Below are positions 1-40,759 of a stretch of 40,759 nt of DNA, one piece after another. Made by a program: the position numbers and the translations under genes. The stretch lies in IMG/VR virus record IMGVR_UViG_3300036770_005499, positions 1 through 40,759 of that record; one strand, written 5' to 3'. How positions within the stretch are numbered: position 1 is the first letter of the stretch; each line of letters opens with the position of its first letter. The notes below the pieces were generated by a model, which worked only from the letters and a program-made list of their open reading frames with translations, was not told the DNA's origin and did no database searches. This stretch comes from a virus.

Positions 1-374
1 GACTGAGCAATTATTGGCTTCTGCACTCCAAGACGAAGTAAATCTAGATAATTGCTTATAAGTATTGAGTCCCAATTTTTCACAAATAGGGTATGCGCGT
101 CTATCTGAAGAAAGTATTCCTCTTGGTCGTGGAGCATCGAGGCATTGAGTCTCGCCAGACCAACGCCAAGCGGTATGTCGCAATGGGCATTTACAAATCT
201 TACATTTGGATACTGGGAGAAATCTTCAAAACTTTGATCCGTTGACTTCTGATTGAATATTCCGAAAGAAATCATTTCTGGATTTTCTGCTTTTTTCATG
301 GCGTCTTCTATTGTGCGCAAAATAAACATTTCATTAAATGCGCATATTGATACGAAAATCCTGTTTTTATGCAT
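1..374 (-). CDS. Glycosyltransferase, Skp1/GlcNAc-transferase-like (partial)
   Basis: The C-terminal part runs off the left edge of the window, so only about the first 124 residues are seen. Translation from ATG at 374 gives a Rossmann-type start (RIFVSICAFNE), then a segment QIDAHTLFVKNWD near residues 92-104. That matches the QIDSH-type metal/nucleotide-sugar motif of the polypeptide GlcNAc-transferase family (GT60-like). The likely role is sugar transfer to a protein or surface acceptor in the cytoplasm; the acceptor is unknown. No good ribosome binding site precedes the ATG, so the start is tentative. Confidence 0.6.
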   Translation of the reverse strand, partial: MHKNRIFVSICAFNEMFILRTIEDAMKKAENPEMISFGIFNQKSTDQSFEDFSQYPNVRFVNAHCDIPLGVGLARLNASMLHDQEEYFLQIDAHTLFVKNWDSILISNYLDLLRLGVQKPIIAQ

Positions 375-396
375 GATTCGCAGATTACACGCCGAC

Positions 397-439
397 AAAG
401 GGGGCGAAGACGTTATTCGCAGTACAAAAGCGCCCCTTT
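397..439. terminator. Inverted repeat upstream of the glycosyltransferase
   Basis: AAAGGGGGCG at 397-406 pairs with CGCCCCTTT at 431-439 with one bulged base. It could be a terminator or an operator between the leftward glycosyltransferase and the rightward WhiB gene. There is no clear T-run. Confidence 0.3.
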
Positions 440-631
440 ATTTGCTGCAACGTTTCCGAAGGCGGGCATGGTCAACCCTATAGAGAAGAAACACTAGTAG
501 GAGTAGAGAAGAAAAAAATATTTTCAGATTTTCCCCTATTTGGGTAGTGGTAATACACCCAGAACGAATACTTATTTGCTTAGATAAATACGCCTACAAA
601 AAATAGTTTATAGCTGAAAAGGCGTACAATA

Positions 632-964
632 ATGCCCAAAGAAAAAAAGGCAAATAATAGTTCCCAACCAGTAGAAGAAACGTATATTGGAAATTCAGAC
701 TGGTTTGAACTAGCTGCATGTAAGGGATTGGGGAAACTAATGTTTCCCAAAGAACACAAGGATATTACTTATATCGCAGAAGCACGAAGGATCTGCAGTA
801 ACTGTCCAGTTAAACCACAGTGCCTAGAGTATGCCTTGGAGTTTCCACCGGCAGATATGCATGGCGTGTGGGCAGGATTAACAAGTAGGCAGTTGGCAGC
901 AGAACAGAGAAGACGTAAGATAAAACCGATCAGGCCGACACTGGCACAGATGTGGGGGGACTAA
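632..964 (+). CDS. WhiB-family iron-sulfur transcriptional regulator
   Basis: This 110-residue protein has the four WhiB cysteines (C30, C55, C58, C64, spaced C-x2-C-x5-C), which bind a [4Fe-4S] cluster. The G-V-W-A-G turn follows at residues 78-82, and a basic DNA-contacting tail (EQRRRKIK) after that. WhiB proteins occur in Actinobacteria and their phages, so this gene is the strongest host marker in the window. It probably binds the housekeeping sigma factor and tunes transcription. A TATAGC box lies upstream at about 609 and a weak AAAAGG site precedes the ATG. Confidence 0.93.
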   Translation: MPKEKKANNSSQPVEETYIGNSDWFELAACKGLGKLMFPKEHKDITYIAEARRICSNCPVKPQCLEYALEFPPADMHGVWAGLTSRQLAAEQRRRKIKPIRPTLAQMWGD

Positions 965-966
965 TA

Positions 967-1038
967 ATGATCATGACCGGAACGATCATCGCATTCCTCG
1001 TCGTTATTTATATTGCGATGAAGAGCCTGAATGACTAA
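967..1038 (+). CDS. Tiny single-pass membrane protein
   Basis: A 23-residue open frame begins two bases after the WhiB stop codon. Nearly all of it is one hydrophobic helix (IIAFLVVIYIAM) with a polar tail KSLND. Two in-frame ATGs (967 and 973) are possible starts. The tight spacing suggests co-transcription with WhiB. Its last bases overlap the end of the convergent gene 1035-1379. The function is unknown, and on length alone it could be chance. Confidence 0.45.
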   Translation: MIMTGTIIAFLVVIYIAMKSLND

Positions 1039-1379
1039 GTGACCCGTACATTACAGGTCTTACAGAACTCCATACCCGAGAAGTCTACTAAGTCCATTTC
1101 GCAGGACGTTTTACCGCATGGAGTAAGGATCTGCTCGCCTCTCATGTAGGCAGCTAGCGTCTCTTCCATCGTAGGAATAGAGAACTGAGCCGCCCCTGGA
1201 GACGGTATGCCTTTCTGATTCCGTATGAAATCAAGGACCGCATATAGGACCAGCTGATTAACGGATATCCCCTGGGCCTTGGCATAGTCAATTATCTCGT
1301 TCTTTTGACTACCCAAGAGCCGCAGGTGGATCTCCGAGTAGCGGTTAGGAAAGCGTGATTTCTCATACTTTCTTACCAC
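1035..1379 (-). CDS. Ribbon-helix-helix-like protein with C-terminal Cys motif
   Basis: This 114-residue protein has an N-terminal segment (about residues 15-52: IHLRLLGSQKNEIIDYAK then GISVNQLVLYAVLDFI) with the strand-helix-helix pattern of Arc/MetJ-type DNA-binding proteins. Four cysteines near the C terminus (CGKTSC and CKTC) could bind zinc. It probably acts as a repressor or an antitoxin-type DNA binder. The next gene upstream on the same strand is another small ribbon-helix-helix protein, so the two may work as a pair. Confidence 0.6.
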   Translation of the reverse strand: MVRKYEKSRFPNRYSEIHLRLLGSQKNEIIDYAKAQGISVNQLVLYAVLDFIRNQKGIPSPGAAQFSIPTMEETLAAYMRGEQILTPCGKTSCEMDLVDFSGMEFCKTCNVRVT

Positions 1380-1390
1380 TGCAGTGCTTT

Positions 1391-1561
1391 TCAGCCGTTC
1401 GAGTCGCGCTCTACAAGGGTGATGAGGTAGTCAGTCAGAGTCAGATCGACGGCTTCTGCCTGGGCGATCAGCTTCTGCTTGAACTCCCGAGACACCCGCA
1501 GGGTGAGCGTCGAGAATGGCTTGTCTGAAAGGGTAACCGGACGACCGGGATTCCGCTTCAT
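1391..1561 (-). CDS. Small ribbon-helix-helix protein
   Basis: This 56-residue protein starts at ATG 1561 behind a purine-rich GAGAG site. Residues 17-50 (STLTLRVSREFKQKLIAQAE, then VDLTLTDYLITLVE) form one beta strand and two helices typical of CopG/Arc repressors. It lies 11 bases upstream of gene 1035-1379 and is probably in one operon with it. Confidence 0.6.
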   Translation of the reverse strand: MKRNPGRPVTLSDKPFSTLTLRVSREFKQKLIAQAEAVDLTLTDYLITLVERDSNG

Positions 1562-1675
1562 TATTTCTCTCTTTCATGATGGCCCTACCTCAGGGCTTGT
1601 GAGAGAAAAACTAGCACAGATATTATTATTAGTCGTGCGATTAGGGATACCCTGGAATAACTAATAAATATCACG

Positions 1676-1690
1676 GCTGGCAAAGCCAGC
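1676..1690 (-). terminator. Hairpin after gene 1710-2027
   Basis: GCTGGC-AAA-GCCAGC is a perfect 6-bp stem with a 3-base loop, just past the end of the leftward gene. It lacks a T-run on either side, so termination is inferred from position. Confidence 0.4.
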
Positions 1691-1709
1691 GCCAAATATA
1701 GATACCAAA

Positions 1710-2027
1710 TCATTTGTGCTCCCAGTCTCCGCACCAGTCGTTCCAGGCCACAATAGGCCATTTGGCAGTACCCAGCTCCGTATCGGGAACAGGGCTATTC
1801 CGGCGGCATCTGCCCAGATTGTCGGTTTCCGAAGGGAACTCGCCGTATCTACAAGAACGGCAGTATGGGGTTTGGTTCAGGGAGGCCACTATGGATCTGG
1901 ATATCTCTGGCCCTACATCTGTGTAGACCCCGTCGATTCGGACGGTATAGGTCACTTCTGGGTGCATGCCGGAGCCAGTAAAGGAGTCTCCCGATACTGA
2001 GGCAGAGATTTCGTTTGGGTCTGGCAT
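1710..2027 (-). CDS. Cys-rich hypothetical phage protein
   Basis: This 105-residue protein has a C-terminal half with a recurring phage-type pattern: CRSCRYGEF (about residues 56-64), then CRR, then a WP...AWNDWCGDWE end. The four cysteines probably bind zinc. The N-terminal half is beta-rich and may be a separate small domain. GAGAGG lies just upstream of the ATG. The function is unknown. Confidence 0.65.
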   Translation of the reverse strand: MPDPNEISASVSGDSFTGSGMHPEVTYTVRIDGVYTDVGPEISRSIVASLNQTPYCRSCRYGEFPSETDNLGRCRRNSPVPDTELGTAKWPIVAWNDWCGDWEHK

Positions 2028-2140
2028 GTAATTCCTCTCGTAATTCCAGTTTTCAATTTTTCTGATTCTGAGGTATGTGGACTACCTTTTCGGGTTTTGT
2101 TCAACTTTGCGGCCAACTCAGAAAACATTGGTCAAAAGGG

Positions 2141-2626
2141 TCAGAAAGCTTGCGCCCGCGTCGGATTTTCAGAAATTTTGTATTTGTGTCGGTCGAGCTC
2201 GTTCACCACTGACTCGTATGTCCGCAGGAAAGCCTCGCGGTCTCCGTTGGTGTGCATGTCGTAGGCCGCCGCTCCGAGCTTTTCCAAAGTTTTTTTCAGT
2301 GCTTCTGGTACCTGTATTTCTGTTTGGGTACCAAAATGGGCGTCTCTTTGTAGGGTCATATAAATACCCCAAGCAGAATACCCATCTAAATGTGGGGGTA
2401 TTTCTGTTTGGGCATCTATTGCAGCACGTCGTACCTCGCCAGGGCCTGGCATGAATTTCGCATATACAGCTAAATTCACAAATGCCATCCAGGCCGCCTC
2501 CTTCTCGAGATCACCGATGATCGCAAACCATGCTCGATACGTCGGTGGCTTATCTGCCTCATAGAGTGGTTTGTTGTAGGCTGCATATACCTGATCGACT
2601 ATCTCGATTAGCTCTTCTTTGGTCAT
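2141..2626 (-). CDS. G39P-like replicative helicase loader/inhibitor (putative)
   Basis: This 161-residue protein resembles the phage G39P family. An N-terminal helix (TKEELIEIVDQVYAAY) is followed by a W...D..K..A..A..N segment, then PGPGEVRRAAID near residues 60-71. G39P-type proteins bind the replicative helicase and load it at the phage origin; the C terminus is disordered, as here. It overlaps gene 2623-2847 by four bases, indicating translational coupling in a leftward replication-type operon. The assignment rests on pattern only. Confidence 0.5.
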   Translation of the reverse strand: MTKEELIEIVDQVYAAYNKPLYEADKPPTYRAWFAIIGDLEKEAAWMAFVNLAVYAKFMPGPGEVRRAAIDAQTEIPPHLDGYSAWGIYMTLQRDAHFGTQTEIQVPEALKKTLEKLGAAAYDMHTNGDREAFLRTYESVVNELDRHKYKISENPTRAQAF

Positions 2627-2847
2627 AGTTGCCCCAGCCAGTGGAGAGCCTTCTTCACGAGAACGTCATACTCTCCATCGCCTATCTCGTTGCGCAGGTC
2701 ATCTTCACTGAATGGCTGCATATCCAGATATCTGACTCGAGCGTAAAGAGCTGTGAAGAGAATCATGGCCATCTGCTCGGCGTTGTAACACACCTTCTCC
2801 TCGCACTTAGAAAAATCTAACTGCTCTGGTGACCACATGTAGTCCAT
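2623..2847 (-). CDS. Hypothetical protein, co-translated with the helicase loader
   Basis: This 74-residue acidic protein shares an ATGA stop/start overlap with the downstream gene 2141-2626. AAAGG lies upstream of its ATG at 2847. The sequence is mainly helical with one Cys pair (FSKCEEKVC). No family was recognised. Its place between two replication-type genes suggests an accessory role there. Confidence 0.65.
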   Translation of the reverse strand: MDYMWSPEQLDFSKCEEKVCYNAEQMAMILFTALYARVRYLDMQPFSEDDLRNEIGDGEYDVLVKKALHWLGQL

Positions 2848-2866
2848 GGCCGCCCCTTTCCTTTTT

Positions 2867-2880
2867 GGATAAATCTATTT
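2867..2880. promoter_or_regulatory. Candidate operator GGATAAATCTATTT
   Basis: This is one of four dispersed 14-bp near-palindromes of the form RGATARATCTATCY, between genes 2623-2847 and 2885-3250. Confidence 0.45.
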
Positions 2881-2884
2881 AAAG

Positions 2885-3250
2885 CTAGAATGGATCAGAG
2901 CCATTGTCTTCCACCACCGTTGAGTTACCTCCTGGCAGAAAATCAATAAATCGCTCAACGTGCTCGGCATCCCTTAAGATGAGCTCGATCTCGTTATAGA
3001 CCTTTTTAGCAGAGTTGCGACCCATATGGAAGTCCGAATAGGTACAGCCGCGAATAGCGTCTTTGCAGTTCTCTATGCCATAGAGGTGGATGGCGTTGCC
3101 GATTGCTATACGGCGTTTCTCGTCAAGAGCTGTAACACGTTTTTTAAAAGTTAAAACCCAAAAATCAAAAACTTCTTTTATTTCTTCTTCAGAAACTTTT
3201 TTTGAGTTTTCAATTTTTTCTTTCGTTGCAGAAGATCTTCCTCGTCCCAT
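2885..3250 (-). CDS. Phage replication-associated protein (putative)
   Basis: From ATG 3250 the product has 121 residues. The core W-x-L-x-F-x-K-x3-A-L-D-x2-R-R-x-A-I-G-x-A-I, then AIRGC-YSDFHMGRN, then EIELILRDAEHVERF is a pattern I associate with phage helix-turn-helix replication proteins, but the family name is uncertain. A start at ATG 3268 is also possible. The extreme C terminus encodes STVVED, which is the repeated 13-mer at 2908-2920 read in frame. Confidence 0.55.
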   Translation of the reverse strand: MGRGRSSATKEKIENSKKVSEEEIKEVFDFWVLTFKKRVTALDEKRRIAIGNAIHLYGIENCKDAIRGCTYSDFHMGRNSAKKVYNEIELILRDAEHVERFIDFLPGGNSTVVEDNGSDPF

Positions 3251-3547
3251 AATTTGCAGATAATACATTACGCGGGATGAGAATTTCAACCAATCTCTGA
3301 TAGAGATTGCAACGACTAAGAACTCACAGAAAAGAGTCCTTTTGAAGACCCCTCTTTGGAGGGGGTGTGGGGGAACCTTTTCCGATAGACTCTGTGGGCG
3401 GGCATGGCAAACTAGACCTCGGTATTTCGGGTCGTAGGTGTCTTGGTGGTGTGGGCCCACTAAGTTGTGGTGAAACCATAACACTCTTCCACCACCGTCG
3501 CAAGTATTTCTCGGAATTTTTTTTCCGGATTTTTTTCGCGGCCATCT

Positions 3548-3561
3548 GGATAGATCTATCC
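3548..3561. promoter_or_regulatory. Perfect palindrome GGATAGATCTATCC
   Basis: A perfect 14-bp dyad, and the most symmetrical of the four RGATARATCTATCY sites. It is a likely repressor or regulator operator. Confidence 0.5.
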
Positions 3562-3638
3562 GGGTTACATTCGGCGGCGGCGGGGCTGTGATAACTTATT
3601 GCTGCTGACAAGGGTCCCCCTTTCCCCTTGAAAAGCTG

Positions 3639-3700
3639 AATCCCGGGTTGAGCTCGGCGCGTTTGCGGGTGTAGGTGGCGCGCGCGGGCTCCCCGGGATT
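3639..3700. terminator. GC-rich hairpin after gene 3725-4072
   Basis: AATCCCGGG at 3639-3647 pairs with CCCGGGATT at 3692-3700, and partly matching GC-rich sequence extends the stem. It lies just past the stop of the leftward membrane-protein gene, so it probably ends that transcript. Confidence 0.5.
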
Positions 3701-3724
3701 CTTATTTATTCCAGGAGATGGATT

Positions 3725-4072
3725 TTAAATCTGGGGCGGATCCCAGTTTTTGTTCTTTTCCTTCATCGACCGGTCGAGCGCCTCCATCATTTCGATTATG
3801 TCGCTCGATCCCTTTTCAGCGCGGCGCTCAATTTCAATAAGTTTGGCTTTTCTGCTCAGCGCGGCCGCCACCCTCGAGGGAATAAAAATAAACGCAGCTC
3901 CGCCGACGGCATTCCAATAATCAATATCAAATGATCGCATGCGGCCAGTGAACTGATTTTCTGAATAAAGGGCAAAAACATCTACGGCAAAATAGATCAG
4001 CGTGCCGATGATGAAGATGTTGATCACTGCAGCCGCGATGGCCGCCAGGTAAACGAGTTTTTTATTTTCCAT
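3725..4072 (-). CDS. Small two-helix membrane protein
   Basis: This 115-residue product starts at ATG 4072, preceded by an excellent GGAGGAAA site and overlapping the end of gene 4062-4622 by 11 bases. Hydrophobic helices lie at about residues 6-36 (LAAIAAAVINIFIIGTLIYF) and 52-70 (AVGGAAFIFI). A charged cytoplasmic tail with RRAEKGSSDIIEMMEALDRS follows. The function is unknown; co-translation links it to the Nmad1 gene. Confidence 0.7.
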   Translation of the reverse strand: MENKKLVYLAAIAAAVINIFIIGTLIYFAVDVFALYSENQFTGRMRSFDIDYWNAVGGAAFIFIPSRVAAALSRKAKLIEIERRAEKGSSDIIEMMEALDRSMKEKNKNWDPPQI

Positions 4073-4622
4073 TTTTATTTTCCTCCGAGAGCTCGAGCTG
4101 GAACCATTCCATCTCAACCATCATTCCAATTGCACAATAATTAATTACATCCATGTAGTTATCGCGAAGTGATTCATTCTCTGGACCAGCTCCGCGCCGC
4201 GTTAGATTTTCCAATCTTGCGATTTTATCGTGAACTCTGACCAGGAGTCCTATCCGCCCAAAGCGCAAAATATTGTCGTGGCCATAATCTCTTTGTTTTG
4301 AAACCATTACTTTGAGGAGCTCTCGAGATGTAATTTCAGAAACATCAACAAAACCAGAATTTAAAATCAGGTTTCTGGCGTAGATCTGCGTAACCGCGCC
4401 GAGTGTTTTCCAGTACTCGGCATAACCGGTATCAGTAAGAAAATCATTTTTTTCAGATGAGCTGATCATCTGATCCAGGAGGCGTCGCATGGTGCCCAGA
4501 TCGCAGATATCAAAAAAATCTGATTTATCAAATATGGCCGCCAGGCACCGGCCAGATGCATCTTCAAATGTTTCTGGTTCCTCGCCCTGGTACCAAAAAA
4601 GATTCTCTTCCACCACCGTCAT
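4062..4622 (-). CDS. Nucleotide modification-associated protein (Nmad1/DUF1599-like)
   Basis: This 186-residue protein has, at about residues 108-165, KQRDYGHDNILRFGRIGLLVRVHDKIARLENL followed by SLRDNYMDVINYCAIGMM in the same stretch. This is the hallmark of the Nmad1 domain, which is associated with phage systems that make modified DNA bases. No hydroxymethylase or glucosyltransferase partner for DNA was seen here. The first residues (MTVVEE) are encoded by a copy of the 13-bp repeat. Confidence 0.75.
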   Translation of the reverse strand: MTVVEENLFWYQGEEPETFEDASGRCLAAIFDKSDFFDICDLGTMRRLLDQMISSSEKNDFLTDTGYAEYWKTLGAVTQIYARNLILNSGFVDVSEITSRELLKVMVSKQRDYGHDNILRFGRIGLLVRVHDKIARLENLTRRGAGPENESLRDNYMDVINYCAIGMMVEMEWFQLELSEENKNGK

Positions 4623-4637
4623 GTTAACCGGCCCTCC

Positions 4638-5072
4638 TCAGAATGTTCTCGGGTTCTCTCTGTGCTGGTGCACGATGTCCTGCATCAGGTCGTGCATGAA
4701 TGTATCCCACTTCTCGTCGGCCGCAGCCCCGTCCCCCCGCTCATCGATTTCTTCACATTCCCGAATTTTCCCCTCGAGGTATTCACGTGAAATTCCAGCG
4801 AGGATCGAGATGCTGCTCGACGTTGGGAAAAGTGTGAAGTTTTTATTTTCACCTATGAGCTCAGGATCCAGGTGAAGAATAGTCACAGAGAACTCGCCAT
4901 CGGTGCCAACCAAAAGAATATTTTCTTCTCCATTAGCTGCAGCGCGCAGCTCCTCCTGAACCCGCTGGGAAAGTTCTGGGTTCTCCGCATAGAGCTTTTC
5001 AAGGGCGTCTTGGAGGTACTGGAATCCGGATGTGTCTTCCCAATCACCATAATCAGGCTTTTCATTATCCAT
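4638..5072 (-). CDS. Acidic hypothetical protein
   Basis: This 144-residue product starts at ATG 5072 behind AAAGGAGC and has a consensus promoter (5101-5129). It is strongly acidic, with a helical first third and a beta segment near residue 60 (ENILLVGTDGEFSVTILHLD). No family was recognised. It heads the leftward operon that continues into the Nmad1 and membrane-protein genes. Confidence 0.75.
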   Translation of the reverse strand: MDNEKPDYGDWEDTSGFQYLQDALEKLYAENPELSQRVQEELRAAANGEENILLVGTDGEFSVTILHLDPELIGENKNFTLFPTSSSISILAGISREYLEGKIRECEEIDERGDGAAADEKWDTFMHDLMQDIVHQHRENPRTF

Positions 5073-5100
5073 GGGGGAAGCTCCTTTCTTTAATGTCAGC

Positions 5101-5129
5101 AATATATAGGGCACGGACGAATATGTCAA
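5101..5129 (-). promoter_or_regulatory. Consensus housekeeping promoter
   Basis: On the minus strand, TTGACA (5129-5124), a 17-base spacer and TATATT (5106-5101) match the sigma-70/sigma-A consensus almost perfectly. Transcription would start near 5094, about 22 bases before the ATG at 5072. It contrasts sharply with the repeated promoters of the central array. Confidence 0.8.
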
Positions 5130-5191
5130 CCATTTCTAAAAACTTTCTGAAGTTACAAGCCAGAAGAAAAAAGTGAATTATTGTCCTGACT

Positions 5192-5563
5192 ATGGACAAC
5201 AACTCAAGATTCGAAATGTATATAAATGCCTTAAAGCAATTCTCAGCTCGAGAAGGGCATTGCCTGGTTCCATCAATTCATATTGAAATTTATGAAGGAA
5301 AAGAAATATTTCTTGGATCTTGGGTTGGCTACATCCGGCAGCGGAAAAAGAAAAATCAAATTAATCAGAAAAAGATTTTCGAGCTCGAGTCAATCCAGGG
5401 ATGGCAGTGGGGGCCATTGAAGCCCGGCCCAGCTACAGACAAAAATAGAAATATAAATATTTTGGAGATGCGGGCCGCCGGAAAATCTCTCCGCCAAATC
5501 GCGGACGAGTTCGATCTCAGCCGCCAGCGGATCCATCAAATTGTCAAAAAGTCATCAATCTAG
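5192..5563 (+). CDS. Helicase-associated domain fused to sigma-4-like HTH
   Basis: This 123-residue protein has a helicase-associated (HA) domain at about residues 5-75: F-x2-Y-x-NALKQF, REGHCLVP, LGSWVGYIRQ and ESIQGWQWG. A helix-turn-helix like sigma factor region 4 follows at residues 86-120 (GKSLRQIADEFDLSRQRIHQIVKK). HA domains are thought to bind DNA. It appears leaderless: TATTGT stands seven bases before the ATG. It is divergent from the Nmad1 operon. It is a possible, untested, regulator of the repeated promoters. Confidence 0.75.
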   Translation: MDNNSRFEMYINALKQFSAREGHCLVPSIHIEIYEGKEIFLGSWVGYIRQRKKKNQINQKKIFELESIQGWQWGPLKPGPATDKNRNINILEMRAAGKSLRQIADEFDLSRQRIHQIVKKSSI

Positions 5564-5671
5564 AATTTCCAATTAAATAGAGTTATTTCAGAAAAGACGC
5601 CAATTTTGAATTACCGCAGCCCTCTTCCACCACCGTTGGGTAATTATCGATTTCCAAAGCGCGGAGCTGCA

Positions 5672-5733
5672 CCGGCGGCCTCGAGGGGAAAATCAGTTTT
5701 CGTATTTTTGATGTTAGCGTGCGCGGCCGCCGG
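5672..5733. repeat. Inverted repeat CCGGCGGCC/GGCCGCCGG
   Basis: Nine-base perfect arms at 5672-5680 and 5725-5733 are separated by 44 AT-richer bases. It lies in the gene-free stretch after 5563. Confidence 0.4.
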
Positions 5734-5760
5734 GGCTCTAATTGCAGCAATAGTAATTTT

Positions 5761-5796
5761 CTAATTTCTATTGCTACCCGGCGAGTTGCCGTTCAT
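5761..5796 (-). CDS. Possible 11-residue leader peptide
   Basis: The leftmost repeated promoter (5804-5830) would start transcription at the ATG at 5796. The frame closes after 11 codons (MNGNSPGSNRN). Nothing longer follows on this strand, so this is a micro-peptide, a decayed gene or an untranslated RNA. Confidence 0.2.
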   Translation of the reverse strand: MNGNSPGSNRN

Positions 5797-5803
5797 GTGT
5801 TGT

Positions 5804-5830
5804 ATATACCTCGCTGGCTGGAGTTTCCTA
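5804..5830 (-). promoter_or_regulatory. Repeated promoter, copy L1
   Basis: TAGGAAACTCCAGCC with a TATATA -10 box six bases before ATG 5796. It overlaps the end of gene 5828-6106. Confidence 0.7.
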
Positions 5831-6106
5831 ACTCAAGTCGGGGTGATTCCTATCCCAACCCCATGTCGACGGATGGCTCCGCATTGACTCCACACGTTGC
5901 TCGTGGAGTTCCTGCAGTGATACCCACCTCCCGCCGTACGGGAGCCTTGTAGACCCCTTCTCAGCGTCCGTGAACACGTCAGCAGACTGCCTGTCCACCC
6001 AGCCTTGAGAGTTCGACCAGAACAAGTCCACGATGATGTCTTCGATCATCCAGCCAGCCCGTTCTATGGCCCTCAGTGGCTTCCTGCGTGTTCCGTCAGT
6101 CAGCAT
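5828..6106 (-). CDS. Hypothetical protein
   Basis: This 92-residue product starts at ATG 6106, with GGGGAGGAA just upstream and an 11-base overlap with gene 6096-6254. It is Trp-rich with a basic N terminus (RRKPLRAIERAGWMIED). Its TAG stop is formed by the first bases of promoter copy L1. No family was recognised. Confidence 0.6.
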   Translation of the reverse strand: MLTDGTRRKPLRAIERAGWMIEDIIVDLFWSNSQGWVDRQSADVFTDAEKGSTRLPYGGRWVSLQELHEQRVESMRSHPSTWGWDRNHPDLS

Positions 6107-6254
6107 CGAGTTCCTCCCCAAAGGCCTCGAGCCATGCGCCGTAGGACTCGTCTGAGTCGTCTCGTTCGACGGCCCGAATCCAGTCCTCGTATTCCGGCAC
6201 GTCACTCCACACTGGAATCTGATTCACCGCCCCAGTCAGTCTCGTGCGTTTCAC
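6096..6254 (-). CDS. Small acidic hypothetical protein
   Basis: This 52-residue protein starts at GTG 6254, overlapping the stop of gene 6251-6460 as GTGA, and overlaps the following gene as well. It is acidic with Trp at regular spacing (VPEYEDWIRAVERDDSDESYGAWLEAF shows amphipathic helices). Coupling on both sides supports it as real. Confidence 0.6.
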   Translation of the reverse strand: MKRTRLTGAVNQIPVWSDVPEYEDWIRAVERDDSDESYGAWLEAFGEELDAD

Positions 6255-6460
6255 TTTGTCACCTCGGTTGTGTCAAAGCCCTCAAAGGCCTGAGACCACT
6301 GCTCGTGGTCAGACAGTGCGGTGCTTATTTTCTCCATGAGTGAGTTCATGATGTTGTCTTTCTCTTTGGCAAGGCAGTCTTCCCAGTTCTCGTGTTCTGA
6401 TGTCACGGTGAAGTTCAGCGAGACAGCGTGTTCAAATTTCCGTTTCTTGATCTTTTGCAT
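6251..6460 (-). CDS. Hypothetical protein
   Basis: This 69-residue protein has a basic N terminus (MQKIKKRKFEHA) and GGAGAAG upstream. It heads a three-gene overlapping set running left to 5828. The function is unknown. Confidence 0.6.
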   Translation of the reverse strand: MQKIKKRKFEHAVSLNFTVTSEHENWEDCLAKEKDNIMNSLMEKISTALSDHEQWSQAFEGFDTTEVTK

Positions 6461-6495
6461 TTTTTCTTCTCCTGCTCAGTGATGAAACGACACTA

Positions 6496-6536
6496 CCCCA
6501 CTCGCTTGATGACAACCGTGGGGCAAGCGAGTGGGG
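6496..6536 (-). terminator. Strong hairpin after the VWA gene
   Basis: CCCCACTCGCTTG (6496-6508) and CAAGCGAGTGGGG (6524-6536) form a 13-bp perfect stem just past the stop at 6593. There is no T-run, so it may terminate weakly or protect the 3' end. Confidence 0.6.
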
Positions 6537-6592
6537 TGTGTTGTTGTCGGTGACCGTATCGCCAGTTTCCCAGCAACACGGTCACCGAATTC

Positions 6593-8095
6593 TCATGAGA
6601 GTTCTACTCCCATTTTGCTCTTGTAGGTGGTTCGGAATTGGTAGGGCCAGCGTGACTTGACCTTGTTGCCGTTCTTCATTTTCTTGAGAGCGTCAACTGC
6701 TTCCGTGACGTAGGGCAGAACGATGATGTTGTTCTTGATGCAGTAGTTGATGCACTGCATTCCCATAATGTCGGAGTACCCACCATGCGATGGGCACACA
6801 CCGCCGTCTGTCACCCAAATAATCGGTGAACGTGCAGACTGACGGTTCTTGACTGCCCACTCAATTGCAGGGAAGTCCACGCCGTTGCCGTGACCGAACA
6901 CGTCAGGAAGTTCGTTCACCATTTTGCCCTTGTCAGCGATGACCCACATGTTCGGGCCTTTGTCTCCACGGTCGGTGTAAGCGACCACGGTTGCGCCAGG
7001 AGCGTTTTCCACCATTTGACGGATTTGGTCATGGGTGAATGACATGGAGCCTGAAGCGTCGATGACTACGACCCCACCAGTGCCACGACTGACCTTGTCA
7101 AAGATTCGCTTTTCGGGGTCGGTCAGCAGTCGGTGAATTCGGCGTGGCGAGCGACCGATGTTGGATGCGATTCGCTTCTTGCCGATGTTGCCCTTTGTCT
7201 GCTTCGGCATGGCACACCGCTCAATTTTGAGTTCTCCCCACTGCGGTGGTGTTGCGCCGTTGTAGGAGTCGGGCGTGATGCCTTTGTACGGGTTGCCAGT
7301 GGCAGAGCCGTCACCAGCACCGCCGTTGGAGTGACCACCAGCAGGGTTGTGCTTCTTCGGACGACCACGCTTCTTCGGCGTTGCCGATGACTCGCCCTCA
7401 CCCGTGGCTTCGCCCTCGGACGTTGCGGTTCCAGCCTCGTCCGAATCCTCGTCAGGAACGATACTGGCAAGGCGGTCAACCCATTCTGCGATGCGCTCGG
7501 TGTGAGTGAAGCCAAGCGGTGCGAGACCAGTGCGCCTGTCAACAGCGGTTGATGCCAGCGTTCCAGTCTTGTACGCCTTCTCCATTTCCTTGACTGCTCG
7601 CTTGGAAATGTCAGCAAGGATTTCTCCCCACTTGCGGTTGTGGCGACGCACACCAGTCAGGAACGCTTTGTTGGATGCAGTGCCAGCCGTGGCAATTGCC
7701 ATGCACACTGCGCCTTCCCAGTCCTTGACTGCCGTGACACGCTCGCCGTCAGCAGTCTCACCGCCGTCAGTGAGGTTGCCCTTCACGTCAAAGCCAGCCT
7801 TTTGGCAGAGCAGGTTGACTCGCAATTCCTCAACAACGGTCATGGCCTTGTTCGTGGCGATTTTGCGGTTGACCCACTCACGGTACGATTCGGCAGGAGT
7901 GACCTTGGCATGCATGAGTTCATGCGCACGAATCACACGGGCGAGAACGCTGTCATGCGGTGGCACGACCATTTCACGGGTGACGATGTTCGTGCGAGGT
8001 TCGCCACGGCGAGCGTTGCACTCGCTCACCGACCACTGTCCGTGTTCGGTGTCGTGACGGCCCAACAGTTCAGGCTCAACAGTGATGTTCGCCAT
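6593..8095 (-). CDS. VWA-domain protein with HExxH N-terminal domain (MoxR partner)
   Basis: This 500-residue protein has an N-terminal metallopeptidase-like motif AHELMHAK (HELMH at 58-62). A low-complexity Gly/Thr/Lys linker with KKRGRPKK, an AT-hook-like run, spans about residues 225-265. A C-terminal von Willebrand A domain with the MIDAS motif DASGS lies near residue 345, with a second TDGG near 422. Such proteins work with a MoxR-type AAA ATPase as a metal-dependent chaperone pair. It abuts the ATPase gene (stop/start at 8095), so the two are co-expressed from promoter copy L2. Confidence 0.85.
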   Translation of the reverse strand: MANITVEPELLGRHDTEHGQWSVSECNARRGEPRTNIVTREMVVPPHDSVLARVIRAHELMHAKVTPAESYREWVNRKIATNKAMTVVEELRVNLLCQKAGFDVKGNLTDGGETADGERVTAVKDWEGAVCMAIATAGTASNKAFLTGVRRHNRKWGEILADISKRAVKEMEKAYKTGTLASTAVDRRTGLAPLGFTHTERIAEWVDRLASIVPDEDSDEAGTATSEGEATGEGESSATPKKRGRPKKHNPAGGHSNGGAGDGSATGNPYKGITPDSYNGATPPQWGELKIERCAMPKQTKGNIGKKRIASNIGRSPRRIHRLLTDPEKRIFDKVSRGTGGVVVIDASGSMSFTHDQIRQMVENAPGATVVAYTDRGDKGPNMWVIADKGKMVNELPDVFGHGNGVDFPAIEWAVKNRQSARSPIIWVTDGGVCPSHGGYSDIMGMQCINYCIKNNIIVLPYVTEAVDALKKMKNGNKVKSRWPYQFRTTYKSKMGVELS

Positions 8096-8826
8096 TACGC
8101 ACTCACCTTGTCAATTGCAATTGCGTCCAAAATGGATTCGGCACGTTGTCCGAAAGTGAGACGGGCTGCTTTTTCGTCGCCGTACGCCTTGCGGATTTTG
8201 TCAAATGCCATGAATGCTCGGAGCGAGATTCGGCGTTCACCAGCGTCAGCCATGCGGACTGCGTAGTTGCGCAAATCGGGTGACAAGCGGAGCAGTGCAG
8301 TCGGGTGCGGAGCGTTGATGCGGATGCGAATCGGGAAGCGGTCAGCCAGTGCGGTCGGCAGTTCTTCCATGTTCTCCACGTTCGTGGTCATAATGGCAGA
8401 GAAGCCGTCCTTCGGTCGGTGGATGCGCCCGTTTTCAGGGTTCTCCCACGTTGCCGATTCGGGCGAGTCCAGCATGGCAAGCAGGGTGGCGAACACGTCG
8501 CCCGATGCCTTGTCCACCTCGTCCACGATGAGACGACCGCCCGTGAGGCCGTTGCCTTCCCACGCCTTGACAGCGGAGCCGTAGTTCCAAGTGAACGTGC
8601 CCTTGTCGTTCGGCATGAATGCGCCCGTCACGTCAGCGTTGGTCATGTCTTCGGTGCAGACCAGTCGGAATGCACCGCCCTCAACGTTGCCCATGTTGAG
8701 ACCAGCGTAGGTCTTGCCGATGCCTGACGGCCCGTAAAGAACGATGCGGTCAATGCCAGCATTCAGGCAGTCCTCAAATGCTTGCCAGCATTCAGGGAGC
8801 GTGGCGGTGGTTTGGTTGGTTGTCAT
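8095..8826 (-). CDS. MoxR-type AAA+ ATPase
   Basis: This 243-residue ATPase has Walker A GPSGIGKT (about residues 32-39), Walker B RLIVDEVDKA (about 98-107), sensor-1 MTTN and an arginine-finger region ALADRFPIRIRI. The length and the VWA partner immediately downstream fit the MoxR/CbbQ branch. The pair probably remodels a target complex, but which one is not evident. Translation starts at ATG 8826 after a leader of about 38 bases with GAAAGGGG, from promoter copy L2. Confidence 0.88.
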   Translation of the reverse strand: MTTNQTTATLPECWQAFEDCLNAGIDRIVLYGPSGIGKTYAGLNMGNVEGGAFRLVCTEDMTNADVTGAFMPNDKGTFTWNYGSAVKAWEGNGLTGGRLIVDEVDKASGDVFATLLAMLDSPESATWENPENGRIHRPKDGFSAIMTTNVENMEELPTALADRFPIRIRINAPHPTALLRLSPDLRNYAVRMADAGERRISLRAFMAFDKIRKAYGDEKAARLTFGQRAESILDAIAIDKVSA

Positions 8827-8849
8827 TTCAGTACCCCTTTCAGTGGGTG

Positions 8850-8933
8850 CTAGTAGGTTGATGTTGTTGCTATACCGACTTGGCTGGAGTTTCCTACGCT
8901 TCCGATTTTCTCAGCGTATTCGCTCGTTGCCAT
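8850..8933 (-). CDS. 27-residue peptide that reads through a promoter repeat
   Basis: ATG 8933 lies eight bases past the expected start of the promoter copy at 8948-8974. The frame (MATSEYAEKIGS) runs through the next promoter copy, whose translation gives VGNSSQVGI, and ends at 8850. No ribosome binding site is seen. It may be an untranslated transcript. Confidence 0.3.
   Translation of the reverse strand: MATSEYAEKIGSVGNSSQVGIATTSTY
8870..8896 (-). promoter_or_regulatory. Repeated promoter, copy L2 (AAA-VWA operon)
   Basis: Full motif ending GGTATAG, followed by a leader of about 38 bases to ATG 8826. Confidence 0.8.
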
Positions 8934-8947
8934 TCCGATGAGTCTGT

Positions 8948-8974
8948 CTATACCAGTGTGGCTGGAGTTTCCTA
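8948..8974 (-). promoter_or_regulatory. Repeated promoter, copy L3
   Basis: Full motif in tandem with copy L2, 78 bases upstream of it. CAT replaces the usual ATG at the expected start. Confidence 0.75.
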
Positions 8975-9014
8975 TGCCAGTCAAAAATGCCTTATATATG
9001 TGCATGTGTGTGGC

Positions 9015-9054
9015 CGGGGCTTTCAAGCTGCACCTGCGCACACCGGCAGCCCCG
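9015..9054. repeat. GGGGCTT/AGCCCC palindrome family (listed)
   Basis: The CGGGGCTTC and GAAGCCCCG arms enclose about 20-25 variable bases. Further paired members lie at 11476-11516, 13202-13248, 15806-15844, 16576-16616, 17920-17960, 18677-18736, 19444-19484, 20031-20071, 20843-20880, 21591-21628, 22416-22456, 22838-22878, 23448-23486, 24740-24780, 25366-25406, 25952-25989, 26529-26566 and 29751-29791. Outward-facing pairs are 14631-14693 and 30144-30242. Single arms lie near 9710, 13983, 25648, 28045, 28478 and 28834. All are intergenic. Confidence 0.85.
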
Positions 9055-9076
9055 CATAGTAAAGAGAAACTGGCGA

Positions 9077-9580
9077 TTACTCGCCAGCCTCCCTGTCGGC
9101 CTTCGGGTCACGAATCTCCCAGAGACCTTTCTTGATTTTCCTGAAGTGTGGGGACTCCCCTAGGAACTTGAGAACCGTGATGTAGGAGAACCCAGCCTCA
9201 GCAACAAGCGCATCTGTGGTGTATTGCTGTCCGATTTTGTCCTTAGTCCAGTCAATAAATGCGTTGTATTTATCCGCACGTTTTTCTGTCTTGGCTTCTG
9301 ACAAATCTTCTTCGCTAATAGTCATGTCACACCAGTCGGAAATAACCCGAATAATTGTGTTTTCCATGACGCCGTAGGATCGAAGCATCCGAATTGGATT
9401 ACCTTTTTCTCCTTCGTTTTTCCACATGAGTAGAACCTGCATGGCACGTTCGTACTCTCCCAGCGAAAATCTTTGATCGCTGGGGATGAGCCATTTGTCT
9501 TCATACTCAGAGGATGCGTCAGACCATTCACTGAACATTTTTTGCTTGATGGCTTCGGCTGTTATCTGTGTACTTGGCAT
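9077..9580 (-). CDS. Hypothetical protein with possible winged-helix end
   Basis: This 167-residue leaderless gene begins six bases past the -10 box of copy L4. The protein is helical and charged. Its C-terminal segment (TTDALVAEAGFSYITVLKFLGESPHFRKIKKGLWEI) has the look of a winged helix-turn-helix. No family was recognised. DNA binding is an inference. Confidence 0.7.
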   Translation of the reverse strand: MPSTQITAEAIKQKMFSEWSDASSEYEDKWLIPSDQRFSLGEYERAMQVLLMWKNEGEKGNPIRMLRSYGVMENTIIRVISDWCDMTISEEDLSEAKTEKRADKYNAFIDWTKDKIGQQYTTDALVAEAGFSYITVLKFLGESPHFRKIKKGLWEIRDPKADREAGE

Positions 9581-9587
9581 AAGTTAC

Positions 9588-9614
9588 CTATACCCCTGTG
9601 GCTGGAGTTTCCTA
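9588..9614 (-). promoter_or_regulatory. Repeated promoter, copy L4
   Basis: Full motif; TATAGG, six bases, then ATG 9580. Confidence 0.85.
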
Positions 9615-9626
9615 TTGGTGAATTGT

Positions 9627-9639
9627 CTTCCACCACCGT
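9627..9639 (+). repeat. 13-bp element CTTCCRCCACCGT family (listed)
   Basis: Thirteen copies, all in this same orientation on the + strand: 2908-2920, 3486-3498, 4607-4619, 5624-5636, 9627-9639, 11393-11405 and 13902-13914 (A variant), and 15723-15735, 17828-17840, 19367-19379, 21508-21520, 23362-23374 and 25281-25293 (G variant, each followed by CAAA and then a hairpin). In the array they recur about every 2 kb. Confidence 0.85.
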
Positions 9640-9727
9640 TGTGTTGGCTCGGCTTTATTTGTTTCTGAATTTTTATGGCGGGCCGCCGCCGGTCAGCCAG
9701 ATCCGCCGCGCGGGGCTTCGATTGGCT

Positions 9728-9994
9728 TCAGTAGTACTGAGGCCTGATTTTCCCCTGCGCCGTCATCCGCTCACGGAGCGCCGCAACGCATTCGTAAAGT
9801 TCATGAGTCGTGATTCCCCATTCCGCGATTTGCTTGTCGAAGTAGCCAGCCTCAATCTCATCGTAAATGTTCACGATGGCATCGGCCCCACTTTCTCCAA
9901 GTGTGTAGTAATTCTCCTCGAGGATGTCAATAATTTCAGTCATCGAGGGGACATCCCACAATAGGAATCGTATTGACTTTGACTTCTTCTTCAT
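9728..9994 (-). CDS. Hypothetical protein
   Basis: This 88-residue product starts at ATG 9994 with GGAGGAG six bases upstream. It has a basic start (KKKSKS) and then an acidic helical body (TEIIDILEENYYTLGESGADAI). It is the last gene of a four-gene overlapping operon read from promoter copy L5. The function is unknown. Confidence 0.65.
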   Translation of the reverse strand: MKKKSKSIRFLLWDVPSMTEIIDILEENYYTLGESGADAIVNIYDEIEAGYFDKQIAEWGITTHELYECVAALRERMTAQGKIRPQYY

Positions 9995-10239
9995 TTTTCT
10001 CCTCCAAAATGGGCCCATACGTCTACTTCTGTTTCGTTTCTAAGTTCCAGCAATTCAGTCATCACGGAGCCGACTGAGAATCTGGCCTCCATGTAGTCAA
10101 TATCCCCCTCTAGGGTTGACATGTCATAGGTGCCAGCGCCCACATCACGTCTGATTCCCTCCAAGTAATGAAGAGCCTCCGACACTGAGTCAAATAGTTC
10201 GTCCAGCAGTTCCTCTATGCGTTGCTTTGGGTCAGTCAT
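9991..10239 (-). CDS. Hypothetical helical protein
   Basis: This 82-residue protein starts at ATG 10239, overlapping the end of gene 10232-10477. It overlaps the next gene by four bases. It is acidic and helical (RIEELLDELFDSVSEALHYLEGI). No family was recognised. Confidence 0.65.
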   Translation of the reverse strand: MTDPKQRIEELLDELFDSVSEALHYLEGIRRDVGAGTYDMSTLEGDIDYMEARFSVGSVMTELLELRNETEVDVWAHFGGEK

Positions 10240-10477
10240 TCCATGCCCCATTGTCAATAAGGCCCTCGTGAATCCAGTCCCAGATTTCACCAGAATACGG
10301 CTCTTCGCTTTTGTCAAATTGAGTTACAACAATGCTCCATGCTTCTGCGCTTGGAGCATCCCAAGGCTTGTCGTCATCCCAAATACGGGAGAACATGTCT
10401 CTCTCCCACCAAATAATCGCAATGTCATCGTCTTGATTCAGTTCAGAAAGCATCTCAATTGCTTTTTTGACTTTCAT
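10232..10477 (-). CDS. Hypothetical acidic protein
   Basis: This 81-residue protein is rich in Trp and Asp (IIWWERDMFSRIWDDDKPWD). It overlaps both operon neighbours by a few bases. The first segment, KVKKAIEMLSELNQDDDI, resembles small phage proteins that follow a K-x-A-I-E-x-L pattern. The function is unknown. Confidence 0.7.
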   Translation of the reverse strand: MKVKKAIEMLSELNQDDDIAIIWWERDMFSRIWDDDKPWDAPSAEAWSIVVTQFDKSEEPYSGEIWDWIHEGLIDNGAWND

Positions 10478-10638
10478 GCAATTTCTTCCTTTACAACCAC
10501 AAAATAGATGTCTTCCATGTACGGCCCAAAGTCCTCGGTATCACGATTTGAGTAGTAGAAATCGTCTTTCAGTACGTCGAGAAGAGTGAGGGGGTCAATG
10601 ACATCGGGAACCTGAATTTTTACGGTGATTTCTTTCAT
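10474..10638 (-). CDS. Small hypothetical protein, leaderless operon head
   Basis: This 54-residue protein starts at ATG 10638, six bases past TATAGG of copy L5. The upstream in-frame extension would run through the promoter and is rejected. The fold looks beta-alpha-beta (EITVKIQVPDV...LLDVLKDDFYY). It overlaps the next gene as ATGA. Confidence 0.65.
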   Translation of the reverse strand: MKEITVKIQVPDVIDPLTLLDVLKDDFYYSNRDTEDFGPYMEDIYFVVVKEEIA

Positions 10639-10645
10639 GTCTTCC

Positions 10646-10672
10646 CTATACCCACGTGGCTGGAGTTTCCTA
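10646..10672 (-). promoter_or_regulatory. Repeated promoter, copy L5
   Basis: Full motif before ATG 10638. Its TAG also serves as the stop codon of gene 10670-11329. Confidence 0.85.
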
Positions 10673-11329
10673 CCAACCGACCTTATCGGCTTCCTCGCAG
10701 ATTTCGCCCATTGTGTTGTTCTGCCATTCAGACTGCTTGTCCCAGTATTCCATCTCCTGTTCTTCAGTTGCGTCATCGGCAAGTTCTACATCGTAGTTGC
10801 AGGGCTCAAAGAACTGCTCAAAGAGAATCTCCCCAGCCTTCATGACATGACAGCCAGCGAAGAATCCAGCCTCTTCCTCAAAGTCAAATGCAAATCGCAG
10901 TTTCGGGAACATGGCAGAGATTTTCTTGTGTGCCTCGTCGCCAGAACCCCAAGGCAAATCGTAGACGTAGGTGATTTCCCAGTGACCATTGTTGAGTTGC
11001 TCCAGTTCTGAGTCCACGAATGTATGGCAGTCGCCCCACTTGACGCCCCAGTTTTCATGTTGCCAGTCGTACCAGTCTGTTGTTCCGTACTTTTCCAGCA
11101 TTTGCTTTGCGAGTTCTGCCTGCTCTTCACGAACGGGATGTGAGATTTCGTAAAGTTCTTCTGGGCAGGGAACAAAAGATTTGTAGATTTCGATGACTGT
11201 TTTTGACAGCATCGGAAACTTGCCTTCCAGTTCTTCTTTCTCGGTAACCAGAACCTTGTCAATGAACTCCCTGACATCGGCTTCGGTCTTTCCAGAGACA
11301 GCCATTCGTGTATTAGTCCAGTTCGGCAT
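10670..11329 (-). CDS. YubB/Api92-like ferredoxin-like-domain protein
   Basis: This 219-residue protein begins MPNWTNTRMAVSG. A proline/Glu segment (FVPCPEELYEI) comes next, then YGTTDWYDWQHENWGVKWGD near residues 80-100. That arrangement is typical of the DUF1281/YubB family, found on plasmids and phages, whose function is not established. It is translated from ATG 11329 after a leader with CTACTACGAAAGG from promoter copy L6. Confidence 0.75.
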   Translation of the reverse strand: MPNWTNTRMAVSGKTEADVREFIDKVLVTEKEELEGKFPMLSKTVIEIYKSFVPCPEELYEISHPVREEQAELAKQMLEKYGTTDWYDWQHENWGVKWGDCHTFVDSELEQLNNGHWEITYVYDLPWGSGDEAHKKISAMFPKLRFAFDFEEEAGFFAGCHVMKAGEILFEQFFEPCNYDVELADDATEEQEMEYWDKQSEWQNNTMGEICEEADKVGW

Positions 11330-11357
11330 TGTTGCCCTTTCGTAGTAGGTGTAGTGA

Positions 11358-11384
11358 CTATACCACTGTGGCTGGAGTTTCCTA
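11358..11384 (-). promoter_or_regulatory. Repeated promoter, copy L6
   Basis: Full motif with TATAGT; a 28-base leader to ATG 11329. Confidence 0.8.
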
Positions 11385-11530
11385 CCCGCCGTCTTCCACC
11401 ACCGTTGTGTTTGTTGCGTTTGTGTCCCCGCTTTCTAGAGCAAGCGAGCCCGCTAGCGGGAGTTAGCAGGCGCGGCGGGGCTTTCAAAACTGTCATCCAG
11501 CATGCTCGAAGCCCCGATCTCAATTGCTGT

Positions 11531-11558
11531 GGGGTCAGCCCTACTACTAGCTGACCCC
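11531..11558 (-). terminator. Hairpin after gene 11564-11833
   Basis: GGGGTCAGC and GCTGACCCC form a 9-bp stem a few bases past the stop. No clear T-run. Confidence 0.6.
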
Positions 11559-11563
11559 ACGAT

Positions 11564-11833
11564 CTAGATCTCGTTGCCGTCCTGATCGGTAAAGATCAGG
11601 TCGTCAATCTCATTCTTATGGCCCCATCCGCATGAGAAATCGTCCTCGCAGTAGGACTCAATGCGCTCCATTACGTCCTCAATGGTGACCTCTAGGGTCT
11701 CGGGCTGACCGCCGGAATTCCCCTTGCTGTCAACCCACGTGGACGACAGCCGGTCTTCAATGATGTTCTCCACGACCTTTGCCACGTCATAGGAGATAAC
11801 CCTAGTGACGTTGATTTTTTCTGGAAGGCTCAT
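11564..11833 (-). CDS. Hypothetical acidic protein
   Basis: This 89-residue protein starts at ATG 11833, overlapping gene 11830-12051 by four bases. It has a C-terminal acidic tail (NEIDDLIFTDQDGNEI) and a CEDDFSCGWGH segment. It is the last gene of the L7 operon. The function is unknown. Confidence 0.65.
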   Translation of the reverse strand: MSLPEKINVTRVISYDVAKVVENIIEDRLSSTWVDSKGNSGGQPETLEVTIEDVMERIESYCEDDFSCGWGHKNEIDDLIFTDQDGNEI

Positions 11834-12051
11834 GAGACCACCCAGTAGGAGTCTTCGCCCTGAACAAGGCCTAGGCCCGAGCCGTTGTCCCATTTGACGA
11901 ATACCGTACCGATATCGTCAATATGGTCTACGACGCCTTCGTCCCCCGATTTGAGATTTGTGTAGGGGTCTGTCGTGCGCACTAGTCGCACTCTCTTGCC
12001 AATGAGGTCTCGTCTCATCGCCTCAACCGTTTCACGTGCAACTGCTATCAC
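11830..12051 (-). CDS. DUF4314-like small beta protein
   Basis: This 73-residue protein starts at GTG 12051, overlapping the stop of gene 12048-12512 as GTGA. GKRVRLVRTTDPYTNLKSGDEGVVDHIDDIGTVFVKWDNGS matches DUF4314, an SH3-like barrel common in phages and plasmids, across its whole length. Its role is unknown. Confidence 0.75.
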   Translation of the reverse strand: MIAVARETVEAMRRDLIGKRVRLVRTTDPYTNLKSGDEGVVDHIDDIGTVFVKWDNGSGLGLVQGEDSYWVVS

Positions 12052-12512
12052 AGGGTCACCTCTTCTTCTTCTTTGTAGGGAGCATCCTGAACCTCTTGCC
12101 AATTGGGCTCGGCTTCGTCCCAACGGAAGAGCCCAAGGATTTCGTCCTTGTAGATGTCAATTATCATGAGCCCTGCCTTGGCAATGACGTAGACGTAATC
12201 ACACCATGAGTCCTTGTAGTTCTCGGGGGTGTACCACTCGCTAGGGTCTGCCTGCAGTTCGTTTCCCGTGATTCCGTAGCCAGGTACGACATTCCAGCGA
12301 GCCTCTTCAGCAGGTTCGTTTTCCTGCCATGGGCGCACGACCGACCAGTAGAAATGGTCGTCTACGAATGTCTTGGAAGCCTGCTCCCAGCCGTCTCGCT
12401 GAACAATCTCCCAAATGCTTGCTCCTTGATGGGTGGGATACCCATCCCAATGGGCATAGCGTCCAGCCCACGTGTCGCCTTGCTGTTTGGCAATGATGCT
12501 TCTAGTAGCCAT
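12048..12512 (-). CDS. Conserved actinophage-type hypothetical protein
   Basis: This 154-residue protein starts MATRSIIAKQ and has the phage-typical G-R-Y-A-H-W-D-G-Y-P-T-H segment at about residues 17-28. The C-terminal half alternates aromatic and acidic residues. It heads a three-gene overlapping operon from promoter copy L7, with AAAAGGAAA upstream of the ATG. No biochemical role is known to me. Confidence 0.75.
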   Translation of the reverse strand: MATRSIIAKQQGDTWAGRYAHWDGYPTHQGASIWEIVQRDGWEQASKTFVDDHFYWSVVRPWQENEPAEEARWNVVPGYGITGNELQADPSEWYTPENYKDSWCDYVYVIAKAGLMIIDIYKDEILGLFRWDEAEPNWQEVQDAPYKEEEEVTL

Positions 12513-12544
12513 GTGTTTCCTTTTGTGTAGTAGTTGTGATGAGA

Positions 12545-12571
12545 TTATACCGCTGTGGCTGGAGTTTCCTA
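12545..12571 (-). promoter_or_regulatory. Repeated promoter, copy L7
   Basis: Carries a perfect TATAAT -10 box; a leader of 26 bases to ATG 12512. Its TAG is the stop codon of gene 12569-13150. Confidence 0.85.
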
Positions 12572-13150
12572 CACGACCACCCCTTCTGGCTCGTAGAAGT
12601 GAACCTGCTCTCCACGTGGAAAGAGTCCAGCGTCAATGGAGCGAGCAATGGCGTCGCTCTTGTCAACCGAGAAGAACATCGGCAATTTCAGAACCAACTG
12701 ACAGTCACCCTTGCTAAGTGCGCTCTCTTTGTCATAGAGAAGGACAAAATCCTCGTAGTTACTAGAGGCCGAAGCCTGAACTCCACGGCGCAGGCAGAGA
12801 TAGTGGTTCTCAACAACCAAGTGGCGAGACCAGCCTTTTGCTCGCTCAAAGTTGGGCAAGCCGAACCCAGCGTCTACAACCACAATGTCGGTGTCAACGC
12901 TCCGCTTGGAGATAGCCATTTCTACGGCGTTGGCAGTCTTTTCTACGACCGTAATCGTGTTGGCAGTCTTTTCTACGACCGTAATCGTGAGGTTGCCATG
13001 AGGTGTGGTAACGACTGCGTGAGCGTCGTCATCGGTGGCAATGAGGTTGACCCTCTTGCCTTGCTGGGCGAGCCGACTGGCAAACCCGCAGGCAGAGGTG
13101 GTGCAACCGACGCCACCCTTTGTGGACTGGAAGATGTGAATGTTTGTCAT
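12569..13150 (-). CDS. ParA/MinD-like P-loop ATPase
   Basis: This 193-residue protein has the deviant Walker A motif of ParA proteins, KGGVGCTT, at residues 11-18, followed by ASRLAQQGKRVNLIATDDD. A DIVVVDAGFGLP segment (about 88-99) stands where Walker B/A' falls. ParA ATPases segregate plasmids and phage-plasmids with a ParB protein on parS DNA. No ParB gene was recognised here, but parS-like palindromes occur at 21643 and 30121. An exact in-frame 10-codon duplication (12930-12989) suggests recent change. Leaderless from copy L8. Confidence 0.8.
   Translation of the reverse strand: MTNIHIFQSTKGGVGCTTSACGFASRLAQQGKRVNLIATDDDAHAVVTTPHGNLTITVVEKTANTITVVEKTANAVEMAISKRSVDTDIVVVDAGFGLPNFERAKGWSRHLVVENHYLCLRRGVQASASSNYEDFVLLYDKESALSKGDCQLVLKLPMFFSVDKSDAIARSIDAGLFPRGEQVHFYEPEGVVV
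12930..12989. repeat. 30-bp exact tandem duplication inside the ParA gene
   Basis: Positions 12930-12959 and 12960-12989 are identical (starting TTGGCAGTCTTTTCTACGAC), adding ten residues in frame (ITVVEKTANT twice). Confidence 0.9.
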
Positions 13151-13157
13151 GTGGTGT

Positions 13158-13184
13158 CTATACCAAGCAGGCTGGAGTTTCCTA
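13158..13184 (-). promoter_or_regulatory. Repeated promoter, copy L8 (parA-like gene)
   Basis: Full motif; TATAGA, six bases, then ATG 13150. Confidence 0.85.
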
Positions 13185-13420
13185 TGGGGCAGGCGGTTGG
13201 GCGGGGCTTCAGCTGCTTTGCAAGTCTATATAGACTTTTTGAGCCCCGGCATCTATGGAACCGCCCACTCCGAGGGGCAACCAACCGATGAGGACGGATT
13301 ACGGGGGAGTCTAGAACCCCAAAGAGCCTTATCTAGTCCCCGTGGGGACTCTCTGCGCTTGGTATTTGTCTCGAAGTGGGGGTGAGCCTTTTTGCGACTT
13401 GCTCAGGTCGTTGGGGTGGC
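13185..13420. other. Gene-free stretch with hairpins
   Basis: Holds a CGGGGCTTC palindrome (13202-13248), one AGAGCCTTATC repeat (13323-13333) and a dyad AGTCCCCGTGGGGACT near 13335. No gene is supported. Confidence 0.5.
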
Positions 13421-13828
13421 TCAGATGTACTGAGCCACACCCTTGTAGGAGTTGGTGCTTACCGTCTCGTCATCGGTCATCTTGAGAATGGCGATGGCGT
13501 TGCGGATTTCATCGCACTCGTTACGAACGTGGTAGGACACGGTTTCGGGTGCTTTGGGGATTTTGACGGCAGGACTCAACTTGTAGGTGAACATGACCTC
13601 GGGAAGTTCCGACTTCCATGCTCGCTCGTTGAAGTTTGTGTCGCAAAGAGTCAGGCTCTTTGTGGAGATGAGGCTCGGCAGGTTCTTGATGAACTCCTTG
13701 CGCTCTTTCTCGTACTGCTCGTGCGCCTTCTCGTAGTCAGCGATTTCCTTCTCACGCTTGGCGAGAGCCGACTCCAACGCTTTGATGAGTTTTGCGGTAC
13801 TCACCTTCACCGATAGGGATTTGCTCAC
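13421..13828 (-). CDS. Coiled-coil hypothetical protein
   Basis: This 135-residue protein starts at GTG 13828, with AAGGAA upstream and an ACTACTACGAAAGG leader module. Residues 12-48 (KLIKALESALAKREKEIADYEKAHEQYEKERKEF) form a long charged coiled coil. It is the first leftward gene beside the DnaA-box cluster. No family was recognised. Confidence 0.75.
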   Translation of the reverse strand: MSKSLSVKVSTAKLIKALESALAKREKEIADYEKAHEQYEKERKEFIKNLPSLISTKSLTLCDTNFNERAWKSELPEVMFTYKLSPAVKIPKAPETVSYHVRNECDEIRNAIAILKMTDDETVSTNSYKGVAQYI

Positions 13829-13868
13829 GTTCCTTACCTTTCGTAGTAGTTGTCTGGGAACGAGGTGT

Positions 13869-13895
13869 CTATACCAAGCAGGCTGGAGTTTCCTA
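13869..13895 (-). promoter_or_regulatory. Repeated promoter, copy L9
   Basis: Full motif, leadered, drives gene 13421-13828. Confidence 0.85.
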
Positions 13896-13917
13896 CGATG
13901 TCTTCCACCACCGTTAG

Positions 13918-13969
13918 TTATCCACAGCCCCCCACCTTTTCCACAGCCTGTGGATAAACCTGTGGATAA
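13918..13969. other. DnaA-box cluster 1 (candidate replication origin)
   Basis: Perfect DnaA boxes lie at 13918-13926 (TTATCCACA), 13949-13957 and 13961-13969 (both TGTGGATAA), with a weaker TTTTCCACA at 13937-13945. They sit between the divergent promoter copies L9 and R1. DnaA boxes bind the initiator DnaA. No clear AT-rich unwinding element is seen beside them. Confidence 0.75.
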
Positions 13970-14026
13970 CTTGCTAGCGGGCCGGGGCTTCGTGCGTGTA
14001 GGGGCGGGTACGGAATGGGCGGGGAA

Positions 14027-14053
14027 TAGGAAACTCCAGTCATGCTGGTATAG
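14027..14053 (+). promoter_or_regulatory. Repeated promoter, copy R1
   Basis: Full motif; leader to ATG 14094 with AAGGGAG. Confidence 0.85.
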
Positions 14054-14093
14054 GCAGTTTGTCAGTAACCACAAACAAGGGAGAAAATACCCA

Positions 14094-14492
14094 ATGAGTA
14101 AGGCACTATCCACCGCTGGACAGCAGTACCTAGCCGCACTTGAGGCGCAGGCTTCTGCCGAGAAAGCCGTTGCAGTCGCCAAGCAACTTTTCACCGAGGC
14201 GGTAGCCGAGGCTGGAATGAGCGAGGTTTCCGTGAACGGCAAGAAAATCAGCCTTGTCACCGCAGTCCGCAGGAACTTCGTCGTGGAGAAACTGAAGGAA
14301 CTGGTCAATGCCAAGACCTACGAACTGGTCACCAAGACCGCCGTAGAGCCGAAGGCGTTTGACAAGGCTCGCAAGGCTGGAGAAATCAGCGCAGATGTTG
14401 AGTCGGCGTGTGTCACGCCCACCCCGTACACACGCATCGTCGTCTCCGACGAGAAGGCAGAAGCCGAACTTCCGTTCGCAGAAGCCGTCTGA
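14094..14492 (+). CDS. Hypothetical helical protein
   Basis: This 132-residue protein is Ala-rich and helical at the start (LAALEAQASAEKAVAVAKQLFTEAVAEAG). A small beta segment with VNGKKISLV comes next and an acidic C terminus. It is the first rightward gene beside the DnaA boxes, with an AAGGGAG site eight bases before the ATG. No family was recognised. Confidence 0.75.
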   Translation: MSKALSTAGQQYLAALEAQASAEKAVAVAKQLFTEAVAEAGMSEVSVNGKKISLVTAVRRNFVVEKLKELVNAKTYELVTKTAVEPKAFDKARKAGEISADVESACVTPTPYTRIVVSDEKAEAELPFAEAV

Positions 14493-14499
14493 CGAGGCT

Positions 14500-14526
14500 G
14501 GTGGGGTAGGTCAGTCCTGCCCCACC
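14500..14526 (+). terminator. Hairpin after gene 14094-14492
   Basis: GGTGGGG and CCCCACC form a GC-rich 7-bp stem eight bases past the stop. No T-run. Confidence 0.5.
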
Positions 14527-14606
14527 ACCCTTAGTCGGGAACGGCGCAAAATGGCATTTTGGCACTCAACCTGACGAATGAGTTTCTGCACCCGTTCTAG
14601 TTCTAC

Positions 14607-14620
14607 GGATAAATCTATCT
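14607..14620. promoter_or_regulatory. Candidate operator GGATAAATCTATCT
   Basis: Third member of the RGATARATCTATCY family, in a gene-free stretch (14493-14728). Confidence 0.45.
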
Positions 14621-14728
14621 GGCGTTGCTCGAAGCCCCGGGCTCGGCGTTGAGACACTTCATCGTTCACAGTCCCACATTACTACGGGGCTTCAGGCGCG
14701 TGAGTGCGAAATGGCGGTGGGGTCGTCT

Positions 14729-14755
14729 TAGGAAACCCCAGCCACAACGGTATAG
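14729..14755 (+). promoter_or_regulatory. Repeated promoter, copy R2
   Basis: Motif with CCCC variant; leadered gene at 14800. Confidence 0.85.
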
Positions 14756-14799
14756 TCCCCTCGTTCCGAACAACTACTACCGAAAGGAAGGAACATTCC

Positions 14800-15270
14800 A
14801 TGTCCACCCTGCTAGAGGTCACCGAAAGGGCAGAAGGCGTTATCCACAACGCTTTCGGTCTGAAGGGTGAATCGTTTGGTTTTGACCTGCCGAGTGCCAT
14901 GCTCGTCGGTATCAAAATCGACGAGAACGGCAACCTTGCCGACGTAAATCCCGAACTCGCTACTCACGGCGACATTTACCAACTGCTTGACAGCGTGAAG
15001 CCGAGCCTTGTGAAGGGCTTTGACGCTCTCGCTCTCGTCACCTGCGGTTGGGCTGCCCCTATCGCTGACGGGAACAACGAACCCGAGACTGCGCCGAGCG
15101 AACACCCCAACCGTCGCCGTGTGCGTCTGTTCGTGTGTGCCACTCGTTCAGAAATGGCGAGCGTTCTGCGTTTCCAAGACGAGGCAGAAACGCCGATTCT
15201 CGACGCTGGCGAGGCACGAGGACCGCTTGCCGAGGCGATAGCCGACCTAATGAATCGGGTTTCTGAATAG
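14800..15270 (+). CDS. Hypothetical alpha/beta protein
   Basis: This 156-residue protein has an alternating hydrophobic pattern with LALVTCGWAAPI and RLFVCATRSEMASVLRF strands and a C-terminal helix. An identical leader module (ACTACTACCGAAAGGAAGG) precedes the ATG. It resembles actinobacterial hypothetical proteins of unknown function. Confidence 0.75.
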   Translation: MSTLLEVTERAEGVIHNAFGLKGESFGFDLPSAMLVGIKIDENGNLADVNPELATHGDIYQLLDSVKPSLVKGFDALALVTCGWAAPIADGNNEPETAPSEHPNRRRVRLFVCATRSEMASVLRFQDEAETPILDAGEARGPLAEAIADLMNRVSE

Positions 15271-15279
15271 GAACGGGCA

Positions 15280-15303
15280 GGGGTGGGGCGAGAGTCCCAC
15301 CCC
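15280..15303 (+). terminator. Hairpin after gene 14800-15270
   Basis: GGGGTGGG pairs with CCCACCCC just past the stop. Confidence 0.55.
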
Positions 15304-15313
15304 TAGTAGCCCG

Positions 15314-15340
15314 TAGGAAACTCCAGCCAGCGAGGTATAG
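15314..15340 (+). promoter_or_regulatory. Repeated promoter, copy R3
   Basis: Full motif; leaderless ATG 15348. Confidence 0.85.
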
Positions 15341-15347
15341 GCACTCC

Positions 15348-15719
15348 ATGAGCAAAACAACGACCACGATAGAAGAACTAAAGGAAGCGCAGAAACGGAC
15401 TAGCGCGATGAACGCTCTCAAAAAGCGAGCCTCGCAACTGGGCATTACGCTTGCCGAACTCGTGAGTGAAATAGACAAAGGTGGAAAACCCGAAAAAGAC
15501 TACGTTCTCATTGTGCGGTTTGACCGCATGAAGAAAATGTTGGACTTTGTTCGTTCCAACTTTGACGAAGACGAGGTTGGGGTCTGGCGAGGAAGTGCCA
15601 TTGACCCAGAGTTTCGTGGCATTGGTCGTGCGCCAACGAACCACTACGTTCTCCGCTCTCCCAAGTCCCCGTTCGTGGATAGAGACGAACGGATAGACGT
15701 AGAACCAGACCCCGAATAG
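15348..15719 (+). CDS. Hypothetical protein
   Basis: This 123-residue leaderless gene has a helical N-terminal third (TTTIEELKEAQKRTSAMNAL), then a beta-rich region (KDYVLIVRFDRMKKMLDFVRSNF). The TAG stop is followed three bases later by the 13-bp repeat and a terminator hairpin. The function is unknown. Confidence 0.72.
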   Translation: MSKTTTTIEELKEAQKRTSAMNALKKRASQLGITLAELVSEIDKGGKPEKDYVLIVRFDRMKKMLDFVRSNFDEDEVGVWRGSAIDPEFRGIGRAPTNHYVLRSPKSPFVDRDERIDVEPDPE

Positions 15720-15753
15720 GGTCTTCCGCCACCGTCAAAAATCTGCCAACCCC

Positions 15754-15800
15754 CCAACGCCCCACCCTGTTGTCGCTGTCAGGGTGGGGCTTGGCGTTGG
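15754..15800 (+). terminator. Long hairpin after the 13-bp repeat
   Basis: CCAACGCCCCACCCTG pairs with CAGGGTGGGG and GGCGTTGG, with two unpaired bases between those right-arm blocks. Stem of about 16 bp. Confidence 0.65.
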
Positions 15801-15850
15801 GTAGCCGGGGCTTTCGGCGCACGGGGCCGATGATCACAGCCCCGTTGTGG

Positions 15851-15877
15851 TAGGAAACTCCAGCCAGTGAGGTATAG
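15851..15877 (+). promoter_or_regulatory. Repeated promoter, copy R4
   Basis: Full motif; ATG 15885 of a 21-residue frame. Confidence 0.75.
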
Positions 15878-15884
15878 GCACTCC

Positions 15885-15950
15885 ATGAAGGTTTGCACCG
15901 AAGGGAACGGGGTAGGAAACCCCAGCCTCATCGGTATAGACACTCCATAA
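15885..15950 (+). CDS. 21-residue peptide reading through the next promoter
   Basis: A leaderless ATG begins MKVCTEGNG, then the frame is copy R5 translated (VGNPSLIGIDTP) to a TAA stop. It may be a real micro-peptide or a decayed cassette. Confidence 0.25.
   Translation: MKVCTEGNGVGNPSLIGIDTP
15913..15939 (+). promoter_or_regulatory. Repeated promoter, copy R5 (no gene)
   Basis: Full motif, but ATA stands where ATG is expected and no open frame follows for 200 bases. Confidence 0.75.
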
Positions 15951-16157
15951 GCAACGGTGAGAGGTTCCTCGCCTCTCTCCCGAACAACATAGGTGTAAGT
16001 CTCCCTTCGGGATAAGGCTCTGACCAAGATAAGGCTCTTCGGTATTCTAGACACTTCCGAATCCGCCCTCTTCCTGTCACCCGTCTCTCCTCTGAAAAGA
16101 CCTCTCCCTATGGGGGCGACGGCCCTGTTCGGGGGTGGGGCGAGGGGACTCTCGCCA
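15946..16157 (+). ncRNA. Possible non-coding transcript from promoter R5
   Basis: There is no open frame. It has a hairpin GAGAGG-TTCCTCG-CCTCTC near 15960 and two GATAAGGCTCT copies 17 bases apart (16011-16021, 16028-16038). It could be an RNA or a promoter remnant. Confidence 0.3.
16011..16038 (+). repeat. Paired GATAAGGCTCT repeats
   Basis: Two exact 11-mers start 17 bases apart. A second pair lies at 29925-29953 on the other strand (starts 18 apart), and a single copy at 13323-13333. Confidence 0.7.
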
Positions 16158-16184
16158 TAGGAAACTCCAGCCAGAGAGGTATAG
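16158..16184 (+). promoter_or_regulatory. Repeated promoter, copy R6
   Basis: Full motif; TATAGG, seven bases (GAAACAC after the TATAG core), then leaderless ATG 16192. Confidence 0.85.
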
Positions 16185-16191
16185 GAAACAC

Positions 16192-16497
16192 ATGACAGCG
16201 CAACAAGAAATCCCGAACGAATACAAGGTTCTTCAGGAAGGTCAGACCATCGCTTCCTCACACAAGGTTGTTAGTTGCACCCGAATCTCCGAACGAGTTG
16301 AGGGTGACTCCTACGCTTCGTGGGTCGCTCTTTGCGAGAACACGGTTCCGTACTCCTACCACAAGTGGGTGACATGGATTATCGCTGCTCGCCCTGAAGG
16401 GTGGTCTGCTGGTTCGGGTCACTACTTCCGACCCGACGAATGGGAATCTGCTCTCGCCAACTACGAGACGAGAGGTGGTCTGCTCTCGCAGGGGTAA
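16192..16497 (+). CDS. Hypothetical protein
   Basis: This 101-residue leaderless gene has a beta-rich middle with Trp (SYASWVALCENTVPYSYHKWVTWIIAA) and a Gly-rich end. No family was recognised. A strong terminator lies 32 bases past the stop. Confidence 0.7.
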   Translation: MTAQQEIPNEYKVLQEGQTIASSHKVVSCTRISERVEGDSYASWVALCENTVPYSYHKWVTWIIAARPEGWSAGSGHYFRPDEWESALANYETRGGLLSQG

Positions 16498-16528
16498 CGC
16501 CTCTTTCCCCCTTGCTTGTAGAGCAAAC

Positions 16529-16572
16529 AGCCCACTCAGGTAGTCGCTGACCTGAGTGGGCTGGAGTTTTTT
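16529..16572 (+). terminator. Rho-independent terminator
   Basis: AGCCCACTCAGGT (16529-16541) pairs with ACCTGAGTGGGCT (16550-16562), a 13-bp perfect stem. GGAG and six Ts follow. Confidence 0.85.
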
Positions 16573-16619
16573 ACACGGGGCTTCCGGGGTTCAGATCTGG
16601 CTCAGCTGCAGCCCCGCAT

Positions 16620-16646
16620 TAGGAAACTCCAGCCAAGTTGGTATTG
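16620..16646 (+). promoter_or_regulatory. Repeated promoter, copy R7
   Basis: Motif with TATTGT -10; leaderless ATG 16654. Confidence 0.85.
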
Positions 16647-16653
16647 TCACAAC

Positions 16654-16998
16654 ATGACTACACGCACTACACCGACAATGCGCTCTTTCATTCGGGCAAG
16701 CCTGAAGGAAAAGAGTTTCTTTTTCTCCGAGTCCACCATGCAGTTTTTTGGCTCGCAGGTGCATGGGGAGTTTCACCAAATCAGCACCGACGAACCTCAT
16801 CGTGGTTATTTCATTACGTCAGAACAAGACGACGAAGATGGCGCATGGGGTGGGAAACGTCGTTACACCATTCGTTACGCACAAAGCCCTACGGAGATTT
16901 CTGACTTTTCGGAGTTTGGTCAGTACGCAACATACGAAGAGGCGCATATGGCTCTCCCCGTAGGAAACTCCAGCCACATCGGTATAGTTCCTGCATGA
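16654..16998 (+). CDS. Hypothetical protein ending inside the next promoter
   Basis: This 114-residue leaderless gene is mostly beta with charged segments. The last 13 residues (PVGNSSHIGIVPA) are encoded by promoter copy R8, and its TGA overlaps the ATG of the following gene. The function is unknown. Confidence 0.7.
   Translation: MTTRTTPTMRSFIRASLKEKSFFFSESTMQFFGSQVHGEFHQISTDEPHRGYFITSEQDDEDGAWGGKRRYTIRYAQSPTEISDFSEFGQYATYEEAHMALPVGNSSHIGIVPA
16961..16987 (+). promoter_or_regulatory. Repeated promoter, copy R8 (inside a gene)
   Basis: Full motif lying within the 3' end of gene 16654-16998; leaderless ATG 16995. Confidence 0.85.
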
Positions 16999-17324
16999 CA
17001 AACAAAACAGCGGAAGAAATACTCGGATACGTTCCGAAGTTCTATCAGAACGAAGCGGTGGAAATCCGCTTTCACTCCACACGAAACAACGAGATGCGTT
17101 ACCAACTTCTTGCGTCAGTCACGCAGAGTGGTGTGCTTATCTATACCTTGCACCGTGTGCCAACACGCTCACCATATGCGATTTCTATGGTTAGCCTCTT
17201 TTCCAACCCGAACCCATTGCCGATGAAGGCATACGAGGGCTGGCAAAACGACCTGCTGGAGTGGATTATCGCGCCCAAGAACTCACAAGGACAGAACATT
17301 TACGAAATCAGCGAGGTGCTGTAA
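16995..17324 (+). CDS. Hypothetical protein
   Basis: This 109-residue protein starts six bases past TATAGT. It is aromatic and helical at the start (AEEILGYVPKFYQNEAVEIRF). It couples to the next gene as TAATG. No family was recognised. Confidence 0.72.
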   Translation: MTNKTAEEILGYVPKFYQNEAVEIRFHSTRNNEMRYQLLASVTQSGVLIYTLHRVPTRSPYAISMVSLFSNPNPLPMKAYEGWQNDLLEWIIAPKNSQGQNIYEISEVL

Positions 17325-17824
17325 TGGGTCTAGACAATATTCCGAACAAGTACCCCTGCAAAACGCAGGGAACGGCGATTATCACGCCACGCCTGAACAA
17401 AGAGGGCAACCCGATTTTGGAAGATGACGGTACGCCGATGACCGCTATTGACTGCCAAGCAACGCAGGCAAACGGCGGTTGCCCGTACAAGAATGACTAC
17501 GAAAAGTCTGGTCTGACCGGTGGAAGCGTTCTCGGTATGTTCGGTACGGACTGCTGGTATCGGGGGAAGTACGGTAACTACCTTGTGGAAGAACTTGGTA
17601 TTTACGATGAGACCGAAGGGCTCTCTTTCTACGGCGCATTAGGGGACAACTCGCACAAGTCACCCCATGAGTGCAACATTCTTGCCGACGCAATGGAGAA
17701 GGGTCTGGAGACCTACGACGGCGAAGGCGAAGAAGCCGACGACGTGAGACAGTCCATTGCCTACGCCATTTGGTATCTCCGATGGGCGGCTGTCACTACT
17801 GAAGGGCTGGACTGTTGGTACTAG
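17324..17824 (+). CDS. Cys-containing hypothetical protein
   Basis: This 166-residue protein has cysteines at several points (NKYPCKTQG, AIDCQATQANGGCPYKN, GTDCWYRGKYG, HECNIL and a final DCWY). The pattern resembles a secreted or metal-binding small-phage family, but none is recognised. It is translated by overlap with gene 16995-17324. The 13-bp repeat starts four bases past the stop. Confidence 0.75.
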   Translation: MGLDNIPNKYPCKTQGTAIITPRLNKEGNPILEDDGTPMTAIDCQATQANGGCPYKNDYEKSGLTGGSVLGMFGTDCWYRGKYGNYLVEELGIYDETEGLSFYGALGDNSHKSPHECNILADAMEKGLETYDGEGEEADDVRQSIAYAIWYLRWAAVTTEGLDCWY

Positions 17825-17872
17825 CCTCTTCCGCCACCGTCAAATAAATCTTGCTAACCCACCCACCAAAGT

Positions 17873-17912
17873 CCCCACCCCGTTGTCGCTGTCGGGGTGG
17901 GGATTTGGTTTT
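17873..17912 (+). terminator. Rho-independent-type terminator
   Basis: CCCCACCCCG and CGGGGTGGGG enclose TTGTCGCTGT; ATTTGGTTTT follows. Confidence 0.75.
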
Positions 17913-18001
17913 AGGTCGCCGGGGCTTCCGGGGTTCGTGCGCGTTCCAGCTGAAGCCCCGGGCATAAATCAGAAAGTAGCAGAAAAGTATTTTGACGAAA
18001 A

Positions 18002-18028
18002 TAGGAAACTCCAGCCGAGTGGGTATAG
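18002..18028 (+). promoter_or_regulatory. Repeated promoter, copy R9
   Basis: Full motif; leadered ATG 18060 with AGAGGAG. Confidence 0.85.
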
Positions 18029-18059
18029 GCACTTCACAAGCGACAGAGGAGAACTACTA

Positions 18060-18335
18060 ATGGACATTTACTGCCCAGTATGCGGAGAACCGTGGGAGAA
18101 CGACACTCTTCACGACTACGCCGAAGAGACAAACTCCACCTATAAGAACGTGTACCGTTCATTCATAAATGACGGGTGTGGTACGGCGTTCTCAACGTGG
18201 AGTGTGACGTGTGAACCAAACCCAAGCATGAGAACGCACCTCATGGGCGTACTTGCCGAAATCATGGGCGACGACGTAGACGGTATTATGTCAGGCATGG
18301 AAGATGCAGAGGCATGGGGACTACTCAACGAGTAG
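18060..18335 (+). CDS. Zinc-ribbon hypothetical protein
   Basis: This 91-residue protein begins MDIYCPVCGEPWEND, a zinc-ribbon knuckle. A second pair of cysteines (GCG and C in VTCEPN) is near residues 40-60. The leader has AGAGGAG. It probably binds zinc; the function is unknown. Confidence 0.72.
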   Translation: MDIYCPVCGEPWENDTLHDYAEETNSTYKNVYRSFINDGCGTAFSTWSVTCEPNPSMRTHLMGVLAEIMGDDVDGIMSGMEDAEAWGLLNE

Positions 18336-18362
18336 TAGGAAACTCCAGCCGAAGTGTTATAG
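18336..18362 (+). promoter_or_regulatory. Repeated promoter, copy R10
   Basis: Motif with TTATAG; leadered ATG 18394. It abuts the stop of gene 18060-18335. Confidence 0.85.
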
Positions 18363-18393
18363 GTAACTCATAAGCGACAGAGAGGAACGAAAG

Positions 18394-18657
18394 ATGAGCC
18401 GTTATTATCCAGCAGGCTGCACGACGAAGGTTTTTGACCAAGCGTGGGAAGATGAGTACGCTGACTACGCGACAGTAATCTACACTTGCGACAAGTGTGG
18501 TTCCGAATACGAGGGCGAACTCTTGATTGACGCCCATCACGACGGGGAAGAAGTAGAGGCAGAAGAGCCGTGTGACATTCTGAACCCCGAAGGTGTGGCG
18601 TGTGGGGGAACCTATACGGCGGTGTTTGAGTGGAGTGGAAATAGGGGAGAGTGGTGA
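18394..18657 (+). CDS. Zinc-binding hypothetical protein
   Basis: This 87-residue acidic protein has YTCDKCGSEYEGE (CxxC) at about residues 30-42 and a second pair (PCDIL...ACGG) near 60-71, giving a four-cysteine zinc site. GAGAGGAACG lies upstream of the ATG. Unknown role. Confidence 0.72.
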   Translation: MSRYYPAGCTTKVFDQAWEDEYADYATVIYTCDKCGSEYEGELLIDAHHDGEEVEAEEPCDILNPEGVACGGTYTAVFEWSGNRGEW

Positions 18658-18761
18658 ACACTCTCTTTTATCTATACGGGGCTTTCATCGGTTTTCCAAT
18701 TGGCGTCGTAGTGGGTTTGTGCATACGGAAGCCCCGGCGCAACCACGAGGAAAAGAGTCAT

Positions 18762-18788
18762 TAGGAAACCCCAGCCTCGGCGGTATGG
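18762..18788 (+). promoter_or_regulatory. Repeated promoter, copy R11
   Basis: Motif with TATGGA; leaderless ATG 18796. Confidence 0.85.
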
Positions 18789-18795
18789 ACACTCC

Positions 18796-19143
18796 ATGAG
18801 CGACAACAACATCACCATCAAAGTCAAAGAAGCCCTTGAGGCTGGAGTAATCATCGGAGACGGGCATGGCTTGTACGAGCCGTCTTTTTACGAGCCTCAC
18901 TTCACCATCGAGGAACTCAACGAGGCAGAACTCATTGAGACCCACAAGTCAGACGGAACCCACAAGGGGACTATCTTCGGCCCTGACGGTCAAATCGTTC
19001 CGCAAATGCAGGCGGTCTACAACCTTGACTTTCTCTACTGGGTTGCTGGTCTGCTCGGCGTGACCGACTACCCTCGGTCAATGGGGCGAGGCTCGCAGGC
19101 TCAGGAACTCGTCGGCTTCATTCGGAAGGCTCTGCCCCAGTAG
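18796..19143 (+). CDS. Hypothetical protein
   Basis: This 115-residue leaderless gene has an acidic first half. Its hydrophobic segment near residues 77-90 (LDFLYWVAGLLGVTDY) may lie at or in a membrane, or form the core of a helical domain. No family was recognised. Confidence 0.72.
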   Translation: MSDNNITIKVKEALEAGVIIGDGHGLYEPSFYEPHFTIEELNEAELIETHKSDGTHKGTIFGPDGQIVPQMQAVYNLDFLYWVAGLLGVTDYPRSMGRGSQAQELVGFIRKALPQ

Positions 19144-19160
19144 GGGGCAGGGTTTTCCCG

Positions 19161-19187
19161 TAGGAAACTCCAGCCAGAGAGGTATAG
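19161..19187 (+). promoter_or_regulatory. Repeated promoter, copy R12
   Basis: Full motif; leaderless ATG 19195. Confidence 0.85.
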
Positions 19188-19194
19188 ATACATC

Positions 19195-19362
19195 ATGAGC
19201 AACAAATACACGATGACCGATACATACAAAATCGTCAGGTTCCACAAAGACGGCGAGAACGAGGTAATCGCCACGGGTCTCACGCTGGAAGAGGCGCAAG
19301 AGCACTGCCGTCGTGATGACACGCGAGGCGACGACTGGTTCGACGGTTACGACTACGAGTAG
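19195..19362 (+). CDS. Conserved small phage protein
   Basis: This 55-residue protein carries the pattern Y-K-I-V-R-F-x-K-D...GLTLEEAQEHCRRDDTRG-DWFDGYDYE, which recurs in many actinophages. It is acidic at the C terminus. Its function is not known to me. The 13-bp repeat and a true T-run terminator follow. Confidence 0.82.
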   Translation: MSNKYTMTDTYKIVRFHKDGENEVIATGLTLEEAQEHCRRDDTRGDDWFDGYDYE

Positions 19363-19388
19363 CCCTCTTCCGCCACCGTCAAAAATCT

Positions 19389-19445
19389 CTCACCCGTCGG
19401 CTTCTCCTTCTTCGCTCGGCGGGTGAGATTTTTTTATAAGCACCG
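19389..19445 (+). terminator. Rho-independent terminator
   Basis: CTCACCCG and CGGGTGAG close a 33-base loop and run into seven Ts; adjoining ATCT/AGAT extends pairing. Confidence 0.8.
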
Positions 19446-19518
19446 GGGCTTCCGCGCGCGCAGATCGGAACCAACGAAGCCCCGCGTAGGCGCACCAGCA
19501 CGAAGGGTCAGGCGAGAC

Positions 19519-19545
19519 TAGGAAACTTCAGCCGTCACGGTATAG
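19519..19545 (+). promoter_or_regulatory. Repeated promoter, copy R13
   Basis: TTCC variant; leaderless ATG 19553. Confidence 0.85.
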
Positions 19546-19552
19546 ACACTCC

Positions 19553-19807
19553 ATGACCAACATCAACAGCACCAACATCAGCGTCCACGTCAAGTCCGAA
19601 GCCGAGTTTGAGTTCAGCACTCTGCCGAGCGGTGCCATCACCATCGAAATTGGGTTCCTCAAGTCTCGCGTTACTTACTTCTTCGACACGCCCGACGAGG
19701 CCCGTGATTTCGTCTACCGCATGGCGACGGGGTACTTTGATTTCTGCACGAACAGCGAGCGCAACGAAGGTTGGGCACGTCATTACGAAGAAACGGTTGG
19801 GGTGTGA
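19553..19807 (+). CDS. Hypothetical beta protein
   Basis: This 84-residue leaderless gene is rich in beta strands (ISVHVKSEAEFEFSTLPSGAITIEIGFLKSRVTYFF). A helix with DTPDEARDFVYRM follows. No family was recognised. Confidence 0.72.
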   Translation: MTNINSTNISVHVKSEAEFEFSTLPSGAITIEIGFLKSRVTYFFDTPDEARDFVYRMATGYFDFCTNSERNEGWARHYEETVGV

Positions 19808-19812
19808 CGGCG

Positions 19813-19839
19813 TAGGAAACTCCAGCCTTCACGGTATAG
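19813..19839 (+). promoter_or_regulatory. Repeated promoter, copy R14
   Basis: Full motif; leaderless ATG 19847. Confidence 0.85.
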
Positions 19840-19846
19840 ATACTCC

Positions 19847-20002
19847 ATGACCACGATGACAGCGATGCCAGAAGACAACGACGACGAGTGGGGTTGGCAA
19901 GCGGACGACGACCTTTGGGACGACGACGCCGAACCTTACGAGGACGACGCATGGGCCGATAGTGAGACCCTCAACTCCGCAGGTTGGGGGGAATGGGACT
20001 AG
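19847..20002 (+). CDS. Very acidic small protein
   Basis: This 51-residue protein is almost entirely Asp/Glu/Trp (DNDDEWGWQADDDLWDDDAE). The highly negative charge could mimic DNA or bind a basic partner; that is inference. A terminator overlaps its stop. Confidence 0.7.
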   Translation: MTTMTAMPEDNDDEWGWQADDDLWDDDAEPYEDDAWADSETLNSAGWGEWD

Positions 20003-20019
20003 CCCCTTCGGGGGCTTTT
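20002..20019 (+). terminator. Rho-independent terminator
   Basis: GCCCCTTCGGGGGC hairpin with a T-rich tail (TTTTCC), overlapping the stop of gene 19847-20002. Confidence 0.8.
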
Positions 20020-20098
20020 CCTTCGGCTCCCGGGGCTTCCGCGAGTGGCGCGCTGTTCGTACGAAGCCCCGCCCATGCTCCGACGTGGAACGGCGGGC

Positions 20099-20125
20099 TA
20101 GGAAACTCCAGTCACGGGGGTATAG
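20099..20125 (+). promoter_or_regulatory. Repeated promoter, copy R15
   Basis: Full motif (GTC variant); leaderless ATG 20133. Confidence 0.85.
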
Positions 20126-20132
20126 ACACTCC

Positions 20133-20504
20133 ATGACAGCGACCAAAGAAACTCCCATTTCCTACGGAACCATTTCCAACACTTGCCAATGCGACGAAGA
20201 TTGCTACGGCATTTGTTGGGAAGATGACTTTTACTTCTTCGAACTTTGCACCGAAGACATTATTGCCAACGGTAGCGGTTGGTGGGGTATTGAGAACGTG
20301 CGACTTTGGCACGGTAACGTGTCGGGCTATGGTCAGGCAAACAATGCCCGTGACCTACTTGACCTAATGACCGTTCGTAGCGAATGGCAGATGGAATACC
20401 GTGTCTTTGCCGACCGCATTGAGTATTCTCTCTCGCACCACGACGCACCAATGGGTAGCGCAAGCACTATCCGACCCATGCCCGAGGATTGGGAGCCGTT
20501 CTGA
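20133..20504 (+). CDS. Hypothetical protein with Cys/aromatic N terminus
   Basis: This 123-residue leaderless gene has four Cys near residues 17-28 (NTCQCDEDCYGICWED), suggesting metal binding, and an aromatic-rich middle with WWGIENVRLWHGN. No family was recognised. Confidence 0.72.
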   Translation: MTATKETPISYGTISNTCQCDEDCYGICWEDDFYFFELCTEDIIANGSGWWGIENVRLWHGNVSGYGQANNARDLLDLMTVRSEWQMEYRVFADRIEYSLSHHDAPMGSASTIRPMPEDWEPF

Positions 20505-20510
20505 ACGGGC

Positions 20511-20537
20511 TAGGAAACTCCAGTCAGAAAGGTATAG
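20511..20537 (+). promoter_or_regulatory. Repeated promoter, copy R16
   Basis: Full motif; leaderless ATG 20545. Confidence 0.85.
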
Positions 20538-20544
20538 ACACTCC

Positions 20545-20700
20545 ATGACCACAACGACAGACAGCCACCTGACAGCCTGCATGAACCTCATTGACGAAAT
20601 ACTGAAGCCTGTCAAAACCTACACTTGCGTAGAGTGTGGGCAGAGGTTCACCGACCCCGAAGAGTACGCCTACGGACACGATTGCGAGGTTGAGTCGTGA
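20545..20700 (+). CDS. Small zinc-finger-like protein
   Basis: This 51-residue protein has CVECGQRFTDPEEYAYGHDC at residues 28-47: Cys-x2-Cys at the start and a His-x-Cys end, like a C2HC finger. It couples to gene 20697-20822 through a GTGA overlap. Confidence 0.7.
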   Translation: MTTTTDSHLTACMNLIDEILKPVKTYTCVECGQRFTDPEEYAYGHDCEVES

Positions 20701-20822
20701 TACTTGACATTTTTTCCGTGACGTTGGCGGTGACATTCCTAGCCCTACTCGCCACGGCGACAGTCCTGACGATTGTTCAGGAAGATGACCCCGACCACTA
20801 CTACGACGAAGAACTGGCGTAA
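20697..20822 (+). CDS. Tiny membrane protein
   Basis: This 41-residue protein starts with GTG inside the TGA of the zinc-finger gene. One hydrophobic helix (VTLAVTFLALLATATVLTIV) is followed by an acidic tail (EDDPDHYYDEEL). It is probably an inner-membrane single-pass protein with an N-out or N-in orientation that cannot be told. Confidence 0.6.
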   Translation: MILDIFSVTLAVTFLALLATATVLTIVQEDDPDHYYDEELA

Positions 20823-20905
20823 GCCTTTTCTTCTACGCACAGCGGGGCCTCGGCGGTGAGTATTCACGCCTAAAGCCCCGATGCAAGACAAAAAAGTTTT
20901 CACCG

Positions 20906-20932
20906 TAGGAAACTTCAGCCATGACGGTATTG
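20906..20932 (+). promoter_or_regulatory. Repeated promoter, copy R17
   Basis: TATTGG variant; leaderless ATG 20940. Confidence 0.85.
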
Positions 20933-20939
20933 GCAATAC

Positions 20940-21104
20940 ATGACAGCGACACAGAAACCGAAACTTTGTTCGTGGGTTTGCGCTCAGGACATGGCCGAAG
21001 AACTGGGGATTCCCTACGAACAATTCCGGTGGATTGACACGGAATCAGAGGCTTACCTTGAGGCCAATAACTGGGAAGAACATTGTGATTATTGTTGCCC
21101 ATAG
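20940..21104 (+). CDS. Small Cys-rich hypothetical protein
   Basis: This 54-residue leaderless gene has two Cys pairs (CSWVC and HCDYCC), suggesting zinc binding. Its stop codon is the TAG that begins promoter copy R18. Confidence 0.65.
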   Translation: MTATQKPKLCSWVCAQDMAEELGIPYEQFRWIDTESEAYLEANNWEEHCDYCCP

Positions 21105-21128
21105 GAAACTCCAGCCACAGCGGTATAG
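21102..21128 (+). promoter_or_regulatory. Repeated promoter, copy R18
   Basis: Full motif; leadered ATG 21166 with GAAAGGGG. Confidence 0.85.
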
Positions 21129-21165
21129 ACAACTCAACAGCGATAAGCCTGAAAGGGGCAACGAA

Positions 21166-21504
21166 ATGCAGGTAATCCATGAGGTCAAGAAAGTCTGGCG
21201 GCGCACGGTAGCGGTCGGACAGGCAGCCGAACTTGAGGTCGGGGACGTAATCTATGCGGGCTACCGCAGCCGCAGGGGCAACGTGAACGAGTTCATCGGA
21301 ATCGTGCCGAACGTCAGGCAGGCCCGTGACTCCCGATTCCGTCGTCGGAATGCCATCGCCCACAGCACGGTAGACGGCGTAGAGAGGGTTTACGGGGGCG
21401 TGAAACTCACCCTCGGCGGAATCCCCACCCCCGTCATCGTCAAGCCTGCCAGCCTTGTGTGTGTGGTTGGTTACGGGGGCGGCCCGTGGTGGTGGAGGTA
21501 CTAG
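21166..21504 (+). CDS. Hypothetical beta-rich protein
   Basis: This 112-residue product begins VIHEVKKVWRRTVAVGQAAELEVGDVIYAGYRSR, a likely beta barrel, and ends in a Gly/Trp tail (GYGGGPWWWRY). GAAAGGGGCAACGAA lies upstream. No family was recognised. The 13-bp repeat follows the stop. Confidence 0.72.
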   Translation: MQVIHEVKKVWRRTVAVGQAAELEVGDVIYAGYRSRRGNVNEFIGIVPNVRQARDSRFRRRNAIAHSTVDGVERVYGGVKLTLGGIPTPVIVKPASLVCVVGYGGGPWWWRY

Positions 21505-21524
21505 CCTCTTCCGCCACCGTCAAA

Positions 21525-21581
21525 CGAACGAGTGTTCGCTCGCCCCCCCCACGGGCGAACGCTTGTTCGGTTTATTTTTTT
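21525..21581 (+). terminator. Strong terminator
   Basis: A stem of about 17 bp between CGAACGAGTGTTCGCTCGCCC and GGGCGAACGCTTGTTCG, then TTTATTTTTTT. Confidence 0.8.
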
Positions 21582-21642
21582 GGGGCAAACCGGGGCTTCC
21601 AGCTCGCACGGGTCCACTCGAAGCCCCGTCCGAGGCGCACGA

Positions 21643-21658
21643 TGTTCCACGTGGAACA
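21643..21658. other. parS-like palindrome TGTTCCACGTGGAACA
   Basis: A perfect 16-bp dyad close to the bacterial parS consensus. An exact second copy is at 30121-30136. ParB-type proteins bind such sites; a ParA-like gene is at 12569. Confidence 0.65.
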
Positions 21659-21667
21659 TGGCGAGAC

Positions 21668-21694
21668 TAGGAAACCCCAGCCGAGTGGGTATAG
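21668..21694 (+). promoter_or_regulatory. Repeated promoter, copy R19
   Basis: CCCC variant; leaderless ATG 21702. Confidence 0.85.
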
Positions 21695-21701
21695 GCACTT
21701 T

Positions 21702-21986
21702 ATGACAGCGACAACGCTTCAGACGGTCGGGGTTCAGACCGTCGCCCACTTTGAGTGGGAAATCGCGAACCGCCGAAATGTCATCGTCACGATGGCAAAG
21801 GCAATCGAAGGCTACGCATTGTGCGCCCAATCGGAAGAGGTCTGCCCGACCGCTTACGAGACAGCCCACTATGCCCGAATCATCGCTCAAGAGGCCAGAC
21901 AGATGGCGGCCTTTGCCGACCAAATCAGCGGCCTCATGGTTGGGCTTGAGGCTCTCAAAAAGATGGTCGAATCGATCGAAATCTAA
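21702..21986 (+). CDS. Hypothetical all-helical protein
   Basis: This 94-residue leaderless gene is almost all helix (HFEWEIANRRNVIVTMAKAI and RIIAQEARQMAAFADQISG). No family was recognised. Confidence 0.72.
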   Translation: MTATTLQTVGVQTVAHFEWEIANRRNVIVTMAKAIEGYALCAQSEEVCPTAYETAHYARIIAQEARQMAAFADQISGLMVGLEALKKMVESIEI

Positions 21987-21997
21987 TAGGCCCCTAG

Positions 21998-22027
21998 CCC
22001 GACCCAGCCCAAAAAGGTTGGGTCGGG
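21998..22027 (+). terminator. Hairpin after gene 21702-21986
   Basis: CCCGACCCA and TGGGTCGGG form a 9-bp stem with an A-rich loop. Confidence 0.6.
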
Positions 22028-22028
22028 T

Positions 22029-22055
22029 TAGGAAACCCCAGCCCCATCGGTATAG
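22029..22055 (+). promoter_or_regulatory. Repeated promoter, copy R20
   Basis: CCCC variant; leader hairpin GCCGACCAGTCGGC precedes the AGAAAGAGG site and ATG 22101. Confidence 0.85.
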
Positions 22056-22100
22056 GTACATTGTCAGCGACGCCGACCAGTCGGCAGAAAGAGGTTCCAA

Positions 22101-22358
22101 ATGTCTACACGGGTTTCCTTCCACAACACCACGAACGTAAAGGCAGAAATCTATGCCAATACGGCAGAGGGTTCGCATCACTTCGCCTGCATGACCCTCA
22201 CGTTCACCGACGAAAAGGGCAGCACGTTCAGTCTCGATGTTTTCGGGCCAGTCGGCAGAGAGGGTGTCGAAAAGGCTCTCGATGACTTCTGGCGGTTCGG
22301 AACGGCAATCGCCATCGCCGCTACCGATGCGAGGATTGCTCTCCCCGCTTCGGTTTAG
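22101..22358 (+). CDS. Hypothetical beta protein
   Basis: This 85-residue product starts at ATG 22101 behind AGAAAGAGG. It is a beta-rich pattern (RVSFHNTTNVKAEIYANT and FACMTLTFTDEKGSTFSLDVF) with a helix REGVEKALDDFWRF. No family was recognised. Confidence 0.72.
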   Translation: MSTRVSFHNTTNVKAEIYANTAEGSHHFACMTLTFTDEKGSTFSLDVFGPVGREGVEKALDDFWRFGTAIAIAATDARIALPASV

Positions 22359-22365
22359 CGGGGAG
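22341..22365 (+). terminator. Hairpin overlapping the stop codon
   Basis: CTCCCCGCT and AGCGGGGAG pair across the end of gene 22101-22358. Confidence 0.6.
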
Positions 22366-22484
22366 TCCCCACGGGGGGCGGGGGAAACCCTGCCCCCCTT
22401 CTGCCGATGTGCAAGCGGGGCTTTGAGGCCAGTGGGTCAGCACGGCTGAAGCCCCGTTTCAAGGCGCACTAATGGCGGTCGGGT

Positions 22485-22511
22485 TAGGAAACCCCAGCCG
22501 AGTCGGTATAG
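22485..22511 (+). promoter_or_regulatory. Repeated promoter, copy R21
   Basis: CCCC variant; leaderless ATG 22519. Confidence 0.85.
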
Positions 22512-22518
22512 ACAACAC

Positions 22519-22779
22519 ATGACAACGAAACAGCGACCCACAGCAATTGCCCACCTTGTGACCCGTCAGGGCCGTGCGTCATCGTGGCGTGCGGTGCGTG
22601 ACTCCGATGGGGCCATGCTCATTTTCCACTACTCCACGCTCATGGCCGAAGTCCGTGACGGTGCGTTCACGCAAGTTTCGTGGGGTTGGGGTTCCATGTC
22701 CGACAAGTGTGGCCTTGCCAAGTTGCGCCGAGGGGCGCAGGAAGCGGGTCTAGAAATCCGACAGGCCGACGGCCTCTAG
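22519..22779 (+). CDS. Hypothetical protein
   Basis: This 86-residue leaderless gene has beta strands (SSWRAVRDSDGAMLIFHYSTLMAEV) and a C-terminal helix with AKLRRGAQEAG. No family was recognised. Confidence 0.7.
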   Translation: MTTKQRPTAIAHLVTRQGRASSWRAVRDSDGAMLIFHYSTLMAEVRDGAFTQVSWGWGSMSDKCGLAKLRRGAQEAGLEIRQADGL

Positions 22780-22904
22780 GGGCGGGGGCCGACGTAAGTG
22801 GGGCGGGTGTCGGCCCGCCCACTCCCCGTCGGGTTACCGGGGCTTCAAGCCCCTCCATGCGAAGTTCCGGCAGCCCCGGCCTCGCTCTTTGAGTCTGGTT
22901 TCCG

Positions 22905-22931
22905 TAGGAAACCCCAGCATCGGCGGTATAG
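22905..22931 (+). promoter_or_regulatory. Repeated promoter, copy R22
   Basis: Motif ends CAGCA (mismatch); leaderless ATG 22939. Confidence 0.85.
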
Positions 22932-22938
22932 GCCCACC

Positions 22939-23346
22939 ATGCCAGACAACAGCGCAAACCTCACCCGTAACACCTACCCGTGCCCGAACCACCCCCACGC
23001 GAACCTCGCGCCGATGCCCTCGTCCCCGACGCTTGAGGAAATCGCGGCGTGGCTCGGCCGCCAGCGTTCCACGTTCTTCGCGTCCCTCGCGGCGTATTTC
23101 GCCGCGCGCGGCAGGTTCACGCCCAAGCAGGAAAAGTACGCGCGCAACGCCTACTATCAGGCGGCGCACCTGCGCCAGATGTACCTCGCGAGCGGCCGCA
23201 CCCACGATTGGGCGCACACCGAGACGCGCCACGGCAACGTCGGGAGTTGGGAACTCGGAACCTACCGCAACGTGCAGGTCTACGCCTGCACCCGCTGCGG
23301 CGAGGTTCGCGAGACCGTGGAGTGGAACAACTACTCGGGGGACTAG
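22939..23346 (+). CDS. Hypothetical zinc-type protein with helical middle
   Basis: This 135-residue gene has an N-terminal CPNHPH, a long helical middle (EEIAAWLGRQRSTFFASLAAYFAARG), and a C-terminal Cys knuckle ACTRCGEVRETVEW. No family was recognised. The 13-bp repeat follows. Confidence 0.7.
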   Translation: MPDNSANLTRNTYPCPNHPHANLAPMPSSPTLEEIAAWLGRQRSTFFASLAAYFAARGRFTPKQEKYARNAYYQAAHLRQMYLASGRTHDWAHTETRHGNVGSWELGTYRNVQVYACTRCGEVRETVEWNNYSGD

Positions 23347-23385
23347 CCCCCGAGGGAGTCTCTTCCGCCACCGTCAAAGGTTCCG

Positions 23386-23410
23386 CCCCTCGGGTCTCGC
23401 CCCCGAGGGG
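23386..23410 (+). terminator. GC-rich hairpin after the 13-bp repeat
   Basis: CCCCTCGGG pairs with CCCGAGGGG; a second hairpin CGAACGCTTGTTCG follows. Confidence 0.6.
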
Positions 23411-23487
23411 CCGAACGCTTGTTCGGGTCTCGCCTCGCGGCAGAGGCCGGGGCTTCCGGGGACACGCGAAGATGGTGGAAGCCCCGT

Positions 23488-23514
23488 TAGGAAACTCCAG
23501 CCGACTCGGTATAG
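23488..23514 (+). promoter_or_regulatory. Repeated promoter, copy R23
   Basis: Full motif; leaderless ATG 23522. Confidence 0.85.
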
Positions 23515-23521
23515 ACAACAC

Positions 23522-23710
23522 ATGAGCGACAACGAGACACAAGAAAAACTGCTGTGGGACATCGTGGAGATTATCCACTTTTCCGACCATCCAGAATACG
23601 AGGATGTAGTCGATGCCATCGACTCACTGCTCGACTGGCACGGCTTCGATACAGTCGGGCTTCGACTGAACAGGACACGCAACAAGAGGTGCCTAGTGGG
23701 GGAGGATTAG
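23522..23710 (+). CDS. Small acidic hypothetical protein
   Basis: This 62-residue leaderless gene has amphipathic helices (EKLLWDIVEIIHFSDHPEYEDVVDAIDSLL). Basic residues cluster at the end (RLNRTRNKRC). No family was recognised. Confidence 0.7.
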   Translation: MSDNETQEKLLWDIVEIIHFSDHPEYEDVVDAIDSLLDWHGFDTVGLRLNRTRNKRCLVGED

Positions 23711-23756
23711 TTCCCCAAATTTCATAGCCCCGCATGGCTCACGAAAAAACTGAGGC

Positions 23757-23783
23757 TAGGAAACTCCAGCCTTGTTGGTATAG
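23757..23783 (+). promoter_or_regulatory. Repeated promoter, copy R24
   Basis: Full motif; leaderless ATG 23791. Confidence 0.85.
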
Positions 23784-23790
23784 ACACTTC

Positions 23791-24003
23791 ATGACACAGC
23801 GCACCACCACCTACGCAGTTTGGTACGCCTCGGCTGGGTGTCTCTCGGACTCGGGCTATCCCGAGTTTGTGGGGACGCTCGCAGAATGCGAGGCCTTCAT
23901 TGAGGAGAACGAGGACGACTACAAGCGTCCCGAGGTTCAGCACGACCTCTACTCACTCTCCATCGGACAGGTCGGGTATCCCGAAGAGGAGGAGGGGGAC
24001 TAG
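23791..24003 (+). CDS. Hypothetical protein
   Basis: This 70-residue leaderless gene has TTYAVWYASAGCLSDSGYPEF then GTLAECEAFIEEN, a pattern seen in phage small proteins of unknown role. The C terminus is acidic. Confidence 0.7.
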   Translation: MTQRTTTYAVWYASAGCLSDSGYPEFVGTLAECEAFIEENEDDYKRPEVQHDLYSLSIGQVGYPEEEEGD

Positions 24004-24058
24004 TCCCCCAAATCTCCCCAGAGCCCCGCAGCCTAGCGGCACTGCTAGGCGGCATGAC

Positions 24059-24085
24059 TAGGAAACTCCAGCCACGTTGGTATTG
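24059..24085 (+). promoter_or_regulatory. Repeated promoter, copy R25 (drives an RNA)
   Basis: Motif with TATTGT; no ATG follows, but a strongly structured RNA does. Confidence 0.8.
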
Positions 24086-24091
24086 TCTATT

Positions 24092-24206
24092 TACCGAGCG
24101 AGTCGGGGAACTGAAGAGGGTACAAGGTAGACCCTAATCGGTTAGTCCCCCCTGGTGTAAGGGGTGCGGGTAGCCGACAGGATTCCCCGATTCGTTCGGC
24201 ACTAAT
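24092..24206 (+). ncRNA. Structured phage RNA closed by a 17-bp stem
   Basis: A start site six or seven bases past the -10 box falls at about 24092. CCGAGCGAGTCGGGGAA (24094-24110) pairs with TTCCCCGATTCGTTCGG (24183-24199) over 17 positions, three of them G-U. Inside, GGG-TACAAGGTAGA-CCC and GGTGCGGGTAGCC-type pairings are possible. There is no open frame. No known family was recognised. The length (about 106 nt between stem ends) excludes most terminators. Confidence 0.65.
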
Positions 24207-24211
24207 CCTTG

Positions 24212-24238
24212 TAGGAAACTCCAGCCACGTCGGTATAG
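24212..24238 (+). promoter_or_regulatory. Repeated promoter, copy R26
   Basis: Full motif; TATAGT, seven bases, ATG 24246. Confidence 0.85.
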
Positions 24239-24245
24239 TCTCTTC

Positions 24246-24455
24246 ATGCTGGTGCGTGGTTGCAAGATTCGGGAAAACGACGGGATTCGTGTGAACGGGA
24301 AGGTTCTCATCGTTTCGTCGGTTCAGGCAGAAGAGGCGTTTGAGTCGGTCGGAATCTTCGTCAGACCGCTTGGGCGTGGCAAGGCTCACGACGTTCTAGT
24401 GTTCGTCGGCAGAGACGAACTGGTGCAGGTAATCCGAGACAGGAAGGGAAAATAG
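24246..24455 (+). CDS. Hypothetical beta protein
   Basis: This 69-residue gene is beta-rich (CKIRENDGIRVNGKVLIVSSVQAEEAFESVGIFVRPL). It ends just before the next gene in the same operon, whose start lies two bases past its stop. No family was recognised. Confidence 0.7.
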   Translation: MLVRGCKIRENDGIRVNGKVLIVSSVQAEEAFESVGIFVRPLGRGKAHDVLVFVGRDELVQVIRDRKGK

Positions 24456-24457
24456 AA

Positions 24458-24733
24458 ATGTTCAGAGAACCGAGCGATTCGTACATCGTCAAAGAGGCAG
24501 AGGCGTTCTACGACTCATGCGCCGAGTACGAAGAGGCTGAATGGCGGTACGTGGATTCAGACGATTACAACGAGGCGTTGTACGAATTCATGTTCGTTTG
24601 GAACCCTGAGACGGGAACCGAGACCCCCACAGGCAGGACGGAAGAAGAATTCCGTGCCCACGATGGCTGGAGCGGATACGTTCGTCGTTTCATGGAGCGA
24701 GAGAAAGAACCCGACGATTACTGGAGGGACTAG
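24458..24733 (+). CDS. Acidic hypothetical protein
   Basis: This 91-residue protein is rich in Glu/Asp/Tyr. It ends EKEPDDYWRD. It is the second gene of the R26 mini-operon; an AGGAAGGGAAAAT site precedes the ATG. Unknown function. Confidence 0.7.
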   Translation: MFREPSDSYIVKEAEAFYDSCAEYEEAEWRYVDSDDYNEALYEFMFVWNPETGTETPTGRTEEEFRAHDGWSGYVRRFMEREKEPDDYWRD

Positions 24734-24806
24734 GGGAGCCGGGGCCTCGAGGTTGGCGGATGCCCCACGCCGAAGCCCCGTTCCACGACACGGAACATGG
24801 CGAGAC

Positions 24807-24833
24807 TAGGAAACTCCAGCCGAGTCGGTATAG
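24807..24833 (+). promoter_or_regulatory. Repeated promoter, copy R27
   Basis: Full motif; leaderless ATG 24841. A degenerate parS-like sequence (TTCCACGACACGGAACA) stands 26 bases upstream, where copy R19 has a perfect one. Confidence 0.85.
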
Positions 24834-24840
24834 ACACTTC

Positions 24841-25275
24841 ATGACAGCGAAAGCACTCCACATCAAGACAGACGGAACCTTCACGGAACTGACCCTGTCG
24901 GGCAACTATCAGGAAATCAACGCCCTAGTGGGCGGTTGGTTTGACGCCGTTCGGGGAGAGGACTTCGTGGTGTACGTCCACGACGAGGGTCTACTCATTG
25001 AGGGGTTTGAGCCGAACGTGTTCGCCACCATGCTCACGGGTCGGGTTATCTTCGGTGACGTGGTCATCGTGGGCGCACTCAACGAGGACGGCGAGTACGA
25101 CGGAGAGAACCACGACGTGCCCGATGAAATCGTGCGACTGGCACACGAGGAATGTCTCCGTGTGAACACGAGCGAGTCCTACCGCCAGCGAGTCATTGAC
25201 GGGCGCAACGAAATCATGCGAGACCCCGTACAGGTCTACAGCCAGAACGCAGACGGCGAGTGGGAGAGGGTCTAG
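24841..25275 (+). CDS. DUF3846-like protein
   Basis: This 144-residue leaderless gene matches the small phage/plasmid DUF3846 pattern: an N-terminal ALHIKTDGTFTEL, VGGWFDAV, VVYVHDEGLLIEGFEPNVFATML and GDVVIVGALNEDGEY. That domain (about residues 15-90) has no settled function; family members are common in conjugative and phage accessory regions. The C terminus is charged. Confidence 0.6.
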   Translation: MTAKALHIKTDGTFTELTLSGNYQEINALVGGWFDAVRGEDFVVYVHDEGLLIEGFEPNVFATMLTGRVIFGDVVIVGALNEDGEYDGENHDVPDEIVRLAHEECLRVNTSESYRQRVIDGRNEIMRDPVQVYSQNADGEWERV

Positions 25276-25432
25276 GCTCTCTTCCGCCACCGTCAAAGGT
25301 TGGGGGGTGGGGGCGACCCTGCCCCCCGCCAGAATGCCCCCGCCGAAAACTTTTCTAGGGCGCACCGGGGCTTCCGCGCGCAGTCGTCGTGCCACTCGAA
25401 GCCCCGTCCGAGGCGCGCAGGGCGGTCGGGCA

Positions 25433-25459
25433 TAGGAAACTCCAGCCGTCGTGGTATAG
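25433..25459 (+). promoter_or_regulatory. Repeated promoter, copy R28
   Basis: Full motif; leaderless ATG 25467. Confidence 0.85.
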
Positions 25460-25466
25460 ACACTTC

Positions 25467-25628
25467 ATGAACAGCGACAACCCCAAGCACAATTTCGGTT
25501 GGTGGGACGACCTCACCTACGGCACGTCGTGGAATTGGCAGGATACGTGGCGCAAGCGCAACGGTCTCCCGCCTCGCGACGGGCGCGACGAAGAGTCCGA
25601 CGACGACCACGAAGGGTGGTGGGGGTAA
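25467..25628 (+). CDS. Small acidic protein, paralogue of 30300-30479
   Basis: This 53-residue leaderless gene is a close relative of the protein at 30300: MNSD-PKHNFGW, then N/SWNWQ then a basic RKRNG and PRDG. The C terminus is Asp/Glu-rich. The function is unknown; the duplication suggests it matters. Confidence 0.75.
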   Translation: MNSDNPKHNFGWWDDLTYGTSWNWQDTWRKRNGLPPRDGRDEESDDDHEGWWG

Positions 25629-25684
25629 CCCCACCCGCTTCGGCGGCCCGAAGCCCCGGCCTGATCACGGGCTGACGGTCGGCA

Positions 25685-25711
25685 TAGGAAACTCCAGCCT
25701 CGGCGGTATAG
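25685..25711 (+). promoter_or_regulatory. Repeated promoter, copy R29
   Basis: Full motif; leaderless ATG 25719. Confidence 0.85.
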
Positions 25712-25718
25712 TCACCTC

Positions 25719-25928
25719 ATGAACAGCGACAACACTCACCCGACAATCGCATCGCCTTTCGCTCGCAAGTGCGAACAGCAATGCGGGAAAGAGGCCACCA
25801 CCTACGCCATCGACCCGCTTCCTGGCGGGTGGGGCGGGTACTACTGCCAGCCATGCGCCGAGGCCATGCGTTTCCAGGTCGTAGACCGCTACGAAAACGG
25901 GGTGATAGTCCCACGGGGGCGGGTGTAA
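25719..25928 (+). CDS. Small zinc-type hypothetical protein
   Basis: This 69-residue protein has KCEQQCGKEATTYAI and GGYYCQPCAEAM, a four-Cys arrangement (about residues 18-48) that probably binds zinc. No family was recognised. Confidence 0.7.
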   Translation: MNSDNTHPTIASPFARKCEQQCGKEATTYAIDPLPGGWGGYYCQPCAEAMRFQVVDRYENGVIVPRGRV

Positions 25929-26006
25929 CCCTGCCCCTGCAAGTCCTTAGTCGGGGCTTCGGGGGAATGTGGACACGGTCGAAGCCCCGTCCGAGGCGCA
26001 CACTGC

Positions 26007-26153
26007 CCCTGATCGGCCCGGTGATCGGCCCCTGATCGGCCCCTGATTGGCCCGGTGATCGGCCCCTGATTGGCCCGGTGATCGGCCCCTGATCGGCCCC
26101 TGATCGGCGGGTGATCGGCCCCTGATCGGCCCCTGATCGGCGGGTGATCGGCG
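26007..26153 (+). repeat. Iteron-like array of GATCGGCC units
   Basis: Thirteen copies of GATYGG follow at alternating 11- and 12-base spacing (CCCCT and CCCGGT linkers). One copy per helical turn suggests cooperative protein binding. No gene is in this 150-bp stretch. Confidence 0.75.
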
Positions 26154-26155
26154 GC

Positions 26156-26182
26156 TAGGAAACTCCAGTGGCCACGGTATAG
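26156..26182 (+). promoter_or_regulatory. Repeated promoter, copy R30
   Basis: Motif with CAGTG mismatch; leader hairpin GCCGCACAAGCGGC before ATG 26227. Confidence 0.8.
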
Positions 26183-26226
26183 GCCCCTTGTCAGCGACGC
26201 CGCACAAGCGGCAGAAAGGGGCGATC

Positions 26227-26475
26227 ATGCCCGAGAAAGTTGTGGCCGTGGCCATTGACATGGGATCCGAGCCGTGGGATACCGTGACGTTCACCTACCG
26301 AGTTTCGGCCGAGTCCAAGCGGCTCGGGCGTGATCGTGACTATTTCTACCGCACGATCCGTGACCGCATCGGCAGGGATCGCTACTGGCTGCAGTCGGTC
26401 CTCATTGACCCGACCGAGAGTGACCTCATGCTCGCCCTGGATCGGGCGTGGGACCCGTGGCCGTTCGGCCAGTAG
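26227..26475 (+). CDS. Hypothetical protein
   Basis: This 82-residue protein is mixed alpha/beta (VVAVAIDMGSEPWDTVTFTYRV) with an Arg/Asp-rich middle (RDRDYFYRTIRDRIGRDRYW). The leader has AGAAAGGGG. No family was recognised. Confidence 0.7.
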   Translation: MPEKVVAVAIDMGSEPWDTVTFTYRVSAESKRLGRDRDYFYRTIRDRIGRDRYWLQSVLIDPTESDLMLALDRAWDPWPFGQ

Positions 26476-26596
26476 TGGGGCCACCCCACGGGGGCGGGGG
26501 GAACCCTGCCCCCTCTCAGCGTGCAGGACGGGGCTTCGGCGGGCGGGCGCGGTGGCGGAAGCCCCGCGAACGCTCGGGCCACCCTCGCACGGGTGC

Positions 26597-26700
26597 GGCC
26601 CCTGATCGACCCGTGCCCCTGATCGACCCGTGCCCCTGATCGACCCGTGCCCCTGATCGACCCGCTACGGGCGGCCTGATCGACCCGCTACGGGCGGCCT
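26597..26700 (+). repeat. Second iteron-like array of GATCGACCC units
   Basis: Five GATCGACCC units: three at 17-base spacing (CCCGTGCCCCT linkers), then two with a CGCTACGGGCGGCCT linker at 23-base spacing. It lies just upstream of copy R31. Confidence 0.7.
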
Positions 26701-26710
26701 GTTGGTGCGG

Positions 26711-26737
26711 TAGGGAACTACAGCCATGCGGGTATGG
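26711..26737 (+). promoter_or_regulatory. Repeated promoter, copy R31
   Basis: Degenerate motif (TAGGGAACTACAGCC, TATGGT); leaderless ATG 26745. Confidence 0.8.
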
Positions 26738-26744
26738 TGAACTC

Positions 26745-27035
26745 ATGTTCACCTTCACTGAATCCGAGCCCCTGACCCACGACGACTGCCTCGAGAACGG
26801 GAACGGCCCGTGTGCGGGGGCGGTAGAGTTCCACCCTCGCTACGACACCCGCTACGTCGACGACAACCGCTATTTCCCCCGCTGCGAGGCCCACTACGCC
26901 GCCTACGCCGAGCGGTGCGAGGCCCGTATCCAGCGGGAGATCGAGGCCGAGGCCCGCCAGTACTGCAAGCACGGCACGTTCGTGGGCGACCCCTACGGGC
27001 CCGATTACATCTGCGGGCAGTGCGAGTTCGAATAG
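26745..27035 (+). CDS. Cys-rich hypothetical protein
   Basis: This 96-residue leaderless gene has CLENGNGPCAGAVEF near the start and CKHGTFVGDPYGPDYICGQCE near the end, a pattern I have seen in actinophage proteins. The Cys positions suggest zinc. The function is unknown. Confidence 0.72.
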   Translation: MFTFTESEPLTHDDCLENGNGPCAGAVEFHPRYDTRYVDDNRYFPRCEAHYAAYAERCEARIQREIEAEARQYCKHGTFVGDPYGPDYICGQCEFE

Positions 27036-27071
27036 CCCGCACGGGTGGGGGCACGGCCCCCGAGGTTGATC

Positions 27072-27093
27072 CCCGCCCTTCGGGGCGGGTTTT
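27072..27093. terminator. Terminator between convergent genes
   Basis: CCCGCCC-TTCG-GGGCGGG and TTTT on the + side, between rightward gene 26745-27035 and leftward 27124-27606. Confidence 0.8.
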
Positions 27094-27123
27094 CTGCGCC
27101 AAGGCCCCGCTGGCGCACGGTGG

Positions 27124-27606
27124 CTACCGGGGCTGCGAAGCTGGCAATGTTTTCATCGGATGCAGTTGGTGCTTCCCCAAACGCCAAGACTGGCGCCACC
27201 CATTTGGGTTGAATAAGTTCTCATCACGTTTTGCTTCGTGCCCGTATGCCCACCCAATGAAAAAGAATACGTTTCCGATTAACTGGGCGAAAATGTAAAC
27301 ACGATCAGACGGGTCGTTGTCTCTAATAATGAGACCGCCTCGAGGGTGACTAGTTGCCCGTATCTCGTTCATGCCGTCATCGGGTACTTGGTGAAACTCG
27401 TTTATCGGGTTATGCCATAGGCGCTCGTTCAGGCGTGCCCACGCTAGTTCGGCACCGGCTCCCACCCTCTCCTGCTCGAGACGCTCATCCATCGAGCGTT
27501 CGTATGTGGAGGCGTGATTTAGCCCCTGCTGGCTCGATTCCTCTATACGCAGTCTGACAGCCCGCTCAACCTCGCCCCAGTCGTCGTCGTTCATTGCGTA
27601 TTTCAT
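27124..27606 (-). CDS. PD-(D/E)XK-like or unknown phage protein
   Basis: This 160-residue product starts at ATG 27606, with TATTTT six bases upstream and no ribosome binding site, so it appears leaderless. The core NEIRATSHPRGGLIIRDNDPSDRVYIFAQLIGNVFFFIGWAYGHEAK resembles small nuclease-like phage proteins, but catalytic residues cannot be confirmed. The C terminus is Trp-rich. Nuclease activity is a guess. Confidence 0.4.
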   Translation of the reverse strand: MKYAMNDDDWGEVERAVRLRIEESSQQGLNHASTYERSMDERLEQERVGAGAELAWARLNERLWHNPINEFHQVPDDGMNEIRATSHPRGGLIIRDNDPSDRVYIFAQLIGNVFFFIGWAYGHEAKRDENLFNPNGWRQSWRLGKHQLHPMKTLPASQPR

Positions 27607-27651
27607 AGCGCAAAAATACACCCGATGCTGACGAAGCGCAACCGACCCCCA

Positions 27652-27819
27652 TTAGTCGTCCTCTCCCGTCTCAACGACATTGGTCAACCAACAGATCTTC
27701 CTGCAGATAGGACAACCAACAAGCGGGTAGTAGTTATGGGGTCGACCATTCTCGTCGAATACACGGTCACGGTCGATCTCGTGCAACGAACCGCAGTGTT
27801 TGAAGTAATAACGTTTCAT
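27652..27819 (-). CDS. Small Cys/His protein
   Basis: This 55-residue gene from ATG 27819 has HCGSLHEID and CPICRKICW, a likely zinc site. It lies next to a similar small Cys protein (27852-28019). No repeated promoter stands before it, so it probably shares the transcript of its neighbour. Confidence 0.6.
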   Translation of the reverse strand: MKRYYFKHCGSLHEIDRDRVFDENGRPHNYYPLVGCPICRKICWLTNVVETGEDD

Positions 27820-27851
27820 ACCTCATACAAGGTGCGCTCGGTTGCTAAATG

Positions 27852-28019
27852 TCAGGAATTGTTCTCGAGAATCTCGGCGCATTCAGGGCAAGTAACCTCG
27901 AGACGGTCGGTTGTAATCCCCGTCTCAGTCTCCACGACTGCTCCGCAGTGGGCAATGCTAACGATGTGCAGTGTCCTGCCTTCACCAATGATTTTCTCTC
28001 CGCAGAATAGGTGAACCAT
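27852..28019 (-). CDS. Small Cys protein
   Basis: This 55-residue gene from ATG 28019 has HLFCGEKIIGEG and TCPECAEIL, suggesting a small zinc-binding protein. It is probably co-transcribed with 27652-27819. Confidence 0.6.
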   Translation of the reverse strand: MVHLFCGEKIIGEGRTLHIVSIAHCGAVVETETGITTDRLEVTCPECAEILENNS

Positions 28020-28103
28020 GCAGGCATTCTAGCATGAGCCGAGCACGGGGCTTCGGAGCTCGCGCGCCCCCGTAGGGGCGGAGGCCTTTCGGCCTCGTGC
28101 CCG

Positions 28104-34490: not shown

Positions 34491-35516
34491 TCAGGACAAC
34501 GAAAGTAGGAAATCTTGTGCCTTGATCTTCTTCTGAGTGACAAGCGAGTGCGTTGTCATTGAAGCAATCGCTCGCTCGGATGCATCTACTTCTCTATAGT
34601 GATCCAAATACTCAACTAGGGCGTTGTATGCAGACCATGCGTTGTACCCGTAGCCACCAGCATTGCGCTCATTTTCGTAAAGAGCCCGAATGCTAGTAAC
34701 AACATTCTCTCTATTCTTTGCTTGACGTGGAGTTTCGGTTGGCTTTTCTGGATACATCGCATCCATGTAGTCGGAGAACTTCTTGCTGGCTGGGTGCATC
34801 GTGATGCCAAGCATTTTGTTCGCTGCTTCATTGAACGACTTCGCCCACTCTGTGGAGATTTTGAGAACCTGCTGTGCTTCTTCCATTGCAGAAGATGCAT
34901 TTCGTGTGTGTCTGGCGGTGAATACCCGATGAGCACTCTTCATTCCAGCAATGACGGTGTTCTTGCAGACGGCACGAATAGATGTATTTGCAAAGGTGAT
35001 TGCTGTGCGTCCGTCGTGACCATTGCGAACCAACAGGTAGCGCTCAATCTTGTCGTTCACTCCGAGCGGATCAATGATGAGTCCACCCAGGTCAATGCTC
35101 GCAAAGAACTCGCGCCCGCCATTGAGGACGCCACAGGTGTCCACGACTGCATCGCCACCAGAGGCACCGACAACAGCAAGAGCCTTGTCTAGGCACTCTC
35201 TGTTTTGCTGAACGACGTAACGTGTTCCGACTGTCGCCAGTCCGTCGAACGTGCCATCGTCGTTGACTCGAACAGTTGCTCGACTATCGTCAACGATCAC
35301 TGGTGTTCCATCGGGATTTCTGATGAAGTTCCCATCAGCATCGACGGCAGCGACCTTCGTTGTCACAACGTCGAAGTCCGCCTTCGCAGCCGAGAGCATC
35401 GCCTCGGCGGTCTGAAGACCCTTCATGGGCACTCCAAGCTTGTGCCACGGAACTTCTCTGTCGGCGTAGGCCATTCTGGCCTGACCCGATTTCAGTATCT
35501 CTAGTTTATGTGCCAT
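34491..35516 (-). CDS. DUF932-family phage/plasmid-like protein
   Basis: This 341-residue protein starts MAHKLEILKSGQARMAYADREVPWHKLGV, the hallmark of the DUF932 family (phage/plasmid-like TIGR03299). It continues with AEAMLSAAKADFDVVTTK and RYLLVRNGHDGRTAITFANTSIRAVCKNT. Members lie in phage and plasmid accessory regions; activity is unknown. GGAAG lies upstream of ATG 35516, and an operator-like AGATAGATTTATCT stands 19 bases upstream. Confidence 0.88.
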   Translation of the reverse strand: MAHKLEILKSGQARMAYADREVPWHKLGVPMKGLQTAEAMLSAAKADFDVVTTKVAAVDADGNFIRNPDGTPVIVDDSRATVRVNDDGTFDGLATVGTRYVVQQNRECLDKALAVVGASGGDAVVDTCGVLNGGREFFASIDLGGLIIDPLGVNDKIERYLLVRNGHDGRTAITFANTSIRAVCKNTVIAGMKSAHRVFTARHTRNASSAMEEAQQVLKISTEWAKSFNEAANKMLGITMHPASKKFSDYMDAMYPEKPTETPRQAKNRENVVTSIRALYENERNAGGYGYNAWSAYNALVEYLDHYREVDASERAIASMTTHSLVTQKKIKAQDFLLSLS

Positions 35517-35534
35517 GTCTGCTTCCTACCCTTT

Positions 35535-35548
35535 AGATAGATTTATCT
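35535..35548. promoter_or_regulatory. Candidate operator AGATAGATTTATCT
   Basis: Fourth RGATARATCTATCY site, upstream of the DUF932 gene. Confidence 0.5.
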
Positions 35549-35600
35549 GAAACGATAGCGAACGAAGTACGCCAATGGTGCAACTCGGTGATCTTTTTTA

Positions 35601-36347
35601 CTAGCCCCCGTAGATAGACCAGTTGCGCAACTTGCCCGAAGTGTTGTCCATGATCCACTTCGCCATCTTCAAGTTGCAATCCACCTTCAGCAAAGCCTCA
35701 AGGTCTTGGCGCATAGAACCCGTATCAACATCGCACACCTCACGAACGGTGCGGATCCACGATGAGTTGATTTGAACCAACCCACTGTCCCACGTTCCAT
35801 TCTTGTTGAGTGCGTACGTCATGACTCCCTGACTGTTCCAGCGAGCATTGATTGCTTTCGGGTTGCACTTACTTTCGCGCCAAGCAATGTATGAGAACAC
35901 CTCCACGGGGAGTCCGTATTCCTTGAACTTTGCTTCCCATTTTGGGCAACGCATCGACTGGTCATCTGGAAACCTCGGCCCACTTGATACCGGGTACGTC
36001 ACCGCTGGAACGTGTCCAGTCGGCAGGTTTCGTGATTCCAATGCCTGAATGTGAGCCTTCCTTGTTTGTGAGCCGTAGTAGCCGTCTACTTCTAGGTTGC
36101 CAAGCAACCGCTGAAGCGTGCGGACACGTTCGCTACGTTCACGGAATTGGTAAGTCTGCTGAATGGCAGAAACTAGGCGGGCCTCTCGGGCTGACACCTT
36201 TACCGTTGGGGCGGAAAACTCACTGCTGGGTGTGAGCGCAATTGCGCTCGCCACCGCCTTCCCGCTTGGCTTGGCTTCAGCGTGACCCGAAGCCATTCCT
36301 AGCACTAGAGCGGACAATGCGGTAGCCCATACAGTGGTTCGTCTCAA
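35601..36347 (-). CDS. Secreted lysozyme-like peptidoglycan hydrolase
   Basis: This 248-residue protein starts at an unusual TTG (36347) with AAGGAG eight bases upstream. A signal peptide (VWATALSALVLGMASGHAEA) is followed by a peptidoglycan-binding-like region at residues 57-90 (QRLLGNLEVDGYYGSQTRKAHI). The lytic transglycosylase-type domain has the catalytic-Glu motif AWRESKCNPKAIN, then GLVQINSSW. It probably degrades cell wall for lysis, transfer or entry. Confidence 0.82.
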   Translation of the reverse strand: MRRTTVWATALSALVLGMASGHAEAKPSGKAVASAIALTPSSEFSAPTVKVSAREARLVSAIQQTYQFRERSERVRTLQRLLGNLEVDGYYGSQTRKAHIQALESRNLPTGHVPAVTYPVSSGPRFPDDQSMRCPKWEAKFKEYGLPVEVFSYIAWRESKCNPKAINARWNSQGVMTYALNKNGTWDSGLVQINSSWIRTVREVCDVDTGSMRQDLEALLKVDCNLKMAKWIMDNTSGKLRNWSIYGG

Positions 36348-36460
36348 TGGTCTGTCTCCTTACTCGGCGGATAGAGCAACACTCACTTATCAACGAGTGC
36401 CTATGTCAGTAAGTGGATCTATTTTATCAAATGAATGACACGATTGGTGTTATCAGTATT

Positions 36461-36730
36461 TTATGTTCCAGATAGGAACTTTTTCACAGCCTCTTGGGCG
36501 TCTTCTGACAGTTTCATTGTCAAAACAAGTTCTCCACTGTCAAGAATGTCAGTAATTTTCATGCCCGTGGCCTCAGCAATAGCCAAAGCAATGCCCTGAC
36601 ACACTTCGAGTTCGTCTTCGCCGTCCTCTACCGAGCCTTCTGGGTTACCGAAGAAGTACCAAATGCAATCAGCGAGGTACCACAGGAGGTCTAAACGTGC
36701 TTCTTCTGGAGTCATCTTTGGTTCTGCCAT
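36461..36730 (-). CDS. Acidic hypothetical protein
   Basis: This 89-residue protein starts at ATG 36730, with TAGGGT six bases upstream, so it looks leaderless. It is rich in Glu, with an amphipathic pattern (LAIAEATGMKITDILDSGELVLTMKL). Its role is unknown. Confidence 0.72.
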   Translation of the reverse strand: MAEPKMTPEEARLDLLWYLADCIWYFFGNPEGSVEDGEDELEVCQGIALAIAEATGMKITDILDSGELVLTMKLSEDAQEAVKKFLSGT

Positions 36731-36772
36731 GAGAGAACCCTAGCACGACCATTTCTGGGTGAGGTGCAATGG

Positions 36773-36801
36773 TTGTCGTTGCCGCAATTATGGTGTATCT
36801 T
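36773..36801 (+). promoter_or_regulatory. Possible ssb promoter
   Basis: TTGTCG, 17 bases, TATCTT. A weak match to the housekeeping promoter, about 70 bases before the start of ssb. Confidence 0.4.
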
Positions 36802-36873
36802 GACATTTGCCCTCGTCGGTCTGGCTGGCGCTTTTCATGGCGTGGGCATCACAAACAAACAAGGAGAAGAAAC

Positions 36874-37332
36874 ATGAACCCAACCCCAACGGTGCTGATC
36901 GGAAACGTGACGCAGGAGCCCGAACTGACATTCACAGCGAATGGACAGGCTCGGTTGAGCTTCTCGATGGCTTGCAACTATGTCTGGTACGACCAGGCTG
37001 GCGAAAAGCAGGAGAAGGTGTCCTACTTCAACGTCGTGGCATGGCGCTACGTAGCCGAGAATGCAGCAAAGACCCTTGAGAAGGGCATCGGCGCAGTCGT
37101 CGTCGGTCGCTTGGAGCAACGCTCCTATGAGACCAAAGAGGGCGAAAAGCGTTCGACCATTGAGTTGATTGCCGACGAAATCGGCGTCAACACACGTTCC
37201 ATCGAGGCGGTCACCCGCCGACGCAGAGCGGAAGATGGTTCGGCAGCGCCCTCCAATGGGAACGCCCGTCGCAACAAGCCCGTCACAGGGCGAGTGCCTG
37301 CTTCCGTAGGCGCAGACGAAGAACCATTCTGA
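36874..37332 (+). CDS. ssb: Single-stranded DNA-binding protein
   Basis: This 152-residue OB-fold protein starts at ATG 36874 behind AAGGAGAAG. It has the typical LIGNVTQEPELTFTANGQARLSFSMACN start and W-R-Y-V-A-E-N-A, then a flexible tail with RRNKP and the conserved acidic tip EEPF that contacts helicases and primase. It protects single-stranded DNA during replication. A strong terminator follows. Confidence 0.93.
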   Translation: MNPTPTVLIGNVTQEPELTFTANGQARLSFSMACNYVWYDQAGEKQEKVSYFNVVAWRYVAENAAKTLEKGIGAVVVGRLEQRSYETKEGEKRSTIELIADEIGVNTRSIEAVTRRRRAEDGSAAPSNGNARRNKPVTGRVPASVGADEEPF

Positions 37333-37371
37333 CTTTAAGGCACTCCTGAGAGGGTGCTAAGGCAGAACTGA

Positions 37372-37417
37372 AAATCCCCAGGGACAGATCGGAAACGTGA
37401 TCTCCCTGGGGATTTTT
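37372..37417 (+). terminator. Rho-independent terminator after ssb
   Basis: CCCCAGGGA with an inner AGATC/GATCT pair meets CCCTGGGG and a run of Ts. Confidence 0.9.
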
Positions 37418-37423
37418 CATTAC

Positions 37424-37454
37424 TTGACAACTATCCGAGTTGCAACGCTAGACT
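37424..37454 (+). promoter_or_regulatory. Promoter-like sequence before a possible small RNA
   Basis: TTGACA at 37424-37429 and TAGACT at 37449-37454 with a 19-base spacer. Confidence 0.5.
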
Positions 37455-37460
37455 GAAATC

Positions 37461-37535
37461 AGAAAAGCCTCTAGGGAACTAGCGTCTGCATGCACTGCGG
37501 GAACTTTGTAACGGACAAACCCTAGAGGTTTTTCT
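37461..37535 (+). ncRNA. Possible small RNA or bidirectional terminator
   Basis: CCTCTAGGG (37468-37476) pairs with CCCTAGAGG (37520-37528), then TTTTTCT follows. The 43-base loop is long for a terminator, and a promoter precedes it. An 11-codon frame (MHCGNFVTDKP) also fits within. It may instead be a bidirectional terminator for gene 37534-37815. Confidence 0.45.
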
Positions 37536-37815
37536 ATTTCTGCTTGCGTGGTGGATTTTGACTGATCCAGATGAGGTGTCTAGTGCCGATGACCTGCGAT
37601 GCAAATAGTGGATTGACTTCCAGAACTCCGTCGAACAAGTCGATTGCAAAGTTCTCCGATGTTTCCGCATTTTCTATGTTCGCCATGATTTTCCCTTTTG
37701 TGGGAGACGCGAGCAACTGCGTCAACTTCATGTAGACCGAGTATGCGGCATCATACTCATCGATGCAGTCTTCCTCAAATGTCAGCGTAACGATGTGCTT
37801 CGCTTTCTTAGTCAT
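37534..37815 (-). CDS. Hypothetical protein
   Basis: This 93-residue gene starts MTKKAKHIVTLTFEED, mixed alpha/beta. It overlaps the upstream gene by eight bases (ATGACTAA). It is the last gene of the leftward operon from 40657. Confidence 0.7.
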   Translation of the reverse strand: MTKKAKHIVTLTFEEDCIDEYDAAYSVYMKLTQLLASPTKGKIMANIENAETSENFAIDLFDGVLEVNPLFASQVIGTRHLIWISQNPPRKQK

Positions 37816-38083
37816 TCTGCTTCTTGCGATTCCGCTTTTTCGTAGAGAACACTTTTTTCAGATTCTCATCAGATAGTGAATCACCAATGATCGCATTCGC
37901 TTCGTGTTCGGTGAGAACTGCGTCAATGATCTGAAGTGCCCTCTCATTCTTGGCATTCTTCAGCATCTCTGCTCTGCTCTCGCTGTGCATGTTGACCAAC
38001 ATGTCAGTACGAATGCACTCTCCTACCCGTCTCAGAATGCTGATTGGAATCGCTACGGTTGCAATAGGTTCTTCGTACTTCAT
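37808..38083 (-). CDS. Hypothetical charged protein
   Basis: This 91-residue gene starts at ATG 38083 and overlaps its neighbours by a few bases. The second half is very charged and ends in a basic KKRNRKKQND tail, suggesting DNA or protein contact. No family was recognised. Confidence 0.68.
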   Translation of the reverse strand: MKYEEPIATVAIPISILRRVGECIRTDMLVNMHSESRAEMLKNAKNERALQIIDAVLTEHEANAIIGDSLSDENLKKVFSTKKRNRKKQND

Positions 38084-38532
38084 TGTGATACGACCTCTCC
38101 GCCACGAGTGTTCTTCGGTGCGCCAAGATGACCAGAGTTTCGTGCATAGCGAATCCATCGGTTCACGGTTGACAGCGGGCGGTCAATGCGCTTGGCGATG
38201 TACCTATCTATTGATTCACCAGATGCGTATGCTTCACGATAGAGGCGAGCGACTGTCGTGAGCTGCTCTTCGGAGTTGACCCACTTTTCCAAGAGTGGAG
38301 CATGGTCTTTGCCTGAACCCGTGAGCATGGAATTGCGAACCCGTCGTGTTGCCTCAAGGGGCGACAGAGAACGTAGAACTTTCTGCGTCACAATTGTGTT
38401 CGGCTTTGTGGCCTCTACTGACACCCGTGACACCTCAAGTCTCCCATTGACATCATCAAACCCGTAGACGACTTTGTACGTTGAGCCATCATGCTCTGTG
38501 TGTGTGATTGTTATTTCCCTACTGATGCTCAT
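38080..38532 (-). CDS. Helix-turn-helix DNA-binding protein
   Basis: This 150-residue gene has an N-terminal beta domain and a C-terminal helix-turn-helix at about residues 93-138 (VARLYREAYASGESIDRYIAKRIDRPLSTVNRWIRYAR). Such HTH modules with the pattern S-x-V-x-R-W-I-R are common in actinobacterial regulators. It is the likely regulator within this operon. It starts at the stop of the upstream gene (TAATG). Confidence 0.75.
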   Translation of the reverse strand: MSISREITITHTEHDGSTYKVVYGFDDVNGRLEVSRVSVEATKPNTIVTQKVLRSLSPLEATRRVRNSMLTGSGKDHAPLLEKWVNSEEQLTTVARLYREAYASGESIDRYIAKRIDRPLSTVNRWIRYARNSGHLGAPKNTRGGEVVSQ

Positions 38533-38732
38533 TACTTTTTTCTCCAATCTGTGAGCCTGTGTTGCCAGTCTAGGATTGCTTCTTCCGAACCGCATTGCGA
38601 GCAAATCTCCGTCACGTTGTCAAGGCGTGAGATAGCCCCAGGGTATGCGCCGGGATTTTCGTTGCTTGGTATCCACCCTTCGCAGCGTGGACATACTTTC
38701 GGAACGATCATTTCATACTCCTCATTTTCCAT
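38532..38732 (-). CDS. Zinc-ribbon small protein
   Basis: This 66-residue gene has VCPRCEGW and ICSQCGSEE, giving a CxxC pair and a second pair (about residues 14-47). It lies between the large gene 38736 and the HTH gene and overlaps the latter. Confidence 0.75.
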   Translation of the reverse strand: MENEEYEMIVPKVCPRCEGWIPSNENPGAYPGAISRLDNVTEICSQCGSEEAILDWQHRLTDWRKK

Positions 38733-38735
38733 TTT

Positions 38736-40037
38736 CTATCGGTCTACCTTGATGAGACGTGGGCGTTCAGCGACCTTGTCTCCGATGTTGCCACCACGAC
38801 GGAACGAATTGATCCACTTCGCACGATGCATCTTTTGCGATGGATACCACTGGTTGCGCCAGTGACCACGAACCATGTGTGCGAGTGTGATTTTCCTACC
38901 CGTGCCACTCTCTCCGTCTTCGTACAACGCACGACGAAGAGACAGAACCGTGACGTTCCCAATGTCACCCGTGCGCCCTGCACGAACTGCTCGCCTACTT
39001 GTCTGACGCTGGAGTTTCTCTGACTCGATGTCGACATACTCGTTCATCAGTCGGAAGAGGGCAACGAGGAATCGACGCATCTGATGGATTCTGTCAAAAG
39101 AACTCACACCGAGTTCATCGCCCTCTTCCACCAGTTTCATTCTCTGCTCTCGTAGGCCCTCAATCCCATCTTCGCCAAATGCAGTTGAGAACCTGTCAAT
39201 CAACTTGACCGAGGTGCGTGACGATGCGATGTTGTTCAGCGTCAACGTGAGGCCATCTGCGGAAATCGCACAAAGTTCCCCGTACACCCGTACATACATC
39301 ATTGACTCTGCGAACTGCATGGGAAGTGCGAGTTCCACATAGGCGTTCAGTGATTTGTTCGATGAACCAAAACGGCTGCGTATCTCTTTGCGTGCGTCTG
39401 AATTGATGGAGTCGCCAATGGCCCACGAGAAGCCATGAACTTTCCATACCTCTGTGCCAATCAGCGTTGATACGCCGTTCTTCTCAACGATGTTCGCATT
39501 GTCGTATTGGCGTTCCCCTGTGAAGACTCCGCCGAGCGATTTGGCACGTTCCATTGACTCCTCAAGGTCGTCAATCGGCATGAGTGCCGTCACCGTCGTC
39601 TCAATCGGCGTCTCCAGAACGACGAATCCGCATGGGGTGTAGACATCGGTTCTGAACAGAACTTCGTCGGGCATCGTCTCCTCTGCGGCGTTCACGAGTT
39701 CCTGTAGGTCTGACGACACGAACACTGTGTTTGCACGTTCGATGATGATGTCGTCAATCACCCGTGCGACCTCGTGGAAGTTCCTTGACCTCTCGTAGGT
39801 GAAGAACTCATTGTTGACGCTTTTCTGCGAGTCGCTCAAGACTGCCTCACGAATGGCAGAGTCATTCATGACCTCATCAGGGACTGTGTTCTCTATGCGC
39901 CTGCTTGCGAGGTCTGACGCGACCGCTCTCCAGTATCCATCGTGCAAGAGGCGGTCATCGTCGGGGTGCGTCTGTCGGTGCTGGTGGTACTTGGTGTGCA
40001 GGTCAAATGCCTGCGCTGGCGTCTCGGCGGAAATCAC
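38736..40037 (-). CDS. Large protein of unknown function
   Basis: This 433-residue protein starts at GTG 40037, overlapping the stop of 40034-40300 as GTGA. The first part is acidic and helical; near the end RGHWRNQWYPSQKMHRAKWINSF forms a basic conserved motif seen in actinobacterial hypothetical proteins. No enzyme motif was recognised. Confidence 0.8.
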   Translation of the reverse strand: MISAETPAQAFDLHTKYHQHRQTHPDDDRLLHDGYWRAVASDLASRRIENTVPDEVMNDSAIREAVLSDSQKSVNNEFFTYERSRNFHEVARVIDDIIIERANTVFVSSDLQELVNAAEETMPDEVLFRTDVYTPCGFVVLETPIETTVTALMPIDDLEESMERAKSLGGVFTGERQYDNANIVEKNGVSTLIGTEVWKVHGFSWAIGDSINSDARKEIRSRFGSSNKSLNAYVELALPMQFAESMMYVRVYGELCAISADGLTLTLNNIASSRTSVKLIDRFSTAFGEDGIEGLREQRMKLVEEGDELGVSSFDRIHQMRRFLVALFRLMNEYVDIESEKLQRQTSRRAVRAGRTGDIGNVTVLSLRRALYEDGESGTGRKITLAHMVRGHWRNQWYPSQKMHRAKWINSFRRGGNIGDKVAERPRLIKVDR

Positions 40038-40300
40038 TTTGCACCCCCTGCGATACCCGTGGGGTCACCCGTGAGGGCTTGGCGCACCTCTGCGTCGTGC
40101 TTGTCGATGAGGCCTGCGAGGTACTTGATTGACCCCTCGATGTTCATGGCCTCGATGCAGAGGTGCTTGGCATTGACCACCTCGAAGTCGATTGACCTCA
40201 CGATGTTGTCGATGAGCATCTGCATGGCGTACATCGCCTGCGTGACGTAGTGGGTTCGGGTCTCGTGGGTGTAGGTGGCGTCATCTGTGGTGGTGGTCAT
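40034..40300 (-). CDS. Hypothetical helical protein
   Basis: This 88-residue gene starts at ATG 40300 behind AAAGGGAC. Mostly helical (QAMYAMQMLIDNIVRSIDF and EGSIKYLAGLID). It leads straight into gene 38736-40037. Confidence 0.72.
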   Translation of the reverse strand: MTTTTDDATYTHETRTHYVTQAMYAMQMLIDNIVRSIDFEVVNAKHLCIEAMNIEGSIKYLAGLIDKHDAEVRQALTGDPTGIAGGAK

Positions 40301-40360
40301 GGTGTCCCTTTCGTGTATCAGCATGGGTGAGAGTATCGTGTCGGCGTGGCAATGCCAACC

Positions 40361-40657
40361 TCACCCCCTCTCCCTGTCGAACGAGATGACCTCGCCTACC
40401 TGCAGGTCACCATGCTCTTCGTAGAGGTCATTCACGGCTGCCCCTGTGTGTCCCTCGCAATGGGCCTCTGCGAGTGACCAGAGGGTGTCCCCTGCGGTCG
40501 CATTGACGATGGTGCCATCGCACTTATAGGGGTAGGGTTCAGAGGCGAGGGCCTTGCCAACGAGGAATGCAACGATGATGAGGCCTGCAACGAAGGCCCC
40601 CCTCACGATGGTGCGAATGCGGTAGTAGGTGGGGGTGTGGGTGGTGTGTGTTGTCAT
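40361..40657 (-). CDS. Membrane-anchored LysM-domain protein
   Basis: This 98-residue product from ATG 40657 has one transmembrane helix (about residues 19-38: VRGAFVAGLIIVAFLVGKAL) and a LysM domain (about 49-94: TIVNATAGDTLWSLAEAHC). LysM binds peptidoglycan. A TACCAT box seven bases upstream, with TTGACA 17 further, makes a leaderless promoter. It probably acts at the cell surface. Confidence 0.85.
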   Translation of the reverse strand: MTTHTTHTPTYYRIRTIVRGAFVAGLIIVAFLVGKALASEPYPYKCDGTIVNATAGDTLWSLAEAHCEGHTGAAVNDLYEEHGDLQVGEVISFDRERG

Positions 40658-40759
40658 GCGGGTCATGGTATGGCATGGTCGACACAATGTCAAGCATCTC
40701 CCCTCGGGGGTGGGTAGGGGGTGGGTATGCAGGGGTGGGGGGTGGTGTATCCCCTGCGA

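Follow-up and report, generated by a model that had tools for sequence, protein, structure and literature searches.

The locus lies in a linear IMG/VR virus record of 40.8 kb, analysed at its full length and referred to here as the window. The source is an uncultured bacterial virus, probably an actinobacterial phage, and the window carries a DNA helicase gene (32125-34026) as well as SSB, DUF932 and DUF3846 genes. In its middle part, almost all small genes carry a private copy of one promoter (consensus TAGGAAACYCCAGCC-N5-GGTATAG; about 46 near-identical copies), and, counted from the first G of GGTATAG, the A of the ATG usually falls on base 15, which makes these genes leaderless. Start-associated repeated elements (SAS) are found just upstream of many genes in cluster K actinophages; these bear on the promoter and not on the RNA described below. 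The preliminary description had singled out one promoter copy that is followed by no ATG. The sequence TAGGAAACTCCAGCCACGTTGGTATTG was indeed found at this site (Table 1), and its usual +1 carries no ATG. It is the only copy that lacks both an ATG at +1 and an evident ORF leader, since all others appear to precede either an ORF with a short leader or one whose ATG is at +1, and it has by far the lowest z-score among the copies (-6.0; runner-up -3.4). A small hairpin separates this promoter from the upstream ORF, whose stop codon lies at 24003.

Table 1. Features at the RNA locus, in window coordinates.
Feature	Position	Strand	Remarks
Small terminator-like hairpin	24031..24050	+	GCCTAGC..GCTAGGC, without a T run; read from sequence
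Phage promoter copy	24059..24085	+	TAGGAAACTCCAGCC upstream element, 5-nt spacer, -10 region GGTATTG; 1 of about 46 copies
Putative +1	24093	+	A, 15th base from first G of GGTATTG; from promoter register
P1, 5' arm	24094..24110	+	17 bp with 24183-24199; pairing conserved, sequence free
P1b	24111..24113	+	CTG pairing with CAG 24178-24180; 3' side followed by 2-nt bulge 24181-24182
P2 hairpin	24117..24135	+	AGGGU-ACAAGGUAG-ACCCU; identical in L092
P3 hairpin	24138..24177	+	two compensatory pairs relative to L092; apical loop GGNGUA kept
P1, 3' arm	24183..24199	+	
Next promoter copy	24212..24245	+	serves leaderless 69-aa ORF at 24246

Downstream of the promoter, the sequence starts with A-CCGAGCGAGTCGGGGAA and closes with TTCCCCGATTCGTTCGG. 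The two arms pair contiguously at 17 of 17 positions, as had been claimed, with 15 Watson-Crick and two G-U pairs, and the 72 nt that they enclose (24111-24182) fold as a three-way junction bearing hairpins P2 and P3. Folding against shuffled controls, an approach put forward in the preliminary description, was carried out on 24089-24206 and gave -60.6 kcal/mol with z = -6.5, and none of 200 dinucleotide shuffles was as good; the longer stretch 24059-24240 gave z = -3.5. No clear intrinsic terminator was found downstream of the window copy. When 2258 segments covering both strands of the window were scanned, the RNA ranked only about 21st by z-score, with some 20 segments equal or better, which reflects the abundance of terminator-like hairpins, palindromes and DnaA-box inverted repeats in the window. 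Many of those inspected belonged to the DnaA-box cluster or were palindromes or hairpins of terminator type. The fold clearly exceeds random expectation without being unique in the window, and selection is evidenced by a homologue rather than by energy.

This homologue is located on contig IMGVR_UViG_3300042924_006323 (L092), which was retrieved by a search with the DUF3846 protein encoded downstream of the RNA. The RNA core is 88% identical over 75 nt on the opposite strand (E about 5e-22), and the alignment of the two RNAs is gapless, with 20 differences in 94 columns. In the inner 11 pairs of P1, 11 of 22 bases differ and all pairs are preserved; outside P1, only nine of 72 positions differ (eight in the 71-column junction-and-loop core and one in the bulge). 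A check for covariation in homologues revealed that 33 of 33 pairs form in both RNAs, with seven double compensatory changes, one one-sided change and no broken pair. When partners were slid by one to three columns, 36-55% of positions were paired with at most one double change. RNAalifold recovered the same structure from the two sequences unaided, and the L092 RNA folded alone gave z = -3.6. The covariation rests on two sequences, and the floor of a two-row shuffle control is about 1% (5/500). A 34-nt invariant run was dropped as strong evidence, because runs of this length are common between the window and L092 (15 in 5.7 kb of aligned sequence, mostly coding DNA) and are not exceptional for a mosaic pair.

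The promoters of L092 are of another kind (TGTAGCATGNNNTAGG-N5-GGTATAATG). A variant, GGTATACTGGAGTC followed by A-CAAGAGAGGGA, precedes the RNA with spacing identical to that in the window. Counted from the first G of GGTAT, base 15 is an A in both RNAs and lies immediately 5' of P1, although the promoter elements are unrelated; in the window this is the register in which the A of the ATG sits in leaderless genes, and in L092 it corresponds to 9919 on the minus strand. The identical spacing behind L092's own promoter indicates that a +1 one base 5' of P1 is conserved and that the upstream element of the promoter is not. Together, the compensatory changes and a phage-specific promoter at identical spacing support the original proposal of a promoter-driven structured RNA kept by selection. 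Of the reasons first given for selection over chance, the G-U pairs and the fixed promoter are weak by themselves, and the case is instead made by the homologue. From comparison of the two sequences, it is very probable that the RNA is genuine and is maintained by selection.

The earlier statement that no RNA family could be recognised also holds, as the window has no Rfam 15 covariance-model match at the gathering score. Nothing credible was found around the RNA at E values up to 5 in either the window or L092, and neither 6S RNA nor phi29-type pRNA gave an Rfam match. BLASTN of the RNA against 50,697 phage records and against a plasmid collection yielded no match. Among 84,980 genomes of bacteria and archaea, a pattern for the core gave zero and one chance match, none of them real. 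In IMG/VR it retrieved only L092, apart from an unrelated coding match found on three contigs. Covariance model R1 detected only the window and L092 in a search of 95 loci, 33 further pieces and 48 complete records of related viruses, several of which span 100-170 kb. No second copy is present in either record, and L092 is the sole viral contig with the L092-type promoter pattern. In the distant relative G005, the promoter motif searched for precedes leadered genes only, and no such RNA is present. These homologue searches would miss relatives with altered P2 loops, and the collections may omit near records. As far as the libraries searched go, the family is new and narrowly distributed.

Several resemblances to known RNAs were considered and rejected. 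CUGAAGA matches part of the hammerhead ribozyme core (CUGANGA ... GAAA), but UAA stands where GAA is required, and there is no Rfam match. Mimicry of the 16S rRNA 3' end was suggested by the identity of the P2 loop ACAAGGUAG to 16S around 1500-1508 and, in L092, additionally by CGGUUGG-UCACC; the local alignment score was equalled by 46-76% of shuffles, which is chance level. A likeness to a tRNA D-arm was seen by eye only, and no tRNA or tmRNA was called at the locus.

The pattern of constraint offers an indication of function. P1 is constrained by pairing only, whereas the junction, the stem and loop of P2, the proximal stem of P3 and its apical loop are constrained by sequence. What is conserved is the junction with stem and loops rather than a lone single-stranded seed, so that binding of a protein in trans appears most likely. 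We propose a stand-alone phage non-coding RNA gene whose product acts in trans through protein binding, with the junction and P2 as recognition surface, and give this reading about an even chance. The phage promoter would start the transcript at 24093, one base 5' of the basal stem, to give an RNA of about 107 nt or longer. P1, free in sequence, would then clamp the structure and seal its two ends; lying beside the 5' end, it would also shield the RNA from end-dependent decay. The P2 hairpin, which is invariant, would form the working surface together with the apical loop of P3 and the conserved three-way junction, and the RNA could serve as a decoy or scaffold for its putative protein partner during infection. 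The 69-aa protein encoded downstream, which was considered as a partner and set aside, has no Pfam match, and its AlphaFold model is of low confidence (pLDDT 54).

Alternatively, the RNA could be a base-pairing sRNA in which the P2 loop or the junction pairs with a host or phage mRNA and the stems only stabilise it. The P2 loop is invariant and predicted to be unpaired, and an 8- to 9-nt complement (CTACCTTGT) lies within the same homologous ORF of each phage (at 17578 in the window and 5616 in L092). This gene is 83% identical between the phages in any case, however, and the match lies away from the start and is at chance level. The P2 stem and the junction are also conserved as strictly as the loop, which would be unusual for an sRNA that acts through a seed alone, and we regard this alternative as unlikely.

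A decoy for a CsrA/RsmA-type protein, which could share with the CsrB/RsmZ sponges an action through hairpin loops, is very unlikely. P2, GUAC[AAGGUA]G, does resemble the consensus of CsrA SELEX ligands, RUAC[ARGGAU]GU, in which the GGA is 100% conserved (PMC7652899). Every letter of RUACARGG agrees, and the loop likewise has six bases and is closed by the same C-G pair, but the invariant GGA reads GGU in both phages. CsrB/RsmZ RNAs carry several GGA loops; here, a GGA is found only in the P3 loop of L092, and the window RNA has a single CsrA-like loop in place of the many in such sponges. CsrA (PF02599) did not rise above cut-off in eight related phage records. A more elaborate proposal, to which we assign a low probability, is that the RNA represents a new class and uses its invariant hairpin to capture an RNA-binding protein of host or phage. 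This protein might be a CsrA-like regulator of altered specificity, and the RNA gene would move between phages as a cassette, re-fitted with the private promoter of each phage.

The arrangement in L092 bears on whether the RNA has a gene of its own. In the window, the RNA lies on the plus strand directly upstream of the 69-aa ORF, from which no clear terminator separates it, so that it could be envisaged as a cis element of the downstream operon, acting as attenuator, leader or processing stem. However, this ORF has its own promoter copy and leaderless start just downstream of the RNA, which is thus not a leader that the gene needs. In L092, the same ORF (94% identical) keeps its promoter with no RNA upstream, and the RNA is found about 1.3 kb away, inverted, on the minus strand between other genes. 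It is convergent with the preceding gene there, and a CGGGGCTTC..GAGCCCCG hairpin comes after the RNA and stands between the two. A leader of the 69-aa gene was accordingly rejected, and a cis element in general is largely refuted and highly improbable. The differing position and orientation instead indicate a separate cassette with its own gene. Protein coding on either strand was likewise rejected, as comparison of the window and L092 revealed no conserved reading frame in six frames, only stops or mostly non-synonymous changes. With its own promoter, no conserved ORF and a structure with compensatory change, the locus has the attributes of a phage-encoded structured non-coding RNA. A DNA-level inverted repeat that merely resembles an RNA (MITE, recombination site or single-strand replication origin) would fit the relocated, inverted copy and the many inverted repeats of the window, but is equally improbable given that both phages start the element exactly one base past the +1 of their own promoters, whose upstream elements are unrelated, that the loops and junction, needless for a cruciform, are conserved, and that neither record has a second copy.

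Small non-coding RNAs of the cluster A mycobacteriophages L5, D29 and StarStuff are likewise actinophage-encoded, promoter-driven and without an assigned function; they are abundant and map to the right genome end (a region of about 500 bp) or to the D29 63-64 intergenic gap (PMC5712189). The window RNA differs in genome position, and has no BLASTN match among the phage records searched. Phage non-coding RNAs are also found at the prophage origins of parABS mycobacteriophages such as RedRock and Alma, where they adjoin parA (PMC7157519). The window does hold a DnaA-box cluster (about 30150-30226) and a parS-like palindrome, but the RNA lies 6 kb from this cluster and its gene moves independently. 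The window RNA showed no similarity to the RNAs of RedRock-type origins, BLASTN giving no match to phages, and no ParA or ParB domain was found in the neighbours and larger ORFs scanned.

Other elements were observed in the window. A putative replication origin at 30118-30240 consists of the parS-like palindrome TGTTCCACGTGGAACA followed by DnaA boxes (TTATCCACA) in both orientations, and a 38- to 39-nt part of it has a match in non-coding DNA of Streptomyces phage Karp, and also in SparkleGoddess. An intergenic hairpin, CGGGGCTTC...GAAGCCCCG, recurs close to promoters and gene ends (11476-11516, 17920-17960, 19444-19484, 20031-20071, 25366-25406 and 29751-29791) and is probably a shared terminator; TCTTCCRCCACCGT also recurs at gene ends. 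Intergenic stretches 22285-22480 (plus strand) and 6481-6640 (minus strand) surpass the RNA in folding strength (z = -8.4 and -7.4, respectively) and resemble paired terminator hairpins. Tandem short repeats of the GCCCCTGATCGGC type occupy intergenic 26005-26152 and 26598-26700 and are present in L009 with a different copy number. An ARAGORN call of tRNA-Pyl (CUA) at 23309-23403 is probably false, because it overlaps an ORF end and a GGGGGACTAGCCCCC hairpin.

The promoters themselves change in concert between relatives. At all orthologous promoters seen in close relatives (90-96% DNA identity), the upstream element TAGGAAACTCCAGCC (type 1) is replaced by GGTAACRCACCGTANTC (type 2), with the -10 region and the genes unchanged; L092 has a third element, TGTAGCATGNNNTAG (type 3). 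With two mismatches allowed, copies of types 1/2/3 number 49/0/0 in the window, 0/8/0 in L009, 0/6/0 in L010, 0/3/0 in L089 and 0/0/33 in L092, and no contig mixes types, save for one lone type-1-like match in L136. Around the swapped elements, DNA identity to the window is 96% for L089 and up to about 90% for L009 and L010. The distant relative G005 (loci L128-L135) again has a private repeated element: GGTAGATAAGT occurs more than 40 times, close to a different promoter, AAGTCTGAACC-N-GTGGTACNGT. The concerted switch implies that dozens of sites co-evolve with the specificity of a phage regulator or sigma factor. As whole promoter sets are switched together, co-evolution of a phage regulator with its sites becomes directly testable, and this switch may matter more than the RNA.

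Functional RNAs of phages are under-recorded because annotation looks for proteins. Compensatory change between two phages without common promoter elements makes the RNA a credible new family, and a candidate host-takeover or counter-defence factor.
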